Positions 1 to 64,000 of a stretch of 64,000 nt of DNA are shown here, piece by piece. The DNA is from Rhodobacter sp. 24-YEA-8. Lineage in GTDB: Bacteria; Pseudomonadota; Alphaproteobacteria; Rhodobacterales; Rhodobacteraceae. The stretch covers positions 943,001-1,007,000 of the forward strand of contig NZ_FNSK01000001.1 of NCBI RefSeq assembly GCF_900105075.1. The letters are read 5' to 3'. Every line of letters begins with the position of its first letter. Within the stretch, counting starts at the first letter, position 1. Position numbers and translations under genes: made by a program. Under the pieces are notes generated by a model. The model saw only the letters and a list, made by a program, of their open reading frames with translations. It ran no database searches and had not been told where the DNA came from.

Positions 1-1
1 G

Positions 2-859
2 ACCGCATCAGGCGAGGTCTGGGAGATCCGTATAGGCCCGGCCGAGGCGGTGGAAACCCTTGCCGAAGCGATTCCGCTGACGGTGATCTGGGAAGATGAC
101 GATCTGATCGTGATCGACAAGCCGGCGGGGATGGTGGTGCATCCGGCGCCCGGCACGCCTTCGGGCACCCTGGTCAATGCGCTTTTGCATTATTGCGGCG
201 ACCGCATTTCGGGGATCGGCGGCGAACGCCGCCCCGGCATCGTGCACCGGATCGACAAAGAGACCTCGGGGCTGATTGTCGCGGCGAAATCCGACCGGGC
301 GCATCACGGGCTCGCGGCACAGTTCGAGGCCCATACGGTCACGCGCCATTACCTCGCGATCTGCAACGGGGTGCCGGAAGGGTCGGATCCGAGGCTGCGC
401 GGCACGCGCGGGGTCAGTTTTGAACCCGGCGGCGTGATCCGGATCGCGACGAACCTCGCCCGACACCGCACCGACCGTCAGAAACAGGCAGTGACCTGGC
501 CGCCAGAGGGGCGCCATGCCGTGACCCGGACCCGGGTGGTCGAGGGGTTTTCAGGGCAGGCGGCCCTGGTCGATTGCTGGCTCGAGACCGGGCGCACCCA
601 TCAGATCCGCGTGCATCTGACCTGGGCAGGCCATGGTCTGATCGGCGATCCGACCTATGGCGGGCGGCGTAAACTGTCGGAGAAACTTCTCGGTGAGGCC
701 GCACTGGCCGCCGCCGCCTTTCCGCGCCAGGCGCTGCATGCGGCAAGCCTTGGCTTCGATCATCCGGTGACAGGTGAGCGGCTGGAGTTTCGCTCCGACC
801 TGCCCGAAGATATGGCGGCACTGCTCGGTGCGCTGCGCGCGGCGGGGGCGCCCGGCTGA
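2..859 (+). CDS. rluD: RluA/RluD-family rRNA pseudouridine synthase (5' truncated by window)
   Basis: The reading frame is open from the window edge, so the N-terminus is missing. The first visible residues (TASGEVWEIRIGPAE) look like the end of an S4 RNA-binding domain, as expected before the RluA catalytic domain. The catalytic HRID motif (Asp encoded near 254-256) is followed by KETSG, and a GRTHQIR motif lies further downstream; both are family hallmarks. The enzyme should isomerise specific uridines of 23S rRNA to pseudouridine. RluD is the best family guess because of the S4 plus catalytic architecture, but RluC-like specificity cannot be excluded. A GTG at 50 is only an internal codon. 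About 270 bases separate its stop from RNase D. Confidence 0.88.
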   Translation, partial: TASGEVWEIRIGPAEAVETLAEAIPLTVIWEDDDLIVIDKPAGMVVHPAPGTPSGTLVNALLHYCGDRISGIGGERRPGIVHRIDKETSGLIVAAKSDRAHHGLAAQFEAHTVTRHYLAICNGVPEGSDPRLRGTRGVSFEPGGVIRIATNLARHRTDRQKQAVTWPPEGRHAVTRTRVVEGFSGQAALVDCWLETGRTHQIRVHLTWAGHGLIGDPTYGGRRKLSEKLLGEAALAAAAFPRQALHAASLGFDHPVTGERLEFRSDLPEDMAALLGALRAAGAPG

Positions 860-1131
860 GGGCGGCTCCGCATCCCCGAAAGAACCGGCGGTGGGAGGCG
901 GATGCTATTCCTCTTTCCAATCAGGTTTGCGGCGATTAGAAAAAGGAAATTCCGGTTTCTTTCAGGTTTTGCGCCTGAGGCCTTTTCCCGGCCAGAGACT
1001 GACGCTTTGGCGCAGAAAATGCGGCAGGAGCAGACTGACCGGGGCAGGTGGAACGCGGATCGAAATTCTGCGGCCGGCCCCGTTCCTGTCGTCAGATCAC
1101 CGGCGGGACGCCCCCGCAAACGCGAGGACAG

Positions 1132-2289
1132 ATGCGCACCATTACCACGACCGAAGAGCTTGCGTCATTTTGCGCAGCGGCCAAATCAGCCCCCTATGTC
1201 ACCATCGACACCGAATTCCTGCGCGAGCGCACCTATTGGTCAAAACTCTGCCTGATTCAGATGGCGCTTCCGGGCAAGGACGGCGACGCGGTTCTTGTTG
1301 ATCCGATCATCGGCGAAGAAATGTCGATGGAGCCGCTTTATGACCTCTTCCGCCATGAGGCGACGGTGAAGGTCTTTCATGCGGCGCGCCAGGATCTGGA
1401 GATCTTTTTCGTCGAAGGCGGCGTCTTCCCGGTGCCGCTGTTCGATACGCAAATCGCCGCGATGGTTTGCGGTTTCGGCGAGCAGGTCGGCTATGAAACG
1501 CTGGTGAGGAAGATCGCGCGGGCCAATCTCGACAAGACCTCGCGGTTCACCGACTGGTCGCGCCGGCCTTTGTCTGACGCACAGAAGGAATATGCCCTGG
1601 CCGATGTCACCCATCTGCGGGTGATCTATGAATGGCTGGCGGCGCAGCTTAAGAAGAACGGCCGCGCGCCCTGGGTCGAAGAAGAGCTGGCGGTGCTGAC
1701 CGATCCGGCGACCTATACGGTGCATCCGGATGAGGCCTGGAAGCGGATCAAGACCCGCACCTCGTCCGGGCGGTTCCTGGCCATTGTGCGCGAACTGGCG
1801 AAGTTCCGCGAAAGCTGGTCGCAAGGGCAGAACGTACCGCGCTCGCGGGTGATGAAGGATGACGCGCTGCTGGAGCTTGCCTCGACCCGCCCGACCTCGA
1901 TGGAGGAGCTCGGTCGCTCGCGACTCCTGCTGCGCGAGGGCAGAAAGCCCGAGATCGCCGAAGGAATTCTTGCCGCGATCCAGGCCGGGATGGAGGCGCG
2001 GACCGAAGACCTGCCCAGGGTGGTGCAGCAACCCGATCAGCCGCAGACCAATGGGGCGCTGGCGGATCTGTTGCGGGTGCTGCTGAAAGCGAAATCCGAA
2101 CAGCTGGGCGTCGCGCCCCGGCTGATCGCGGCCGCCTCGGATCTGGATGCTATTGCGGCAGGCAAGCGCGATGTCGAAGCGCTGAAAGGCTGGCGCGGCG
2201 AGGTCTTCGGTGACGAGGCATTGCGGCTGTGCAAGGGCGAGATCGCGCTGACGGCCAAAGGCACGGAAATCCGTACGATCCGGATCTGA
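1132..2289 (+). CDS. rnd: Ribonuclease D
   Basis: The 385-residue protein has the DEDD 3'-5' exonuclease motifs: TIDTEFL (Asp26, Glu28), FHAARQDLEIF, and YALADVTHL near the end of the nuclease domain. An HRDC-type helical region follows in the C-terminal half. RNase D trims 3' ends of tRNA precursors and other structured RNAs in the cytoplasm. The ATG at 1132 follows GCGAGGAC, and the protein then begins MRTITTTEEL, a normal family start; a longer frame to 1048 adds only low-complexity residues. It is transcribed away from rluD and converges on a lipoprotein gene across a palindromic repeat. Confidence 0.95.
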   Translation: MRTITTTEELASFCAAAKSAPYVTIDTEFLRERTYWSKLCLIQMALPGKDGDAVLVDPIIGEEMSMEPLYDLFRHEATVKVFHAARQDLEIFFVEGGVFPVPLFDTQIAAMVCGFGEQVGYETLVRKIARANLDKTSRFTDWSRRPLSDAQKEYALADVTHLRVIYEWLAAQLKKNGRAPWVEEELAVLTDPATYTVHPDEAWKRIKTRTSSGRFLAIVRELAKFRESWSQGQNVPRSRVMKDDALLELASTRPTSMEELGRSRLLLREGRKPEIAEGILAAIQAGMEARTEDLPRVVQQPDQPQTNGALADLLRVLLKAKSEQLGVAPRLIAAASDLDAIAAGKRDVEALKGWRGEVFGDEALRLCKGEIALTAKGTEIRTIRI

Positions 2290-2320
2290 TCATCAGCCTG
2301 GAACTGTGACATAAGAAGAA

Positions 2321-2457
2321 GGGGGGCTGTCTGCCCCCCGGCCCGCTGCGCGGCCCTCCCCCCGAGGATATTTAAGGACAGATGAAAGACACTTTCTTTT
2401 CACGTGTCTGAAAATATCCCCGGGGGAGGCCGAAGGCCGTGGGGGCAGGCAGCCCCC
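2321..2457. repeat. Dispersed palindromic element, paired (head-to-head) copy A
   Basis: Two half-elements face each other. Each has a C/G-rich outer hairpin (GGGGGGCTGTCTGCCCCCC and GGGGGCAGGCAGCCCCC), a CCCCGAGGATATTT or AAAATATCCCCGGGG block, and an inner GGACAGATGAAAG (or its complement). The copy lies between convergent rnd and a lipoprotein gene, so it may also terminate both. Copy B at 7270-7413 is almost the same. Confidence 0.85.
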
Positions 2458-2458
2458 A

Positions 2459-2911
2459 TCAGCGACCGGCGGAACGGGCGTCATTCGCGCCCTGGACCAC
2501 GATCTTACGCACATTGGCCAGTCTGATCTTCGACAGATGCAGCGCCACGGTCACTTCTCGCGAGCGTTGCGTATTGACGGGCTGCGTCTCGAACGGGGGC
2601 GAGATGCGGAAATCCAGCACAAGAACACCTTCCGGTGTTACCGGTTGCGGCACAAGTGACGCTTCCCACCAGCCCTGGGTCGGCGTCAGCCCCGTCGCCC
2701 GGACGATCGCGCCCGAGGAGACCTGCTCGATCTTCATATCAAGCACCGTCTGGACCCGCTCGCGCCTGTCCTGAGGTGTCTCCTTGATCACCACCTTTTC
2801 CGCAGGCTCTGATGTCCCGAACCAGTTGAACGGGTTCAGCCGGCTGTCTCTCATTCCGCCACAGGCGGCAAGCGTCAGCAAAAGGCAAACAGCGGTCGCT
2901 TTGCGGATCAT
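2459..2911 (-). CDS. Hypothetical lipoprotein
   Basis: This 150-residue protein starts with a lipoprotein signal, MIRKATAVCLLLTLAAC, with Cys17 as the likely lipidated residue. The rest is soluble with no motif I recognise. It has an acidic/basic linker (residues about 35-60, rich in K, E and R), then a predicted beta-rich part. It should sit on the periplasmic face of the inner or outer membrane. The ATG at 2911 follows a GGTGGAAGATGGAGAATG context, a good ribosome site. The function is unknown; such proteins occur in Rhodobacteraceae next to rnd/sufE, but I cannot confirm that here. Confidence 0.7.
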   Translation of the reverse strand: MIRKATAVCLLLTLAACGGMRDSRLNPFNWFGTSEPAEKVVIKETPQDRRERVQTVLDMKIEQVSSGAIVRATGLTPTQGWWEASLVPQPVTPEGVLVLDFRISPPFETQPVNTQRSREVTVALHLSKIRLANVRKIVVQGANDARSAGR

Positions 2912-3063
2912 CCGTCATTCTCCATCTTCCACCCCTTCGGTATCGTGAAAGTGGCGCTTTGAAAAGCCGCCGCAGCAGATCCTTGTCCGCATCCTTGCCC
3001 CGCGAGCACTCTGGACCTTGCCCGCGCGCGGCGCTAGGCCAGACTGGCAGAAGGAGAACCGCC

Positions 3064-3468
3064 ATGGCCACGCCCGCATTCGAGGAAATTGCCGAGACCC
3101 TGGAATTCCTGGACGACTGGGAAGAGCGCTACCGCCATGTTATTGAATTGGGCAAGGCGATGCCGGCGCTGGATGCCAGTTTCCATGTTCCCGCCTATAA
3201 GGTCGAGGGCTGCGCGAGCCAGGTCTGGCTGCGCCCGCAGATCACACCGGAGCGGTTCGACTTCCAGGGCGACTCGGATGCGATGATCGTGCGCGGGCTG
3301 ATCGCGATTCTGCATGCGCTTTACGCGGGCCTGACGCCGGCCGAGGTCCTCAGGGTCGATGCGCAGGCGGAATTCGCGCGGATCGGCCTGAAGGAAAACC
3401 TCTCGGCGCAGCGCTCGAACGGGCTGCGCGCGATGATCGGGCGCATTCGCCTTCTTGCCGGTGCCTGA
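3064..3468 (+). CDS. sufE: SufE-family cysteine desulfurase activator
   Basis: The 134-residue protein matches the SufE fold: MATPAFEEIAETLEFLDDW at the N-terminus and a KVEGCASQVWL loop with the sulfur-accepting Cys50. The C-terminal helix RSNGLRAM is typical. SufE takes persulfide sulfur from the desulfurase SufS and passes it on for Fe-S cluster assembly in the cytoplasm. No other suf genes are adjacent, so this is a detached copy, which is common in alphaproteobacteria. The start at 3064 is chosen for the AGAAGGAGAACC ribosome site directly upstream; a frame open back to 2959 adds an Arg/Ser-rich stretch with no support. Confidence 0.9.
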   Translation: MATPAFEEIAETLEFLDDWEERYRHVIELGKAMPALDASFHVPAYKVEGCASQVWLRPQITPERFDFQGDSDAMIVRGLIAILHALYAGLTPAEVLRVDAQAEFARIGLKENLSAQRSNGLRAMIGRIRLLAGA

Positions 3469-3481
3469 TCGGGGCAACTGA

Positions 3482-5275
3482 TCAGAGTGCGGCGCAGGCG
3501 GCTTCCAGCCAGGCCCGGGTCGGCGCGGTGACGCGCGGCCCGATCAGCGCCAGCACTCTTGCGTGATACTGGTCGAGCCAGGCGCGCTCATCCGCCGACA
3601 TCTGTGCCTTATGGATCAGCCTTCGGTCAAAAGGCGCCCAGGTCAGCGTGTCGAAACAAAGCTGGTCACGGTTGTCGCCAAGGGCAGGGGCCTCTGTCAC
3701 CACGATCAGGTTTTCAAGCCGGATGCCGAAAGCGCCTTCGCGGTAATAGCCCGGCTCATTGGAAAGGATCATCCCCGGCTCCAGCGGAACTTCCGAGATC
3801 CGTGAGATCCGCTGCGGCCCCTCATGCACCGAAAGAAACGCGCCGACCCCATGCCCGGTGCCGTGATTGTAATCGAGACCGCGCGTCCAGAGGAATTGTC
3901 GCGCCAGCGGATCGAGATCGCGCCCGGCCAGCCCGCGCGGCCAGCGCGCGGTCGAGACCGCGATCATGCCGCGCAGCACAGCCGTATAACAGCTGCGCGC
4001 CTCATCACCCGGGTCGCCGATCGCGATGGTGCGGGTGATATCGGTGGTGCCGTCCAGATATTGCGCACCGGAATCGACCAGCAGCAACTCGCCATCGCGC
4101 AGAGCGCGGTCGGTTTCTTCCGTCACCCGGTAATGGATAATCGCCCCGTCTGAACCGGCGCCGCAGATCGTGTCAAAGCTGATGTCATGGAGCAGATTGG
4201 TCGCGCGGCGAAACCCCTCCAGCGCCTTAACCACCGCTATTTCGGTCAGATCGCCGGGCGCGTTGGCGTCAAGCCAGCACAGGAATTCGCAGATCGCGGC
4301 TCCATCGCGCAGATGCGCTTCGGCGGTGGCCGCAATTTCGGTCGCGTTCTTGCGCGCCTTCGGCAGAAGACAGGGATCGGGACCGGCGCTGACCGCAATG
4401 CCGGCCTCCGCCAGCTCAGACCAGACCGCCAGCGGCGCTGATCCCGGATCAAGCCGCACGGGGCCGGAAAGCAGGCGCAGCGCCGGCGCGAAAGTGGCGG
4501 GCGGGCGCAACGTGACCTCGGGGCCCAGCATCGCCAGCAACTCCGGATCAAACTTCGCGGGTTCCGCAAAGAGACTGACGCGGCCATCGGCAAAGATCAC
4601 AGCGAAAGCCTGCACCACCGGATTGCGCGGCACATCGCCGCCCCGGATGTTCAGCAGCCAACAGATCGAATCGGGCAGGGTGACCACCGCCGCCGCTTCG
4701 CCGCGCGCGGCCAGCGCCGCCCCGATCCGGCGGCGCTTGTCAGCGGCGCCCTCTCCGGCCAGCGCTTCGGGATGCGCAAAGGCTGCCACACAGGGCGCGC
4801 CCGGCCGGTCGACCCAGATCTGGTCGATCAGATTGCCACAGGGTCTGAGCGTCACAGCGCTGCCCTCAAGCGCGCGTTCCAGCCGGTGGATCTCATCGCG
4901 CGTATGCAGCCAGGGGTCGAAGCCGATCACACCAGCAACAGCTGCGCTCCGGATCCACTCCGCAGCCTGAATTTCCGGCCAGGGAACCGGCGTGAAATGC
5001 GCCAGATCGACCTGATCTTTAACCTGGGTCCGATACCGCCCGTCGATGAAGACGCCGGCCCGATCCGTCAACGCTACACAGAACCCGGCCGATCCGGTGA
5101 ACCCCGTCAGCCAGGCGAGCCGCGCATCGCAATCGGCGACATATTCCCCCTGATGTGCATCGGCGCGCGGTACGATGAAGCCCCGAAGCCCTTCTGCCGC
5201 CATGACCTGCCGCAACGCCGCAAGCCGCCCCGGCCCCTCTTCCGGCGAGGCTGGATTGTCAAAGCTCTGAAACAT
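3482..5275 (-). CDS. pepP: Xaa-Pro aminopeptidase (M24B, aminopeptidase P)
   Basis: About 597 residues, with two creatinase-like N-terminal domains and a C-terminal pita-bread metallopeptidase domain, the long eukaryote-like form of aminopeptidase P. Visible metal-ligand regions are LLVDSGAQYLDGTTDITRT (two Asp), HGTGHGVGAFL (His) and SNEPGYY followed by IRLENLI (two Glu). It removes N-terminal residues that precede proline, probably in the cytoplasm, using two metal ions. The start at 5275 (MFQSFDNP) is preferred over 5293: the earlier ATG is the ATGAAAAGG end of the repeat element, and its AAAAGGG is well placed as the Shine-Dalgarno for 5275. The gene is downstream of cobT on the same strand. 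Confidence 0.92.
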   Translation of the reverse strand: MFQSFDNPASPEEGPGRLAALRQVMAAEGLRGFIVPRADAHQGEYVADCDARLAWLTGFTGSAGFCVALTDRAGVFIDGRYRTQVKDQVDLAHFTPVPWPEIQAAEWIRSAAVAGVIGFDPWLHTRDEIHRLERALEGSAVTLRPCGNLIDQIWVDRPGAPCVAAFAHPEALAGEGAADKRRRIGAALAARGEAAAVVTLPDSICWLLNIRGGDVPRNPVVQAFAVIFADGRVSLFAEPAKFDPELLAMLGPEVTLRPPATFAPALRLLSGPVRLDPGSAPLAVWSELAEAGIAVSAGPDPCLLPKARKNATEIAATAEAHLRDGAAICEFLCWLDANAPGDLTEIAVVKALEGFRRATNLLHDISFDTICGAGSDGAIIHYRVTEETDRALRDGELLLVDSGAQYLDGTTDITRTIAIGDPGDEARSCYTAVLRGMIAVSTARWPRGLAGRDLDPLARQFLWTRGLDYNHGTGHGVGAFLSVHEGPQRISRISEVPLEPGMILSNEPGYYREGAFGIRLENLIVVTEAPALGDNRDQLCFDTLTWAPFDRRLIHKAQMSADERAWLDQYHARVLALIGPRVTAPTRAWLEAACAAL

Positions 5276-5286
5276 CGCGGCAGCCC

Positions 5287-5348
5287 TTTTCATCTGTCCG
5301 AAAATATCCCGGGGGAGGAGCCGGAAGGCGACGGGGGCAGCGCCCCCT
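5287..5348 (-). repeat. Dispersed palindromic element, single copy C
   Basis: On the minus strand this reads as a GGGGGC-GCCCCC hairpin, a GGATATTTTCGGACAGATGAAAAGG end, and then the aminopeptidase gene. The copy overlaps the cobT stop codon region and supplies the Shine-Dalgarno of the downstream gene. Confidence 0.8.
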
Positions 5349-7216
5349 CAGCCCGTTTTCCGCAGTCCGGCCCGTTTGACTGCTTTCGGATCCTTGTCAA
5401 AAAGCCCCGCCAGCTGCTCTGTCATGGCTCCCGCCAGCTGCTCGACATCGGTGATGGTGACCGCACGCTGATAATAGCGCGTCACATCATGGCCGATCCC
5501 GATCGCGATCAGCTCGACCGCGCGGCGCTTTTCCACCATCGCGATCACATCGCGCAGATGTTTCTCAAGGAAGCTCGCCGGGTTCACCGACAGGGTCGAA
5601 TCGTCAACCGGCGCACCATCCGAGATCACCATCAGGATGCGCCGCGCCTCGGGCCGCGCCAGCATCCGGCGATGCGCCCATTCCAGCGCCTCGCCATCGA
5701 TGTTTTCCTTCAGGAGCCCTTCTTTCATCATCAGGCCGAGATTCGGGCGCACCCGCCGCCAGGGCGCATCGGCACTTTTATAGATGATATGGCGCAGATC
5801 ATTCAGCCGGCCCGGCTGCTGCGGACGGCCCTCGGCGAGCCATTTCTCACGGCTCTGGCCGCCCTTCCAGGCACGGGTGGTAAAGCCGAGGATCTCGGTC
5901 TTGACCTGGCAGCGCTCCAGCGTCCGTGCCAGCACATCGGCGCAGATCGCCGCGATCGAGATCGGCCGCCCGCGCATCGATCCCGAATTGTCGATCAGCA
6001 GTGTCACCACCGTGTCGCGGAACTCGGTATCCTTTTCCCATTTGAACGAAAGCGGCGTGGTCGGGTTCGCAACAACCCGTGCAAGCCGCCCGGCATCCAG
6101 CACGCCTTCTTCGAGATCAAAGAGCCATGACCGGTTCTGCTGCGCCTGCAGACGCCGCTGCAATTTGTTCGCCAGCCGCCCGACCGCGCCTTTCAGCGGA
6201 TCAAGCTGCTGATCGAGATAGGCCCTGAGCCGTTCCAGCTCTGCCGGTTCCGCCAGTTCTTCGGCGCGGATCTCTTCGTCAAACTGGGTCGTGTAGACGG
6301 TGTAATTCGGATCGGCATCGGAATGGGGCGCGGGGGGCGGCGGCTCCAGCGGCGCCTCGCCCTCGGGCATCTCGGTCTCATCGCCAAGCTCCATCTCGGC
6401 ATTGTCGTCCATCTGGACCTGAGCCTGAGATTCGTCCTGCTGTTCTTCCTGGGATCGCTCGGGCGAGGCCTCGGCCTCTTCGCCCTGCTCCTCCTCGCCA
6501 TCCTGCTGGTCGGGGCTGTCCTGATCCTCTTCGGCCTCGTCACCGGCCTCGTCGTCATCGGGACGATCCGGGTCATCGCCCAGCTGATCGCCATAGCCAA
6601 GATCCTGGATCACCTGGCGCGCCAGCCGTGCGAAAGCCGACTGATCTGAGAGCACCTCATCAAGGCTTCCCAGCGTGCCGCCGGCCTGTTCCTCGATAAA
6701 GCCGCGCCAGAGCGACATCACATTCTCGGCGCCCGCAGGCAATTTACGCCCGGTCGCGAGCGCGCGGACCAGATAGCCCGCCGCGACCGGCAAAGGCGCA
6801 TCCTGGGCTGAACTGATCTGCGAATAACCCTTGCGATCCGCCTCCTGGCCGATTTTCGCATCGATATTGGTGGCGGTGCCGGGCATCACACGGGCGCCCA
6901 TCGCCTCGCAGCGCGCGGTCTCCATCGCCTCGTAAATATCGCGGGCCAGCTGTCCGACCGGCGCATATTTCGCCGCCGTCTTCTCATCATGAAACTTGCG
7001 CCGCATCGCGAAAGCATCCGCCGTACCACGGGCGAGCATTACCTCGTCCCGCGTCATACGCCGCGACACCTGCGGCAGCCGGACGCCATCGCGGTTCATG
7101 CCGGGCGGGTCGACCGAATAGGAAACGGTCATCTCCGGATCGTCGGCCAGCACCTTCGTGGCCTCGGCAAGGGCTTTTTTAAACGGATCGGCGGGATTAT
7201 CGGCGGGCTTGTTCAT
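5348..7216 (-). CDS. cobT: Aerobic cobaltochelatase subunit CobT
   Basis: The 622-residue protein has the CobT layout: an N-terminal helical region, a long Asp/Glu/Gln-rich linker (about residues 215-300, with runs such as [13 protein letters not shown]), and a C-terminal von Willebrand factor A domain with the MIDAS motif LLIDNSGSM. CobT joins CobS in an AAA+-type chaperone complex that, with CobN, inserts Co2+ into hydrogenobyrinic acid a,c-diamide for cobalamin synthesis. CobN is not in the window. The gene lies about 200 bases downstream of cobS on the same strand, with palindromic element B between them. The start MNKPADNP follows a reasonable ribosome site. Confidence 0.96.
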
Positions 7217-7269
7217 GGATGGACCCTGTCACCGGCGCGGGTGGAGATGCAAGGGAAATACCAGGGACC

Positions 7270-7413
7270 GGGAAGGGGGCTGTCTGCCCCCCGGTCCGCT
7301 GCGCGGCCCTCCCCCCGAGGATATTTAAGGACAGATGAAAGAGGCTTTCTTTTCACTTGTCTGGAAATATCCCCGGGGGGAGGCCGAAGGCCGCGGGGGG
7401 CAGGCAGCCCCCC
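7270..7413. repeat. Dispersed palindromic element, paired (head-to-head) copy B
   Basis: Nearly identical to copy A at 2321-2457: the same C/G hairpins flank a central region where GGACAGATGAAAG and CTTTTCACTTGTCTG face each other. It sits between the cobS stop (7423) and the cobT start (7216). A transcript from cobS to cobT would carry a large hairpin here, which could lower cobT output or stabilise the cobS message. Confidence 0.85.
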
Positions 7414-7422
7414 GTCTTCTTC

Positions 7423-8397
7423 TTACCTCATTGCCATCGAGGCGGCGGATTCCGGCAGCTCTTCATTGAAGCAGCGCTGATAGAACTCGGCGACGGTCTG
7501 ACGCTCCAGCTCATCGCATTTGTTCAGGAAGGAAAGCCGGAACGCATAGCCCACATTGCGGAAGATCTGCGCGTTCTGGGCCCAGTTCAGCACGGTACGC
7601 GGCGACATCACGGTCGAGAGATCGCCGTTCATGAAGGCGGTACGGGTGAGGTCGGCTACTGTTACCATCTGGCTCATGGTCTTGCGGCCCTCGGCCGTGT
7701 TGTAATGTGGGTTCTTTGCCAGAACGATGGCGGTTTCCGCATCATGTGACAGGTAATTCAGCGTGGCGACCAACGACCAGCGGTCCATCTGGGCCTGGTT
7801 GATCTGCTGCACCCCGTGATAGAGGCCGGTCGTATCGCCAAGGCCCACCGTATTCGCGGTTGCAAACAGTCGGAAGGACGGATGCGGCGTGATGATCTCA
7901 TTCTGATCGAGCAGCGTCAGCTTGCCATCATGTTCCAGCACGCGCTGGATCACGAACATCACATCGGCGCGGCCGGCATCATATTCGTCGAACACGATGG
8001 CGACCGGGTTGCGCAGGGCCCAGGGCAGGATGCCCTCCTGGAATTTCGTCACCTGGCGGCCATCTTCCAGCTTGATCGCATCCTTACCGATCAGGTCGAT
8101 CCGGCTGATATGGCTGTCGAGGTTCACCCGCACACAGGGCCAGTTCAGCCGCGCGGCGACCTGTTCGATATGGGTCGATTTCCCGGTGCCGTGATAGCCC
8201 TGGATCATCACCCGGCGATTATAGGCAAAGCCTGCCAGAATCGCGAGCGTGGTATCGGGGTCGAATTTATAGGTGCTGTCGATCTCGGGCACGCGATCTG
8301 TGCGATCGGCGAAGCCTTTGACCCGCATATCGGTATCGATGCCGAACACCTCGCGGACAGAGATCTCTTCGGTCGGCTTGATCGCATTATCGGGCAT
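7423..8397 (-). CDS. cobS: Aerobic cobaltochelatase subunit CobS
   Basis: A 324-residue AAA+ ATPase of the MoxR/CobS type. Walker A is GYHGTGKST (residues 67-75) and Walker B is [10 protein letters not shown]. Sensor and arginine-finger regions follow ([19 protein letters not shown]). CobS forms a hexameric ring with CobT and powers cobalt insertion by CobN. The N-terminal sequence with [16 protein letters not shown] matches the family, supporting the start at 8397. The gene leads a cobS-cobT pair and follows the J-domain protein and membrane protein on the same strand. Confidence 0.97.
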
Positions 8398-8585
8398 GGT
8401 TACGTCCAGATTTCGGGCAAATTTCAGGCGGTCCCGAGTTCATGGAACATTACGCACAGACGTGCAAGAGCGGCTTTGGTCGGGAGACTGTAACCGCCAT
8501 CGGCGCGAGCCTCAGCAGTGATGTCCCAAGTTTTGGCTCCGCAAACCTCGCCAGCAGGGGATAGCAGATGGGCGCCGGGCTTTTC

Positions 8586-9062
8586 TCAGCCTGGCGTGGC
8601 GCTGTTGCTGCCGGCCGAGCACCGCTCACAGATCACTACGGCGGCGACAAGCACGATCAGCGACAGGCTTGCATGTTGCAGGAGAAACGCTGCCAGCGCG
8701 GGCAGTGCAGTCAGCAGTTCAGCCAGCGCCCTGGGCAGCGAAGGCACAAGTTTCGCGTCGATCTGGCCCGTCAGGGTCAGCGGCGCGACAAGGCGATCAA
8801 AGCTCAGCCCCGCGATCAGGGCGCTGACGCCGTAAACCGGGATGATGAGCGCCGAAGTGATCTGCGGCCACCAGCCGGCCCGTCGCCAGAGCGGGGTGAA
8901 AAGCGCCGCGGCAATTGCCGCGAAGCCAATCAGAAACCAGGGCGTCGAGGTTTGGCCATACAAGCCCAGAACCCGCGCCGGCTCTTCCGCAAGGGCAATG
9001 CCAAGCGCCAGCGCAAGTAAGGTCGCCAGCGCCATGACCGCAGCATTCTGCATTCTGCTCAT
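8586..9062 (-). CDS. Small integral membrane protein, unknown function
   Basis: 158 residues with about four hydrophobic segments: roughly residues 7-26, 40-60, 68-90 and 125-147. Loops are short; one has a WRRAGWWPQ amphipathic stretch. No motif names a family. The composition and continuous hydrophobic spans make real coding on this strand likely. It lies between cobS and the J-domain gene, all on the minus strand, though 188 bases separate it from cobS. A role in cobalt or corrin handling would be speculation. The start at MSRMQNAAV is plausible. Confidence 0.65.
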   Translation of the reverse strand: MSRMQNAAVMALATLLALALGIALAEEPARVLGLYGQTSTPWFLIGFAAIAAALFTPLWRRAGWWPQITSALIIPVYGVSALIAGLSFDRLVAPLTLTGQIDAKLVPSLPRALAELLTALPALAAFLLQHASLSLIVLVAAVVICERCSAGSNSATPG

Positions 9063-9128
9063 TTTGCCCGCCCGCCCTCATATGGCTTGCGGCCGCAAAT
9101 GCCTGTGGCGATGCCTCTCAAAGCCGGC

Positions 9129-9764
9129 TCAGTCGCGGAAATAGCGGCTGTCCTTGATCTGATCCCAGGCCCAGACCACCTCTTGCAGCATCTCTTCCTG
9201 GCTGCGGTCGCCGCCATTCATATCGGGATGAAGAACCTTGATCAGGCCTTTGTATTGCTTGCGGATTTCCGTTTTGGTCATGGTGTCGCGGGAATCGAGG
9301 ATCTCCAGCGCTTTGCGCTCGGTTGGCGGCAGTTTGCGCGTCGCGCCGGTCGAGGCGGTCGAGGGCGCCGACCGGGTGCCCTTTTCGCCAAGGATCTCCA
9401 GCGGGTCATTCACCCCCATCCGGGCCCAGGCATTGCCGTCATCCTTTTTGGAAAACGGTTTGGTCTCACGTTCCCAGAGCCGGTCTTTCTCGACGATGCG
9501 TCTGAATTCCTCATCCGAGGTGCCGTCAAAGAAGTTCCACTTCAGATTGTATTCGCGAATATGGTCCTTACAGAACCAGAAAAATTCATCGAGCTGCTCA
9601 CGCGATTTCGGCGCACGGAACTCGCCGCCTCTGTCGCAATCAGGGTAGTCACAGCGATGCGTCGAGGTTGCAGCCGCAGAGACACCGGCGCGGCGGCCGG
9701 CGGATTTACGCTTCTTATCCGTGGAAACACGGAGATCGAATTCGAATGGGTTCTTACTGACCAT
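9129..9764 (-). CDS. J-domain protein with N-terminal Cys/His cluster
   Basis: A 211-residue protein with its J domain at the C-terminus (about residues 154-211), including the diagnostic HPD at 179-181 within VLHPDMNGG. The N-terminal half carries Cys38, Cys43, Cys65 and His68 (CDYPDC and FCKDH), a pattern that could bind zinc. It should stimulate the ATPase of a DnaK-type Hsp70 and recruit clients through the N-terminal part. It lacks the G/F and zinc-finger domains of true DnaJ. It is divergent from bolA 86 bases away and upstream of cobS-cobT, a neighbourhood I recall as conserved in Rhodobacteraceae. Confidence 0.9.
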   Translation of the reverse strand: MVSKNPFEFDLRVSTDKKRKSAGRRAGVSAAATSTHRCDYPDCDRGGEFRAPKSREQLDEFFWFCKDHIREYNLKWNFFDGTSDEEFRRIVEKDRLWERETKPFSKKDDGNAWARMGVNDPLEILGEKGTRSAPSTASTGATRKLPPTERKALEILDSRDTMTKTEIRKQYKGLIKVLHPDMNGGDRSQEEMLQEVVWAWDQIKDSRYFRD

Positions 9765-9850
9765 TGGATAGAGGGCCTTATGCTGCCTTTCCGACTCGGG
9801 CGGCCAAGTTTAGGTGATTTACCGGCGGATTGAAGAGGGGGTGGGTGAAA

Positions 9851-10102
9851 ATGCCCGTGATTGACGAAATCGAGACAAAGCTGCGCGCGGCCTTCGCGCC
9901 GGAGGAGCTGGAAGTGCTGAATGAGAGCCACCGCCATGCCGGGCATTCCGGCGATGATGGCACGGGTGAGACGCATTTCGCGGTGCGCATCCGCGCGGGT
10001 GTTTTCGCACCGATGAGCCGGATTGCCAGGCATCGCGCGGTGCTGGCAGCGCTTGATGATATCCCCGGGCGCATCCACGCGCTGGCGCTGGATATCGGCT
10101 GA
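9851..10102 (+). CDS. bolA: BolA-family protein
   Basis: 83 residues with the class II KH-like BolA fold: MPVIDEIETKLRAAF at the start, ESHRHAGH (cluster-ligand His region), THFAVRI, and a helix with RHRAVLAAL. BolA proteins pair with monothiol glutaredoxins and share a [2Fe-2S] cluster. The start at 9851 follows GAGGGGGTGGGTGAAA; a TTG at 9830 in the same frame lacks support. It is one of two BolA genes in the window. The other (36567-36809) is next to the glutaredoxin. Confidence 0.92.
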   Translation: MPVIDEIETKLRAAFAPEELEVLNESHRHAGHSGDDGTGETHFAVRIRAGVFAPMSRIARHRAVLAALDDIPGRIHALALDIG

Positions 10103-10186
10103 ATCCGGCTTACGGGCCGGGGGGGACTGCTGCCCCGGCTGCGGATATGCGAGGCTTTCTTTACGTGGATATGCAGGGAGGATGCC

Positions 10187-10654
10187 ATGCCGTTCAATCC
10201 CGAGACCGATTTGCGGATCGAGCGCCGCTTTCAGGCCGCGCCCGACCGCATCTGGCGCTGTCTGACCGAGCCCGCCCTGATCGAAGCCTGGTTCGCGCCG
10301 CGCCCCGTTGTCACCCGCGATGTCAGCCTGGATCTGCGGCCGGGCGGCTCCTTCCGTTCGGTGATGGATGTGCCGGGGCATGGCGAGATGCCGGGTCATG
10401 GCTGCGTGCTTGAGGTGGTTCCCGGGCGGCGCCTCGTCTGGACCGATCTGATGCGCGGCGGCTGGCATCCGAATGATGGCAGCTTTGGTTTTACCGCAGT
10501 GATGGAGGTCCTGCCCGACGGTGCGGGCTCGCTTTACCGCGCCAATGCGCTGCACCGCACGGCGGCCCAAAAGGCAGAGCATGAGAAAATGGGCTTTCAC
10601 GAGGGCTGGGGCGCGGCTGCCGATCAACTGGGAGAGCTTGCGCTGACGCTTTAA
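10187..10654 (+). CDS. SRPBCC (AHSA1/START-like) domain protein
   Basis: A single SRPBCC domain of 155 residues. Typical features are RRFQAAPDRIWRCLTEPALIEAWFAP near the N-terminus, the LRPGGSF turn, a GRRLVWTD strand, and a C-terminal helix containing HEGWGAAADQLGEL. These form a hydrophobic ligand cavity; members bind lipids or aromatic ligands or act as Aha1-like factors. The ligand cannot be told from sequence. The ATG at 10187 follows AGGGAGGATGCC, a strong ribosome site. It is 84 bases downstream of bolA and may be cotranscribed. Confidence 0.88.
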   Translation: MPFNPETDLRIERRFQAAPDRIWRCLTEPALIEAWFAPRPVVTRDVSLDLRPGGSFRSVMDVPGHGEMPGHGCVLEVVPGRRLVWTDLMRGGWHPNDGSFGFTAVMEVLPDGAGSLYRANALHRTAAQKAEHEKMGFHEGWGAAADQLGELALTL

Positions 10655-11118
10655 TCCCCGGATGCGGCAGGGGGGCTGCGGCTTGCCAGCCTGTTAAGCC
10701 GCCACGAGGGCTCGCGCAGTCAGCCCCCATCTGGCCCGCGACCTCTGCTGCCAGCGGGCAACGCCAGCCAGAGGCGCAACAGTCAACGTAAAGCCTGTCT
10801 TCGGCCAGCCAGGGCTTGTGCCAGGGGCTGGCAGCATCGATCCAGGCTGCCAGCATGCCGCGCGGGTCGCCGGGATCGGCGCCTCGCGCTTCGGCTCGCG
10901 TGGGTCGCGCCTATCGACAAACACCTTATCTCCTGCCGCCAGCAGTGTCGTAGCGGCGTCGGCTGCCATGGTGGTGGTCGCGACATTGGTCAGCGCCAGA
11001 AGATTGCGATATCCCCGTTTTTCGCGCGGCTCTGTTATGGACTTCACCCCTGATTCTGCTGCCATTCTGCCAGGCCGGGCACCGTCTGGCGAGGGTGCAG
11101 ATGAAGGAGCGTTTTGCC
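10655..11118. other. 464-base gap with possible decayed coding sequence
   Basis: No intact gene is supported. On the minus strand one frame (about 10694-11060) reads protein-like segments such as TNVATTTMAADAATTLL. A second minus frame (about 10730-10860) reads AAWIDAASPWHKPWLAEDR. The switch between frames would suit a broken gene, but I recognise no family, and both could be chance in GC-rich DNA. No RNA gene is seen. Confidence 0.3.
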
Positions 11119-11577
11119 ATGACCCGGATCCCGCCTCCTGTTTCAACCCCGCGTCTGGCTGCGCTTGCCGTGGTGGCACATGAGGGAAGGGTGCTGCTGG
11201 TGCGGCGCCGGAACCCGCCTGATCAGGGGCTCTGGGGCTATCCCGGCGGCAAGGTGGAGTTCGGCGAGCGCGTCTGCGACGCGGCCCTGCGCGAGCTGAC
11301 CGAGGAAACCGGGATCATCGCGTCTGTCATGGGCCAGCTGCCCGGGCTTGATATCATCGGGCCGGCGCAGGCGGGCACAGCGGGGGTGGCCTGGCATTAT
11401 TTCCTGGTGCCGGTGGTCTGCCGCTACCTTTCGGGCGAGGTCCTGGCGGCGGATGATGCCGAAGAGGCCGCCTGGTTCCCCTGGGACACGGTGCTGGCCC
11501 GCGGCCTTCCGATGAGCGCGGATGTCGATGCGGTTCTGCGCGCGGCGCTTCACGAGGCAGCGACTGCCGCCCCCTGA
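11119..11577 (+). CDS. Nudix hydrolase
   Basis: 152 residues. The Nudix box is complete: GKVEFGE, seven residues, then RELTEETGI, giving the Mg2+-binding Glu residues. Flanking sequence (LLVRRRNPPDQGLWGYPGG) is of the ADP-ribose/8-oxo-dGTP pyrophosphatase type. It should hydrolyse a nucleoside diphosphate linked to another moiety; the substrate is not predictable. The start at 11119 follows AAGGAGCGTTTTGCC; an ATG at 11095 lies before that ribosome site and is less likely. PepN follows on the same strand after 77 bases. Confidence 0.92.
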   Translation: MTRIPPPVSTPRLAALAVVAHEGRVLLVRRRNPPDQGLWGYPGGKVEFGERVCDAALRELTEETGIIASVMGQLPGLDIIGPAQAGTAGVAWHYFLVPVVCRYLSGEVLAADDAEEAAWFPWDTVLARGLPMSADVDAVLRAALHEAATAAP

Positions 11578-11654
11578 ACTGATCTTCAGGCCGGCCCCTT
11601 GTAACCGTCGGGGCAGGCGTCCAGGTATTCGTATATAAGGAAAGGGAAATCGCC

Positions 11655-14306
11655 ATGACCGCCGATCATTCCAGCCCCGACGAGCCCTCCGTCGCCGAGC
11701 CATCTGTCGCAGAAACCCCCTCCGCTGATGCCGGTTCGGACAGGGCCCTTGACCCGCGCACCGTCTGGCTGGCCGATTACCGCCCCTTCAGCCATCTGAT
11801 CGACCGGGTCGGGCTGACCTTCCAGCTTGCGCCGAAATCCACTAAAGTTACGGCAAAGCTGCATCTGCGCCCCAATCCCGAGGCGAAGGGCCGCCATGTG
11901 CTGCGGCTTGACGGCGAGGATCTGCGGCTGATCTCGCTGCGCCTTGACGGGGCGCTGCTGGATCTGACCCCGGACGAGAGCGGGCTGACCATTCCCGCCG
12001 ACCTTCTGCCCGATGGTCCCTTCACGCTGGAAACGCTGGTCGAGATCGATCCGGTCTCGAATACCGCGCTTGAGGGGCTTTACATGTCGAACGGCATGTA
12101 TTGCACGCAATGCGAGGCCCAGGGCTTTCGCAAAATCACTTTCTACCCCGACCGTCCCGATGTGATGGCGCGCTTTCATGTCCGCATCGAAAGCGATCTG
12201 CCGGTGCTTTTGTCCAACGGAAATCCGGCGGGGCGCGGCGGGTCCTGGGCGGAATGGGATGACCCCTGGCCCAAACCCGCCTATCTTTTTGCGCTGGTGG
12301 CCGGTGATCTCGTGGCGCATCACGACAGCTTCACCACGCGGTCAGGCCGCGCCGTCGATCTGGAGATCTGGGTCCGTCCGGGTGATGAAAATCGCTGCGC
12401 CTGGGCGATGGACAGCCTGATCCGTTCGATGAAATGGGACGAAGAGGTTTACGGGCGCGAATATGATCTCGACGTTTTCAACATCGTCGCCGTCGATGAT
12501 TTCAACATGGGCGCGATGGAGAATAAGGGGCTGAACATCTTCAACTCCAAATTCGTGCTGGCCAGCCCCGAGACCGCCACAGACGACGATTTCGGCCGGA
12601 TCGAGGCGATCATCGCGCATGAATATTTCCACAACTGGACCGGCAATCGTATCACCTGCCGCGACTGGTTCCAGCTTTGCCTGAAAGAGGGGCTGACGGT
12701 CTTCCGCGATCAGCAATTCTCGGGCGATATGCGGTCCCATGCGGTGAAACGGATCGAGGATGTGGCGCTGCTCCGCGCCCGGCAGTTCCGCGAGGATCAG
12801 GGGCCGCTGGCGCATCCGGTGCGGCCCGAAAGCTTTGTCGAGATCAACAATTTCTACACCGCCACCGTCTATGAAAAAGGCGCCGAGCTGATCGGAATGC
12901 TGAAGACCCTGGTCGGTGATGCGGCCTGGGATCAGGCGCTTGATCTTTATTTCACCCGCCATGATGGCGATGCCGCGACCATCGAAGACTGGCTGAAGGT
13001 CTTTGAAGACGTGACCGGCCGAGATCTGAGCCAGTTCAGCCGCTGGTATCACGAGGCCGGCACCCCACGTCTGAACCTTTGCGAAAGCTTTGAAAACGGG
13101 CGCTATACGCTGACCTTCCGCCAGAACAGTCCGGCGACGCCCGGCCAGGCGCAGAAGACGGCGAAGGTGATCCCGATTGCGGTCGGGCTCCTCGCGCCGG
13201 ACGGGTCCGAGGTGGTGCCGACCCGGGTGCTCGAGATGACAGATACCGAGCAATCCTTCACATTCGACGGGCTTGCGGCGCGCCCGGTGGCCTCTGTCCT
13301 GCGCGGGTTCTCGGCGCCCGTGGTGCTGGAGCGTGAGACCACAGCGTCCGAGCGCGCCTTCCTGCTCGCCCATGACAGTGACCTCTTCAACCGCTACGAG
13401 GCGGGCCGCTCGCTCGCGCGCGAGATGCTGACCGATCTGGTGCGGGGCAAGGATGACCTTCTGGCCGGCTGGATCCGGGCCCTGGTGCCGCTGATCCGCG
13501 ATCGGGGGCTTGATCCTGCTTTCCGCGCGCTTTTGCTGCGCCTGCCGGGCGAGGATGATCTGGCCCAGGCGCTGCATGATCAGGGTATCGAACCCGATCC
13601 CGACGCGATAAGGGCCGCCCGTCGCCTTGCCGTGCAGGACCTGGCTCAAGCGCTCAAAGCCGATCTGGACGGGCTGATCCGGGGTCTGGCCGATACCGGC
13701 CCCTTCCTCCCGGACGCTGCCGGTGCGGGGCGGCGGGCGCTGACCAATGCGCTGCTTGCGCTATTGTCGCGTGTGGAGGATGGGGCCGCTGCGAGGTCGG
13801 CCTTTGCCGCCGCCAGCAATATGACCGCAAGCATCGGCGCGTTGACGGCGCTGCTGGATATTGGTGCGGGCGAGGCGGAACTGACGGCCTTCGCGTCCCG
13901 CTGGTCCGCTGACCGCAATGTCATGGACAAATGGTTCTCGCTGCAAATCAGCTGCGCCGCACCGGAGCGGGTGGCGGCGCTGGTTGGTGAGCTGACCCAG
14001 AGGCCGGATTTCGACCTGAAGAACCCCAATCGCTTCCGCGCGGTGTTCGGCGCTTTCGCGGCCAATCACGCGGGCTTCCACCGCGCGGATGGCTCGGGCT
14101 ACCGGCTCTTGGCGGACTGGCTGTTGCAGCTGGACCCGCTGAACCCGCAGACGGCGGCCCGCATGTCGACCGCGTTCGAGACCTGGCCGCGCTATGACGC
14201 GACGCGCCAGGGTCTGATCCGAGCCGCGCTGAGCCGCATCCTCGCCACGCCCGGCCTCAGCCGGGATCTGTCGGAAATGGCCGGGCGAATGCTCGCGGCC
14301 AGGTAA
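11655..14306 (+). CDS. pepN: Aminopeptidase N (M1 metallopeptidase)
   Basis: An 883-residue M1 peptidase of the bacterial PepN length class. The exopeptidase motif GAMEN is at residues 286-290, and zinc ligands are HEYFH (322-326) and Glu345 in KEGLTVF. The N-terminal beta domain, thermolysin-like domain, and long C-terminal helical domain are all present. It removes N-terminal residues from peptides in the cytoplasm. The N-terminus has an unusual extension with repeated PSVAEPSVAE residues before the family start (RTVWLADYRPF). The start at 11655 follows AAGGAAAGGGAAATCGCC. Confidence 0.97.
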   Translation: MTADHSSPDEPSVAEPSVAETPSADAGSDRALDPRTVWLADYRPFSHLIDRVGLTFQLAPKSTKVTAKLHLRPNPEAKGRHVLRLDGEDLRLISLRLDGALLDLTPDESGLTIPADLLPDGPFTLETLVEIDPVSNTALEGLYMSNGMYCTQCEAQGFRKITFYPDRPDVMARFHVRIESDLPVLLSNGNPAGRGGSWAEWDDPWPKPAYLFALVAGDLVAHHDSFTTRSGRAVDLEIWVRPGDENRCAWAMDSLIRSMKWDEEVYGREYDLDVFNIVAVDDFNMGAMENKGLNIFNSKFVLASPETATDDDFGRIEAIIAHEYFHNWTGNRITCRDWFQLCLKEGLTVFRDQQFSGDMRSHAVKRIEDVALLRARQFREDQGPLAHPVRPESFVEINNFYTATVYEKGAELIGMLKTLVGDAAWDQALDLYFTRHDGDAATIEDWLKVFEDVTGRDLSQFSRWYHEAGTPRLNLCESFENGRYTLTFRQNSPATPGQAQKTAKVIPIAVGLLAPDGSEVVPTRVLEMTDTEQSFTFDGLAARPVASVLRGFSAPVVLERETTASERAFLLAHDSDLFNRYEAGRSLAREMLTDLVRGKDDLLAGWIRALVPLIRDRGLDPAFRALLLRLPGEDDLAQALHDQGIEPDPDAIRAARRLAVQDLAQALKADLDGLIRGLADTGPFLPDAAGAGRRALTNALLALLSRVEDGAAARSAFAAASNMTASIGALTALLDIGAGEAELTAFASRWSADRNVMDKWFSLQISCAAPERVAALVGELTQRPDFDLKNPNRFRAVFGAFAANHAGFHRADGSGYRLLADWLLQLDPLNPQTAARMSTAFETWPRYDATRQGLIRAALSRILATPGLSRDLSEMAGRMLAAR

Positions 14307-14426
14307 CGGCCGCAGGTCAGGAAAACCTGCCGGAAGCCGCAAGCCTCCGGCCAGGATATTGACCTGCAAAGCCAGATGTCTTCACATGAGCGTGAATTTC
14401 AGACGTGAATTGTTGGAGGTATACCA

Positions 14427-14960
14427 TTGCCGGTTATCATCGCACTTCTCGGGATCATTGCGACGGCGGCCATCTGGTATTGGCGGATGAAGGCGGCCGG
14501 GCAGGCAGCGCAGGATCTGGTCGGCGTCGCGCAGGATGTCATGTCTGCGGCACGCCGCTTTGGCTTTCGGCGCCGCTATAACGAACATCCGGTGGAAAGC
14601 CTGCAGGATGGCGATGTCGCCATCGCCGGCGCAGCCCTTGCCTTTCTGGAATTGACGGGTCTGCCGACCTCTGAACAACAGGATGCGCTGCTGATCTCAT
14701 TGCAACGTCATCTCGGCTATGACCGGGCGGGCGCAGAAGAGGCGGTGATTTTGGGCCGCTGGCTGATCAATGAATCGAAAGGCGTCGATCCGGGGTTGAA
14801 ACGGCTGACAAAACGGGTGTGGAAACTGAAGGGCGCCGAGGGTTTCGCGCCGCTGATGCAGGTGGTGAAAGACATCGCAGCCGCCTCGCGCGATGGCAAC
14901 CTGTCGCCGCGCCAGCGTGACGCGCTTGACGACATTGCCCGCCAGTTCCGCGTCAGCTGA
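14427..14960 (+). CDS. Membrane-anchored TerB/DjlA-like hypothetical protein
   Basis: 177 residues. The N-terminus has one hydrophobic span (VIIALLGIIATAAIWYW). A helical region of about residues 60-175 follows, with acidic helix caps (LQDGDVAIAG, ELTGLPTSEQQ, DGNLSPRQRD), resembling the TerB/DjlA N-terminal fold. The function is unknown; such modules often sit in stress-response membrane proteins. The start is a rare TTG at 14427, chosen because TTGGAGGT is six bases upstream and no ATG or GTG fits. A strong hairpin follows the stop. Confidence 0.72.
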   Translation: MPVIIALLGIIATAAIWYWRMKAAGQAAQDLVGVAQDVMSAARRFGFRRRYNEHPVESLQDGDVAIAGAALAFLELTGLPTSEQQDALLISLQRHLGYDRAGAEEAVILGRWLINESKGVDPGLKRLTKRVWKLKGAEGFAPLMQVVKDIAAASRDGNLSPRQRDALDDIARQFRVS

Positions 14961-14999
14961 GGCGGGTGCGCGCTTTTCCCCTGACCCGAATAGTCAAAG

Positions 15000-15020
15000 G
15001 GCCCCGCAAGGGGCCGTTTT
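15000..15020. terminator. Intrinsic terminator between convergent genes
   Basis: GGCCCC-GCAA-GGGGCC forms a six-pair stem with a GNRA loop followed by GTTTT on the plus strand, 40 bases after the TerB-like gene. The minus strand has the same stem, so it could serve the transglycosylase gene too. Confidence 0.75.
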
Positions 15021-15045
15021 CATATCCGCGCCATCATGGCCCGGA

Positions 15046-15678
15046 TCAGAGTTTCGCTGACCCCGAGCACCAGGGCTGAGCCGATGTCCAGGCCGCCATC
15101 TCGGCGCGCTTTTCGGATTTGCGGAACGGGCCCCAGTCGCGGCCAATGCCCTGATTGCCGGCGCCGGCAACAACCCCGTCCCGTGCCACGGCTTTCGAGA
15201 AGATCTCGACCGCACAGCTCAGATTCTCGCCACCGTCTTTCAGTGCCGAAACCGATTGCGCGTCACAGCCATGCGAGGCCGCCGTGCGCGGCGAGATCTG
15301 CATCAGCCCGATATAGCGCCCGCCACCGCCCGAAGCTTTCGGGTTCCAGGTGCTTTCATGTTTCGCAACCGCATGCATCAGCCCGACCCAGAAGGCGCGG
15401 CGTTGTTCGACCGATGCCGATTTATAGGCCGGGCACCAGCTTGCGATATCAGAGGGCACGCGCGCCGAAAGCTCGGCATCCTTCTGAGACACGGCGGCCA
15501 GGGCCTCATAGGTCCATTCCTTTGATCCGGAATAGCGCTCCCAGCCCATTTGCGAGGTGGCGATGAAACTCTCGGAGGGAACTGCTTTGGTTCTGCCACC
15601 GGCCTGAACGCAGGCGCTCAGAGACAGGGCAACCGTTACTGCCGCAAGGGCACGCAGACCCAACCTGGAGATTTTCAT
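15046..15678 (-). CDS. Lytic transglycosylase lipoprotein (SLT domain)
   Basis: 210 residues with a lipoprotein signal ending LSLSAC (Cys23 region). The SLT fold is indicated by AVAKHESTWNPKA (catalytic Glu in HES), then GRYIGLMQISP and a downstream SCAVEIF helix. It would cleave peptidoglycan strands to form 1,6-anhydromuramic acid, anchored in the outer membrane or periplasm. It is short, so it has the catalytic core only, without superhelical or LysM domains. It is divergent from gatB. Confidence 0.9.
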   Translation of the reverse strand: MKISRLGLRALAAVTVALSLSACVQAGGRTKAVPSESFIATSQMGWERYSGSKEWTYEALAAVSQKDAELSARVPSDIASWCPAYKSASVEQRRAFWVGLMHAVAKHESTWNPKASGGGGRYIGLMQISPRTAASHGCDAQSVSALKDGGENLSCAVEIFSKAVARDGVVAGAGNQGIGRDWGPFRKSEKRAEMAAWTSAQPWCSGSAKL

Positions 15679-16073
15679 GCTTCTTGCCTTCTATGGCCTC
15701 GGGACAATGCCGAAAGGGCGAACCGGATAAGAGGCAGGCCAGGGGAATCGACGGTGCGGCAATAAGCGGCAAAGCCCGGATATGCAAAGTTCTGTGCGAA
15801 AAACCGGCGGGTTCTCGCCAGTGCTCCTGGCGGGAACCTGGCGGGATTTTGCCCGAAGCGGCATTTTCCTGCGGTTTTTCCCTGCATCTGGCCCGGGATC
15901 TCCCCCAGCCTTTCCTGTGCGAAAGCCGCCCCGGTCAGGGCCAGCCGGGTCTTGCCCCCGACCCGCGCGCGCCCTAAACACCGTCGGGACCGCTTAACGG
16001 GGTTTTTTTCCGGCCTCCCGCAGCGTGTGATTCTGTCAACCGACCCGATCCCGACCTGCCGCAGAGGTGGACT
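15679..16073. other. 395-base divergent intergenic region (transglycosylase / gatB)
   Basis: It must hold promoters for both flanking genes. I see no supported coding sequence. One strong hairpin lies at 15811-15837 (see separate entry), and a T7 tract is at about 16004-16010. No RNA gene is recognised. Confidence 0.5.
15811..15837. promoter_or_regulatory. Long stem-loop in divergent intergenic region
   Basis: GTTCTCGCCAG-TGCTC-CTGGCGGGAAC forms an 11-pair stem with one G-T wobble. CTGGCGGGA is repeated directly after it, followed by TTTT. It could be an operator, a leader structure or part of a small RNA; the sequence alone does not decide. Confidence 0.45.
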
Positions 16074-17585
16074 ATGCTCGATCTGACCTATACGCCCCCC
16101 GTTCCGAAAGTTATCGCCGGTGCGAAACATGACTGGGAACTGGTGATCGGGATGGAGATCCATGCCCAGGTCGCCTCGAATTCCAAGCTGTTCTCGGGGG
16201 CCTCGACCACCTTCGGCGCCGAGCCGAACACCAATGTCAGCTTTGTTGACTGCGCGATGCCAGGCATGCTGCCTGTGATCAATGAATTCTGCGTCGAACA
16301 GGCGGTCCGCACCGGGCTGGGCCTTAAGGCGGAAATCAACCTGCGCTCGGCCTTTGACCGCAAGAACTATTTCTACCCGGACCTGCCGCAGGGCTATCAG
16401 ATCAGCCAGCTCTATCACCCGATTGTGGGCGAGGGCGAAGTTCTGGTCGAAATGGGCCCGGGCGTCGCGCGTCTGGTCAGGATCGAGCGCATCCACCTCG
16501 AACAGGATGCCGGCAAGTCGATCCATGACATCGACCCGAACCTGAGCTTTGTCGATTTCAACCGCACCGGTGTTGCGCTGATGGAAATCGTCTCGCGCCC
16601 CGATATCCGCGGGCCGGAGGAAGCCGCAGCCTATGTCGCCAAGATGCGCCAGATCCTGCGTTATCTCGGCACCTGTGACGGCAATATGCAAAACGGCAAT
16701 CTGCGGGCCGATGTCAACGTCTCGGTCTGCCGCCCGGGCCAGTATGAGAAATACCAGGCGAGCCAGGATTTCAGCCATCTCGGCACGCGGTGCGAGTTGA
16801 AGAACATGAACTCCATGCGCTTCATCCAGGCTGCGATTGATTTCGAGGCCCGCCGCCAGATCGCCATTCTCGAAGATGGCGGCGAAGTGGTGCAGGAAAC
16901 CCGGCTCTACGATCCCGATAAGAACGAGACCCGCTCGATGCGCTCGAAAGAAGAGGCGCATGATTACCGTTATTTCCCATGCCCCGATCTTCTGCCGCTG
17001 GAAATCGAACAGGCCTGGGTCGACGGGATCGCGGAATCGATGCCCGAACTGCCCGATGCCAAAAAGGCGCGGTTCATGTCGGATTACGGGCTGACCGATT
17101 ACGACGCCTCGGTGCTGACGGCTGAACTGGAAAATGCCAGCTATTTCGACGCGGTCGCCAGGGGCAGGGATGGCAAGCTCTCGGCCAATTGGGTGATCAA
17201 CGAGCTGTTTGGCCGGCTGAAAAAGGAAGGCCAGGAAATCGGCGAAAGCCCGGTATCCAGCGCCCAGCTTGGCGGCATTGTCGATCTGATTTCCGCGAAT
17301 GTGATTTCGGGCAAAATTGCCAAGGATCTGTTCGAGATCGTCTGGACCGAGGGCGGCGACCCGGCGGTTCTGGTCGAGGAACGCGGCATGAAGCAGGTGA
17401 CGGACACGGGTGCCATTGAGGCGGCGGTCGATCAGATCATCGCTGAAAACCCCGCCCAGGTTGAAAAAGCCAAACAGAACCCGAAACTTGCAGGCTGGTT
17501 CGTAGGCCAGGTGATGAAGGCCACCGGCGGCAAGGCGGCCCCCGGTGCGGTCAACGATCTGGTGATGAAAAAGCTCGGCCTCTGA
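16074..17585 (+). CDS. gatB: Aspartyl/glutamyl-tRNA(Asn/Gln) amidotransferase subunit B
   Basis: 503 residues with all GatB hallmarks: [56 protein letters not shown] and the C-terminal YqeY-like tail. GatB binds the mischarged tRNA and phosphorylates its Glu or Asp so that GatA-derived ammonia can amidate it. gatC and gatA are not adjacent, the usual case in alphaproteobacteria. The ATG at 16074 follows GCAGAGGTGGACT. Confidence 0.98.
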
Positions 17586-17602
17586 GGCACGGCCAAAGGG
17601 TG

Positions 17603-17618
17603 GTTGCCTTCGGGCAAC
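17603..17618 (+). terminator. Stem-loop after gatB
   Basis: GTTGCC-TTCG-GGCAAC is a six-pair stem with a UUCG loop, 18 bases after the gatB stop. There is no U-tract, so it is at best a weak terminator or an RNA 3' stabiliser. Confidence 0.45.
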
Positions 17619-17704
17619 AGAAAACAGACAGGCTCCGGCATGGCTTGACCGCCCCGGGGCCTGTGTTAATTTTCGGCCCAGGGGCGTGAAACCGTCGCTC
17701 CGAT

Positions 17705-17765
17705 GGCATGGGGACGACCCCGTTGCCTCAGGTTCTGCCCGGGACGGCCCGGCTCTTCTGGAGGC
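17705..17765 (+). promoter_or_regulatory. Guanidine-II (mini-ykkC) riboswitch upstream of gdx
   Basis: Two hairpins with ACGR loops lie just before the gene. Hairpin 1 is GGCATGGGG-ACGA-CCCCGT(T)GCC (17705-17727), and hairpin 2 is CCGGG-ACGG-CCCGG (17739-17752). Paired stem-loops with ACGA/ACGG tetraloops are the diagnostic of mini-ykkC RNAs, which bind guanidinium and precede SugE/Gdx exporters. The Shine-Dalgarno GGAGG is at 17760-17764. The segment GCCTC at 17725-17729, partly inside hairpin 1, is complementary to GAGGC at 17761-17765. Ligand-stabilised hairpins would therefore free the ribosome site. Confidence 0.88.
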
Positions 17766-17774
17766 ATGGCCGTA

Positions 17775-18089
17775 ATGGCATGGATTTTTCTGATTGTTGC
17801 CGGGGTGCTCGAGGTTCTCTGGGCCTATAGCATGAAACTCTCGGATGGGTTTACGAAGCTTTGGCCCAGCGTCATCACGCTGGTGGCGATGGTGTTCAGC
17901 TTCGGGCTTTTGTCACTGGCGATGCGGGTGCTGCCTCTGGGCACCGCCTATACGATCTGGACCGGGATCGGTGCGGTCGGGGCGTTTGTGGTCGGGATCA
18001 TATTCCTGCACGAGCCTGCGACGGCGCTGCGCATTCTTGCCGCCTGTATGATCGTCGGTGGTCTGATCCTGATGAAGCTGTCCTCCTGA
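17775..18089 (+). CDS. gdx: Guanidinium exporter Gdx (SugE), SMR family
   Basis: 104 residues with four transmembrane helices. The first is MAWIFLIVAGVLEVLWAYSMK, with the essential Glu of SMR transporters. The motif LPLGTAYTIWTGIGAVG is of the SugE/Gdx subtype rather than EmrE. The protein works as an antiparallel dimer and exchanges protons for guanidinium. The start at 17775 gives the usual Gdx N-terminus; an in-frame ATG at 17766 is only one base after the Shine-Dalgarno. The upstream guanidine-II riboswitch supports the substrate assignment independently. Confidence 0.95.
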   Translation: MAWIFLIVAGVLEVLWAYSMKLSDGFTKLWPSVITLVAMVFSFGLLSLAMRVLPLGTAYTIWTGIGAVGAFVVGIIFLHEPATALRILAACMIVGGLILMKLSS

Positions 18090-18121
18090 CCGCAGGAACG
18101 GGCTGACAATCTACCATCACC

Positions 18122-18145
18122 TGGGGCGCGCTGATGGGCGCCCCA
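18122..18145 (+). terminator. Hairpin downstream of gdx
   Basis: TGGGGCGC and GCGCCCCA pair over an eight-base loop, 33 bases after the gdx stop. The following bases (CAACATA) lack a U-run, so termination is likely but unproven. Confidence 0.5.
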
Positions 18146-18262
18146 CAACATAGGCTGCCTGATGCGGTAATGGGGCAGATTACGGAAAAACCGTTTTGTG
18201 ATTTGGACTTACAGAGAAGAATTCACTAAACTGCCTGCAAGAAACCAAAGCCGGAGAGCAGG

Positions 18263-18697
18263 ATGCAACGGTTCGAATATAAGGTTGTTCCGGCGCCCCG
18301 CAGGGGCGAAAAGGCGCGTGGCGTCAAATCCGCGGAGGAGCGTTTCGCGCTGGCCCTGAGCACGGTGATGAATGAGCTGGGCGCCGAAGGCTGGGACTAT
18401 GTGCGCGCCGACAGCCTGCCTTGTGATGAGCGTTCGGGTCTGACCGGCACGAAAACCAGCTTTCAGAACATGCTGGTCTTTCGCCGCGAAATCCTTGCCG
18501 AGGCGCCGCGCGCTCCGGTATTCACGCGGGCTGCGGTGGCGCCTGCGGCTGCGCCCGCAGAGCCTGCGCCCGCGATCCCCGTTGCCGCCGCCCCCGAGAC
18601 TGCCGCCGTTCTGGCCCCGGTTCTGCATGCCCAGCCCCGTGAGGTGAATTCTGCGCCCTCGCTTGGTCCGGCGCGACCCGAAGTCGCGGCGGAATAG
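18263..18697 (+). CDS. DUF4177 domain protein
   Basis: 144 residues. The first 75 contain the DUF4177 pattern: MQRFEYKVVPAP at the start, then LSTVMNELGAEGWDYVRADSLPCDE and a closing LVFRRE strand. The C-terminal 65 residues are Ala/Pro-rich and low complexity, probably a flexible tail. The function of the family is unknown. The ATG at 18263 follows CCGGAGAGCAGG. It converges with the aminotransferase gene, ten bases apart. Confidence 0.82.
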   Translation: MQRFEYKVVPAPRRGEKARGVKSAEERFALALSTVMNELGAEGWDYVRADSLPCDERSGLTGTKTSFQNMLVFRREILAEAPRAPVFTRAAVAPAAAPAEPAPAIPVAAAPETAAVLAPVLHAQPREVNSAPSLGPARPEVAAE

Positions 18698-18706
18698 GCC
18701 CGCAGG

Positions 18707-19813
18707 TTATGATCCCTGCGCGGCGCGCAGGGCTTCGGGCAGGACTTCGGCGACCAGATCCAGCATCGGCTCCGGCCCGAGGCTGATGCGGATACAGCGA
18801 TCCAGAGGCGCGACACCAGGCATGCGGATGAACAATCCGCGTGCCTCGCATTGCGCGAGGATCCGGCGCGCGTAATCGCCATCGCGACCGCAGTCCATCG
18901 TGACGAAATTGGTGGCCGAGGGCAGGGGCTCCAGCCCGTTTTCGCGGGCGATCGCGCCCATCCGGTCGCGGGCCGCGCTGATGCGGGCGCGGATGGTCGG
19001 GATCCAGTCCGGGTCCTGCAGCGAGGCCAGCGCGCCCGCGAGGCTGATCCGCCCCATGCCGAAATGATCGCGGATCCGGTCGAAACTTCCGGTAAGATCG
19101 GGCGCGGCAATCGCATAGCCGACCCGCGCCCCTGCCAGCCCCCAGGCCTTTGAAAAGCTGCGCAACCGGATCACCTGCGGATGGTCGGCGGAAATATCGG
19201 GGATCGCCTCATCCGGGGCGAGCTCTGCATAGGCCTCGTCCAACACGAGGAGCGTTTCCGGCGGCAGCGCATCGGCAAGCGCGCGGATCGTGGCGCCGGG
19301 ATGATGGCTGCCCATCGGATTGTCGGGATTGGCGAGATAGAGGAGCCTCGCGCGATGGGTCTTTGCCGCTGCAAGCAGCGCCTCGGGGTCTTCATGCGCG
19401 CCAAGATAGGGCACCCGGACCAGGTCGGCGCCGGCACCCGCGACGTGGAAATTGAAGGTCGGATAGGCGCCAAGGCTTGTCACCACCGTCTCGCCGGGTT
19501 GCAGCACCATCCGGCACAAAAGACCAAGCAGCGTATCCACCCCCGCCGCAATAGCGATATGGTCGGGCGTGCAGCCGTGGCGGGCGGCAAGTGCCTGTTT
19601 CAGGTCGTAATTTTCGGGGTCTGCATACATCCACACCTCGGACGCCGCAGCCTGCATCGCAGCCAGCGCGCGGGGTGAGGGGCCAAAGCCGCTTTCATTG
19701 GCGCCCAGCCGGGCGCGGAAGGGGCGGCCGGTGCGGCGCTCCAGCGTCTCGGGGCCGGTAAAGGGCACGGTGGCGGGAAGGGCGGCAATGCGGGGCGTAA
19801 GGAAGCGGCTCAT
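18707..19813 (-). CDS. PLP-dependent aminotransferase (HisC-like, class I/II)
   Basis: About 368 residues of fold-type I aminotransferase. The PLP lysine is in LRSFSKAWGLAGARVGYA, with LANPDNPMGS and LVLDEAYAEL upstream. Similarity to histidinol-phosphate aminotransferase is clear, but the gene is not near other his genes, so it may act on aromatic or other amino acids. The start at 19813 (MSRFLTPRI) is chosen over an ATG 24 bases upstream, which has no added conserved sequence. The inositol-phosphatase gene lies upstream on the same strand. Confidence 0.9.
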   Translation of the reverse strand: MSRFLTPRIAALPATVPFTGPETLERRTGRPFRARLGANESGFGPSPRALAAMQAAASEVWMYADPENYDLKQALAARHGCTPDHIAIAAGVDTLLGLLCRMVLQPGETVVTSLGAYPTFNFHVAGAGADLVRVPYLGAHEDPEALLAAAKTHRARLLYLANPDNPMGSHHPGATIRALADALPPETLLVLDEAYAELAPDEAIPDISADHPQVIRLRSFSKAWGLAGARVGYAIAAPDLTGSFDRIRDHFGMGRISLAGALASLQDPDWIPTIRARISAARDRMGAIARENGLEPLPSATNFVTMDCGRDGDYARRILAQCEARGLFIRMPGVAPLDRCIRISLGPEPMLDLVAEVLPEALRAAQGS

Positions 19814-19897
19814 GATGCGCGACAATGGCCGCTTCACCGTGCCCCGGCAAGAGGCGGGATACGCCTCTGCGGGGGGATATGGCCCGGGTCGCGCGTC

Positions 19898-20686
19898 TCA
19901 GCCGCGCAGCAGGCCTGCGAGCTGGTTGAAGATCTGGTCATTGGCGGCGATGACCGACCCGCTGTCGAGCGGATCCTGATTTTCGCGGATGCCTTCCACC
20001 AGACCGCCGGCCTCTTTGACCAGCAAAAGACCCGCAGCCATATCCCAGGCCTTCAGCTCGCGCTGGAAACAGCCCTCATAGCGCCCGGCGGCGACCCAGG
20101 CGAGATCAAGCGCCGACGATCCGGACGAGCGCACGCCAGCGGTGCCGGGGCTGACCAGCGAGAGGTCTTTCATCGTCGCAGGCAGTGTTTTTTGTGCGCC
20201 ATGCGGGACGCCGGTGACAAACAGCGATTCATGCAGGCTGCGCCGCCCCGAGACCCGCAGGCGGCGATTGTCATTCAGCCAGCAGCCCGAGCCTTTTTCG
20301 GCATAGAACATCTCGTCCTTCGGCGCGTCATAGACCACCGCCGAGACGATCTCGCCCTTATGTTCCAGCGCGATAGAGATCGACCAGTGCGGGATCCCGT
20401 GCAGGAAGTTATTGGTTCCGTCCAGCGGATCGACGATCCAGCGCCGCGTCGGGTCCTGGCCTTCGGTGCCGCCGGTTTCCTCGCCCAGCCAGCCGTAAGA
20501 CGGGCGCGCGCCCATCAGGTCTTCCTTGATGATGCGCTCGGCCTCGCGATCGGCTTTCGAGACGAAATCGCCCGGACCTTTGGCGGAAACCTGGAGGTTC
20601 TCGACCTCGCGGAAGTCCTTGACCAGCGAGCGCGCAGCCTTGCGGGCGGCCTTGATCATAAGGTTCAGGTTGGCGCTTCCCTGCAT
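19898..20686 (-). CDS. suhB: Inositol monophosphatase family protein (SuhB-like)
   Basis: 262 residues. Metal-binding motifs are complete: GEETGG (Glu), WIVDPLDGTNNF (Asp, Asp) and ELKAWDMAAG (Asp). The family hydrolyses inositol-1-phosphate or related phosphates using Mg2+/Li+-sensitive catalysis; SuhB of enterobacteria also acts in rRNA antitermination. The start MQGSANLNLMIKAARKAA is the usual family N-terminus. It lies upstream of the aminotransferase on the same strand, 84 bases apart. Confidence 0.93.
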   Translation of the reverse strand: MQGSANLNLMIKAARKAARSLVKDFREVENLQVSAKGPGDFVSKADREAERIIKEDLMGARPSYGWLGEETGGTEGQDPTRRWIVDPLDGTNNFLHGIPHWSISIALEHKGEIVSAVVYDAPKDEMFYAEKGSGCWLNDNRRLRVSGRRSLHESLFVTGVPHGAQKTLPATMKDLSLVSPGTAGVRSSGSSALDLAWVAAGRYEGCFQRELKAWDMAAGLLLVKEAGGLVEGIRENQDPLDSGSVIAANDQIFNQLAGLLRG

Positions 20687-20866
20687 GGGCGGACTCCGGG
20701 TCAGGCATTGGCTGGAACGGATGGGCCTTACAGGGAAAGACGCGGGAAGGAAAGGGCCGGAAGCAGCCCGCAGGCGCGGTCAGGGCCGGGAATTGCGACC
20801 TTTTGTGCTATGGCGCTGTGGCTGTCCTGGCCAAAGAATGGCTCAGGGACTGACGGCAGGGAAAAG

Positions 20867-21343
20867 ATGCAGCCAGAGATCGTGACACTTGCCGGGCCGG
20901 ACAGGCTCCGGTTTTACGATTGCGCGCGGGCAGAACTGCCGGTCGCCCTCGGCGCGTTGGAGGTCTGGAACCTGATCATGACCGGGCCACAGCCGCTGAT
21001 GCAACTGGCCTTCCGGATCCGCGATGCGGTCTCCGCGCGGTTCGGCGTGCGGCGGATCGGCGGCTTTTCCGGCACAAGCCACGACAGGGTCGGGACGGGG
21101 GATCGGCTGGATTTCTTTCTGGTCGAACATGCCGGGCCGCATCTTCTGGTTCTCACCGAACGCGACCGCCATCTCGATGTGATGACCTGTATCTCGACTG
21201 CGGGAAATATGGTGGCGATCACCTCATCGGTGATCACCCATAATCTTTATGGCCGGATCTATATGCTGCCGGTCGGCATCGCCCATCGGTTTATTGTGCG
21301 CAATATGCTCCGGCGATTGCGGCACCGGCTGATGCGGCGCTGA
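20867..21343 (+). CDS. DUF2867 family protein
   Basis: 158 residues. The LRFYDCARAELP start, the middle WNLIMTGPQPLMQLAFRIRDAV, GTGDRLDFFLVE and the C-terminal TLY-like ISSVITHNLYGRIYMLPVGIAHRFIV match DUF2867, a SRPBCC-like helix-grip family. The function is unknown. The ATG at 20867 follows GGCAGGGAAAAG. The same frame stays open far upstream through suhB antisense sequence, which I do not count. Confidence 0.85.
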   Translation: MQPEIVTLAGPDRLRFYDCARAELPVALGALEVWNLIMTGPQPLMQLAFRIRDAVSARFGVRRIGGFSGTSHDRVGTGDRLDFFLVEHAGPHLLVLTERDRHLDVMTCISTAGNMVAITSSVITHNLYGRIYMLPVGIAHRFIVRNMLRRLRHRLMRR

Positions 21344-21380
21344 ACCCGCCGGCCGTCCTGCGAGGGTGCGGCGCCTGTGA

Positions 21381-22238
21381 TCAGTCGAGGATCTCGACCT
21401 TCATCTTCGACTTGCCCTCTTGCTGCACCATCGCGAAGAGCACCTTCGCATTGGCGCGGCTGAGGCGCACGCAGCCCGCCGAGGCCGGGCGGCCAAGCTT
21501 TGATTCCTGATCGGTGCCATGGATCGCATAATTGCCGCTGTAGAAAATCGAATAGGGCATCGGCGCGTTGTTATAGAGTGAGGATTTATGGTTCTTCGAC
21601 AGCCATTGCGGCTTGAAGCTGCCTTTGGGCGTCACTTTGCCCTTCCGCGCGGTCGAGACCGGCCATTCATGAAGAACCTCGCCATTATACCGAACCTCCA
21701 TCATCTGCCGCGAGATCGAGACGCGAACCTCGATGGTCTCACGCCGGAGTTCCTCGACAATTGCCGCCGCCCGGGTCACGCCCGAGGTCGCCGCCTCCAG
21801 CACGATTTCCACCGGTATGGCAGGGTCTTGCGGCAGCGAGGCAGATGCAAAGGGCTCTGACACCAGGGGTTCCACAGTGCCGGTCCAGGTGGTTCCGGTC
21901 TCGCTCGTTCCGGGTTCTGATGTGAGAGTGCCGGGTATCGGCGCTCCGCTCAGCCCCTCAACGCTTTCGGGTTGTTCCAGGATCTGGGCTGTATCTTTAC
22001 CCGTGTCCAGCGTCGCTGCAGAAAGAATTTCCTCTGCGAGGGTGCCCGCCTGTTTCACCGGATCTTCGGTGCCCGGATCCGCGGTGATGATTTCGGGTTT
22101 TATGAACTTCGCGCCGGGGGCGGCAGCGGGGCTGCTGGAAGGGCTGTCGGTCACTGCGCCGGGTTGAGTTTCTGCCTGCAGCGGAGCCGCGGCCAGGGCC
22201 AGGATAAGCGCCAGAGCGGGCAAGAAATCTGCGCGCAT
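21381..22238 (-). CDS. L,D-transpeptidase (YkuD domain), secreted
   Basis: 285 residues. The Sec signal MRADFLPALALILALAAAPLQA is followed by about 140 residues of low-complexity Pro/Thr/Ser/Glu linker. The C-terminal YkuD domain carries IHGTDQESKLGRPASAGCVRL with the catalytic His and Cys. Such enzymes make 3-3 cross-links in peptidoglycan or attach proteins to it. The start at 22238 follows GGAGAGTATT. An ATG at 22253 is possible but would place that site inside the gene. The open frame to 22547 is not supported. Confidence 0.92.
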   Translation of the reverse strand: MRADFLPALALILALAAAPLQAETQPGAVTDSPSSSPAAAPGAKFIKPEIITADPGTEDPVKQAGTLAEEILSAATLDTGKDTAQILEQPESVEGLSGAPIPGTLTSEPGTSETGTTWTGTVEPLVSEPFASASLPQDPAIPVEIVLEAATSGVTRAAAIVEELRRETIEVRVSISRQMMEVRYNGEVLHEWPVSTARKGKVTPKGSFKPQWLSKNHKSSLYNNAPMPYSIFYSGNYAIHGTDQESKLGRPASAGCVRLSRANAKVLFAMVQQEGKSKMKVEILD

Positions 22239-22390
22239 AATACTCTCCGTCATCGTCAAATCGGAAAACAGGTGGTCATGGCTCAGCTTTTGGCGGGGCT
22301 GGAAAATAGTCAACGACGATTCGGTCAATGCCAGGTTATGAAATCCCGCCTTTTGCAGCGAAAAGCCGCTTAGAACAGCAAAGTTGCAGT

Positions 22391-23296
22391 TCAGCCACGC
22401 TGCAGCCGCACCGCCTCGATCCGGGCAAGCCGCAGGAAATGCGCCATATAGGGGCGGGTGCTGTCCTCTTCGCGCGTGGCGGCATACATGCGTTTCAGAA
22501 CCGGTTCCGGCCCCAGCGGACGGGTGACATAGTCGCTGGACCTGCACACTTCGCGCATCACCCAGTCGGGCAGCACTGCCACACCCCGGTTCGATCCGAC
22601 AAGCATCAGGATCACCGCCGTCAGCTCGGCCGTGCGATGGCCACGGGGTTCTACCTTGGCCGGGGTCAGGACTTCGGTGAAGAGATCGAGCCGGTCGCGG
22701 CTGACCGGATAGGTGATCACCACCTGATCGCGGAAATCTTCGGCCCGAATGAACTCTTTCGCCGCAAGCGGGTTTTGCGACGAGGCCACGAAGGTCGGAT
22801 GATAGTCGAAGAGCGGATTGAAGGTGATACCGTTTTGCGCGGCCGGGTCCGAGGTGATCACCAGATCGACCTCTTCACGATTGAGCGCCGGCATGGCATC
22901 AAAGGCGAGGCCCGCGCGGATATCGACATCCACCTCGGGCCAGGCGCGGCGGAACATTTCCAGCACCGGAAACAGCCAGTCATAGCAGGCATGGCATTCC
23001 AGCGTGATATGCAGCCGCCCTGATTTCCCCGATCTCAGGGCAATGAATTCCTCTTCCAGCGCGTCGATTTCGGGCAGGATACGATCTGCAAGTTTCAGCA
23101 TCCGAAACCCTGCCGCTGAAAGCCGCATCGGTTTCGAGCGCCGGACAAAGAGCTCCATCCCCGCCTGATCCTCCAGCCCAGCGACCTGATGCGACAGTGC
23201 CGACTGGGTCATGTTCATCATCTCGGCGGCGCGGGCGAGGCCGCCTGCGGTATGGATGGCGCGGATGGTGCGAAGGTGGCGGATCTCGATATACAT
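22391..23296 (-). CDS. metR: LysR-type regulator MetR
   Basis: 301 residues. The N-terminal helix-turn-helix (AAEMMNMTQSALSHQVAGLE) is typical. The effector domain has MetR-specific stretches such as EEVDLVITSDP, FDYHPTFVAS, YPVSRDRLDLF and GVAVLPDWV. MetR senses homocysteine and activates methionine genes. It is divergent from metF, 88 bases apart, and the spacer holds a perfect inverted repeat. This position strongly suggests that it controls metF. Confidence 0.93.
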   Translation of the reverse strand: MYIEIRHLRTIRAIHTAGGLARAAEMMNMTQSALSHQVAGLEDQAGMELFVRRSKPMRLSAAGFRMLKLADRILPEIDALEEEFIALRSGKSGRLHITLECHACYDWLFPVLEMFRRAWPEVDVDIRAGLAFDAMPALNREEVDLVITSDPAAQNGITFNPLFDYHPTFVASSQNPLAAKEFIRAEDFRDQVVITYPVSRDRLDLFTEVLTPAKVEPRGHRTAELTAVILMLVGSNRGVAVLPDWVMREVCRSSDYVTRPLGPEPVLKRMYAATREEDSTRPYMAHFLRLARIEAVRLQRG

Positions 23297-23303
23297 GTGC
23301 CGT

Positions 23304-23331
23304 ATTCATAAAGATGCTGAGGATTATGAAT
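23304..23331. promoter_or_regulatory. Inverted repeat in the metR-metF spacer (candidate MetR operator)
   Basis: ATTCATAA (23304-23311) and TTATGAAT (23324-23331) form perfect eight-base arms separated by 12 bases. The arms contain TTCA and TGAA, the half-sites in the known MetR consensus. The left arm begins eight bases from the metR start codon, so binding would also repress metR. Confidence 0.7.
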
Positions 23332-23384
23332 TTGTCTCACATTGGGGAATCTGCGACAAGGGGCTTGTTCACGGAGACCCGATC

Positions 23385-24254
23385 ATGACGAAAACGCCGC
23401 GCATCTCGTTCGAGTTTTTCCCGCCGCAGGGGCTCGATGCCTCGTTCCGGCTTTGGGATACGGTGCAGGCGCTGGCACCGATGCAGCCGGAATTCGTTTC
23501 GGTTACCTATGGTGCGGGCGGCACGACGCGCAAGCTGACCCATGAGGCGGTCGGGATCATCCATCGCAATTACGGGCTGAATGTCGCCGCACATCTGACC
23601 TGTGTCGATGCGTCGAAAGCCGAGACGATGGAGATTGTCGAGAGCTATTACGAGGCCGGGGTGCGCGAGATCGTGGCGCTGCGCGGCGATGCACCCAAAG
23701 GTGCGGCCGCCTGGGAAAAGCATCCTGAGGGTTTTGCGTCTTCGGTCGAGCTGGTCGGGGCGATTGCAAAGACCGGCAAGTTCAAAGTGCGGGTCGGTGC
23801 CTATCCGGAACCGCATCCCGACAGCGCCTCGACGCAAGCAGATGTCGATTTCCTCAGGCGCAAGATCGATGCCGGTGCGACTTCGGCCATGACCCAGTTC
23901 TTCTTTGAGGCGGATACGTTCTTCCGCTTCCGCGATGCCTGCGTAAAGGCGGGGATCACGGCGCCGGTCATTCCGGGGATCCTGCCGATCACTTCCTGGG
24001 ACGGGGCGAAGAAATTCGCGAAACGCTGCGGGACGGATGTACCGGCGAAGCTTGACGAGGCCTTCACCCGCGCCAAACGCGACGGGCGTGAAGAGCTTTA
24101 CGCGCTGGCGCAATGCACCCAGCTTTGCGACCGGCTGATCGAGGGCGGGGTTGAGGATCTGCATTTCTACACGCTGAACCGCCCGGAGCTGACGCGCGAA
24201 GTGGTGCGCGCGCTTGGAATCCAGCCGCAGCTGGTTCTGGAAAACGTCGCCTGA
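23385..24254 (+). CDS. metF: Methylenetetrahydrofolate reductase
   Basis: 289 residues with the MetF TIM-barrel motifs: ISFEFFPPQG, SVTYGAGGTTR, AHLTCVDAS, IVALRGDAPKG, QFFFEADTF and the final LHFYTLNRPELT. The FAD-dependent enzyme reduces 5,10-methylene-THF to 5-methyl-THF for methionine synthesis. The ATG at 23385 follows ACGGAGACCCGATC. An open frame extends to 23211 across the metR spacer but is not coding. MetR is divergent. Confidence 0.97.
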   Translation: MTKTPRISFEFFPPQGLDASFRLWDTVQALAPMQPEFVSVTYGAGGTTRKLTHEAVGIIHRNYGLNVAAHLTCVDASKAETMEIVESYYEAGVREIVALRGDAPKGAAAWEKHPEGFASSVELVGAIAKTGKFKVRVGAYPEPHPDSASTQADVDFLRRKIDAGATSAMTQFFFEADTFFRFRDACVKAGITAPVIPGILPITSWDGAKKFAKRCGTDVPAKLDEAFTRAKRDGREELYALAQCTQLCDRLIEGGVEDLHFYTLNRPELTREVVRALGIQPQLVLENVA

Positions 24255-24323
24255 GGGCGAGCGAAGGCAGTGCTGCATCCGGATAGAGGCCGCTTGCAGC
24301 CTGAAGCAATCTCCCTGGCGGTT

Positions 24324-24366
24324 CCGTTCCCTCGCTGCGGCGAGAAGGACGGGGCCGCATTTTTTA
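24324..24366 (+). terminator. Intrinsic terminator after metF
   Basis: CCG(T)TCC-CTCGC-TGC-GCGAG-AA-GGACGG gives an 11-pair interrupted stem, followed by GGCCGCATTTTTTATT. An alternative stem GCGGC/GCCGC reaches the T-tract directly. It lies about 70 bases after the metF stop. Confidence 0.75.
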
Positions 24367-24454
24367 TTGTCGCGAGGGGGGTGCCCCGGCTGCCCGGGCT
24401 CGGCTATCTTCGGGCGGTGAGCGGGGCCTGAAGGGCCGATGACGGGGAAATGAG

Positions 24455-24892
24455 ATGGCAAAACAGGTCATGCTTCTGAACGGGCCGAACCTGAACCTGC
24501 TGGGCAAGCGCCAGCCGGAGATCTACGGGCATGAGACGCTCGCCGATATCGAGGCAATGGTGGCCCGGCTGGCGGAGTCGTTCGGGTTCGGGCTGGTGGC
24601 GCATCAGTCGAACCATGAGGGCGCGCTTGTGGATCATATCCATGAGGCGCGGGACAGCTCCGTTGCGATCATCATCAATCCCGGCGCCTATTCGCATACT
24701 TCGGTGGCCATCCTTGATGCGCTGAACGCATTCGAGGGGGTGGTGATCGAGGTGCATATCTCGAACATCCACAAACGCGAGGCGTTCCGCCATCATTCCT
24801 ATGTCTCGGCGCGCGCCGATGGGGTCATCGCGGGCTGCGGCACCGAAGGCTATGCTTTTGCGCTGCGTCGCATTGCGACGCTGATCGGCTGA
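24455..24892 (+). CDS. aroQ: 3-Dehydroquinate dehydratase, type II
   Basis: 145 residues, the usual dodecameric type II size. Conserved motifs are [17 protein letters not shown] (with catalytic Tyr/Arg region), [20 protein letters not shown] and [17 protein letters not shown]. It removes water from 3-dehydroquinate in the shikimate pathway. The ATG at 24455 follows GGGGAAATGAG. It stands alone after the metF terminator and is followed by a tandem-hairpin repeat. Confidence 0.97.
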
Positions 24893-24914
24893 AGCCGGAT
24901 CACCCGGGCGAAGC

Positions 24915-24957
24915 GTTTCCTTTCAAAGGAAACGCGCCGATTTCTTTGAAGAAATCG
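24915..24957. repeat. Tandem-hairpin repeat, copy 1
   Basis: GTTTCCTTTCAAAGGAAAC (24915-24933) and CGATTTCTTTGAAGAAATCG (24938-24957) are two near-perfect hairpins four bases apart, 22 bases after the aroQ stop. A matching pair in reverse order is found at 35982-36025. Confidence 0.8.
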
Positions 24958-25740
24958 TCCACCTCTGGTCAGGCGCGTGATGGCAAGGACGCGGCGCGCG
25001 CTTTGGCCAGGGTGGCCAGATCAGGCGCGCGAGCACCGCTTTGACGCCGTCACACGGCGAGAAGGCGCCGCAATACAAGATCGCCTGTGTCTGCGAGAAA
25101 TCCGGCATCCAGGCCATGACCTGATTGGGGCGCGGGTAAAACGTCCCGATGCCCCCGATCACCGGGGGGCGGGCAGGGAAGACCAGTCAGGTAACGTGCT
25201 GCATCAGCCCCCGCAACGTCGCTGTGAAGGGGAGCCAGGCGGCGCGGGATCAGGCCCGCGACGTCTGATCCCTTGCCGGGGACGCGCGAAGGCCAGCGCT
25301 TCGGTGATGATTGGCAAGGGGATCCAATGGCCCGGGGTCAGGAACAGGATGCCGGTCACCGAAAGTGCGGTGCGGGGGCTTATATCTATCCTTGCCGCTG
25401 ACGCTGACCGAACCGCTTTGTGCTGCGATCAGACTGGCAAGAAGTCGGTCTTGCCCGAACCGTTGCGGCCGATGATGGCAACTCCCGGCGCTGACGGGTT
25501 CAGGTCCGGGCCTGCCGGAATGCTGGCGTCCCCATGAACCCGCGCAGCTCCGGCGCGAATGATCAGAGGCGGGGGCAGATCAGTCCGCAGGGGCAAAGCG
25601 GCGGCTGGTTCCGGGATTGCGGTAAGACAGATCGGGCTGGGGCCGAAGCGCGCGTCTGTGACCTGTCTGTGCGTCGGGCCCGGCGCTGCCTGGTCCCACT
25701 GGAACGTCAGCGCAGATGCTACGGCCTGTCACTGCGTGCT
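24923..25740 (-). pseudogene. Decayed ABC-transporter ATPase region
   Basis: On the minus strand a frame with PPLIIRAGAARVHGD and VAIIGRNGSGKT (Walker A, encoded near 25450-25490) meets a stop seven codons after the P-loop. The adjacent frame continues exactly as an ABC ATPase would after its P-loop: LLASLIAAQSGSVSVSGKDRY. It then stops near 25250, with further fragments in the third frame (IITEALAFARPRQGI). Still further on, a 79-residue open piece (24923-25162; IGTFYPRPNQVMAWMPDF) is unrecognised. The pattern is a gene broken by several frameshifts. Family: ABC ATPase; substrate unknown. The outer limits are approximate. Confidence 0.7.
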
Positions 25741-25757
25741 GTTCAGACAGAAACAGC

Positions 25758-25783
25758 CCCGGCGACAGATCGTTCCGGGGCTG
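25758..25783 (-). terminator. Terminator of the glycine-zipper lipoprotein gene
   Basis: On the minus strand AGCCCCGG and CCGGGGCT form an eight-pair stem with a 10-12 base loop, followed by GTTTCTGT. It lies about 80 bases after the stop codon. Confidence 0.65.
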
Positions 25784-25863
25784 GGTTGGAACAGGGCGGC
25801 CGGCAAACCGAACGGCATCCGACGAGCGCATGCGTGGTCGAAACCGGCAGATGCGCCTCAGGG

Positions 25864-26130
25864 TCAGCAGGCTGCGACGTAGCGCTGGCCGGCCGAGTTG
25901 CGGTAATAGCACTGACCTTTGGTCGAGGTCTGGCCGAGATAGGTGCCTGCGGCTGCGCCCAGAGCCGCACCGATCAGCGCGCCTTTGCCCATATCGTCGC
26001 CCGAAGACAGAGCGGCGCCTGCGGCTGCGCCGGCGACGCCGCCAAGCACGGTGTTCTGGGTAGGCGTGGTCTCGACACAGGCGGAAAGCGCCAGGCCGGA
26101 GAGCGAGAGAGCAAGGACGATCGCTTTCAT
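25864..26130 (-). CDS. Glycine-zipper lipoprotein
   Basis: 88 residues. The signal MKAIVLALSLSGLALSAC has a lipobox with Cys18. The mature part has a glycine-zipper region (LGGVAGAAAGAAL and GALIGAALGAAAGTYLG), then a short tail QCYYRNSAGQRYVAAC with three Cys residues. Proteins of this kind (YMGG/2TM glycine-zipper type) sit in the outer membrane, and their function is mostly unclear. The ATG at 26130 follows a GAGGTTGTC site. It is downstream of gabT, with two hairpins between. Confidence 0.85.
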   Translation of the reverse strand: MKAIVLALSLSGLALSACVETTPTQNTVLGGVAGAAAGAALSSGDDMGKGALIGAALGAAAGTYLGQTSTKGQCYYRNSAGQRYVAAC

Positions 26131-26174
26131 GACAACCTCATATGGTTCGCTCCGCAGAGCTTTGGAGAGCTTTG

Positions 26175-26246
26175 GTTTTGGGCCGCGCGGTAAACGCGGC
26201 CCGATGCCAAAAGGTTCCCTGACTGCGAAGCCTCAGTCAATTATCA
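26175..26246 (-). terminator. Two hairpins between gabT and the glycine-zipper gene
   Basis: On the minus strand TGACTG...CAGTCA and then GGGCCGCG-TTTACCG-CGCGGCCC form stems of six and eight pairs after the gabT stop. Neither is followed by a strong U-run, so they may end gabT transcripts or act as the 5' leader of the lipoprotein gene. Confidence 0.5.
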
Positions 26247-26260
26247 CTTTCTGACAGCGT

Positions 26261-27538
26261 TCAACCCTGGCGGGCTGCCGCTACTGAGGCTTCAAGAATC
26301 CCGAGCGCTTCGGTGAAATGCGCCTCGGCGATCGTCAGCGGCGCAAGGAAGCGCACCACATTGCCGTAAACGCCACAGCTGAGCAGAATCAGCCCGCGCT
26401 TCAGCGCCTCGGCGATGATGCGTTTCACGATATCGCCATCGGGTTCGGTGGTGCCGGGTTTGCCGAATTCGGCCGCGATCATGAAACCGGGGCCGCGGAT
26501 GTCGATGATCTCGGGCGTGGTGGCGCGGATCTCTTCCAGCTTCTGCTTCAGACGCGAGCCGAGCTCGGTGGCGCGGGCATTCAGGCCCTCTTCCTCAACC
26601 ACATCAAGAACCGCATTTGCCGCCGCCACCGAAAGCGGGTTGCCGGCATAGGTGCCGCCAAGGCCGCCGGGCTGGCTTGCATCCATCAGGTCAGCGCGCC
26701 CGGTCACAGCCGAGATCGGGAAGCCGCCGCCAAGACCCTTGGCCATGGTGGTCAGGTCTGCCGCCACGCCATGTGCTTCCATCGCGAACAGCGCGCCGGT
26801 GCGACCGATGCCGGTCTGAACCTCATCGGCGATCAGCACGATGCCATGCTGGTCGCAAAGCGCACGCAGGGCTTTGATCAGATCGGTCGGCAGCGGATAG
26901 AAGCCGCCTTCGCCCTGGACAGGCTCGAAGATGATGGCGGCGACGCGCTCGGGGTCGACATCGTTTTTGAAGAGCTTGGTGATGCCGTCAAGCGTGTCTT
27001 TGGTGGTGATGCCATGGATCTCCTGCGGGCAGGGAACATGGAAGACATCGGGCATCATCGCGCCGAAGCCCTTTTTATAGGGCTCGACCTTGCCGGTCAG
27101 GGTCATGCCCATGAAGGTCCGGCCATGGAAGGCGCCGCCAAGGGCGATCACCGCATTGCGGCCGGTGGCGCGGCGCGCAATCTTGATTGCGTTTTCAACG
27201 GCTTCGGCGCCGGTGGTGACGAAGATCGTCTTCTTCTTGAAATCACCCGGGACTGCCTCGTTCAGGCGCTCGGCCAGACGGATATAGTTTTCATAGGGCA
27301 GAACCTGGTGGCAGGTATGGGTGAACCGGTCGAGCTGATCCTTGACCGCCGCGATCACTTTCGGGTGGCGGTGCCCGGTATTGACGACCGCGATCCCGGC
27401 GGCAAAGTCGATATAGCGGTTGCCCTCGATATCCCAGACTTCGGCGTTTTCGGCGCGGTCGGCATAGATCTGCGTCGACATGCCGACGCCTCTGGAAATG
27501 GCATCTTCGCGGCGTTTGGCGACTTCGGCGTTTTTCAT
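26261..27538 (-). CDS. gabT: 4-Aminobutyrate (GABA) aminotransferase
   Basis: 425 residues of class III PLP aminotransferase. The motifs are ITTGAEAVENAIKIAR (as VTTGAEAVE), GAFHGRTFMGM, FEPVQGEGGFYP, LIADEVQTGIGRTG and MAKGLGGGFPIS with the PLP lysine. The overall sequence fits GabT, which transfers the amino group of GABA to 2-oxoglutarate, giving succinic semialdehyde. No gabD is adjacent, so related omega-amino acids are possible substrates. The start at 27538 (MKNAEVAKR) follows GAGGAGCCTGCC. It is divergent from dprA across 299 bases. Confidence 0.93.
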   Translation of the reverse strand: MKNAEVAKRREDAISRGVGMSTQIYADRAENAEVWDIEGNRYIDFAAGIAVVNTGHRHPKVIAAVKDQLDRFTHTCHQVLPYENYIRLAERLNEAVPGDFKKKTIFVTTGAEAVENAIKIARRATGRNAVIALGGAFHGRTFMGMTLTGKVEPYKKGFGAMMPDVFHVPCPQEIHGITTKDTLDGITKLFKNDVDPERVAAIIFEPVQGEGGFYPLPTDLIKALRALCDQHGIVLIADEVQTGIGRTGALFAMEAHGVAADLTTMAKGLGGGFPISAVTGRADLMDASQPGGLGGTYAGNPLSVAAANAVLDVVEEEGLNARATELGSRLKQKLEEIRATTPEIIDIRGPGFMIAAEFGKPGTTEPDGDIVKRIIAEALKRGLILLSCGVYGNVVRFLAPLTIAEAHFTEALGILEASVAAARQG

Positions 27539-27620
27539 GGCAGGCTCCTCTGGGCACCGGGCGGCGCGCGCGCGGCAATGGCAGCGGCGGCTGTACGACC
27601 GTCGCTTTCTTGCGCGCATT

Positions 27621-27700
27621 CGACCAGATCGCCGGGCGCGGATCAATGAAAGCCATGAGGCCAGATCGGCGCATTCCTTCGCGCCAGTATGACCAGATCG
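27621..27700. promoter_or_regulatory. Three direct repeats of CCAGATCG in the gabT-dprA spacer
   Basis: GACCAGATCG (27622-27631), GGCCAGATCG (27659-27668) and GACCAGATCG (27691-27700) recur at 37- and 32-base intervals in the 299-base divergent spacer. They could be binding sites for a regulator of gabT or dprA; chance is possible because GATC-rich words are common here. Nothing else is recognised in the spacer. Confidence 0.35.
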
Positions 27701-27837
27701 GGGAGGGCGCCCATGATTGCAGCGAATTTTACGGGTTCTCTGCGAAAACGCCGGAAATTCGCGCTGGCGGGCGAAAATCTTCAGCTTTCGTTAACCAGGT
27801 GCCGCCAATCTCGGATCTGCGAATGAGGCGAGGTGAC

Positions 27838-29040
27838 ATGGCGGACGGTCAGCTTTCGAACCCCACACACCCCACCCCACCCCGTACGGAGGAGGAACGT
27901 CTTACGGTTCTTCGTCTCATTCGTTCCCGCAGGGTCGGCGCGGTCACCTTTCACCGGCTGATCCTGGAACACGGCTCCGCTGCCGCAGCACTGGCCGCTT
28001 TGCCGGCGATTGCCCGTGCGGCAGGGGTCCAGGATTATGAATGCTGTCCTGAAGGCGTTGCCAGGGCGGAACTCGCGGCCGGGCGCAGTCTCGGGGCGCG
28101 ACTGCTTTTCCATGGTGATCCGGATTACCCAGATTTGCTGGCCGCGACCGATGACGCGCCGCCCGTCCTGTGGATGCAGGGCAATGCCACCCTGTTGCGG
28201 CGGCCACTTGTCGCGATCATCGGCGCGCGCAATGCGTCTTCTCTTGGTGTCCGCATGGCGCGCAGGCTGGCCAGGGATCTTGGCGAGGCGGGGTTCTGCA
28301 CCGTATCGGGCCTTGCGCGCGGCATTGATGCCGAGGTGCATCTCGCAACGCTTGCGACCGGCACCATCGCTGTGCAGGCCGGCGGTGTCGAGGTGATCTA
28401 CCCGCAGGAGAATGCCGGTCTCGCGGCGGATATCGCCCGCCAGGGGCTGCGGATCTCGGAACAGCCGCCGGGGCTTCAGCCGCATGCACGGCATTTCCCG
28501 CTCAGAAACCGCATCGTGGCAGGGATGGCCCGGGCGGTGCTGGTGGTCGAGGCGGCGGCGCGGTCCGGCTCACTGATCACGGCCCGGATCGCGCTGGATC
28601 TCGGGCGCGAGGTTCTGGCGGTGCCCGGCCACCCGTTTGATGCGCGCTCGGGTGGCTGCAATCATCTGATCCGGGATGGTGCGGCTTTGTTGCGGGATGC
28701 GGGGGATGTGTTCGAGGCGCTTGGAACCGGCCCCAATATGCCGGACCTGACCCGACACCCGGCAAGGCCTCTGACGGGGACGGCTGCGACAAAGCTGCCC
28801 GAACGTGATCCGAAGATTGGGGCGCCCGGGCCCGAAAAACCGGCTCGTCCCACCGTTCTGAGCGAGACCGTCCGGCTGCATGGCATGATCCTGGACCGAC
28901 TTGGCCCCAGCCCTCTGGCCGAAGACCAGCTGATGCGTGATCTTTCGCTGTCCAGCGCGGCGCTGGTGCCGGAATTGCTGACACTCGAGTTGCAGGGGCG
29001 GATCCAGCGGCAGCCCGGCGGGCTTTTGTCGCGACGCTGA
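27838..29040 (+). CDS. dprA: DNA-processing protein DprA
   Basis: About 400 residues. The central Rossmann-like domain has VAIIGARNASSLG, TVSGLARGIDAEVH, QAGGVEVIYPQEN and SEQPPGLQP, all DprA hallmarks. A C-terminal winged-helix domain (LSSAALVPELLTLELQGRI) is present. DprA loads RecA on incoming single strands during transformation; it is also widespread in species not known to be competent. The start at 27838 follows GCGAGGTGAC; an ATG at 27823 is an alternative. TopA follows after 123 bases, a common dprA-topA order. Confidence 0.95.
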   Translation: MADGQLSNPTHPTPPRTEEERLTVLRLIRSRRVGAVTFHRLILEHGSAAAALAALPAIARAAGVQDYECCPEGVARAELAAGRSLGARLLFHGDPDYPDLLAATDDAPPVLWMQGNATLLRRPLVAIIGARNASSLGVRMARRLARDLGEAGFCTVSGLARGIDAEVHLATLATGTIAVQAGGVEVIYPQENAGLAADIARQGLRISEQPPGLQPHARHFPLRNRIVAGMARAVLVVEAAARSGSLITARIALDLGREVLAVPGHPFDARSGGCNHLIRDGAALLRDAGDVFEALGTGPNMPDLTRHPARPLTGTAATKLPERDPKIGAPGPEKPARPTVLSETVRLHGMILDRLGPSPLAEDQLMRDLSLSSAALVPELLTLELQGRIQRQPGGLLSRR

Positions 29041-29071
29041 AGTGATGCAACAGTCCGGGACCCGCCAGGCG

Positions 29072-29095
29072 ATTGTCAGCGTCACAGTTGACAAT
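29072..29095. promoter_or_regulatory. Inverted repeat and -35-like box upstream of topA
   Basis: ATTGTCA (29072-29078) and TGACAAT (29089-29095) are perfect seven-base arms around a ten-base spacer. A TTGACA hexamer (29088-29093) overlaps the right arm and could be a -35 box; the matching -10 (ACATCT at 29111) is weak. Candidate operator/promoter for topA. Confidence 0.45.
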
Positions 29096-29163
29096 TGCCC
29101 CTGTTACACCACATCTGGGACCGCCCATATTGCCTGTGTAGAATACGTTCCGGAAAGGGATTC

Positions 29164-31908
29164 ATGCCTGTCGTCGTTGTAGAATCTCCTGCCAAGGCCA
29201 AGACTATCAACAAATATCTTGGGCCGGACTATATCGTTCTCGCCTCTTATGGCCATGTTCGCGACCTGCCGCCCAAGGATGGTTCGGTTGATACCGAACA
29301 CGATTTCGCGATGAAATGGGAGGTGGCGCCCGAGAGCAAGAAGCATGTCCGTGCTATTGCCGAGGCGCTGAAAACCGATGACGCGCTGATTCTGGCCACC
29401 GACCCTGATCGTGAGGGCGAGGCGATTTCCTGGCATCTGAAAGAGGCGCTCGCCTCTTCGCTGAAAAAGGGCAAGACGGTCAGCCGGGTGACCTTTAACG
29501 CCATCACCAAAGATGCGGTGACCAAGGCGATGAAGGAACCGCGCGAGGTCGATGAGCCGCTGGTTCATGCCTATCTGGCGCGGCGCGCGCTGGATTATCT
29601 GGTCGGCTTCACCCTGTCGCCGGTGTTGTGGCGCAAGCTTCCAGGTGCGAAATCGGCGGGCCGCGTGCAATCGGTCTGTCTGCGCCTCATCGTCGAGCGC
29701 GAGATGGAGATCGAAGCTTTCAAGGCGCGCGAATACTGGACAGTCAGGGCGATCCTGACCACGCCGCGCGGCCAGGAGTTCGAGGCGTCGCTGGTCACGC
29801 TGGCTGGCGCAAAGCTGCAGAAATTCGACATTCCCACGCTGGCCGCGGCCGAGATGGCGGTGCATGCGGTGACCTCGCGCCAGTTCACCGTGGCGGGCGT
29901 CGAGAGCAAACCCGCGAGCCGCAATCCCTGGCCGCCCTTCATGACCTCAACCCTGCAGCAAGAGGCCAGCCGCAAATTCGGCATGGGGGCGAAGCAATGT
30001 ATGAACGCGGCGCAGCGCCTCTACGAGGCAGGCTATATCACCTATATGCGGACCGACGGCATCGATATGGCGCCCGAGGCGGTGATGGCGACGCGCTCCG
30101 AGATCGGCCGGCGGTTCGGTGACGCTTATGTCCCGAAAAGCCCGCGCATGTATAAGAACAAGGCGAAAAATGCCCAGGAGGCGCATGAATGTATCCGCCC
30201 GACCGATATGTCGGTGGATCCGTCAAAGCTGCGCGTCGAGGAGGACCAGCGCCGCCTCTATGACCTGATCTGGAAACGCACCATCGCGAGCCAGATGGAA
30301 GCCGCCCGGATGGAGCGGACCGTGGTCGAAATCACCTCGCCCGATGGTCAGGTCGGTCTGCGCGCCAATGGTCAGGTCGTGTTGTTCGACGGCTTCCTCA
30401 AGGTCTATGACCAGGGCCGTGACGAGGAAGAAGATGATGAGGGTCGCCTGCCGCAGATCATGCAGGGCGAGGCGGTAAAACCGGCCTCCGGGGCGCTGAA
30501 AGAGGCGTTTTCCAAAGCAGCCGCGCGGGCTGCGGGCGATAAGGAAGAGCGCATCGCTTCGGCCGTGCTGGGCGAGGGCGGCGCGGTTCTGGCCTCGCAA
30601 AGCTTCACCCAGCCACCCGCCCGCTATACCGAGGCGACGCTGGTCAAGCGGATGGAGGAACTCGGGATCGGGCGCCCCTCGACCTATGCCTCGATCCTGA
30701 CGACGATTGTCGATCGCGAATATGTCCGCAAGGACAAGAACCGGCTGATCCCCGAAGATAAGGGGCGGCTGGTGACGGCCTTCCTGTCGAATTTCTTCCA
30801 CCGCTATGTCGAATATGATTTCACCGCCGCGCTGGAAGGCGAGCTGGATGATGTCTCGGCGGGCGAGCGGGATTACAAGGATGTGCTGGCACGGTTCTGG
30901 CGTGATTTCTCGGCCGCGGTGGCGGAAACGGCAGATCTCCGGATCGGCGAGGTTCTGGATAAGCTTGATGAATTCCTTGCGCCGCATCTTTATCCGCCCC
31001 GCGCAGACGGATCTGATCCGCGTATCTGCCCGACCTGCGGCACAGGCCGTCTGCATCTGAAAACCGCGCGTTCGGGCGGGGCCTTTATCGGCTGCGGCAA
31101 TTATCCGGAATGCCGTTACACGCGGCCCATCGCCGGCGATGCGGAATCGGCGGCCTCGGATGGGCGGATCCTCGGTCAGGATGATCAGGGCAACGAGATC
31201 TCCCTGCGGGCAGGGCGCTTCGGCCCCTATGTCCAGCGCGGTGAAGCGACCGAGGCGCAGCCGAAGCCTGACCGTTCCAGCCTGCCCAAGGGCTGGACCC
31301 CGGACACACTGACGCTGGAACGCGCGTTGCAGCTTCTGTCGCTGCCGCGCCAGATCGGGGCGCATCCGGAAGATGGCGAGGCGGTGGAAACCAATCTCGG
31401 CCGGTTCGGACCCTATGTGAAACATGGCAAGACCTATGCCAATCTCGCCGATGCGGAAGAGGTGTTCAGCCTTGGCATGAACCGCGCGGTGGAACTGCTG
31501 GCGCAGAAGAAACTGCGCGGGCCGGGCGCGCGCGGTGCTGCGGCGCAGCCGCTGAAATCGCTGGGTGAGCATCCTGATGGCGGCGAGATCCAGGTGATGC
31601 CCGGGCGCTATGGGCCTTATATCAAATGGGAAAAGGTCAATGCGACACTGCCCAAAGACATCGCACCCGAGGCGGTGACGCTGGAAGAGGCGCTTGCTCT
31701 GGTGGCTGAGAAGGCCGCGAAATCTCCGGCGAAGAAGGCGAAAAAGGCCCCCGCCAAGGCGGCAACGGCCAAACCTGCGGCAAAGAAAGCGCCCGCGAAA
31801 AAGGCTCCGGCAAAGAAAGCTGCGGCTGAGGGAGTGGCGGCACCTGCGGTTAAGAAAACCGCTGCGAAAAAGCCAGCTGTGAAGAAGGCGGCTGCGTCAG
31901 AGGCCTGA
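29164..31908 (+). CDS. topA: DNA topoisomerase I
   Basis: 914 residues of type IA topoisomerase. The TOPRIM domain starts VVVESPAKAKTINKYL and includes DPDREGEAISWHL. The active-site tyrosine is Tyr294 in YITYMRTDG. One four-cysteine zinc ribbon (CPTCG...CGNYPEC) and further topoisomerase C-terminal repeats (GRFGPYV, GRYGPYI) follow. The last 90 residues are a Lys/Ala/Pro tail with repeats of the KKAPAK type, resembling histone H1. It relaxes negative supercoils. The start at 29164 follows CCGGAAAGGGATTC. Confidence 0.97.
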   Translation: MPVVVVESPAKAKTINKYLGPDYIVLASYGHVRDLPPKDGSVDTEHDFAMKWEVAPESKKHVRAIAEALKTDDALILATDPDREGEAISWHLKEALASSLKKGKTVSRVTFNAITKDAVTKAMKEPREVDEPLVHAYLARRALDYLVGFTLSPVLWRKLPGAKSAGRVQSVCLRLIVEREMEIEAFKAREYWTVRAILTTPRGQEFEASLVTLAGAKLQKFDIPTLAAAEMAVHAVTSRQFTVAGVESKPASRNPWPPFMTSTLQQEASRKFGMGAKQCMNAAQRLYEAGYITYMRTDGIDMAPEAVMATRSEIGRRFGDAYVPKSPRMYKNKAKNAQEAHECIRPTDMSVDPSKLRVEEDQRRLYDLIWKRTIASQMEAARMERTVVEITSPDGQVGLRANGQVVLFDGFLKVYDQGRDEEEDDEGRLPQIMQGEAVKPASGALKEAFSKAAARAAGDKEERIASAVLGEGGAVLASQSFTQPPARYTEATLVKRMEELGIGRPSTYASILTTIVDREYVRKDKNRLIPEDKGRLVTAFLSNFFHRYVEYDFTAALEGELDDVSAGERDYKDVLARFWRDFSAAVAETADLRIGEVLDKLDEFLAPHLYPPRADGSDPRICPTCGTGRLHLKTARSGGAFIGCGNYPECRYTRPIAGDAESAASDGRILGQDDQGNEISLRAGRFGPYVQRGEATEAQPKPDRSSLPKGWTPDTLTLERALQLLSLPRQIGAHPEDGEAVETNLGRFGPYVKHGKTYANLADAEEVFSLGMNRAVELLAQKKLRGPGARGAAAQPLKSLGEHPDGGEIQVMPGRYGPYIKWEKVNATLPKDIAPEAVTLEEALALVAEKAAKSPAKKAKKAPAKAATAKPAAKKAPAKKAPAKKAAAEGVAAPAVKKTAAKKPAVKKAAASEA

Positions 31909-31952
31909 CCGGCTCTCTGTGCGGTTCCCGGCCCGACTGGCCGATCAAAACG

Positions 31953-31980
31953 GGCGGGGGATTTCCTCCGCCTTTTTCTT
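31953..31980 (+). terminator. topA terminator
   Basis: GGCGGGGG-ATTT-CCTCCGCC (eight pairs with one wobble) is followed by TTTTTCTT, 45 bases after the topA stop. Confidence 0.85.
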
Positions 31981-32027
31981 TGCGTGATCGGGTGGCAGGA
32001 GGCGGGGAGGAAACCGGAGGTCCAAAG

Positions 32028-32057
32028 AAAAAGGGCGGCCCGCAAGGCCGCCCTTTT
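32028..32057 (-). terminator. tkt terminator
   Basis: On the minus strand GGGCGGCC-TTGCG-GGCCGCCC is followed by TTTTTCTTT. The plus strand also has a short T4 after the stem, so it may work in both directions between convergent topA and tkt. Confidence 0.85.
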
Positions 32058-32076
32058 GTCATTCTGTCCGCGCCGC

Positions 32077-34092
32077 TCAGAGCAGCGCTTTGACCTTTGC
32101 CACAGTGGCTTCGGCGGTGATGCCGAATTCTTTGTAAAGACGGTCATAGGGGGCCGAGGCGCCGAAGGAGGACATGCCGACGAAATCGGCCTTAGCTTCC
32201 TTGCCGCGCTCGCCCAGCAGCCAGCGATCCCAGCCCTGACGCACACCGGCCTCGATGCCGACGCGCACCGGACCTGCCGGCAGCACCTTTTTGCGCCAGG
32301 CTTCGTCCTGCTGCGCGAAAAGCTCCATCGAGGGCAGCGAGACCACGCGGGTGCCGATGCCTTCGGCCTGCAACAGGTCACGGGCCTTCATCGCAATCTC
32401 GACCTCGGAGCCGGTGGCGATCAGGATCGCCTGACGCTTGCCCTCGGCTTCGGCCAGAATATAGCCGCCTTTGGCGGTCATGTTCTGGTTGGTATGGGTC
32501 TTGCGCACGGCGACCAGGTTCTGCCGCGACAGCGCCATGACCGAAGGCGTGGTTTTCTGGGTGAACGCGATTTCCCAGGCTTCGGCCACTTCGGTCAGAT
32601 CGGCCGGGCGGAATACCAGCGTGTTCGGGGTCGAGCGCGAGATCGCCAGATGCTCGACCGGCTGGTGGGTCGGGCCATCTTCGCCAAGGCCGATCGAGTC
32701 ATGGGTCATGACATAAACGACCGGAAGACCCATCAGCGCCGACAGGCGCATCGCGGGGCGGGCATAGTCGGTGAAGGCCATGAAAGTGCCCGAATAGGGC
32801 CGGACGCCGCCATGCAGCGCCATGCCGTTCATCGCCGAGGACATGCCGTGCTCGCGGATGCCCCAATACATGTAACGGCCCTTGCGGCTGTCGACGTCAA
32901 AGGCGCCCAGATCGGCGGTTTTGGTATTGTTCGAACCGGTCAGGTCAGCCGAACCGCCGAAGGTCTCGGTCAGGATCGGGTTGATGACGTTCAGAACCTG
33001 CTCCGACGCCGAACGGGTCGCGAGTTTCGGCTGGGTCTCTGCGGCCTGTTTCTTAAGCGCACGGATGGCGCCTGCGAGTTTCGCCGGGACATCCAGCGCG
33101 AAGCTGCGCTCGAATTCGGCTTTTTTGCCGGTGGGAAGGGCCGCGAGACGGGTTTCCCATTCTGCGCGGGCGCTCGCACCCGGCTTGCCCAGCGATTCCC
33201 ACCAGGTCTTGATCTCTGCCGGGATGGTGAAGGGAGCAGCGGTCCAGCCGTAAGCGGCTTTTGCGGCTTCGAGCTGCGCCTTGTCGGTCAGCGCACCATG
33301 GCCTTTCGACGTGTCCTGCGCGGCATGACCAAGCGCGATATGGGTCTTGCAGTCGATCAGCGCCGGGCGCGGGCTGGCCTTGGCTGCGGTAATCGCGCGG
33401 TCGATATCTTCCGGGTCATGGCCGTCGCAATGGAACACATCCCAGCCCGAAGCGGCAAAGCGCGCGCGCTGGTCGGTCACGTCCGAAAGCGACACTTTGC
33501 CGTCGATGGTGATGTCGTTATTGTCCCAGAGCACGATCAGGCGCGACAGCTTCTGGCGGCCGGCAATGCCGATGGCCTCCTGGCTGACACCTTCCATCAG
33601 GCAGCCGTCACCGGCGATGACATAGGTGTAATGGTCCTGGATTTTCGCGCCGTATTTGGCACGCAGGTGTTCCTCGGCCATGGCGAAGCCGACGGAATTC
33701 GCGATGCCCTGACCCAGCGGGCCGGTGGTGGTTTCGACGCCCGAGACATGGCCATATTCCGGGTGACCGGCGGTGATGGCGCCCCATTGGCGGAAGTTCT
33801 TGATCTGATCCAGCGTCACATCGGCATAGCCGGTGAGGTAGAGCAGCGAATAGATCAGCATCGAGCCGTGTCCGGCCGACAGGATAAAACGGTCGCGGTC
33901 GGCCCAGCGGGGCGCGGTCGGATCGAATTTCAGATGCTTTGAGAAGAGCACCGTTGCGACATCGGCCATGCCGATCGGCATGCCGGAATGGCCTGAATTG
34001 GCGGCTGCCACCGCGTCGAGCGTCAGCGTGCGGATGGCGGCGGCGCGCATCCAGTGATCGGGGTGACGGGCGCGAAGGGCTGCGATGTCCAC
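32077..34092 (-). CDS. tkt: Transketolase
   Basis: 671 residues, full length for TktA. It shows the thiamine-diphosphate motif [13 protein letters not shown]...[11 protein letters not shown], the pyrimidine-domain [39 protein letters not shown] and a C-terminal domain with [10 protein letters not shown]. It moves two-carbon units in the pentose phosphate and Calvin cycles. No cbb genes are adjacent, so this is likely the housekeeping copy. The start [21 protein letters not shown] is typical. It is divergent from the coiled-coil/zapA pair. Confidence 0.98.
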
Positions 34093-34315
34093 TTGGGTGA
34101 TCCTCTGCGATGATAGCGGAAACAGGAAGCGGCATAGTCCCGCCCAGGCCCAAGATCAAGCGGCGAGGCAGCTCTGATGGCAAGCCGCTGGCCGGAAAGG
34201 GGAAATAAGCGCGGCGATGCGGCGCCCAAAACGCGCTAAACTGAGGTGAAGGGGTTTCGCCTGCGATTCGTGCAGGCTATCCTTGCAGCAAGACCAAAAG
34301 CCGGTGAGGGCGGGT

Positions 34316-34957
34316 ATGCAGGAAATTGTCGAGTTCGAGCGTCGTATTTCATCGGCCTTGCGGCGGATAGAGGCCGGGTTTTCCGCCATCGACGCCGCGC
34401 GGGCAAACGGGGCGGAGCAGCTGGCGCTGGCCGAAGAACGGGCCAGAGAGGCCGAAGCGGCGCGGCTCCGGGCTGAAATGGCGCGTGATGCCCAGACGGC
34501 GCGGGCCGCCGGGGCGGTCGAGGCTGCGGAACGCGCGGGGCGTCAGGCCGCGGATGAGATTCGCGCCGCCAGAGCCGAGGCGCGGGCCGAGTTCGAGGCC
34601 CTGGGCGGGCGCGAGGAGCCCACCCTTGTCAGAATGCGCGAACGCCTCGCCGAGGCGCGTGAACGCGAGGCTGCGCTCAGGGCCGCTTATGAAGAGCAAC
34701 TGGCCGCGCTTACCGAACAGCTTGATGCCCAGGGGCTGGAGCTGGCGCGGATGACGCGCAGCGCGGCGACGCTGCGCGAGGAACTGCGCCGGATCACCGA
34801 AGCCTCGGCAGCGGGGCTGGTGGATGCGGCAGCGGTGAACCGGGCGATGCTGACGGAGCTTGATGCGCTGCGGGCGAGCCGGCTGGCCGAGATGGCCGAG
34901 CTTGACGGGATCGCCACCGCATTGAGCATGCAGATCGGGGAGGCGGAACATGCCTGA
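34316..34957 (+). CDS. Coiled-coil protein upstream of zapA (ZauP-like candidate)
   Basis: 213 residues, almost entirely helical and rich in Ala, Glu and Arg, with heptad-like spacing from about residue 10 to 170. No catalytic motif is present. It ends with TGA inside the zapA start (eight-base overlap), so translation is coupled. In Caulobacter the gene directly upstream of zapA encodes ZauP, a coiled-coil partner of ZapA at the Z-ring; position and composition match, but coiled coils are easy to mistake. The start at 34316 follows GTGAGGGCGGGT. Confidence 0.65.
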   Translation: MQEIVEFERRISSALRRIEAGFSAIDAARANGAEQLALAEERAREAEAARLRAEMARDAQTARAAGAVEAAERAGRQAADEIRAARAEARAEFEALGGREEPTLVRMRERLAEAREREAALRAAYEEQLAALTEQLDAQGLELARMTRSAATLREELRRITEASAAGLVDAAAVNRAMLTELDALRASRLAEMAELDGIATALSMQIGEAEHA

Positions 34958-35702
34958 TATCGAGGTGATGATCGGCGGGCGCGGTTTTATGGTGTCCTGC
35001 CAGCCGGGAGAGGAACATTTCCTGCGCTCGGCTGCGGCGCAGCTGGATGTCGAGGCGCAGCCACTGGTGGCGTCGATGGGACGGCTGCCGGAAACGAAGA
35101 TGTTGCTGATGGCGGGGCTGATGCTCGCTGACCGGACGGCGGCGCAGGAAGAGGAAATGCGCGAGCTGCGGGCGAAGCTTTCGATGCTGGAGGACCGGCC
35201 GGAGCCGGAGGCCAAACGTATCGAGGTGCCGGTGATCCCGCCACAGGTGCCGCTGACCTTCGCCGAACTTGCCGCCCGGGCCGAAGCCCTGGCCGAGCGG
35301 GTCGGTGAGAAAGCCACAGAGGCGCAGCGCAGCGCCGTGGCCGAGATAGGGCAGGGCACCCTGAAAAAGGCACCGGCCAAATCGGGCGCGATCCTGCAGG
35401 CAGAGGATGCGAAGCCCGAAGGCGATCTGGTCAGCGCTGCGGGGCGCGGTCCCAACCTGTCGCCTGTGCCGGACTATGACCCGGAAGGCGACCTGCCGAA
35501 CGTCTTTGCCCGGCCGGATACCGATCCGGAAGAGCCGGCGCCCGGTGACCAGTCAGACCCTGCAGATGCCCCCCCCGGAGGACGGAAGAATGAGAAACGG
35601 ATCTGTCGCAGCTGCGGCTCTTTTTGCCACGACCCTGATCGCCACTATGGCCCAGGCCGAGGCGCAGGACAGCACGTTCCAGACCACCCGCTACCTGTGT
35701 GA
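34950..35702 (+). CDS. zapA: Cell division protein ZapA (C-terminal frame suspect)
   Basis: The first 90 residues are ZapA: MPDIEVMIGGRGFMVSC, GEEHFLRSAAAQLD and a helix with KMLLMAGLMLAD and a coiled coil to about 90. ZapA bundles FtsZ filaments at midcell. A long acidic, Pro-rich tail follows. As read, the frame runs 113 bases into mliC and ends in an odd Cys/His-rich stretch. A C8 tract at 35569-35576 is the likely cause: one more C would end the protein at 35593 as ATGA overlapping the mliC start (214 residues). The protein overlaps its upstream coiled-coil gene by eight bases. Confidence 0.85.
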   Translation: MPDIEVMIGGRGFMVSCQPGEEHFLRSAAAQLDVEAQPLVASMGRLPETKMLLMAGLMLADRTAAQEEEMRELRAKLSMLEDRPEPEAKRIEVPVIPPQVPLTFAELAARAEALAERVGEKATEAQRSAVAEIGQGTLKKAPAKSGAILQAEDAKPEGDLVSAAGRGPNLSPVPDYDPEGDLPNVFARPDTDPEEPAPGDQSDPADAPPGGRKNEKRICRSCGSFCHDPDRHYGPGRGAGQHVPDHPLPV

Positions 35703-35940
35703 GCGCGGCGTGGAAGTGCCGGTCACCTATGTGAATGCGCCGGATCTGTCGCTGGCTGTGCTGAATGTCGAAGGGACACAGATCACGCTGGAGATCGAAA
35801 CCTCTGCCTCCGGTGCCCGCTATGGCTGGCCCTCGGATGGGGCGCATTACATCTGGTGGACAAAGGGCGAAACCGCCTTCCTGATGTGGTCGGAAGGTGG
35901 TGAGGAAAAGACCATCCTCGACGGCTGCCAGCAGCAATAA
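35590..35940 (+). CDS. MliC-family lysozyme inhibitor-like protein
   Basis: 116 residues with a cleavable signal (MRNGSVAAAALFATTLIATMAQAEA) and no lipobox. The mature part has the MliC eight-stranded pattern: TTRYLCERGVEVPVTYVN, a middle YGWPSDGAHYIWWTKGETAFLMW and a final ILDGC pairing with the first Cys. MliC/PliC proteins inhibit C-type lysozyme in the periplasm; some members only share the fold. The ATG at 35590 follows a perfect GGAGG eight bases upstream. A hairpin terminator follows the stop. Confidence 0.85.
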   Translation: MRNGSVAAAALFATTLIATMAQAEAQDSTFQTTRYLCERGVEVPVTYVNAPDLSLAVLNVEGTQITLEIETSASGARYGWPSDGAHYIWWTKGETAFLMWSEGGEEKTILDGCQQQ

Positions 35941-35948
35941 AGCAAATC

Positions 35949-35971
35949 GCCCGGGCTGCTGCTCCGGGCGG
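35949..35971 (+). terminator. Hairpin after mliC-like gene
   Basis: CGCCCGG and CCGGGCG pair over a nine-base loop, nine bases after the stop. It has no U-run. The tandem-hairpin repeat follows at once. Confidence 0.5.
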
Positions 35972-35981
35972 TTGCCAGAAG

Positions 35982-36025
35982 CCGAAATCTTCAAAGATTT
36001 CGGCACGGTTCCTTTGAAAGGAACC
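35982..36025. repeat. Tandem-hairpin repeat, copy 2
   Basis: CCGAAATCTTCAAAGATTTCGG (first arm pair, 35982-36003) and GGTTCCTTTGAAAGGAACC (36007-36025) mirror the two hairpins at 24915-24957 in opposite order, so this copy is inverted. It separates convergent mliC and grxD. Confidence 0.8.
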
Positions 36026-36049
36026 GGCGCGGGTGGGACGCGCGCGCCC

Positions 36050-36409
36050 TCAGCCGTTGGCTTCGCGGATCTTGTCAGCGGCTTCCTTGTTAAAGCTGAC
36101 GCCGTTCTTCTCGAACAGCGCATCCAGCTCGCCCGAAAGCGTCATCTCGGTCACGATATCGCAGCCGCCGACGAATTCGCCTTTGACGTAAAGCTGCGGG
36201 ATGGTCGGCCAGTCGGAGAAATCCTTGATCCCCTGACGGATTTCCGCATCGGCCAGCACATTCACATCGGCAAAGTCGACGCCCATGTAATTCAGCACCC
36301 CCGCGACGCGGCTGGAAAAGCCACATTGCGGCATGGTCTTGGTGCCCTTCATGAACAGCACCACAGCGTTTTTCTCGACGGTTTCGCGGATCTGATCCTG
36401 CGCGCTCAT
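36050..36409 (-). CDS. grxD: Monothiol glutaredoxin (Grx4/GrxD type)
   Basis: 119 residues. The CGFS active site is at residues 29-32 ([12 protein letters not shown]), with Lys21 and the [19 protein letters not shown] glutathione-binding region. CGFS glutaredoxins carry a glutathione-ligated [2Fe-2S] cluster and partner with BolA in cluster trafficking and iron regulation. It lies 157 bases downstream of a bolA gene on the same strand, matching that partnership. The start at 36409 follows GAGAGGAAACTGAA. Confidence 0.97.
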
Positions 36410-36566
36410 TTCAGTTTCCTCTCGGCTCGCCAGTGCTCGGCCCGGCGTTTATGCGGCGTAGCTGCCGCCATGTTTCAGAAAGCCCTGCAACTGCCGCAGC
36501 ACCCGGCAAGGGGAAGCAGCGCGGAAAGTGCCGCCGGACCCTGCAGAGACGCTCCGGCATATATGC

Positions 36567-36809
36567 TCATTCCGGTGCCTTGGTGGTCAGTGCCAGGGCA
36601 TGCAATTCTCCATGCGCCCCGTCCATCTTGCCCTTCAGGCTGGCATAGACGGCGCGCTGCTGCTGCACGCGGTTCATATCGCGGAAGCTCTCGTCGATCA
36701 CTTCTGCCGCCCAGTGATTTCCGTCTCCCGCGAGATCGGTGATGGTGATCTTTGCCTCGGGGAAGGTCTCCCGGATCAGGGCCTCAATATCCTTGCCTTC
36801 CATTGGCAT
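36567..36809 (-). CDS. BolA-family protein (partner of GrxD)
   Basis: 80 residues with the BolA fold: IEALIRETFPEAKITITDL, GDGNHWAAEVI, and QQQRAVYASLKGKM followed by GELHALALTT. Compared with the BolA at 9851, it is the shorter YrbA/IbaG-like type, with His in GNHW as the cluster ligand region. It should form the [2Fe-2S] heterodimer with the adjacent glutaredoxin. The start at 36809 (MPMEGKD) follows AAGGAGCAGCCCG; MEGKD six bases on is an alternative. Confidence 0.92.
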   Translation of the reverse strand: MPMEGKDIEALIRETFPEAKITITDLAGDGNHWAAEVIDESFRDMNRVQQQRAVYASLKGKMDGAHGELHALALTTKAPE

Positions 36810-36876
36810 CGGGCTGCTCCTTGCTCATTCGCTGAAAGATGTAAGCTCTGGTTGCAGGGGCTGCAAGGGAGATGGC

Positions 36877-37377
36877 TCAGCGCGCCTCTTGCCAGTCACT
36901 GCGCAGCAGGCCGAAAAGATGCAGATCGACATTGCGCCCGACATCCGGGCGATACCAGTGTTCGCGCTGCACGCCCTCGCGCCGGAAGCCGAGCTTTTCA
37001 TAAAGCGCCATCGCGCGCGGGTTCTCGCCCGAGGCATCAAGCCAGAGGCGGCGCGCCTGCAGCCTGTCGAACCCATAGCAGATCAGCTGTCCGACAAAGG
37101 CGCGCCCGCGCCCGCCGCCGGTCACGGCCAGCGCGAGGCGGCGCAATTCTGTCCTTCCTGACGGATCGCCGATCTCGCAAAAGAGAGCATAGCCGATCGC
37201 GGTGCCATTCTCTTCGGCGATCAGCAGACGGGAATCGGGTGCGGAGACATAGGCGGCCAAAGCGGCCTCGTCCTCGTCGGTGATGAAAGCGCGGTTTTCG
37301 GGACGCTGCGCGAGGGCGCGAATAAAGGCGAAATCGCTGACGGTGGCCAGTCTCAGATCGATTGGATGCAGAACCAT
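36877..37377 (-). CDS. GNAT-family N-acetyltransferase
   Basis: 166 residues with the GNAT fold. It has LRLATVSDFAFIRALAQRPEN at the start, LRRLALAVTGGGRGRAFVGQLI (acetyl-CoA pyrophosphate loop, here GGGRGRA) and NPRAMALYEKLGFRREG near the end. It is of the RimJ/RimI-like class; the substrate is unknown. Its start lies one base from the stop of the preceding acetyltransferase gene, so the two are cotranscribed with purL. Confidence 0.88.
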   Translation of the reverse strand: MVLHPIDLRLATVSDFAFIRALAQRPENRAFITDEDEAALAAYVSAPDSRLLIAEENGTAIGYALFCEIGDPSGRTELRRLALAVTGGGRGRAFVGQLICYGFDRLQARRLWLDASGENPRAMALYEKLGFRREGVQREHWYRPDVGRNVDLHLFGLLRSDWQEAR

Positions 37378-37378
37378 C

Positions 37379-37837
37379 TCAGCCCCTTATCTTCTGCCAT
37401 TCCGGCGCCAGCATCGAGAACGCATGGCAATCGACCCAGATGCCGCCCCGCTTCCAGCATTGCCGCATATTGCCCTCGAAGGTGAAGCCCGCGCGCCGCA
37501 TCGCGGTCATGCCGGCAGCATTGTCGAACACCACGTCACACATCAGACGATGCGCGCCCAGCTCGTCAAACACCACTGCCAGCATGTCCCGGATCAGTTT
37601 TTGCCCCTGGCCCGGACCATCGACCGCGAAATTGTCGAGATACCAGACCTGGTCATAAAGCATATGCAATGTCGCAAAGCCCGCAAAACCCTGGTCCTCG
37701 CGGATCAGGATCTCGCAATCTTCGGCCTCCAGCATCTCGTGCAGCTGGTCGATGCCCTTATCCATCAGGGCAGAAGGGTGGGCCTTGATCAGGAGGTCCA
37801 CCCGGGCAAGATCATCCGCTGTTGCGCGCCGGATCAC
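37379..37837 (-). CDS. GNAT-family N-acetyltransferase
   Basis: 152 residues. Core elements are [16 protein letters not shown], a [22 protein letters not shown] acetyl-CoA segment, and a final [21 protein letters not shown]. The substrate is unknown. The start codon is GTG and overlaps the purL stop as GTGA, a sign of translational coupling. Two GNAT genes in tandem after purL is not an arrangement I know a function for. Confidence 0.85.
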
Positions 37838-40008
37838 AGACCCACAGCAGTGGCAAAGGCACTGCGATACAGTTCCGAAAGCCCGGCGAGGGAGGCGCTG
37901 TCCTCGCCGAACGTCACCTTGTCGCCGCCGAAAGCGCCGATCCGGGTGACTGCGACGCCCGCGGCGATGGCTGCGGCCTCGATCTCAGCCGCAGCGCTTT
38001 CGCGGACTGCGAGCAGATAGCGCGCCTGATCTTCGCCAAAGAGCGCCGAGGTGTCGCCCGGGATCAGGGTGATGCCGGTGCCGGCCGCTTCTGCCATTTC
38101 AAAAGCCGCCAGCGCCAGGCCGCCATCGCTGAGATCAGAGGCTGCGGTGATCGATTTGCGATGGGCGCGGACGAAATCGCCGTTTTTCTTTTCTGCGGCC
38201 AGGTCGACCGGCGGCGCATCGCCGCGCTCGTCGCCAAAGGCTTCTGCGATCAGGGCGGACTGGCCGAGATGGCCAAAGCTTTCGCCAATCAGCAGCGCCA
38301 CGTCACCGGCTTGCGGCTTGCCGTTGATCAGATCATCAAGCGAGGCGAGGATCCCCACCGCGCCGATCGTCGGCGTCGGCAGGATGCCCGAGCCATCGGT
38401 CTCGTTGTAAAGCGACACGTTGCCCGAAACGATCGGCATGTCGAGCGCCGAAACCGCCTCGCCGATGCCTTTGATGGCACCGACGAATTGCCCCATGATT
38501 TCAGGCTTTTCGGGGTTGCCGAAATTCATATTGTCGGTGGTCGCCAGCGGCAGCGCGCCCATGGCGGTCAGGTTGCGATAGGCCTCGGCCACTGCCTGTT
38601 TGCCACCTTCGAACGGGTTCGCCCTGACATAGCGCGGCGTCACATCCGAGGTGAAAGCCAGCGCCTTGGTCGTGCCGTGCACGCGCACGACGCCTGCGGG
38701 CAGGCCCGGGGTGACGACGGTATCGGCGCCGACCTGGCTGTCATATTGTTCGAACACCCAGCCCTTATGGGCGTAGTTCGGGCTCGACAGCAGCACTTTC
38801 AGCCCGTCGATTGCCCCGATCTGCGGCACTGCGCCCAGCGGTTCGGCTTTCGGCGTTTCGACCCAGGGGCGGTTATATTCCGGCGCGCTCGAAGACAGCT
38901 TTGACAGCTGGATATCTGCCTTGATCTCATTACCGTGCAGGATCAGGAAGCGGTCTTCCGGGATCGTCTCGCCCACGATGGCGAAATCGAGATCCCATTT
39001 CACAAAGATCGCGCGGGCGACATCTTCCAGCTCGGGGTTCAGAACCATGAGCATCCGCTCCTGGCTTTCCGAGAGCATCATCTCATAGGCGGTCATATTG
39101 GCTTCGCGCTGCGGCACCTGATCAAGCTGCAGTTTGATCCCGAGGCCACCCTTGTCGCCCATCTCGACCGCCGAACAGGTGAGGCCCGCAGCCCCCATAT
39201 CCTGGATCGAGATCACAGCGCCGGTCTGCATCAGCTCAAGGCAGGCTTCCAGCAGGCGCTTTTCGGTGAAGGGGTCGCCGACCTGAACAGTGGGGCGTTT
39301 TTCCTCGATCGTGTCGTCGAATTCGGCGGAGGCCATGGTTGCGCCGCCAACGCCGTCACGGCCGGTCTTGGCGCCCAGGTAGACCACCGGCATGCCGACT
39401 CCGCTCGCCGCCGAATAGAAGATCTTGTCGGTATCGGCGAGGCCCGCCGCGAAAGCGTTCACGAGGCAGTTGCCATTATAGGATTTGTGGAAGCGCACTT
39501 CGCCGCCCACGGTCGGCACGCCGAAGGCATTGCCGTAGGAGCCGACGCCCTCGACCACGCCCTTCACCAGATGCGCGGTCTTGTGATGCGAGGGCAGGCC
39601 GAACGACAGCGCATTCATCGCAGCGATGGGCCGCGCACCCATGGTGAAGACGTCGCGCAGGATGCCGCCGACGCCGGTCGCGGCGCCCTGATGCGGCTCG
39701 ATGTAAGAGGGGTGGTTGTGGCTTTCCATCTTGAAGATGACCGCCTGACCATCGCCGATATCCACCACGCCGGCATTCTCGCCCGGGCCGCAGATCACCT
39801 GCGGGCCGGTCGTGGGCAGGGTGCGCAGCCAGACCTTCGATGATTTATAGGAGCAATGCTCGTTCCACATCGCCGAAAAGATGCCTAGCTCGGTGAAAGA
39901 GGGCGCGCGGCCGAGGATCTCCAGCAGGCGCGCATATTCGTCGGGTTTGATCCCATGCGAGGCGATGAGCTCCGGGGTGATTGCGGGGTCGCGTGCGGCG
40001 TCTGACAT
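37834..40008 (-). CDS. purL: Phosphoribosylformylglycinamidine synthase subunit PurL
   Basis: 724 residues, the small PurL of the PurSQL type. Motifs include [59 protein letters not shown] and [14 protein letters not shown]. It converts FGAR to FGAM with ATP, using ammonia delivered by PurQ. PurS and PurQ are not in the window. The start at 40008 ([12 protein letters not shown]) follows CGGAGGCCCGATC. It heads the purL - GNAT - GNAT - bolA - grxD run. Confidence 0.98.
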
Positions 40009-40639
40009 GATCGGGCCTCCGGGTCTGCAGCTCTGGTCTGGTCGGGCCTGCTGCGGCACTTCTGCGGCAATGCAGGAAATCTGCGCGCGTCTTATTGCAT
40101 GACGCGCGCCTGGGGAAGGGCTCTGCCCGGTTTGCGGCAGGAATAGGCGTCAGGATAATGCGCAGATGCGACAAAGGCGCCGCCGGGGCGCGCAGCCTTG
40201 CTGCCGCTGGTGGGTTTCTCCGGCGATTCTGCGCGTGCAGCGGCCCGTTGGCACAAAGCAAAAAAAAGGCCGAGCAAAGCTCGGCCCAAGTCCAACAGGG
40301 AGGTATGAGGCCGATCAGGTTGCCCCGATCCGTGCCTCGTAGCCTGATTTATGGGCTGTTTGCGAATTATGCAAGTGCAGCAATGTCGCAGTCCGGGCAA
40401 TGCTGCCATGCGCTCTCCGCATGGCTGCTTCTTCGCCTTGTTTGCGGTAACGCCGCAACGCAGATTCCGGTCTCATCCTGAACCCGGCAGGGAGGGTCAA
40501 TGGCCGGCCCATTCCCTCGGAACCGCCATCGTGGGCCGGTCAGCACCCCCTCAGGAATGAGGGCTGTGTTGCACAGGATATGGCAGAGAGAACGGGTACC
40601 GCCGCAGGGCGAAAGTGGTCTGTGCCTAAGCGAGGCGTC
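40009..40639. other. 631-base non-coding region between purL and a LysR gene
   Basis: It holds the purL promoter, a strong terminator and candidate small RNA on the minus strand (40258-40374), and two further hairpins near the LysR 3' end: GGCCGGCCCA/TGGGCCGGTC (40502-40541) and CCCTCA-GGAA-TGAGGG (40549-40564). No protein gene is supported. Confidence 0.5.
40258..40374 (-). ncRNA. Candidate small RNA with intrinsic terminator
   Basis: On the minus strand GGCCGAGC-TTT-GCTCGGCC is followed by TTTTTTTT, an excellent terminator with no protein gene nearby to end. Upstream are TTGCAT (40374-40369), a 17-base spacer and TAAATC (40351-40346), a usable promoter. The predicted transcript is about 80 bases. 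It exposes ACCTCCCT, complementary to a Shine-Dalgarno sequence, just before the terminator. Such CCUCC-loop RNAs are known in Rhodobacter as post-transcriptional regulators; I see no direct family match. Confidence 0.5.
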
Positions 40640-41533
40640 TCAGCTGCCGTGACTGCGGCGGAAGGTCGAGATCTCTTCCGTCACGAAATCGCGGAAGGCG
40701 GCCACGCGTTTCGAGTGCCGCAGTTCCTCGGGATAGGCGAGGAAGACCGGCACTTCGCCCGATTCGATGTCTTCCAGCACCCGCACCAGATGCGGGTTTT
40801 CCTCGGTCGTGTAATCGGGCAGCACACCGATGCCGAGATGGTTGATCACGCCCTGCTGCACACCGAAATAGTTGTTCACATGCAGCGTCGAGGGGATGTC
40901 ATATGCCATGATCTCCTGCACCAGCCGCGCGCCTGCCGCTACCTGGGGGGTGCCGGGATGCTGGCAGATCAGGCGGTGCTGGCTGAGATCGGCCATGGTT
41001 TTCGGCGTGCCGTTGCGGGCGAGATAATCCGGCGTCGCGTAAAGGCGCATGCGGATATTCATCAGCCGGCGACGGATCAGATCGGCCTGGCTGGGTTCTT
41101 TCATGCGGATCGCGACATCGGCCTCGCGCATCGGCAGGTCGAGGACACGCTCTTCGAGCATGAGGTCAATCTTGAGCGCCGGGAATTTGTCGTAAAGCCG
41201 CGCGAGACGGGGAGCGAGCCAGAGCGTGCCAAACCCCATCGTCGTGGTGACGCGCAATTCGCCAAAGACCTCATCCTCGCTGTCGCGGATGCGGGCTGCG
41301 GCGGCATCGAGCCGTTTTGCCATGGCCTGTGTGGCTTCGAACAGAAGCTCGCCCTGTTCGGTCAGGATAAGACCGCGCGCATGACGGTGGAACAGCGTCA
41401 CATCGAGGCTTTCCTCAAGTGCGCGGATCTGCCGGCTGACGGCGGATTGCGACAGATGCAGCACCTCGCCCGCATGGGTGAGGCTGCCTTTGTCGGCCAC
41501 CGCGTGAAAAATCCTCAGCTTATCCCAGTCCAT
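40640..41533 (-). CDS. LysR-family transcriptional regulator
   Basis: 297 residues. The N-terminal helix-turn-helix (GSLTHAGEVLHLSQSAVSRQIRALE) and effector domain (RVTTTMGFGTLWLAPRL and GVLPDYTTEENPHLVRVL) define the family. It is in the GcvA/AmpR-like subgroup that lacks a clear ligand signature. Divergent from murI across 213 bases, but control of murI is unlikely. The start at 41533 (MDWDKLRIFHAV) is preferred to one 13 residues upstream. Target and effector are unknown. Confidence 0.9.
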   Translation of the reverse strand: MDWDKLRIFHAVADKGSLTHAGEVLHLSQSAVSRQIRALEESLDVTLFHRHARGLILTEQGELLFEATQAMAKRLDAAAARIRDSEDEVFGELRVTTTMGFGTLWLAPRLARLYDKFPALKIDLMLEERVLDLPMREADVAIRMKEPSQADLIRRRLMNIRMRLYATPDYLARNGTPKTMADLSQHRLICQHPGTPQVAAGARLVQEIMAYDIPSTLHVNNYFGVQQGVINHLGIGVLPDYTTEENPHLVRVLEDIESGEVPVFLAYPEELRHSKRVAAFRDFVTEEISTFRRSHGS

Positions 41534-41746
41534 CTGTCTGCCCTGTTCCATCGGGTCGGGACAGTAGCACAAGCTATGCGCCGGGGGAAAACCTGATCAC
41601 GCATTTTTGCTGTGACGACAGGGATTTGGCAGGAAAGTCACGGATGCCCCGACGGCAGGCCCTTTCACGGTGTATCTGTTGCGCCTATGATTGCAGCATA
41701 AGGCGGTGAACCCGTCAGATTTTCCACCCGGTGAGAGGGCAGGCAG

Positions 41747-42559
41747 ATGGCAGTTGGCGTTTTTGATTCGGGTTTGGGCGGGCTGACGGTGCTGGATGCG
41801 GTCTCGCGCCGCCTGCCGGAAGTGCCCTTTGTCTATTTTGGCGACAATGCCCATGCGCCTTATGGCGTGCGCACCGCCGATGACATTTACAACCTGACCT
41901 GTGCGGCAGTGGAACGGCTCTGGGCCGAGGGCTGCGATCTTGTGATCCTCGCCTGTAACACGGCGTCAGCTGCGGCTTTGCGGCGGATGCAGGAGACCTG
42001 GCTGCCGTCTGACAAGCGGGTGCTCGGTGTGTTCGTGCCGCTGATCGAGGCGCTGACCGAACGGCAATGGGGCGACAATTCGCCGCCGCGCGAGGTTGCG
42101 GTGAAACATGTGGCGCTGTTTGCGACGCCTGCAACGGTATCCTCGCGCGCCTTCCAGCGCGAATTGGCGTTTCGTGCGATCGGGGTCGATGTCGAGGCGC
42201 AGCCCTGCGGCGGTGTGGTCGATGCGATCGAACAGGGTGATGAGATCCTTGCCGAAGCACTTGTGCGCAGCCATGTCGAGGCGTTGAAGCGCCGGATGCC
42301 GCAGCCCGAGGCCGCGATCCTTGGCTGCACGCATTACCCTTTGATGGAAAAGACCTTTCAGGAGGCTCTGGGCGAGGGGGTCAGGGTTTACAGCCAGGCG
42401 AGGCTGGTGGCCGAAAGCCTGAGCGACTACCTGGAGCGGCGGCCGGAAATGCTTGGACCGGGCACCGTGTCGAAGTTTCTGACCACCGGCGACCCGGTCT
42501 CGGTTTCGGCCCATGCGACACAATTCCTGCGTCGCGGCATCAAATTCGAAAAAGCCTGA
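41747..42559 (+). CDS. murI: Glutamate racemase
   Basis: 270 residues. It starts [18 protein letters not shown], has [10 protein letters not shown], and both catalytic cysteines: LACNTASA and LGCTHYPL. It makes D-glutamate for peptidoglycan in the cytoplasm. The ATG at 41747 follows GAGAGGGCAGGCAG. It is convergent with thiE. No other cell-wall genes are adjacent. Confidence 0.96.
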
Positions 42560-42620
42560 AACAGTCGGGAAGATCATGGCGGCGACGGCCGGAGAGGTCG
42601 TCGCGCGCGGACAGAAGGTC

Positions 42621-43241
42621 TCAGCCCAACGGTGCGATCAGCGTTTTCAGCGCCGCGAGCGGGTCTTCGGCGCGCCAGATCTCTTCGCCAATCGCGAAAT
42701 GGTCGGTGACGGGGGCGAAACGGGTGATCAGCGCGGGCGTCAACGCGCCTTCGGCGATCACCGGCACTTCGATCACTTCTGACCACCATTCGAACAGGTC
42801 CCAGTCGACCTGGCTGCCATCGCCGAGACCGGTTTCACCGACCGGGCCAAAGGCCACGTAATCGGCACCGGCTTCGGCGGCATTCATCCCCTCATGGCGG
42901 GTGATGCCGCAATGGGCGCCGATGATCGCATCCTGGCCGAGATCTTTGCGCGCCTTTCTGACCGAACGCGCGCCATCGGTGAGATGCACGCCGTCAAGAC
43001 CGTGACGCTCGACCAGCAGCAGGTGGTTGTCGATCACCACCGCCACGTCGCGCTGATGCGCGATATCGCGGCAGATATCAGCGGCCAGACCCTGGTCATC
43101 GATGTTTTTCGTGGCCAGCGAGATGCGCAGACAGGCGATTTCCACCGCATCAAGCACCCGCGCCAGCTGGTCCGGGAACAGGTCGGTCTGGAAGCTCGGG
43201 GGGGTGATCAGATTGATCTGCGGGCGGTCATCTGCGGCCAT
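42621..43241 (-). CDS. thiE: Thiamine phosphate synthase
   Basis: 206 residues with a ThiE-type TIM barrel: LRISLATKN, VVIDNHLLLVERHGLDGVHLTDG, AHCGITRHEGMNAAEAGADYVAFGPVG (phosphate-binding) and VIAEGALTP near the end. It joins the thiazole and pyrimidine halves of thiamine. The sequence is more divergent than E. coli ThiE, so a TenI-like role is possible. The start at 43241 (MAADDRPQ) is chosen because the earlier frame crosses a repeat. No TPP riboswitch is seen upstream. Confidence 0.85.
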   Translation of the reverse strand: MAADDRPQINLITPPSFQTDLFPDQLARVLDAVEIACLRISLATKNIDDQGLAADICRDIAHQRDVAVVIDNHLLLVERHGLDGVHLTDGARSVRKARKDLGQDAIIGAHCGITRHEGMNAAEAGADYVAFGPVGETGLGDGSQVDWDLFEWWSEVIEVPVIAEGALTPALITRFAPVTDHFAIGEEIWRAEDPLAALKTLIAPLG

Positions 43242-43307
43242 AATCAAAGGCTCCGTAACTGTGTCGGGCGGATTTAGCAGCGTTTGCGGGCTTTGGCTAT
43301 GGGCGGA

Positions 43308-43375
43308 AGGGGGCGCTGCCCCCGTCTGCGCTTTGCGCAGCCTCCCCCGGGATATTTTTGGACAGATGAAAGGGC
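43308..43375 (+). repeat. Dispersed palindromic element, single copy D
   Basis: GGGGGCGCTGCCCCC hairpin, then TGCGCTTTGCGCA, then CCCCCGGGATATTTTTGGACAGATGAAAGGG. It lies 63 bases before the trmJ start and between divergent thiE and trmJ. Confidence 0.8.
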
Positions 43376-43438
43376 TTTGCTTGTTTGCGCCCGGCTGAGA
43401 GGCTATCTGGCGGGCGGTTTTCAGATGGGGGCGCGCAG

Positions 43439-44209
43439 ATGGCACAGGCTGATATTGTGGATCCGGTGATCGTGCTGGTGCGGCCGCAGATGGGCGAGAA
43501 TATCGGCGCGGCGGCGCGGGCGATGCTGAATTTCGGACTGGACCGGATGCGGATTGTCGATCCGCGCGACGGCTGGCCGAACCCGAAGGCCAATGCGATG
43601 GCGAGCGGGGCGGGGCGGGTGCTGGATCAGGCCGGGGTGTTCCCGGATGTGGCGCACGCGGTTGCGGATTGCGATTTCGTTTTTGCCACCACGGCGCGGT
43701 CGCGCGAGCTGGTGAAAGAGGTTGTCACGCCCGAGCGTGCCATGGCGATGGCGCGCGAGATGGGGGCGGCGGGCAAGAAGATCGGGATCCTCTTCGGGCC
43801 GGAGCGGGCGGGGCTGGAGAATGGCGATATCATCCATGCCAATGCGATTGTGACGGTGCCGGTCAATCCCGAATTCTTTTCGCTGAATCTTGGCCAGTCG
43901 GTTCTGCTTCTGGCCTATGAATGGGGGCGCCAGGGCAGTGAGGTTCCGGCCTCGGCTATGGGCTTCGCGCGGACAGAACTGGCGAGCCGCGAAGAGGTGG
44001 AGCGGCTGGGCGATCATTACGAGATGCGGCTGGAGGAGGCGGGGTTCTTCTTTCCGCCCACCAAAGCTGCGGGCATGCGGCTGAACCTGAGGAATATGTG
44101 GGGGCGGCTGGCGCTGACCCGTGCCGAGGTACAGACTTTGCACGGGATGCTGCGTCAGATCCTGTTTCGCAAGGGCCAGGAAAGTGGCCAGGATGAGCCG
44201 CGCGGGTAA
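43439..44209 (+). CDS. trmJ: tRNA/rRNA methyltransferase, TrmJ/SpoU family
   Basis: 256 residues with a SPOUT knot: PVIVLVRPQMGENIGAAARAMLNFGL, DPRDGWPNPKA, ILFGPERAGLENGDI and VTVPVNPEFFSLNLGQSVLLLAYEWG. A short C-terminal helical extension follows. TrmJ methylates the 2'-O of tRNA position 32; the subfamily call rests on overall pattern, and related 2'-O-methyltransferases are possible. The start at 43439 (MAQADIV) gives the normal N-terminus; an upstream frame from 43385 is not conserved. Confidence 0.9.
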   Translation: MAQADIVDPVIVLVRPQMGENIGAAARAMLNFGLDRMRIVDPRDGWPNPKANAMASGAGRVLDQAGVFPDVAHAVADCDFVFATTARSRELVKEVVTPERAMAMAREMGAAGKKIGILFGPERAGLENGDIIHANAIVTVPVNPEFFSLNLGQSVLLLAYEWGRQGSEVPASAMGFARTELASREEVERLGDHYEMRLEEAGFFFPPTKAAGMRLNLRNMWGRLALTRAEVQTLHGMLRQILFRKGQESGQDEPRG

Positions 44210-44320
44210 TTTCCGGCGAACCCCTGCCGGTGGCCGCGAGAGGGCCCCGGCTCGGTCTTTGCCTGGCGGGGCGGATCGGGTAAACTTGCGCCAAATCTAA
44301 AACAAAGGCAGGCAGGCGTT

Positions 44321-45559
44321 ATGATTACCCGCAGATTTTTCACCGCGACCGCTGGTTTTGCGTTGCTTTCCGGCTGTGTCGGGGGCGCCTCCCGCATGGG
44401 CAGCGCGGTTCCTGGCAGCCGTGAGACGCCGGCGCCGCGTGCGGTGGCGGATCGCGGCTGGGACAGCTGGGTTGCGAATTACCGCAACCGGGCCGCGGCG
44501 CGGGGGATCTCTGCCGGTACGCTCGATATGGGGTTCCGCCATGCGGGATTCCTGCCCGAGGTGATCGAAAGAGACCGCAACCAGACCGAATTCAAACGCT
44601 CGCTTGAGGATTACCTGTCAATCGCGGCCTCGGATGAGCGGGTCTCGCTCGGGCGCGAGATGTATGCCCGCTATGGCGCGACGCTGGCCGCCATCGAGCA
44701 GCGCTACGGGGTCGAGGGCAATGTCGTCGCAGCCTTCTGGGGGCTTGAGAGCTTTTTCGGCACAAGGCGCGGCAATGTGCCGGTGATCTCGGCATTGTCG
44801 ACGCTCGCCTATGAGGGGCGGCGCGCGGCGTTTTTTGAGAGCCAGCTTGATGGCGCGCTGAAAATCCTTCAGGCCGGTGATGTTCCTGCTGACCGGATGG
44901 TCGGCAGCTGGGCCGGTGCCATGGGGCATACCCAGTTCATCCCGACCTCGTATCTGCAATATGCCGTTGATTTTACAGGCGACGGGCGGCGTGACATCTG
45001 GTCGGACGACCCGACCGATGCTCTGGCATCGACCGCGAATTATGTGGCGCGCACTGGCTGGCAGCGTGGCCTGCCCTGGGGGATGGAGGTTTCGCTGCCC
45101 TCGGGCTTCAACGCAGGCCTTCTGGGGCGCGGTAAGGGGAAATCGGCTGCGGAATGGGAGGCGCTTGGTGTTTCGCGCAGCGGCGGCGGCGGGCTTTCCG
45201 GGGGCTCGATCATCCAGCCGGGCGGGGCGGGAACACCGGCCTTCCTGCTGACGCAGAATTTCAACGTGATCCTGCGCTATAACAATGCCGAGAATTACGC
45301 GATCGGCGTCGGGCATCTGGCCGACCGGATCAAGGGCGGCGGACCGGTCAGGGCGGATTTCGGGCCGGACCGCACCGGCCTGACCAAGGCCGACCGTCAG
45401 GATCTGCAACGGCGCCTGACCGCGCGCGGCTTTGACACCGGCGGCAGCGATGGTGTGATCGGTCCGAAATCGCGCGAGGCGATCTCGGCCTGGCAGGCCC
45501 GCAGCGGTATGGCGGTGACGGGTGAGCCCTCGGCCGCGCTGCTTGCCTCTTTGCGATAG
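44321..45559 (+). CDS. Membrane-bound lytic murein transglycosylase B-like protein
   Basis: 412 residues. It starts with a lipoprotein-type signal with Cys19 in FALLSGC, preceded by MITRRFF, which is weakly twin-arginine-like. The MltB/SLT_2 domain includes VVAAFWGLESFFGTRRG (catalytic Glu in LES) and AGAMGHTQFIPTSYLQYAVDFTGDG. A peptidoglycan-binding domain ends the protein (LTKADRQDLQRRLTARG...VIGPKSREAISAWQ). It cleaves glycan strands in the periplasm. It is convergent with an EcsC-family gene. Confidence 0.93.
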   Translation: MITRRFFTATAGFALLSGCVGGASRMGSAVPGSRETPAPRAVADRGWDSWVANYRNRAAARGISAGTLDMGFRHAGFLPEVIERDRNQTEFKRSLEDYLSIAASDERVSLGREMYARYGATLAAIEQRYGVEGNVVAAFWGLESFFGTRRGNVPVISALSTLAYEGRRAAFFESQLDGALKILQAGDVPADRMVGSWAGAMGHTQFIPTSYLQYAVDFTGDGRRDIWSDDPTDALASTANYVARTGWQRGLPWGMEVSLPSGFNAGLLGRGKGKSAAEWEALGVSRSGGGGLSGGSIIQPGGAGTPAFLLTQNFNVILRYNNAENYAIGVGHLADRIKGGGPVRADFGPDRTGLTKADRQDLQRRLTARGFDTGGSDGVIGPKSREAISAWQARSGMAVTGEPSAALLASLR

Positions 45560-45562
45560 GCC

Positions 45563-46336
45563 TCAGGCTTTGGTGATGCGGGGCCGGGCGGTTGCGGTGG
45601 CGAATTGCTCCAGCACCGGCCCGGCGCCGTGTTCCTCGGCCAGCCGCAACAGCCCGAAGCGGATCGCTGCCATCTCGCGGTAATAGCGCAGGAAGGCGGC
45701 ATTGATCGCAGCGCCCGAAACCGCCCCCATTACCGGCACCGCCTGGGCCATGAGCTTCTGGCCAAGGGCCGCGGCAAGTTTCGGTGCGATGGTGGCGATC
45801 AGCTGGTTCAGCGCCGGCCCGGTCAGGGCAGCGCGGGCCGAGAAAAACGCCGTATTGATCCCGTCATCCGCCGCAATCGGGCTGCCCGAGCCAAAGGTGC
45901 GCAGCGCTTCTGACATGATCCAGGGATCGTCGGGGTCGTAACCCAGCTTTTCAGCCTCACGCCGGATCGCATGCAGCAGCACGGTGATTGTGAACGGAAG
46001 TTCGGCAAGCCCGCCCATGATCCCACCGGCCCCGCCGGCAATCCCTGCACCAATCGCGGCGGCAAGCGTGCCACGATCCCCGCTGCCGGGAAGCCTGCCG
46101 CCCTGGCGTGCCACCATCCAGGCCCGCTCCAGCGCTGCCGCAGTCACAGTTTCGGCTCGCTCGCGAAATCCTGCGGGAAGGATCGACATCTGGTCTTCCA
46201 GCCTGCCGCCAAACCGGGTCAGAAGCGCCATAACCGGCCCATTGGCCTTTTTCCAGCGCAGCGCGAGGGCATCGACGCCGGCACGGCATTCGGCGGGCAG
46301 CGGCAGGTCGGGCAGGGTCATGTTTTCATGGCTCAT
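45563..46336 (-). CDS. EcsC-family protein
   Basis: 257 residues. The region from about residue 60 onward, with AAAIGAGIAGGAGGIMGGLAELPFTITVLLHAI, GYDPDDPWIMSEALRTFG and VPVMGAVSGAAINAAFLRYYREM, matches EcsC. The Gly/Ala-rich hydrophobic segments may associate with membranes. In Bacillus, EcsC is encoded with an ABC transporter, but its activity is not known. The start at 46336 (MSHENMTLPDL) is a choice among close ATGs. It converges with the MltB-like gene, three bases apart. Confidence 0.85.
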   Translation of the reverse strand: MSHENMTLPDLPLPAECRAGVDALALRWKKANGPVMALLTRFGGRLEDQMSILPAGFRERAETVTAAALERAWMVARQGGRLPGSGDRGTLAAAIGAGIAGGAGGIMGGLAELPFTITVLLHAIRREAEKLGYDPDDPWIMSEALRTFGSGSPIAADDGINTAFFSARAALTGPALNQLIATIAPKLAAALGQKLMAQAVPVMGAVSGAAINAAFLRYYREMAAIRFGLLRLAEEHGAGPVLEQFATATARPRITKA

Positions 46337-46413
46337 ATCCCGCATATGGGGAGGGCGGAGCGTCGCACAAGACCAGGCCCCGAACGCAAGCGATACCGCG
46401 TGGCCGGGCGGCA

Positions 46414-46902
46414 TCAGGTGGCGCGCGAAACCACGCCGGAAACCCCTGCCCAGGCACCCGCTTTCAGCTCGAGCCCCAGAACCCGGTCGGGGTTGGTCGG
46501 GGGCGGCATCACGACATCAGCAAGTTTTTCAAAGCCGAAGCGGCTGTAATAGGGCGCGTCGCCCACCAGGAGCACCCGCTCCCAGCCCAGCTTGCGCGCC
46601 TCGGCGAGGCTTTCCGAAATCAGCAGCCCGCCCAGACCCTCGCCCTGACGCGTCGGGTGGACCGCGACCGGGCCGAGAAGCAGAATGTCCACCGTGCCGA
46701 TCTTTGCCGGCCAGTAGCGGATCGCCCCTGCGAGGATCCCGTCGCCATCGCGCAGACAGAGGCACAGAGGCGCAATGGTCGGCACGCCGTCCCGCAGCCG
46801 ATATGACGACAAAGCCGTCCGCCCCGGCGCGAAGCAGAGGTCGTAAAGCGCCTCGACCTCCCACCAGTCTGCCTCGCTCTCTTCTTCAAGCCTGTAGACC
46901 AC
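46414..46902 (-). CDS. GNAT-family N-acetyltransferase
   Basis: About 162 residues. GNAT features are ILLLGPVAVHPTRQGEGLGGLLISESL (acetyl-CoA loop) and VLLVGDAPYYSRFGFEKL. This is the YhbS-like type. The substrate is unknown. The start is uncertain: GTG at 46902 gives the conserved VYRLEEES, and the frame remains open further upstream without conservation. It precedes the EcsC gene on the same strand. Confidence 0.85.
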   Translation of the reverse strand: MVYRLEEESEADWWEVEALYDLCFAPGRTALSSYRLRDGVPTIAPLCLCLRDGDGILAGAIRYWPAKIGTVDILLLGPVAVHPTRQGEGLGGLLISESLAEARKLGWERVLLVGDAPYYSRFGFEKLADVVMPPPTNPDRVLGLELKAGAWAGVSGVVSRAT

Positions 46903-47033
46903 AGCGCCTGTCCTCTTCCCTGTGCCGCGTCCGGGCGTGGCAGCGCTTTGCCTGCCATGCCAATATGGATGTGATTGTGACAGTGTCGCCCGCGCGCCGA
47001 AGGGCCGCATCTTCTTTTTGAGAAGAATACCCG

Positions 47034-47062
47034 TGCCGGAGGTATTCCATCCGGGACAGCGA
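47034..47062 (-). terminator. purD terminator candidate
   Basis: On the minus strand GAATACC-TCCGGCAC-GGTATTC forms a seven-pair stem about 20 bases after the purD stop, followed by TTCTC. Confidence 0.5.
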
Positions 47063-47075
47063 CGCGCTCAGCGGG

Positions 47076-48353
47076 TCAGAGCGCGCGCCAGCCGATATCG
47101 CGTCGGCAGAAGCCTTCGGCCCAGTCGATGCCATCAACCATTCGATAAGCGGCATCGCGCGCGGCTTTCAGCGTGTCCGCGCGGCCCGTCACATTCAGCA
47201 CCCGACCGCCACTGGCCAGTACATCGCCATCACGCGCAACGGTGCCGGCATGGAACACCATATGGCCGCTGTCTTCGGGCAGGGTCTCAAGCCCCTGGAT
47301 CCGGCTTCCCTTCACATAGGCGCCCGGATAGCCCGCCGCCGCCATCACCACGGTCAGCGCATGATCATCGGCCCAGTTCACCTTTGCCTGCGAAAGCCGC
47401 TGATCTGCGGTTGCAATCAGATGATCCAGCACCTGGGCGCCCAGCCGCATCATCAGGACCTGGGCTTCCGGGTCGCCAAAGCGGCAATTATATTCCACCA
47501 GCCGCGCGCGGCGTTCGCCATCGGGGCCGTCATCGATCATCAGCCCGGCATAAAGCACACCCTGATAGGGCGCGCCGCGCCGCGCCATCTCGCGGATGGT
47601 TGGCAGCACGATCTGTTCCATCGCCTGGGTCTGGAGCGCCTCGGTCAGCACCGGTGCCGGGGAATAGGCGCCCATGCCGCCGGTATTCGGGCCGGTATCG
47701 CCATCGCCGACCCGCTTATGGTCCTGGGCCGTGCCATAGGGGACCGCGGTCACGCCATCGGTCAGGATGAAGAAGCTCGCCTCTTCGCCCTGCATGAATT
47801 CCTCGATCACCACCTCGGCGCCGGCCTCGCCGAATTCGCCGCCGAACATATCGTCGATCCCGGCCAGGGCCTCGGCCTCGGTCATCGCGACGATCACGCC
47901 TTTGCCGGCCGCCAGCCCATCGGCCTTAACCACAATCGGCGCGCCCTGGGCGCGGATGTAGTCCTTGGCAGGTTGCGCTTCGGTAAAGCGCGCCCAGGCC
48001 GCAGTCGGTGCGGCGCAGGCGTCGCAAACCTCTTTGGTGAAGCGCTTAGACGCTTCAAGCTGTGCTGCCTCGCGGCTCGGGCCGAAGGTCAGGATCCCGG
48101 CGGCGCGGGTCGCATCCGCCACACCTGCGGCAAGGGGGGCCTCGGGGCCGACGATCACGAAATCAATGGCGTTCTCTTCGCAAAACGCCACCACGCGCGC
48201 CTGGTCAAGAATATCAAGGCTGGCACATTCCGCGATCTGCGCGATGCCTGCATTGCCAGGCGCCACGATCAGCCGGTCGCATTTCGGGTTCTGCTTTACC
48301 GCCCAGGCCAGCGCATGTTCACGCCCGCCGCCGCCAAGGATCAGGATATTCAT
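47076..48353 (-). CDS. purD: Phosphoribosylamine-glycine ligase
   Basis: 425 residues. It starts MNILILGGGGREHALAWAV and has the ATP-grasp motifs FTKEVCDA, PIVVKADGLAAGKGVIVA, GDTGPNTGGMGAYSP and VEYNCRFGDPEAQ. It makes glycinamide ribonucleotide in purine synthesis. The start at 48353 is the family start; the open frame upstream to 48530 is not conserved. It is divergent from ctaA. PurL is about 7 kb away on the same strand. Confidence 0.98.
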   Translation of the reverse strand: MNILILGGGGREHALAWAVKQNPKCDRLIVAPGNAGIAQIAECASLDILDQARVVAFCEENAIDFVIVGPEAPLAAGVADATRAAGILTFGPSREAAQLEASKRFTKEVCDACAAPTAAWARFTEAQPAKDYIRAQGAPIVVKADGLAAGKGVIVAMTEAEALAGIDDMFGGEFGEAGAEVVIEEFMQGEEASFFILTDGVTAVPYGTAQDHKRVGDGDTGPNTGGMGAYSPAPVLTEALQTQAMEQIVLPTIREMARRGAPYQGVLYAGLMIDDGPDGERRARLVEYNCRFGDPEAQVLMMRLGAQVLDHLIATADQRLSQAKVNWADDHALTVVMAAAGYPGAYVKGSRIQGLETLPEDSGHMVFHAGTVARDGDVLASGGRVLNVTGRADTLKAARDAAYRMVDGIDWAEGFCRRDIGWRAL

Positions 48354-48510
48354 CTGCTGCGCGCCCCGTTCCGGTCTGATGGTTCTGGCGCCTGATAGTC
48401 GCCACAGCCGCTGGTGGCAAGCGCCCGAAACGCCCCTGGCCGGATGCTTTGCCACCTTGAAGCCGGGGGGCGCCCGGCCTAGTCTCGCGCCCGTCACGAA
48501 GGAAGGCACC

Positions 48511-49695
48511 ATGGCCCGAAAACGCAGCATTTTCGAAGAGGTCGGCGAGACCTCGAATAACCCGAAACAACCGGGGAAGTCCGGCGTTACAGGCGGGATG
48601 ATCGATCAGGGCCACAGGGGGGCGCGCGGCGCGATCCGGGTCTGGCTGATCGTGCTTTTCCTGCTGGTCGTCGCGATGATCGTGGTCGGAGGGCTGACGC
48701 GCCTTACCGGCTCGGGGCTCTCGATCACTGAATGGCGCCCTGTCACCGGGGCGATCCCGCCGATGGATCTTGTCTCCTGGACGGCGGAATTCGATAAATA
48801 CCGTCAGACACCGCAATACGAGCTGGCGAATGCCGGCATGACGCTGGATCAGTTCAAGACGATCTATTGGTGGGAATGGGCGCATCGCCAGCTTGGCCGC
48901 CTGGTCGGCCTGATCTGGGCCGTTGGTTTCCTTGGCTTTCTTGTCACGAAATCCATCCCGCCGCGCTGGTCAAAGCGGCTTTTGCTGATCGGGGCGCTTG
49001 GCGGGCTGCAGGGCGCGATTGGCTGGTGGATGGTGTCTTCGGGCCTGTCGGGCAGCATGATCCGTGTCGCGTCTTACCGGCTGGCGGTGCATCTGGGGCT
49101 GGCCTTTGTCATCCTTGGCTTCATCGGCTGGTATGTCTTCCTGCTGTCACGCAGCGAATCCGCACTGATGACGGCACGGCGGGGCAGGGAGGCCAAGCTC
49201 TTCTCGATGTCCACCGGCCTGATGCATTTCGCCTTCCTCCAGATCCTTCTCGGGGCGCTGGTCGCGGGGATTGACGCCGGGCGTGCTTTTCCGACCTGGC
49301 CCCTGATGGGCGACAGCTTTTTCCCGGCGGATGCGTTTTACGCGACCGATATGGAGGGCAATGTCCTGCCGGTCTGGCATGCCTTCTTTGAAAACCCGGG
49401 CCTGGTGCAGTTCATGCACCGGATGGCGGGCTATCTTCTGTTCATTTTCGGCGTGGTCGTCTGGCTGCGCGGCCGCAAATCCGCGCATCGTGATACCAGG
49501 TTTGCGTTTAACATGGTTATGCTGATGCTGGTGGCCCAGGCCGGGCTTGGCATCATGGCGGTTCTCACCTCGGCGCATCTGCATGTGGCGATCACCCATC
49601 AGATCGGTGCGGTGATCCTCTGGGTGCTGATCCTGCGCGCGCGTTACCTGTCGCAATACCCGGTTGCGGGCTCGATCCGGAAAGGAACCGCCTGA
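48511..49695 (+). CDS. ctaA: Heme A synthase CtaA
   Basis: 394 residues with about eight transmembrane helices. Family motifs are VVGGLTRLTGSGLSITEWRPVTG, YWWEWAHRQLGRLVG (heme-binding His), GWWMVSSGL, HLGLAFVILGF, VQFMHRMAGYLLF and LHVAITHQIGAVILW. It oxidises the heme O methyl group to make heme A for cytochrome oxidase in the inner membrane. A hydrophilic N-terminal tail of about 40 residues is typical of alphaproteobacteria. The start at 48511 follows GAAGGAAGGCACC. Its TGA overlaps the next start (TGATG). Confidence 0.97.
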   Translation: MARKRSIFEEVGETSNNPKQPGKSGVTGGMIDQGHRGARGAIRVWLIVLFLLVVAMIVVGGLTRLTGSGLSITEWRPVTGAIPPMDLVSWTAEFDKYRQTPQYELANAGMTLDQFKTIYWWEWAHRQLGRLVGLIWAVGFLGFLVTKSIPPRWSKRLLLIGALGGLQGAIGWWMVSSGLSGSMIRVASYRLAVHLGLAFVILGFIGWYVFLLSRSESALMTARRGREAKLFSMSTGLMHFAFLQILLGALVAGIDAGRAFPTWPLMGDSFFPADAFYATDMEGNVLPVWHAFFENPGLVQFMHRMAGYLLFIFGVVVWLRGRKSAHRDTRFAFNMVMLMLVAQAGLGIMAVLTSAHLHVAITHQIGAVILWVLILRARYLSQYPVAGSIRKGTA

Positions 49696-51182
49696 TGGCT
49701 GATGTCTATGACGCGCTGATGGCCCATGCCCGCGAGACCGCGGCGCTGGAACAGGTTGCGGGGCGGCTGTCCTGGGATCAGGAGACGATGATGCCGCGCG
49801 ACGCCGCCGAACAGCGCGGCGAGGAAATGGCAGCGATGGAGGGTGTCTTGCATGCCCGCCGCTCTGACCCGCGTGTCGGTGACTGGCTGTCAAAGGTTGA
49901 TCCGGTCGAGCTGGTCGCGAAAGCCCAGGTCGCAAAGATCCGCCGCTCTTACGAGCGCGCGCTGAAAGTGCCGGCACGCCTCGCGCAGGAGATCGCGCGG
50001 GTGACCTCGCTTTCCCAGGGCATCTGGGCCGAGGCGCGGGCGAATGAGGCGGTTACGTCTTTTCTGCCGACGCTGGAACAGGTCGTCGCCCTGAAGCGTG
50101 AAGAGGGGCAGGCGCTGGCCTCCGGGGGAAAGGCGGGCGGCGACAGCTATGACGCGATGCTCGATGATTACGAGCCCGGGATGACCGGCGCTGAATGCGC
50201 CGCGATGTTCGACGCGCTGCGTCCGCGCCTGGTGGCTTTGCGCGAAAAGATCCTCGCCTCACCGCGCAAACCTGCCGCGCTGACCGGCAGTTTCGGGGCA
50301 GATGCCCAGATCCGCCTGTCGCGCCGCCTTGCGATGGTCTTCGGCTATGACATGCAACGGGGCCGCATCGACACCGCCGTGCATCCGTTCTGTTCGGGTT
50401 CGGGGGATGATGTGCGCATCACCACCCGCGTCGCAGAAGGCGATCCCTTCAACTGCCTCTATTCCACCATCCACGAGACCGGCCATGCCGCTTACGAGCA
50501 GGGGGTCGATTCTGATTTCCTGCTGACGCCGATTGGTGGCGGCGTCTCGATGGGGGTCCATGAAAGCCAGAGCCGGATCTGCGAGAACCAGCTTGGCCGC
50601 TCGCGCCCCTTTACCGAATGGTTGTTCGGTGAGATGCGCGACCGTTTCGGCGAATTTGGCATCACCGATCCCGAAGAGTTCTTCGCCACCGTCAACCGTG
50701 TCGCGCCGGGCTATATCCGCACGGAATCGGATGAGGTGCATTACAACCTCCATGTCATGCTGCGTTTCGATCTGGAACGCGCGCTGATGGGGGGGGATCT
50801 GACGGTCGCGGATCTGGAATCTGCCTGGAATGACCGTTTCCTCAGAGATTTCGGCGTGGCGGTCGACAAGCCCTCGAACGGGATGCTCCAGGACGTGCAC
50901 TGGTCGGTCGGTCTCTTCGGCTATTTCCCGACCTATACTCTGGGCAACCTTTACGCTGGCTGCCTTTTCAAGGCGTTGCGCGCCGATCTGCCGGGGCTCG
51001 ACCAGGATCTGGCCGCAGGCGAGATCGGTGCCGCAAATGACTGGCTCAGGGAAAACCTCCGCCGTCACGGCGCGCTTTACGGCCCGCGCGAGACCATCAC
51101 CCGCGCCTGTGGCGAAGAGCCATCCGCAGGCCCGCTTCTGGATTATCTCGAAGCGAAATTCGGCGCGATCTACGGGTTCTGA
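49695..51182 (+). CDS. M32 carboxypeptidase (Taq type)
   Basis: 495 residues, the usual size. The zinc site is HETGH (from His260) in TIHETGHAAYEQG, followed by HESQSRICENQLGRS with the third ligand. The GSGDDVRITTR and DEVHYNLHVMLRFDLERAL motifs are conserved. It removes C-terminal residues from peptides in the cytoplasm. The ATG overlaps the ctaA stop by one base, so translation is coupled. The last 13 bases overlap the convergent MFS gene. Confidence 0.95.
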   Translation: MADVYDALMAHARETAALEQVAGRLSWDQETMMPRDAAEQRGEEMAAMEGVLHARRSDPRVGDWLSKVDPVELVAKAQVAKIRRSYERALKVPARLAQEIARVTSLSQGIWAEARANEAVTSFLPTLEQVVALKREEGQALASGGKAGGDSYDAMLDDYEPGMTGAECAAMFDALRPRLVALREKILASPRKPAALTGSFGADAQIRLSRRLAMVFGYDMQRGRIDTAVHPFCSGSGDDVRITTRVAEGDPFNCLYSTIHETGHAAYEQGVDSDFLLTPIGGGVSMGVHESQSRICENQLGRSRPFTEWLFGEMRDRFGEFGITDPEEFFATVNRVAPGYIRTESDEVHYNLHVMLRFDLERALMGGDLTVADLESAWNDRFLRDFGVAVDKPSNGMLQDVHWSVGLFGYFPTYTLGNLYAGCLFKALRADLPGLDQDLAAGEIGAANDWLRENLRRHGALYGPRETITRACGEEPSAGPLLDYLEAKFGAIYGF

Positions 51183-52366
51183 GGCGCATTCCGGGGCCGC
51201 AGCGCCACCAGACCCATCGCCAGAACCGAGATGCCCGCGCCGATCAGAAACGGCGCGGCTGATCCCCAGCTGACCCAGGCCCAGCCAGCGGCGGTATTGC
51301 CGATCAGCATCACCGCACCGCTTGCAAGGTTGAAGGCCCCGAAGGCGCTGCCCCGGAGCGCGGGTGGCGCGGTCGCCGCAATCATCGCGCCCAAAAGCCC
51401 CTGGCTGAACCCCATATGCAGCCCCCAAAGCGCCACACCGGCCAGAAAAACCGGCGCGCTTTGCGCAGAACCCAGCACCAGATGCGCGCCCGCCAGAAGG
51501 CCCAGACCGATCATCAGCGGCACCTGCACCGGATCCTTCCCGGATGCGGCCAGCCGGTCCGAGAAGATCCCCACCGGCCAGGCCGCCAGGGCATAAACCG
51601 CATGCAGAGCCACGATGATCAGCGGCACCCAGACCGGCGAGAACCCGGCCTCCAGCGCTTTCAACAGAAGGAATGCCTCGGAAAACCGCGCCAGCATGAT
51701 CAGCCCCGCCAGCGCGATGACGCCCCTGACCGGAGCGGTCAGCCGCAGCGCGTCGCGAAACCGGAAGCCGGAGCCCTTGCCGGCCTGTGCCGCGACCGGC
51801 TCTTTGACCCGAAAGATCAGCAGAAAAATCGCGAAAGCCGCCGGCAGCGCCGCAAGCCAGAATACCATCCTGATATCCCCGGCAAAAACCAGCATGGCGG
51901 CAATCGCGAGGAGCGGCCCCAGAAAGCCGCCCAGACTGTCGAGCGATTTCCTGAGGCCAAAGGCCGCGCCCCGTATCGCGGCCGGTGTGGCGGTGGCGAC
52001 CATCGCATCGCGTGGCGCAGACCTGATCCCCTTGCCGACCCGGTCCATCGCCTTGGCCAGCACGACCTGATCAAGGCTCATCGCCAGGGGAAAGATCAGT
52101 CGCGACAGCGCGCCAAGCCCATAGCCCAGCACCGCCAGCGGTTTTGCCCGCCCGGACCAGTCTGCCAGAACCCCCGAAAGCGCTTTGGTCACCGTGGCCA
52201 CCGCCACAGCCAGCCCTTCGATAAAGCCGATGACCAGCGCCGAGGCCCCCAGCCCACTGGCCAGAAACAAGGGCAAAAGCGTGTTCACCATCTCGGAGGA
52301 CACATCCATCAGCAGGCTGACAAAGCCCAGTATCCAGACCATGCGAGGGATCGGTGAAACGGTCAT
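51170..52366 (-). CDS. MFS transporter
   Basis: 398 residues and 12 predicted transmembrane helices. The family motif between helices 2 and 3 reads ALSGVLADWSGRAKPL, with a later KAMDRVGKGIRSAPRDAMVA stretch. That stretch is typical of a group of uncharacterised MFS permeases with a GKGIR motif. The substrate is unknown. Its 3' end overlaps the M32 gene by 13 bases. The start at 52366 (MTVSPIPRMVWILGF) is plausible. Confidence 0.9.
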   Translation of the reverse strand: MTVSPIPRMVWILGFVSLLMDVSSEMVNTLLPLFLASGLGASALVIGFIEGLAVAVATVTKALSGVLADWSGRAKPLAVLGYGLGALSRLIFPLAMSLDQVVLAKAMDRVGKGIRSAPRDAMVATATPAAIRGAAFGLRKSLDSLGGFLGPLLAIAAMLVFAGDIRMVFWLAALPAAFAIFLLIFRVKEPVAAQAGKGSGFRFRDALRLTAPVRGVIALAGLIMLARFSEAFLLLKALEAGFSPVWVPLIIVALHAVYALAAWPVGIFSDRLAASGKDPVQVPLMIGLGLLAGAHLVLGSAQSAPVFLAGVALWGLHMGFSQGLLGAMIAATAPPALRGSAFGAFNLASGAVMLIGNTAAGWAWVSWGSAAPFLIGAGISVLAMGLVALRPRNAPQNP

Positions 52367-52454
52367 TCAGAGCGCGAGCCCCTTCCTGCTGACACTAATG
52401 CTCCGGTGGGCGGGATCCCCCGCCCGGGACGGCGCGCAGGCTTTGTCGCCTCAC

Positions 52455-53009
52455 TCACGCGCGGCGAAAGCGGTAGACCCGTGCCGGCGGCAGATTGGCC
52501 CAGACCTTATGGCCTCTGTCCACCGCCAGGCCCAGATCGCTGATGATCTCGGGCGGCACCGGCGGGCGCGGGCCATAGGTGAATTGTACATATTCTCCGT
52601 CCGGCTCCAGCACATCGAAGGCCGCACCGACAATCGCGCGGCGCACCGGGTCCGGCATCGACAAAAGCGGCAGGCCCGAGATCACCGTCGACACGCCGCT
52701 GCCGACAAGCGCCTGCACCTCCTGCGCACCGGTCTTATGCACGGTCACGCGCGGAAATTTCCGCCGCAGGAAATCGACAAATTCATCATCAAGCTCGAAA
52801 AGCGTCAGATTCTCGGGCGGCAGGCCGCGCGCAAGAATCGCTTCGGTAAACCGTCCGGTGCCGGGGCCGAATTCCACCACTTTGCCGCTATGGGGGCCGA
52901 TCTTTGCGGTCATCGCACGGGCCAGCACCCGCGATGAGGGCGCGATGGCCGAGATCTGTCGGGGATTGCGCATAAGGCGCCTCCGGAACAATGCGAGATC
53001 ACTTTCCAT
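52455..53009 (-). CDS. Class I SAM methyltransferase, phospholipid N-methyltransferase type
   Basis: 184 residues. The SAM-binding motif I is VVEFGPGTGRFTEAIL, followed by LTLFELDDEFVDFLR. The region STVISGLPLLSMPDPVRRAI and the C-terminal YGPRPPVP resemble the soluble PmtA-like family (COG3963), whose members methylate phosphatidylethanolamine to phosphatidylcholine. rRNA adenine dimethylase-like folds share this motif, so the call is moderate. A short hairpin ACGGGA-TTAC-TCCCGT (53027-53042) lies upstream. Confidence 0.75.
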   Translation of the reverse strand: MESDLALFRRRLMRNPRQISAIAPSSRVLARAMTAKIGPHSGKVVEFGPGTGRFTEAILARGLPPENLTLFELDDEFVDFLRRKFPRVTVHKTGAQEVQALVGSGVSTVISGLPLLSMPDPVRRAIVGAAFDVLEPDGEYVQFTYGPRPPVPPEIISDLGLAVDRGHKVWANLPPARVYRFRRA

Positions 53010-53278
53010 CGCTTATCCTGTCCTCATACGGGATTACTCCCGTGTCATGTCTCAGGTCCATCCGCCGGATGAGCCGGTCTTTTGCAGCATCTCTCGCGGC
53101 ACCATCGTTTCCGACACGGTCCTGCCGCGCCGAGCGCGCCGCCGACCGGAAGGCCGGCCACAGATGCCGCCTCTGACGCTGTCGCGGGCCGTAAAGGCCG
53201 TTGCCGTCGCAGCCTGGCGGGTCATGCATCAAGACGGATGACACGCATGGGAGGAGATATCCGGCTCAGTGCCCGGGC

Positions 53279-53749
53279 TCAGGTCTTGCGGAACTGATCA
53301 AGGCTGACAACTTCAGCCTCCTGGCGCGGCGCGGGGGCGGCATCCTCTGCCTCGTCCTCGCCTTCCTCTGCCTCGTCTTCCTCATCGTCATCATCATGCT
53401 GGCTTTCAAAGCGCAGCCCGAATTCGACCGAGGGATCGACAAAGGTCAGCACGGAATCAAAGGGGATCACCAGCGGTTCGGGCGAGTTGCCGAAGTTCAG
53501 CGTCACGGTGAATCCCTCATCCGTAACCTCAAGCCCCGAGAACCAGTGTTGGAGCACCACCGTCATCTCGGTCGGGTAGCGCTCTTTCAGCCAGTCGGCG
53601 ATGGCAACATCGGGATGGGTGGTGTCAAAGGTGATAAAGAAGTGATGCGCTCCGGGCAGGCCATGTGCCGCCACATCGTCCAGCACCGAGCGGATCAGGC
53701 CGCGCATAGCCTGATGCATCAGGTTTCCATAGTCGATACTGCGCGTCAT
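53279..53749 (-). CDS. sspB: SspB-family ClpXP adaptor
   Basis: 156 residues of the alphaproteobacterial SspB type. It starts SIDYGNLMHQAMRGLIRSVL, has HHFFITFDTTHPDV and MTVVLQHWFSGLEV, then an acidic linker (DDDDEEDEAEEGEDE) and a C-terminal ClpX-binding tail EVVSLDQFRK. SspB tethers ssrA-tagged proteins to ClpXP. The start at 53749 gives the family N-terminus; a longer frame to 53986 is not conserved. Confidence 0.93.
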   Translation of the reverse strand: MTRSIDYGNLMHQAMRGLIRSVLDDVAAHGLPGAHHFFITFDTTHPDVAIADWLKERYPTEMTVVLQHWFSGLEVTDEGFTVTLNFGNSPEPLVIPFDSVLTFVDPSVEFGLRFESQHDDDDEEDEAEEGEDEAEDAAPAPRQEAEVVSLDQFRKT

Positions 53750-53879
53750 CCGGTTCCCCTGCCATTTCGCGCCACCATAAAACATCTGGCCGTCAAGGAA
53801 AGGGGCGAGCGCGCGCCTCTGGCCTAAAACTCGCGGCCTGCGGACAGGGAGCCAGTGAAACTGACCCGATTTGAAGCAG

Positions 53880-55262
53880 TCACAAATGCGAGAGCAGCAG
53901 GGCGGCACCGGCAGCCAGTGCCAGAACAAGCGGCATCGGAAGGCGCAGCCGCCAGAGCGCGACGCCGCTCGCCAAAGCGATGGCAAGCGAGAGGGGTTTC
54001 AGCGTCGCGAGGTCAGGCAGCAGCATCTGCACCGGTCCGGCGCTGATCTCGCGATGGTCGGTGAACAGCACATGCAGAGCGAACCAGAGCGAGAGATTGG
54101 CGATCACCCCGACGACGGCAGGCGTGATCCGCGCCATGGCTCCGGCAAGCACCGGTACCGCCAGCAGCCTGTCGATAAAGGGGCTCGCGGTGAAGATGAA
54201 CAGAAATGACGGCAGGAAGGTCATCCAGAGCGCAACGCCCGCGCCACCAAGCGCCATAAGGGGTCCGCCGTCCTGAAACCCCGCGATCCAGCCGGTGAAT
54301 GAGGTCACAAGGATCAGCGGCCCCGGCGTCGATTCCGCCAGTGCCAGCCCGTCGATCATCTGCCCGGTGGTCAGCCAGCCGCGCAGATCGACCATTTCCT
54401 GCGCCATCCAGGCCATCAGTGCGTAAGCGCCGCCAAAGGCCAGCGCCGCCAGTTTCGCGAAAAAGACCCCGATCTCTGCCAGCCGCTCTGGCCCGAAAAC
54501 CACCAGCAGGGCCAGCGGCACAAGCCAGAGGCCCAGCCAGAGCGCCCCTTGCCAGACGGCCTCCCGCCAGATGTCACCGGCACCCCGGGCGGGCGCGGGC
54601 GGTTCCGTGGCCGAGGGGCTGGCCGCGCGCAACGCCGGTCGCGATTCCGGTCGCGATGCTGACCGGAGCGCCTGCAGCCCGCCCCAAAGCGCTGCCGCCA
54701 GCAGGATCAGCGGGAAGGGCAGGGCAAAGACAAACAGGCCGAGAAAGGACAAAAGCGCGATGATCCGCGCCTCCTGCGTTCGCAGCGCCCTTTGCCCAAG
54801 CCGGATCAGGGCCGCCGCGACAATCGCCAGTACCGCCGCCTGGATGCCGGTAAACAGCACCGGAATCAGGGGGATGGTGCCAAACCCTGTATAGAGCGCC
54901 GCGAGGACTGTGATCAGCACCGCGCCCGGCGCCACAAAAAGCCCGCCGGCGATCAGCCCGCCTTTAATGCCGCGCAGCCGCCAGCCGATCCAGGTTGCAA
55001 GCTGCATCGCCTCGGGGCCGGGAAGCAGCATGCAAAAAGACAGCGCGCGCGCATACTCCTCTTCGTTGATCCAGGACTTTTCTTCCAGCGCCACGCGGTG
55101 CAACAAAGCGATCTGCGCCGCCGGGCCGCCAAAGGACCAAAGGCCGATCCGCCAGAACGCCGCCGACAATTCGGTCAGCGACGGCGCCGGGGCGCGACCG
55201 GGAAAGGGCACCTCGCGGCTGTCTGAGGGGGGGCTGGCTTTTGTCGGGCTGGCTGAAGTCAT
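53880..55262 (-). CDS. chrA: Chromate efflux transporter ChrA
   Basis: 460 residues made of two homologous ChrA domains. The first has FWRIGLWSFGGPAAQIALLHR and LPGPEAMQLATWIGW; the second repeats KLAALAFGGAYALMAWM and ALAESTPGPLILVTSFTGW. About ten transmembrane helices. The bidomain ChrA family exports chromate in exchange for another ion. The Pro/Ala/Arg-rich linker between domains (around residues 205-235) is low-complexity. The start at 55262 (MTSASPTKA) is one of several options. No chrB is adjacent. Confidence 0.9.
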   Translation of the reverse strand: MTSASPTKASPPSDSREVPFPGRAPAPSLTELSAAFWRIGLWSFGGPAAQIALLHRVALEEKSWINEEEYARALSFCMLLPGPEAMQLATWIGWRLRGIKGGLIAGGLFVAPGAVLITVLAALYTGFGTIPLIPVLFTGIQAAVLAIVAAALIRLGQRALRTQEARIIALLSFLGLFVFALPFPLILLAAALWGGLQALRSASRPESRPALRAASPSATEPPAPARGAGDIWREAVWQGALWLGLWLVPLALLVVFGPERLAEIGVFFAKLAALAFGGAYALMAWMAQEMVDLRGWLTTGQMIDGLALAESTPGPLILVTSFTGWIAGFQDGGPLMALGGAGVALWMTFLPSFLFIFTASPFIDRLLAVPVLAGAMARITPAVVGVIANLSLWFALHVLFTDHREISAGPVQMLLPDLATLKPLSLAIALASGVALWRLRLPMPLVLALAAGAALLLSHL

Positions 55263-56121
55263 GGCTGCCAGGACGCTAGCGGGGTTTTGTGACGGGGGGA
55301 AGACGTGCCCATCATGCGCCATGGACCGATCGCGCCTCACATCCCGCCCTCTGGCGGCTCCCGTTGCCCGGCAGTGGGTACGGCTCCCGCTTCCCTTGCG
55401 CAGAGATCACGATCTGACCCCTCCCGAGGCCCCGCATTGCGCCGTGACGAGCTGGGGGGTGACAAATGGCTCAGGCTCGTCACCGCAGTGGTCATCAGAT
55501 ACGGCGCAGCCCGGGGGCCGGTCCCGGTAAAGCGGCCTGCCAGATCCATCCCGCGATGGGTGCGACCGCTATTCCGGCTGTCGGGCATGGTGGGGCCTGA
55601 AGCCTGATCACGCGTTCCGCCCGCCAGCGGCATGAGGCGATGGCTTTGCACAGATCCCAAGGGTGACATGTTCGGATCCGGAGGGATTTCTGACCAGGCT
55701 AAAGGGGTGGGCGATGCCGGGATTTCGCGACAGGCAAGGCCGCCCGCTGCTATTGCGGGGGCGGGCGTGGGGATTGCCTTGCGTCGCGAAACAGGTTGCA
55801 TATCGCGCCAGGGATCATGCCCGGCCCCGCAAGGTCTGGCCCTGTGGGGCCGGTCGGAACAGCGCCGCGCAGCGCGGCCCCGCTGAGTGTGGTTTGCGCA
55901 TCGGGATGAGAGCCGCCCATTGCTGCCGGTGAAACCACATGCCGGCCATGCGCCGTATCGAGGTGGGGACTTGCCGCCGCCTCTGTAGCGCGGCAGAGTT
56001 GGCCGCGCCGCCCCTGTCGCATCAGCGTTACCGGAGCCGGCGATATGGTCCCTGGCCCCGCCACCCGTGCCGCCCTCGCCGGCGGCCTGGGGTATTAACA
56101 TGCAATTCAACCGGAGCAGAC
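55263..56121. other. 859-base gap without a supported gene
   Basis: Open frames exist on both strands (for example minus 55337-56110 and plus 55632-55932), but their translations are Arg/Pro/Ala-rich and lack recognisable domains or ribosome sites. No tRNA, repeat of the two families, or insertion-sequence end is seen. It may be a graveyard of a lost gene, as at 25 kb, or a genuine orphan sequence. The PHP-gene promoter must be near 56050-56110. Confidence 0.4.
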
Positions 56122-57060
56122 ATGGTCCGCCAATCCGCCTTCACCGCCCCTGGCCGCTTCTGGCGCGGAAATCTCCACAGCCATTCGGATCGTTCCGATG
56201 GCGCGCTGCCGCCTCAGGAAGTTTGCCGCCGCTACCAGGCGGAAGGCTATGATTTTCTTGCCCTGACCGATCACTATGTCGGGCATTATGACTATCCGCT
56301 GGTTGATACCCGACCGTTCCGGGCCGAAGGTTTCACGACCATTCTGGGGGCAGAGCTGCATTCCGGCGCGATGGAGAACGGCGAGCTCTGGCATATTCTT
56401 GCCGTTGGCCTGCCGCTGGACTTTCCGAAAGTGGGCAGCGCTGATTTCCATGCCCATCCGGGCCAGGAAACCGGCCCCGAGATCGCGGCCCGTGCCGCCG
56501 CCGCCGGTGCTTTCGTGACCATCGCGCATCCGCACTGGTCGGGGATGACCCTTGACGATGCGCGTTCGATCACCGCCGCCCATGCGGTCGAGATCTATAA
56601 TCACGGCTCGGCTGTCGGCGCGGATCGCGGCGATGGCGGCACGATTGCCGATCTGCTGATCTCGGAAGGGCGCGACATTACCCTGATCGCGACCGACGAT
56701 TCCCATCTGGCGGTTCCCGACGCCTTTGGCGGCTGGACCATGGTGAAGGCTGAGGAAAACACCCCGGATGCGCTGCTGGAAGCCCTGAAACGCGGCGATT
56801 TCTATTCAAGCCAGGGCCCCGAAATCCATGATTTCCGCGTCGAAGGCGACCGGGTCATCGTCGAATCGAGCGCCGTGGAATGGGTGATCGCCATCGGCCA
56901 TGGGTCAAGCTCAAACGTCACACACGGATCCTCCATGACCCGCGCCGAAGTGCCGCTGAAATGGCAGGGCGAGACGCCCTGGATCCGGGTTGTGGTTATC
57001 GACGCTGCCGGTCGGCGGGCCTGGACCAACCCGATCCGGCGTGACCAGGTTTCCGCCTGA
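56122..57060 (+). CDS. PHP-domain phosphoesterase
   Basis: 312 residues. The PHP signature residues are visible: GNLHSHSDRSDG (first His pair and Asp), LTDHY, ILGAELHS, TIAHPHW, and IATDDSHL near residue 200. These bind a trinuclear metal site. The C-terminal 90 residues form a small beta domain (GPEIHDFRVEGDRVIVESS). Members hydrolyse phosphate mono- or diesters; the substrate is unknown. The ATG at 56122 follows ACCGGAGCAGAC. It is convergent with the LysR gene. Confidence 0.88.
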   Translation: MVRQSAFTAPGRFWRGNLHSHSDRSDGALPPQEVCRRYQAEGYDFLALTDHYVGHYDYPLVDTRPFRAEGFTTILGAELHSGAMENGELWHILAVGLPLDFPKVGSADFHAHPGQETGPEIAARAAAAGAFVTIAHPHWSGMTLDDARSITAAHAVEIYNHGSAVGADRGDGGTIADLLISEGRDITLIATDDSHLAVPDAFGGWTMVKAEENTPDALLEALKRGDFYSSQGPEIHDFRVEGDRVIVESSAVEWVIAIGHGSSSNVTHGSSMTRAEVPLKWQGETPWIRVVVIDAAGRRAWTNPIRRDQVSA

Positions 57061-57094
57061 GCTAAATGTTCCCGCCGGAGGCAATCGACAGCCG

Positions 57095-57973
57095 TCATGC
57101 CTCCGGCTGCGTCTGAAACGCACCATGCCCGCCAAGCTTGCGGCTGACGATCCGGCTGAGCTTTCGGTGCAGTGGCGTGATCCGGTGCCTGATATGCATC
57201 GCCGCATAGACCGGCTGGCGCAGAACCGGCGCATCCGCCACCGCCATGACCTTGCCGGCGTCGATCATCTCCCGGGCTGTCGCCTCCAGCACATAGCCGG
57301 TGCCGCCCATTCCCATCAGAAGCGAGGTGACCGAGCCGCTTTGCCCGACCGAGATCGGTGAATTCACCAGGTCGGGCGTGACCTGGCGGTGCATCTCCTG
57401 AAAAGCGGGCGAGAAATGCGAGAAGATGAACCGTTCCGGTCGCACCCCGGAAAGCGCAGTCACTTCGGTCGAGACCATGTGATAGCCGGCATCGCCCAGG
57501 CTTTCGAAATGCAGATCCGGATGCGGTTTCGGTGAAAACATCACCGCGAAATCAAGGATCCCCGTGAGCAGATCCGCGCACATCTGATTGGAATAATCGG
57601 GCTCGATATGAAGCGCGATATCGGGAAATTGCCGCCGGATCCCGACAACCCATTCGCCGAGATAAATCGCCGAGAGGTCATTCTGGATCCCGAGCCGCAG
57701 CAGATGTCCGGCACCGGTCGGCACCTGGATATGGCGGCGCGCCTCGTTCCATTCATGGCGCAGCATGCGGGCATGGGGCTCAAACCGTTTGCCTTCGGTT
57801 GTCAGCATGGTGCCGGCGCGGGAACGGTCAAAGAGCCGCGCGCCGAGCGCGGTTTCCAGCACCTGGAGGCGGGCCGAGATGGTCGATTGCGTGACGCCGA
57901 GGCGCTCGGCCGTGCGGTGGAAGCTGCGGCTTTCGGCAAGATCGAGGAAGGTCTCGATAAGTTCGATTTGCAT
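57095..57973 (-). CDS. LysR-family regulator of the adjacent dehydrogenase operon
   Basis: 292 residues. The N-terminus MQIELIETFLDLAESRSFHRTAERLGVTQSTISARLQVLE is a typical LysR helix-turn-helix. The effector domain has DFAVMFSPKPHPDLHFESLGDAGYHMVS. It is divergent from the FAD/GcvT dehydrogenase gene with a LysR-type box between them, so it is the likely local regulator. The effector may be a methylamine-type substrate, by position only. Confidence 0.9.
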   Translation of the reverse strand: MQIELIETFLDLAESRSFHRTAERLGVTQSTISARLQVLETALGARLFDRSRAGTMLTTEGKRFEPHARMLRHEWNEARRHIQVPTGAGHLLRLGIQNDLSAIYLGEWVVGIRRQFPDIALHIEPDYSNQMCADLLTGILDFAVMFSPKPHPDLHFESLGDAGYHMVSTEVTALSGVRPERFIFSHFSPAFQEMHRQVTPDLVNSPISVGQSGSVTSLLMGMGGTGYVLEATAREMIDAGKVMAVADAPVLRQPVYAAMHIRHRITPLHRKLSRIVSRKLGGHGAFQTQPEA

Positions 57974-58058
57974 GGCTGCGTTCTTTCTGAAGCCGCCGGG
58001 GGCAGGCCCCCGGATCCCCGGACTGTTGTTGTCATGAGGATGGCCAGGTGAGCGGTTC

Positions 58059-58077
58059 TGATCGGATAGGCCGATCA
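58059..58077. promoter_or_regulatory. LysR-type operator box
   Basis: TGATCGG-ATAGG-CCGATCA is a perfect 7-5-7 palindrome that contains ATC-N9-GAT, the classic T-N11-A box of LysR-type regulators. It is 71 bases upstream of the dehydrogenase start and 85 bases from the LysR start. Confidence 0.75.
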
Positions 58078-58148
58078 ATAGCCGCCTCTGCGCCGAATTG
58101 AAAGGGGCGGGAAGCTGGCGGATATTGGAGGCAATCAGGGAGAATAAA

Positions 58149-60589
58149 ATGACGGAACTGGCCAGCGCGCGGGTCGCGATCATCGGGGGGGCGTGGTGGG
58201 CGTCTCGGCACTTTACCACCTTGCGAAAGCAGGCAGGAAAGATGTGATCCTGCTGGAGAAAAACGAGTTGACCGCAGGGTCGACATGGCATGCGGCGGGG
58301 AATGTGCCGACCTTTTCCGCCTCCTGGTCGATCATGAATATGCAGCGCTATTCAGCGGGGCTTTATCGCGGGCTTGGTGATGAGGTCGGTTATCCGATGA
58401 ATTACCATGTCACCGGCTCGGTGCGGCTGGGCCATAGCGATGAGCGGCTGCTGGAGTTTAAACGTGTCGCCGGCATGGGCCGTTATCAGGGGATGGATCT
58501 GGAAGTGCTGGGGCCGGATGAGATCCGGGGCCGCTATCCTTTCCTCGAGACCCATGATCTGACCGGGGCGCTTTATGACCCCTATGACGGCGATATTGAT
58601 CCGGCGCAGCTGACCCAGGCGCTGGCCACAGGGGCGCGCCAGATGGGGGCACGCATCGAGCGGTTCTGCCCGGTGACGGCGGCGAAATGGACCGGGTCAG
58701 AATGGGTGCTTTCGACGCCGAAGGGCGAGGTCCGGGCGGAATATGTCGTCAACGCCGCAGGTTACTATGCGGCTGAGGTCGGTAAGCTTTTCAATCGCCG
58801 GGTGCCGATGATGGTGATGAGCCATCAGTATCTGCTGTTCGACACCATTCCCGAACTTGAAGCCTGGTCGAAAGAAAGCGGCGCCAAGCTGCCGCTTCTG
58901 CGCGATGTCGACTCGAGCTATTACCTGCGTCAGGAGAAGATGGGCTTTAACCTTGGCCCTTATGAAAACCCCTGCCGCGCGCATTGGGCGACACCCGATG
59001 ACCCGATGCCGGAGGATTTCAGCTTTCAGCTCTTCCCCGATGATCTTGAGCGGCTGGAATGGCATATTGCCGATGCGATGGCCCGGGTGCCGCTGCTGGA
59101 GAAGGCGGCGCTGCAAAAGGTCATCAACGGGCCGATCCCCTATACGCCGGATGGCAATCCGCTGATCGGGCCGATGCCCGGCGTGCCGAATGCCTTTGAG
59201 GCCTGTGTCTTCACCTTTGGCATCTGCCAGGGCGGCGGGGCCGGCAAAGTGCTGGCCGAATGGATCACCGAGGGCGCGACCGAATGGGATATGTGGTCCT
59301 GCGATCCGCGCCGGTTTACCGGGTTTGAAGATCACGATTACTGCGTCGCCAAGGGCAAGGAAGTCTATGGCAACGAATATGCGATGCATTTCCCGCATCA
59401 CGCCTGGGGCGAGGGGCGCGGCAAAAAGCTGTCGCCGGTGCATGACAGGGTCGAGGCGCTTGGCGCGCAATTCGGGCCCTATAATGGCTGGGAGCGCGCG
59501 CTCTGGTATGCGCGGCCCGGTGATGACGTCACTGAGGCGGCGCAGCGCACCTGGAAACGCGAAGGGCCGTGGTTCGGGGCGGTGAAGGCCGAATGTGAGG
59601 CGGTGCGCGACGCCTGCGGTATCCTCGATCTGCCGGGCTTCTCACGTTACTGGCTGTCGGGTGAGGGCGCGGCGGCCTGGTTGCTGGAGCAGACCACCGG
59701 CAAGCTGCCATCGGTCGGGCGGCTGGGCCTGGCCTATTTCGCCGATGACAAGGGCCGGATCGTCACGGAAATGTCGGTCGCGCGCTTTGCGGAAGATGAG
59801 ATCCTGCTGATCACGGCGGCAACGGCGCAGTCGCATGACCGTGCCTGGCTGGAGCGGCATCTTGCACCGGGGCTGAGCCTGACCGAGGTCACCAATGACT
59901 GGTCCTGCCAGATCCTGACCGGGCCTCAGGCGCGGGCGGTGCTGGAGGCGGCGGGGACTGAGGCTGATCTTGCGAAGGGCTGGCTCTCGCATCAGACCGG
60001 GCAGATTGCCGGGCGCGAGGTCTGGCTGGCGCGGGTGAGTTTTGCCGGGGAACTCGGCTGGGAGATCCATTCCCGCCTGGCCGATACGCCGGTGGTATAT
60101 GATGCGATCCTTGCGGCAGGCACGCCTTTGGGGCTGCAACCCTTCGGGATGTTTGCCCTGAATTCGCTGCGGATCGAGAAAGGCTATCGCGGCTGGAAAG
60201 GTGATCTTTCAACAGATTACAATGTCTTGCAGGGCGGCCTTGAGAGATTTGTCGATTGGGGGAAACCTGCTTTCCGCGGTCGCGCCGCTTTGGAGGCCGA
60301 AAAGCAGGCGGGTGTTGCAAAGCGTTTTGCGACCCTGGTGATCGAGGCAGGCGCCTTTGATCCGCCCTATATGTCGACAATCTGGAAAGGCGATCAGGTC
60401 GTGGGTGAACTGACCTCGGGCTATTTCGGGCATCGGGTTGGAAAATGCATTGGTCTCGGGATGTTGCGGGTTGATCTGAATGTGCCGGGTGAGGCGCTGG
60501 AAGTTGAGATCTTCGGCGAGCGCTTTGCTGCGGTGGTGCAGGCGGATGAACCGCTCTGGGATGCGAAGAACGCGCGGATCCGCGCCTGA
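58149..60589 (+). CDS. FAD/GcvT-fusion dehydrogenase (dimethylglycine/sarcosine dehydrogenase-like), frameshifted near start
   Basis: The main frame encodes about 798 residues. It has an FAD-dependent oxidoreductase domain with TAGSTWHAAG (the His that binds FAD covalently in dimethylglycine dehydrogenase) and a C-terminal GcvT-like folate domain (FAGELGWEIH, SLRIEKGYRGW). The start ATG at 58149 follows GGGAGA, but a G7 tract at 58185-58191 puts MTELASARVAIIGG out of frame with VVGVSALYHLAKAG. One extra G would restore IIGGGVVG, the FAD-binding motif, giving 813 residues. Family members demethylate methylated glycines and pass the C1 unit to tetrahydrofolate. It leads a run of related genes. 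Confidence 0.85.
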
Positions 60590-60603
60590 CTTGAATGCGG
60601 GAC

Positions 60604-60690
60604 CGGGGCGCTGCCCCATGCCACCGGATTGCTTGATCCGGTGGCGCTGATCCGGGGCATACCCGGGATATTTACAGACAGATGAAAGGG
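60604..60690 (+). repeat. Dispersed palindromic element, copy E (variant)
   Basis: GGGGCGCTGCCCC hairpin, then CCACCGGATTGCTTGATCCGGTGG (12-pair class hairpin), then GGGATATTTACAGACAGATGAAAGGG. The last GAAAGGG is the Shine-Dalgarno of the gene that starts at 60698. Confidence 0.75.
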
Positions 60691-60697
60691 TAACATC

Positions 60698-63157
60698 GTG
60701 GTCGATGTTCCGAAAACGGCGCGGGCAGTGGTGATCGGGGGCGGCATTTCGGGCTGCTCGGTGGCCTATCACCTGGCGAAAGCGGGCTGGACGGATGTGG
60801 TTCTGCTGGAGCGGCGCAAGCTGACCTCTGGCACCACCTGGCATGCGGCGGGGCTGATCGGGCAGCTGCGCGCCAATCAGAATATGACGCGGCTCGCGAA
60901 ATATTCGGCGGATCTTTATGGCAGGCTGGAGGAAGAGACCGGCGTTGCGACGGGCCTGAAACGGGTTGGGTCGATGACGGTGGCGCTGACCGCCGACCGG
61001 ATGCAGGAGATTTTGCGCCAGGCGACAGTAGCGCGGATCTTCGGTGTGGATGTGACCGAGATTTCTCCTTCTGAAATCAAAGCGATGTATCCGCATCTTA
61101 ACACCGATGGTGTGATCGGCGGCGTGCATCTGCCGGGCGATGGCCAATGTGATCCGGCCAATATCGCGATGGCACTGGCCAAAGGCGCGCGGATGCGGGG
61201 CGCGAAGATTGTTGAGGGCGTCAAGGTCACTGGTGTGACAGAGGGGCCGGCAGCGGGCGGCAAGCGCCAGGTCACGGGCGTCGATTACGAGGGGCCGGAG
61301 GGCCCGGGCCATATCGCGGCAGATGTGGTGATCAATTGCGGCGGCATGTGGGGGCGTGACCTCGCGGCGCAGTCGGGGGTCACGCTGCCGCTGCATGCCT
61401 GTGAGCATTTCTACCTGCTGACGGAGCCGGTGGCGGGGCTCACCGATATGCCGGTTTTGCGGGTGCCGGATGAATGCGCCTATTACAAGACCGATGCCGG
61501 CAAGATGATGGTCGGCGCGTTCGAGCCGGTGGCAAAGCCCTGGGGGATGGCGGGGATCCGCGAGGATTTCGAGTTTGATACGCTTCCCGAAGACTGGGAT
61601 CATTTCGCACCGATCCTTGAGGATGCGGCGAACCGGATGCCGATGTTCCAGACTGCTGGCATCCACACTTTCTTTAATGGTCCTGAAAGCTTTACCCCCG
61701 ATGACCGCTATTACCTTGGCCCCGCGCCGGAGCTGGGCGGTTATTGGGTGGCGGCAGGCTATAATTCGGTGGGGATCGTGTCTTCGGGCGGCGCTGGCAT
61801 GGCGCTGGCAGAGTGGATCACCACCGGTGAGGCTCCTTTCGATCTCTGGGATGTCGATATCCGCCGGGCACAGCCGTTCCAGAAGAACCGCCGTTATCTG
61901 AAGGATCGGGTGACCGAGACCCTTGGGCTGCTTTATGCCGATCACTATCCCTACCGCCAGGTGGTCACGGCGCGGGGTGTGCGCCGCACGCCCCTGCATG
62001 AACACCTGAAGGCGCGCGGTGCCGTTTTTGGGGAGGTTGCGGGCTGGGAGCGGGCGAACTGGTTCGCGAAGGAGGGTCAGGAACGGGAATACCGCTACGC
62101 CTGGGGGCGGCAGAACTGGTTTGAGAACCAGAAGGCCGAGCATATGGCGGTGCGCGAGAATATCGGCCTGTTCGATATGTCGTCTTTCGGCAAGATCCGG
62201 GTCGAGGGGCGCGATGCGGTGACCTTCCTGAACCGCGTTTGTGCGGGGCAGATGGATGTGGCGGCGGGTCGTATCGTCTATACCCAGATGCTGAACCAGA
62301 AGGGCGGCATCGAGAGCGATCTGACCGTGACGCGGCTGTCGGAGCGCGCATTCATGCTGGTGGTGCCGGGGGCCACTTTGCAGCGGGATCTGGCCTGGCT
62401 GCGCCGCCATCTCGGCGATGAATTCGTGGTGATCACCGATGTGACCGCAGCGGAATCGGTGCTCTGCGTGATGGGGCCAAAATCGCGTGACCTGATGCAA
62501 AAAATCAGTCCGAATGATTTCTCGAACGCGGCGCATCCTTTCGCGACCATGCGCGAGATCGAGGTCGGCTACGGGCTCGCCCGGGCGCATCGGGTGACCT
62601 ATGTCGGCGAGCTCGGCTGGGAGCTTTATGTGTCAGCTGACCAGACCGCGCATGTCTTCGAGGCGCTTGAGGCCGCGGGGGCGGATCTGGGGCTTAAGCT
62701 TTGCGGGCTGCATGCGCTGGATTCCTGTCGGATCGAAAAGGGCTACCGCCACTGGGGCCATGACATCACTGACGAGGATCACGTGCTGGAGGCCGGGCTT
62801 GGCTTTGCCGTGCGCACCAAAAAGCCGGAGTTCATCGGGCGTGACGCGGTGCTGCGGGTCGAAGCCGAAGGCGTGGCGCGGCGGATGGTGCAGTTCAGGC
62901 TGGAGAATCCGATGGTGTCCCTGTTCCATAATGAGGCGATCGTGCGCGACGGCGAGATTGTCGGCCCGGTGACATCGGCAAATTACGGTCATGCTTTGGG
63001 CGGTGCGATCGGCATGGGCTATGTGCCCTGCAAGGGGCAGAGCGAGGCGGATGTGCTGGGCTCGGCCTATGAGATCGAGGTGGCGGGGGTGCGGCATAAG
63101 GCCGTCGCGAGCCTTGCGCCGATGTATGACCCGAAATCGGAGCGTATTCGTATGTGA
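60698..63157 (+). CDS. FAD/GcvT-fusion dehydrogenase (dimethylglycine/sarcosine dehydrogenase-like)
   Basis: 819 residues with a GTG start whose Shine-Dalgarno lies in palindromic element E. The FAD motif VVIGGGISGCSVAYHLAK is intact and TSGTTWHAAG provides the likely FAD-linking His. The C-terminal GcvT part has YVGELGWELYV and DSCRIEKGYRHWGHD. It is a paralogue of the preceding gene. The pair suggests consecutive demethylations (such as dimethylglycine then sarcosine), but substrates cannot be read from the sequence. Confidence 0.92.
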   Translation: MVDVPKTARAVVIGGGISGCSVAYHLAKAGWTDVVLLERRKLTSGTTWHAAGLIGQLRANQNMTRLAKYSADLYGRLEEETGVATGLKRVGSMTVALTADRMQEILRQATVARIFGVDVTEISPSEIKAMYPHLNTDGVIGGVHLPGDGQCDPANIAMALAKGARMRGAKIVEGVKVTGVTEGPAAGGKRQVTGVDYEGPEGPGHIAADVVINCGGMWGRDLAAQSGVTLPLHACEHFYLLTEPVAGLTDMPVLRVPDECAYYKTDAGKMMVGAFEPVAKPWGMAGIREDFEFDTLPEDWDHFAPILEDAANRMPMFQTAGIHTFFNGPESFTPDDRYYLGPAPELGGYWVAAGYNSVGIVSSGGAGMALAEWITTGEAPFDLWDVDIRRAQPFQKNRRYLKDRVTETLGLLYADHYPYRQVVTARGVRRTPLHEHLKARGAVFGEVAGWERANWFAKEGQEREYRYAWGRQNWFENQKAEHMAVRENIGLFDMSSFGKIRVEGRDAVTFLNRVCAGQMDVAAGRIVYTQMLNQKGGIESDLTVTRLSERAFMLVVPGATLQRDLAWLRRHLGDEFVVITDVTAAESVLCVMGPKSRDLMQKISPNDFSNAAHPFATMREIEVGYGLARAHRVTYVGELGWELYVSADQTAHVFEALEAAGADLGLKLCGLHALDSCRIEKGYRHWGHDITDEDHVLEAGLGFAVRTKKPEFIGRDAVLRVEAEGVARRMVQFRLENPMVSLFHNEAIVRDGEIVGPVTSANYGHALGGAIGMGYVPCKGQSEADVLGSAYEIEVAGVRHKAVASLAPMYDPKSERIRM

Positions 63158-63168
63158 CGGGCCGGGAC

Positions 63169-63217
63169 GGGGGGCTTTCTGCCCCCCGAACCCCCCGAGG
63201 ATATTTAAGGACAGATG
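63169..63217 (+). repeat. Dispersed palindromic element, copy F
   Basis: GGGGGGCTTTCTGCCCCCC hairpin, then CCCCCCGAGGATATTTAAGGACAGATGAA. Here AAGGA is the Shine-Dalgarno and the ATG of the element is two bases from the real start of the next gene. Confidence 0.8.
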
Positions 63218-63218
63218 A

Positions 63219-64000
63219 ATGAAGCTGGCAGAGCGGCATCAGGATTTTGCGGATTTGCACCTTTCGGGGTGTTTTGTGATTCCCAATCCCTGGGACCGGG
63301 GATCGGCGCGGATGATGGCGGCTTTGGGAGCAAAGGCGCTGGCGACGTCGTCGGCGGCGCATGCCTTTACGCTCGGGCGGCCGGATATGGGGGGCGTCAG
63401 CCGCGATGAGGCGCTGGCCCATGCGGCGGATCTGATCTCTGCCACCGATCTGCCGGTTTCGGGCGATTTTGAGAACGGTTTCGGCGATGCGCCGGAGGTG
63501 GTGGCCGAAACCGTGCGGCTGGCCGCAGAGGTCGGACTTTCGGGAATTTCGGTTGAGGATACCCGGATGGTTGCGGGCAACCCGGCCTGTGAGTTCGGGC
63601 TTGCGGTGGAGCGGGTGCGGGCAGGAGTTGCCGCATCCCGCGCCCTTGGCCGGCCTTTCGTGTTCTGCGCGCGCGCCGACGGGGTGATGAACGGGGCCTA
63701 TGATCTGGGTGAGGGGATCCGCCGTTTGCAGGCCTTTGAACTGGCGGGCGCGGATCTTTTGTATTTGCCGGTGCCACCAGGTCGGGCAGAGCTTGCGCAG
63801 GTTCTTGCGGCGGTCAGGGCGCCGGTCAATGCGCTGGCGGCGGGGCCGCTGAAGGCGATGACGGTGGCAGAGCTTGCCGCCATGGGAGTGCGGCGGATCT
63901 CGACCGGCAGCCAGATCGCGCGGCTGACCCATGCCGCGATCCGCGACGCAACGGCCGCGATGCTGGGTGAGGGAAGCTTTGCGCCGCTCAGCGCCACGGC
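63219..64000 (+). CDS. Isocitrate lyase/PEP mutase family protein (3' end beyond window)
   Basis: 260 codons are open to the window edge. The start ATG at 63219 gives MKLAERHQDFADLHLSGCFVIPNPWD, and the family features follow: ATSSAAHAFTLG, SGDFENGFGD (metal-binding DxE region), GISVEDTR and FVFCARADGV. Family members make or break C-C or C-P bonds next to a carboxylate (isocitrate, 2-methylisocitrate, oxaloacetate, carboxyphosphonopyruvate). The KKCGH signature of true isocitrate lyase is absent. It is downstream of the dehydrogenases, whose product it might help to process, but that is position only. Confidence 0.85.
   Translation, partial: MKLAERHQDFADLHLSGCFVIPNPWDRGSARMMAALGAKALATSSAAHAFTLGRPDMGGVSRDEALAHAADLISATDLPVSGDFENGFGDAPEVVAETVRLAAEVGLSGISVEDTRMVAGNPACEFGLAVERVRAGVAASRALGRPFVFCARADGVMNGAYDLGEGIRRLQAFELAGADLLYLPVPPGRAELAQVLAAVRAPVNALAAGPLKAMTVAELAAMGVRRISTGSQIARLTHAAIRDATAAMLGEGSFAPLSAT

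Follow-up and report, generated by a model that had tools for sequence, protein, structure and literature searches.

In riboswitches of the guanidine-II class, guanidinium binds the loops of two hairpins and favors a loop-loop complex between P1 and P2, and the ribosome site opens. The off state varies among published accounts, which, in the excerpts available, place it in an anti-Shine-Dalgarno (anti-SD) sequence in the linker, in a helix called P0, or in a stem overlapping P2. An anti-SD in the linker or in a P0 helix has been proposed for the class in excerpts of four articles (PMC9561414, PMC9094411, PMC7544219, and PMC9300104), one of which (PMC9094411) credits the idea to Reiss and Strobel (2017). 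For Gloeobacter violaceus, an excerpt of Huang et al. (2017; PMC5486947) proposes a stem overlapping both P2 and the ribosome-binding site (RBS) and mutually exclusive with the folded riboswitch. For Escherichia coli, an excerpt of a further report (PMC13064478) describes a strain in which a deletion of 20 bp (−30 to −11) covers P2 and gdx is expressed constitutively.

Here, we describe a locus in a 64,000-nucleotide stretch of Rhodobacter sp. 24-YEA-8 (the window, meaning the whole of the DNA analyzed). Because two ACGR hairpins stand just before a Shine-Dalgarno (SD) sequence and an exporter-type gene, we read it, from the sequence, as a translational ON riboswitch of the guanidine-II class before a guanidinium exporter-type gene, with a probability of about 0.9; that a riboswitch of this class controls gdx is nearly certain. 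The features of the locus are as follows, with the basis of each call in parentheses.

17645-17672, plus strand: promoter-like TTGACC-16 nt-TAATTT (TTGACC in seven of eight congener leaders)
17705-17727, plus strand: hairpin P1, GGCATGGGG-ACGA-CCCCGTTGCC, with loop ACGA at 17714-17717 and up to nine pairs, one U bulging from the 3' strand (sequence, folds)
17706-17752, plus strand: guanidine-II (mini-ykkC) aptamer, RF01068 (covariance model, 37.1 bits)
17725-17729, plus strand: GCCTC, candidate anti-SD formed by the 3' foot of P1 and the start of the linker (exact complement of 17761-17765)
17728-17738, plus strand: linker from P1 to P2, 11 nt when P1 is full (sequence)
17739-17752, plus strand: hairpin P2, CCGGG-ACGG-CCCGG, with loop ACGG at 17744-17747 (sequence, RF01068 alignment)
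17744-17749, plus strand: ACGGCC, loop and 3' strand of P2, proposed partner of 17768-17773 (six pairs, folds)
17760-17764, plus strand: Shine-Dalgarno GGAGG, 10 nt before ATG 17775 (sequence)
17768-17773, plus strand: GGCCGT, proposed anti-P2 element between the SD and the start codon (folds, congener pairs)
17775-18089, plus strand: gdx-type SMR exporter gene, 104 amino acids (PF00893, SugE model, structures, alignment)

The aptamer match is well beyond chance. Its score exceeds the gathering score of 32, its E value in a search of the whole window is 0.00086, and it is the only gathering-level match of RF01068 in those 64 kb; it is also the single match found in the strain's own genome (5.0 Mb), on the scoring of 150 of 697 first-look candidates. 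A preliminary description, made from the letters of this DNA, had named a guanidine-II riboswitch placed just before gdx and had suggested a covariance search. That search returned the match at 17706-17752, the ACGA and ACGG hairpins can be read directly, 22 bases lie between the end of P2 and ATG 17775, and the gene that follows is an SMR gene by profiles and structures; class, position, and target are thus borne out. The two hairpins are GC-rich, the 11-nt linker falls within the range of 7 to 40 nt that an excerpt of PMC7544219 gives for the class, and the element lies, as class members do, near the ribosome site of a gene for guanidine export or metabolism. When 17580-18300 was searched permissively for a second Rfam family, isrG alone appeared, with a chance-level 13.1 bits where the gathering score is 100. 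Among the 13 genomes of the genus, the strain's own included, eight carry an RF01068 match at an E value of 0.001 or less and seven carry one that exceeds the gathering score; of the 394 genomes in the family search, 65 have a match, which passes the cut-off in 52.

A leader that is no more stable than its shuffles (z = −0.46) is what could be expected of an element that no longer works and persists as a conserved relic or a constitutive leader. We consider such a relic highly improbable, since the score exceeds the gathering threshold with both loops intact, P1 is retained in the congener leader L004 by way of a U-G to G-U change, and over-cut-off matches recur in the seven genus genomes just mentioned. 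The riboswitch is an intact guanidine-II element of the ordinary kind, and the locus is otherwise one of ordinary guanidine efflux control.

The gene product carries the SMR domain (PF00893, 100.2 bits against a cut-off of 23.7), and SugE (NF008512) is the best of 22 NCBIfam models at 117.6 bits. Because that score misses the curated equivalog cut-off of 126 bits, the protein is Gdx-type and not a certified SugE. Over residues 1 to 103, it matches the structures 8vxu (E = 5.9e-33) and 6wk5 (E = 2.9e-32), the second of which we take to be Gdx-Clo, and it shares 53% identity with E. coli Gdx. The binding-site residues G10, E13, W16, S42, Y59, and W62, presumably those that define Gdx, were found in an alignment of 18 sequences that includes E. 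coli Gdx, with E13, W16, S42, Y59, and W62 invariant throughout. The protein is a probable guanidinium exporter, to judge by these sequence comparisons; among its close Gdx relatives are proteins of 98% identity in "Paracoccus sp. IB05" and 80% in Pseudogemmobacter bohemicus. The start codon is most likely ATG 17775, which aligns with residue 1 of both E. coli Gdx and 8vxu. Two other starts were rejected: ATG 17766 comes one base past GGAGG, and the residue-1 alignments favor 17775; the reading frame from ATG 17703 would cross the aptamer.

Upstream of gdx lies gatB (16074-17585). Past its end are a perfect UUCG tetraloop hairpin, GTTGCC-TTCG-GGCAAC (17603-17618), whose 3' arm could alternatively pair with GTTGCC of P1 (17722-17727), and, at 17628-17673, an 11-bp stem, ACAGGCTCCGG / CCGGGGCCTGT, with a loop of 15 followed by GTTAATTTT. 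This stem forms in the fold of 17590-17850 and, with GTTAATTTT, looks like a terminator by sequence and folding; a terminator scan covering loops of 3 to 8 did not report it, and a sigma-70 consensus scan reported no promoter at 17645-17672. Because the promoter-like TTGACC lies inside the terminator-like loop, the end of gatB and the start of gdx may overlap. The octamer GAAACCGT (17688-17695), immediately 5' of the aptamer, is common to six of the eight congener leaders. The next gene past gdx (18263-18697) matches DUF4177 weakly, at 23.3 bits with the cut-off at 25.

For the off state, the preliminary description had offered a two-state model in which GCCUC, from the P1 foot and the linker, masks GAGGC with its SD until ligand-stabilized P1 takes GCC and frees the SD. 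The complement that it named is exact (17725-17729 with 17761-17765) and extends to six pairs, as TGCCTC:GAGGCA with the added U-A. Unlike the aptamer, however, the competing pairing is not beyond chance, since, among 134 ribosome sites of other genes from this genome, 38% pair with the linker as well or better. Four leaders are closely alike (L001, L008, L010, and L004), and the linker helix is kept in L008 and L010; in L004/L042, one C is deleted, leaving GCTC for GCCTC, with the pairing of P2 to the RBS intact in L004 and its Gdx protein 98% identical. The more remote congeners L002, L006, L007, and L013 showed no such helix.

The folds support this two-state model only in part. Without ligand, the P1 core has a probability of 0.96 to 0.99 in folds beginning at 17690 or 17700 and of 0.85 in 17660-17820, and the P1 foot has a probability of 0.69 in 17690-17800 and 1.0 in 17700-17790. 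In three of the four stretches folded, the foot stands at 0.66 to 0.71, which leaves room for a switch, but with core and foot mostly formed before any ligand arrives, P1 formation would be at most a partial one. GCCUC:GAGGC is also compatible with P2 and the P1 core, the energy being −42.0 kcal/mol whether or not these are enforced, and its conflict with P1 is limited to the three lowest P1 pairs. When GCCUC was blocked, the SD stayed shut in 17690-17800, 17700-17790, and 17672-17820; the helix ACGGCC:GGCCGU then had a probability of 1.0 in the first two stretches and 0.05 in the third, where other pairings took over. When GGCCGU was blocked, the linker helix formed at 0.95 to 1.0, so that the two helices could, on these folds, be redundant locks. 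The pairing itself thus stands and can form, whereas its role as a switch thrown by P1 is weakened, and as a conserved lock it has against it a base lost in L004, no counterpart in four congeners, and no excess over controls in the family leaders treated below. A mutation of the linker/P0 anti-SD of Pseudomonas aeruginosa that leaves expression constitutively on, in an excerpt of PMC9561414, speaks for such a lock. We consider it doubtful that the linker helix is the main off state here.

We give about even odds to a different main off state, suggested by folding and sequence, in which the ribosome-binding region invades P2. In the minimum free energy (MFE) structure of 17690-17800, P2 is open, ACGGCC (17744-17749) pairs with GGCCGU (17768-17773), and the SD lies inside a CUCU-UCU-GGAG hairpin. 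At 37°C, the predicted probability of the P2:RBS helix is 0.77 to 0.79 in 17690-17800, 0.98 to 1.0 in 17700-17790, 0.67 to 0.69 in 17660-17820, and 0.54 to 0.56 in 17590-17850; that of the linker helix, likewise in the unbound fold, is 0.14 to 0.21 in the first of these stretches and 0 in the second. Against P2 invasion, the linker structure is the MFE of 17590-17850, by 0.3 kcal/mol, and 22% of the RBSs of the 134 other genes pair equally well with P2 of this locus. In the congeners, the P2:RBS helix has six pairs in L004 and L008 and five in L010, is replaced by GACGGC:GCCGTC in L007, and is absent from L002, L006, and L013. The linker lock is, by predicted folding and by comparison, less favored than the P2 lock.

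In the mechanism that we propose, the ribosome-binding region would, without ligand, invade P2 through ACGGCC and GGCCGU, holding the SD in the internal hairpin and masking one of the two ligand-binding loops; the linker helix would act as a weaker or redundant lock. By analogy with the class, ligand binding would keep P2 folded and stretch the linker, and both locks would open. Kissing loops and ligand lie outside the model of RNAfold, and the bound state was approximated by enforcing P1 and P2. Under that constraint, and with the linker single-stranded or not, the SD of this locus is 0.19 to 0.43 unpaired, against 0.23 to 0.26 when folding freely; over the 66 family leaders, enforcing P1 and P2 moves it from 0.28 to 0.36, or to 0.42 if the linker is also kept single-stranded, and the enforced hairpins alone raise it by more than 0.1 in 23 leaders and lower it in 10. 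Because these modeled ON states leave the SD shut, we infer the opening of the RBS from the class.

The family leaders derive from 70 matches, from which L073 and L088 (no credible start or second hairpin) and L054 and L083 (leaders the same as L034 and L081) were dropped. The resulting 66, nearly all from different genera, precede gdx (27), PACE-like genes (35), or other genes (4); the congeners L002, L004, L006, L007, L008, L010, and L013 were kept outside the family statistics, which ignore kinship. Outside the family, 29 of 50 class matches were retrieved and 23 alphaproteobacterial leaders used, leaving out near copies (L097 and L112) and leaders with a start at least 45 nt past the P2 loop (L093, L098, L099, and L118). 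The control set of other-gene RBSs consists of those 134 of 303 mechanical open reading frame calls, all from one genome, that have an SD motif. The threshold score of 14 for a strong helix was set post hoc, after the data had been inspected.

Across the 66 family leaders, pairing of the P2 core is 3.3 kcal/mol stronger with its own RBS than with the 134 other-gene RBSs (t = −7.4), and that of the P1 core is 2.2 kcal/mol stronger (t = −5.3); the linker is 0.5 kcal/mol worse with its own RBS, and the 5' flank with the P1 5' strand is 1.2 kcal/mol worse. Strong helices that include the loop CG occur in 16 of the 66, against a mean of 7.3 with the RBSs of other genes (none of 300 draws reaches 16) and 5.8 with dinucleotide-shuffled RBSs (none of 100 has as many), whereas linker helices number 11 against 12.3 expected from the RBSs of other genes. 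The 27 gdx leaders account for nine of the loop-CG helices, against 2.7 (other genes' RBSs) and 3.0 (shuffles), a count that is not independent, as L003, L036, L078, and L090 are alike and about six lineages are represented. P2 is predicted to be open in 40 of the 66 leaders, compared with 24.0 (18 to 31, 30 draws) when the RBS comes from another gene and 31.0 (19 to 37, 30 draws) with shuffled tails. The corresponding values for P1, 20 against 16.4 (11 to 21) and 14.4 (11 to 18), count against a P2-specific reading. When RBSs are swapped among the family leaders, loop helices are just as frequent (16 or more in 81 of 300 draws), which points to a complementarity to the conserved core and not one specific to each locus. 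The effect of such a swap on the P2 pairing energy is significant in the whole family (z = −4.2; 0 of 2,000 and 0 of 5,000 draws) but neither within the gdx leaders (z = −1.2; 573 of 5,000) nor in the 23 leaders of other families (z = −0.02; 2,431 of 5,000).

The excess differs from group to group. The 35 PACE-like leaders have three P2 helices with the loop CG against 3.5 with the RBSs of other genes, and P2 is predicted open in 20 of them against 11.4 (8 to 18). The effect is partial in the 23 leaders from other families of Alphaproteobacteria: seven have a loop helix, against 2.6 with other RBSs (3 of 300 draws) and 2.7 with shuffles (0 of 100), and P2 is open in 13, against 8.1 (4 to 12) with other RBSs and 10.4 with shuffles, whose range of 8 to 14 is not exceeded. 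Relatives at other gdx loci number at least 533, and of the best 80 we scanned 78 (two congeners were excluded); 40 had two hairpins by pattern, 35 of them distinct, by their titles mostly from beta- and gammaproteobacteria and controlled by shuffles only. These 35 show no effect: a loop helix occurs in one, against 1.6 with shuffles, and P2 is open in 16, against 16.7. The off state of our locus is plausibly lineage-specific. Covariation between the fourth loop base and the RBS was sought over 97 loci and set aside for too few cases: GGTCG occurs seven times with ACGA/ACGA loops and once with ACGA/ACGG, and GGCCG occurs twice with ACGA/ACGG and once with ACGA/ACGA.

Some arrangement other than the P2 or the linker helix is, in our estimate, unlikely to be the main off state. 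The form of it that we examined, in which local or upstream pairing (the CUCU-UCU-GGAG hairpin or a 5'-flank P0 helix) chiefly masks the SD and the named helices are minor, we hold to be improbable. With both locks blocked, the SD is still only 0.29 to 0.38 unpaired; in the congener L002, the 5' flank could take part in a GGCAG:CTGCC helix; and in the 23 leaders of other families, own-RBS preference lies in the 5' flank and P1 5' strand and not in P2 (8 of 5,000 swaps do as well). P0 is also the published model for P. aeruginosa in an excerpt of PMC9561414. In the 66 family leaders, however, helices between the 5' flank and the RBS number 5, against 7.7 in controls.

Returning to P2 invasion, a wider statement may be ventured, tentatively and at less than even odds: in the Alphaproteobacteria, the RBSs of guanidine-II leaders may carry an anti-loop, part of the reverse complement of the conserved hairpin core GGACGRCC, that unfolds a ligand-binding hairpin, mostly P2, in the off state. 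If so, ligand and ribosome site would compete for the same loop, and the expression platform would differ from the linker anti-SD model.

About half of the family leaders (35 or 36 of 66) precede a PACE efflux transporter instead of gdx. All 18 full-length proteins scanned match NF033664 (PACE), 16 from the family (L011, L012, L017, L018, L020, L021, L023, L026 to L029, L031, L032, L034, L035, and L037) and two from other families (L113 and L115); the remaining 20 family members are represented by about their first 40 residues. These PACE proteins may export guanidinium. Among the literature matches listed, none linked PACE to guanidine or a riboswitch by title or start of abstract; "pace" in PMC12186494 and PMC12930504 is an author's name. 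A urea amidolyase associated protein (UAAP1, TIGR03425) follows the riboswitch at L014 (687-1484, minus strand), and the peptides at L016 and L019 start in a way that resembles it.

Among the known systems, the E. coli gdx (sugE) leader resembles ours in its P1 loop ACGA, its P2 loop ACGG, its short linker, an SD soon after P2, and its gdx target, and its unbound MFE likewise is predicted to have P2 open and P1 closed. The partner of P2 differs: in the E. coli MFE, P2 is joined to a stretch spanning the start codon (GGGAC:GUCCU) and to a GCC next to the SD, whereas at our locus the partner is GGCCGU, between the SD and the start codon. The E. coli deletion that covers P2 acts as would be expected if the off state needs P2, by analogy, though it could act otherwise. 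The P. aeruginosa leader is, according to an excerpt of PMC9561414, likewise a translational ON switch with an anti-SD; mutants there support a P0 helix in which the 5' flank and the linker pair with the SD, whereas in the family studied here neither linker nor flank pairing exceeds controls. Because the two locks, linker and P2, depend on different bases, and a sister leader has naturally lost one base of GCCTC, our locus and its relatives offer a directly testable contrast between them. The closest likeness in idea is the stem proposed for Gloeobacter violaceus, which is the same as the P2 invasion that we propose; that proposal concerned one sequence, and the present comparison extends over 66 and 23 alphaproteobacterial leaders.
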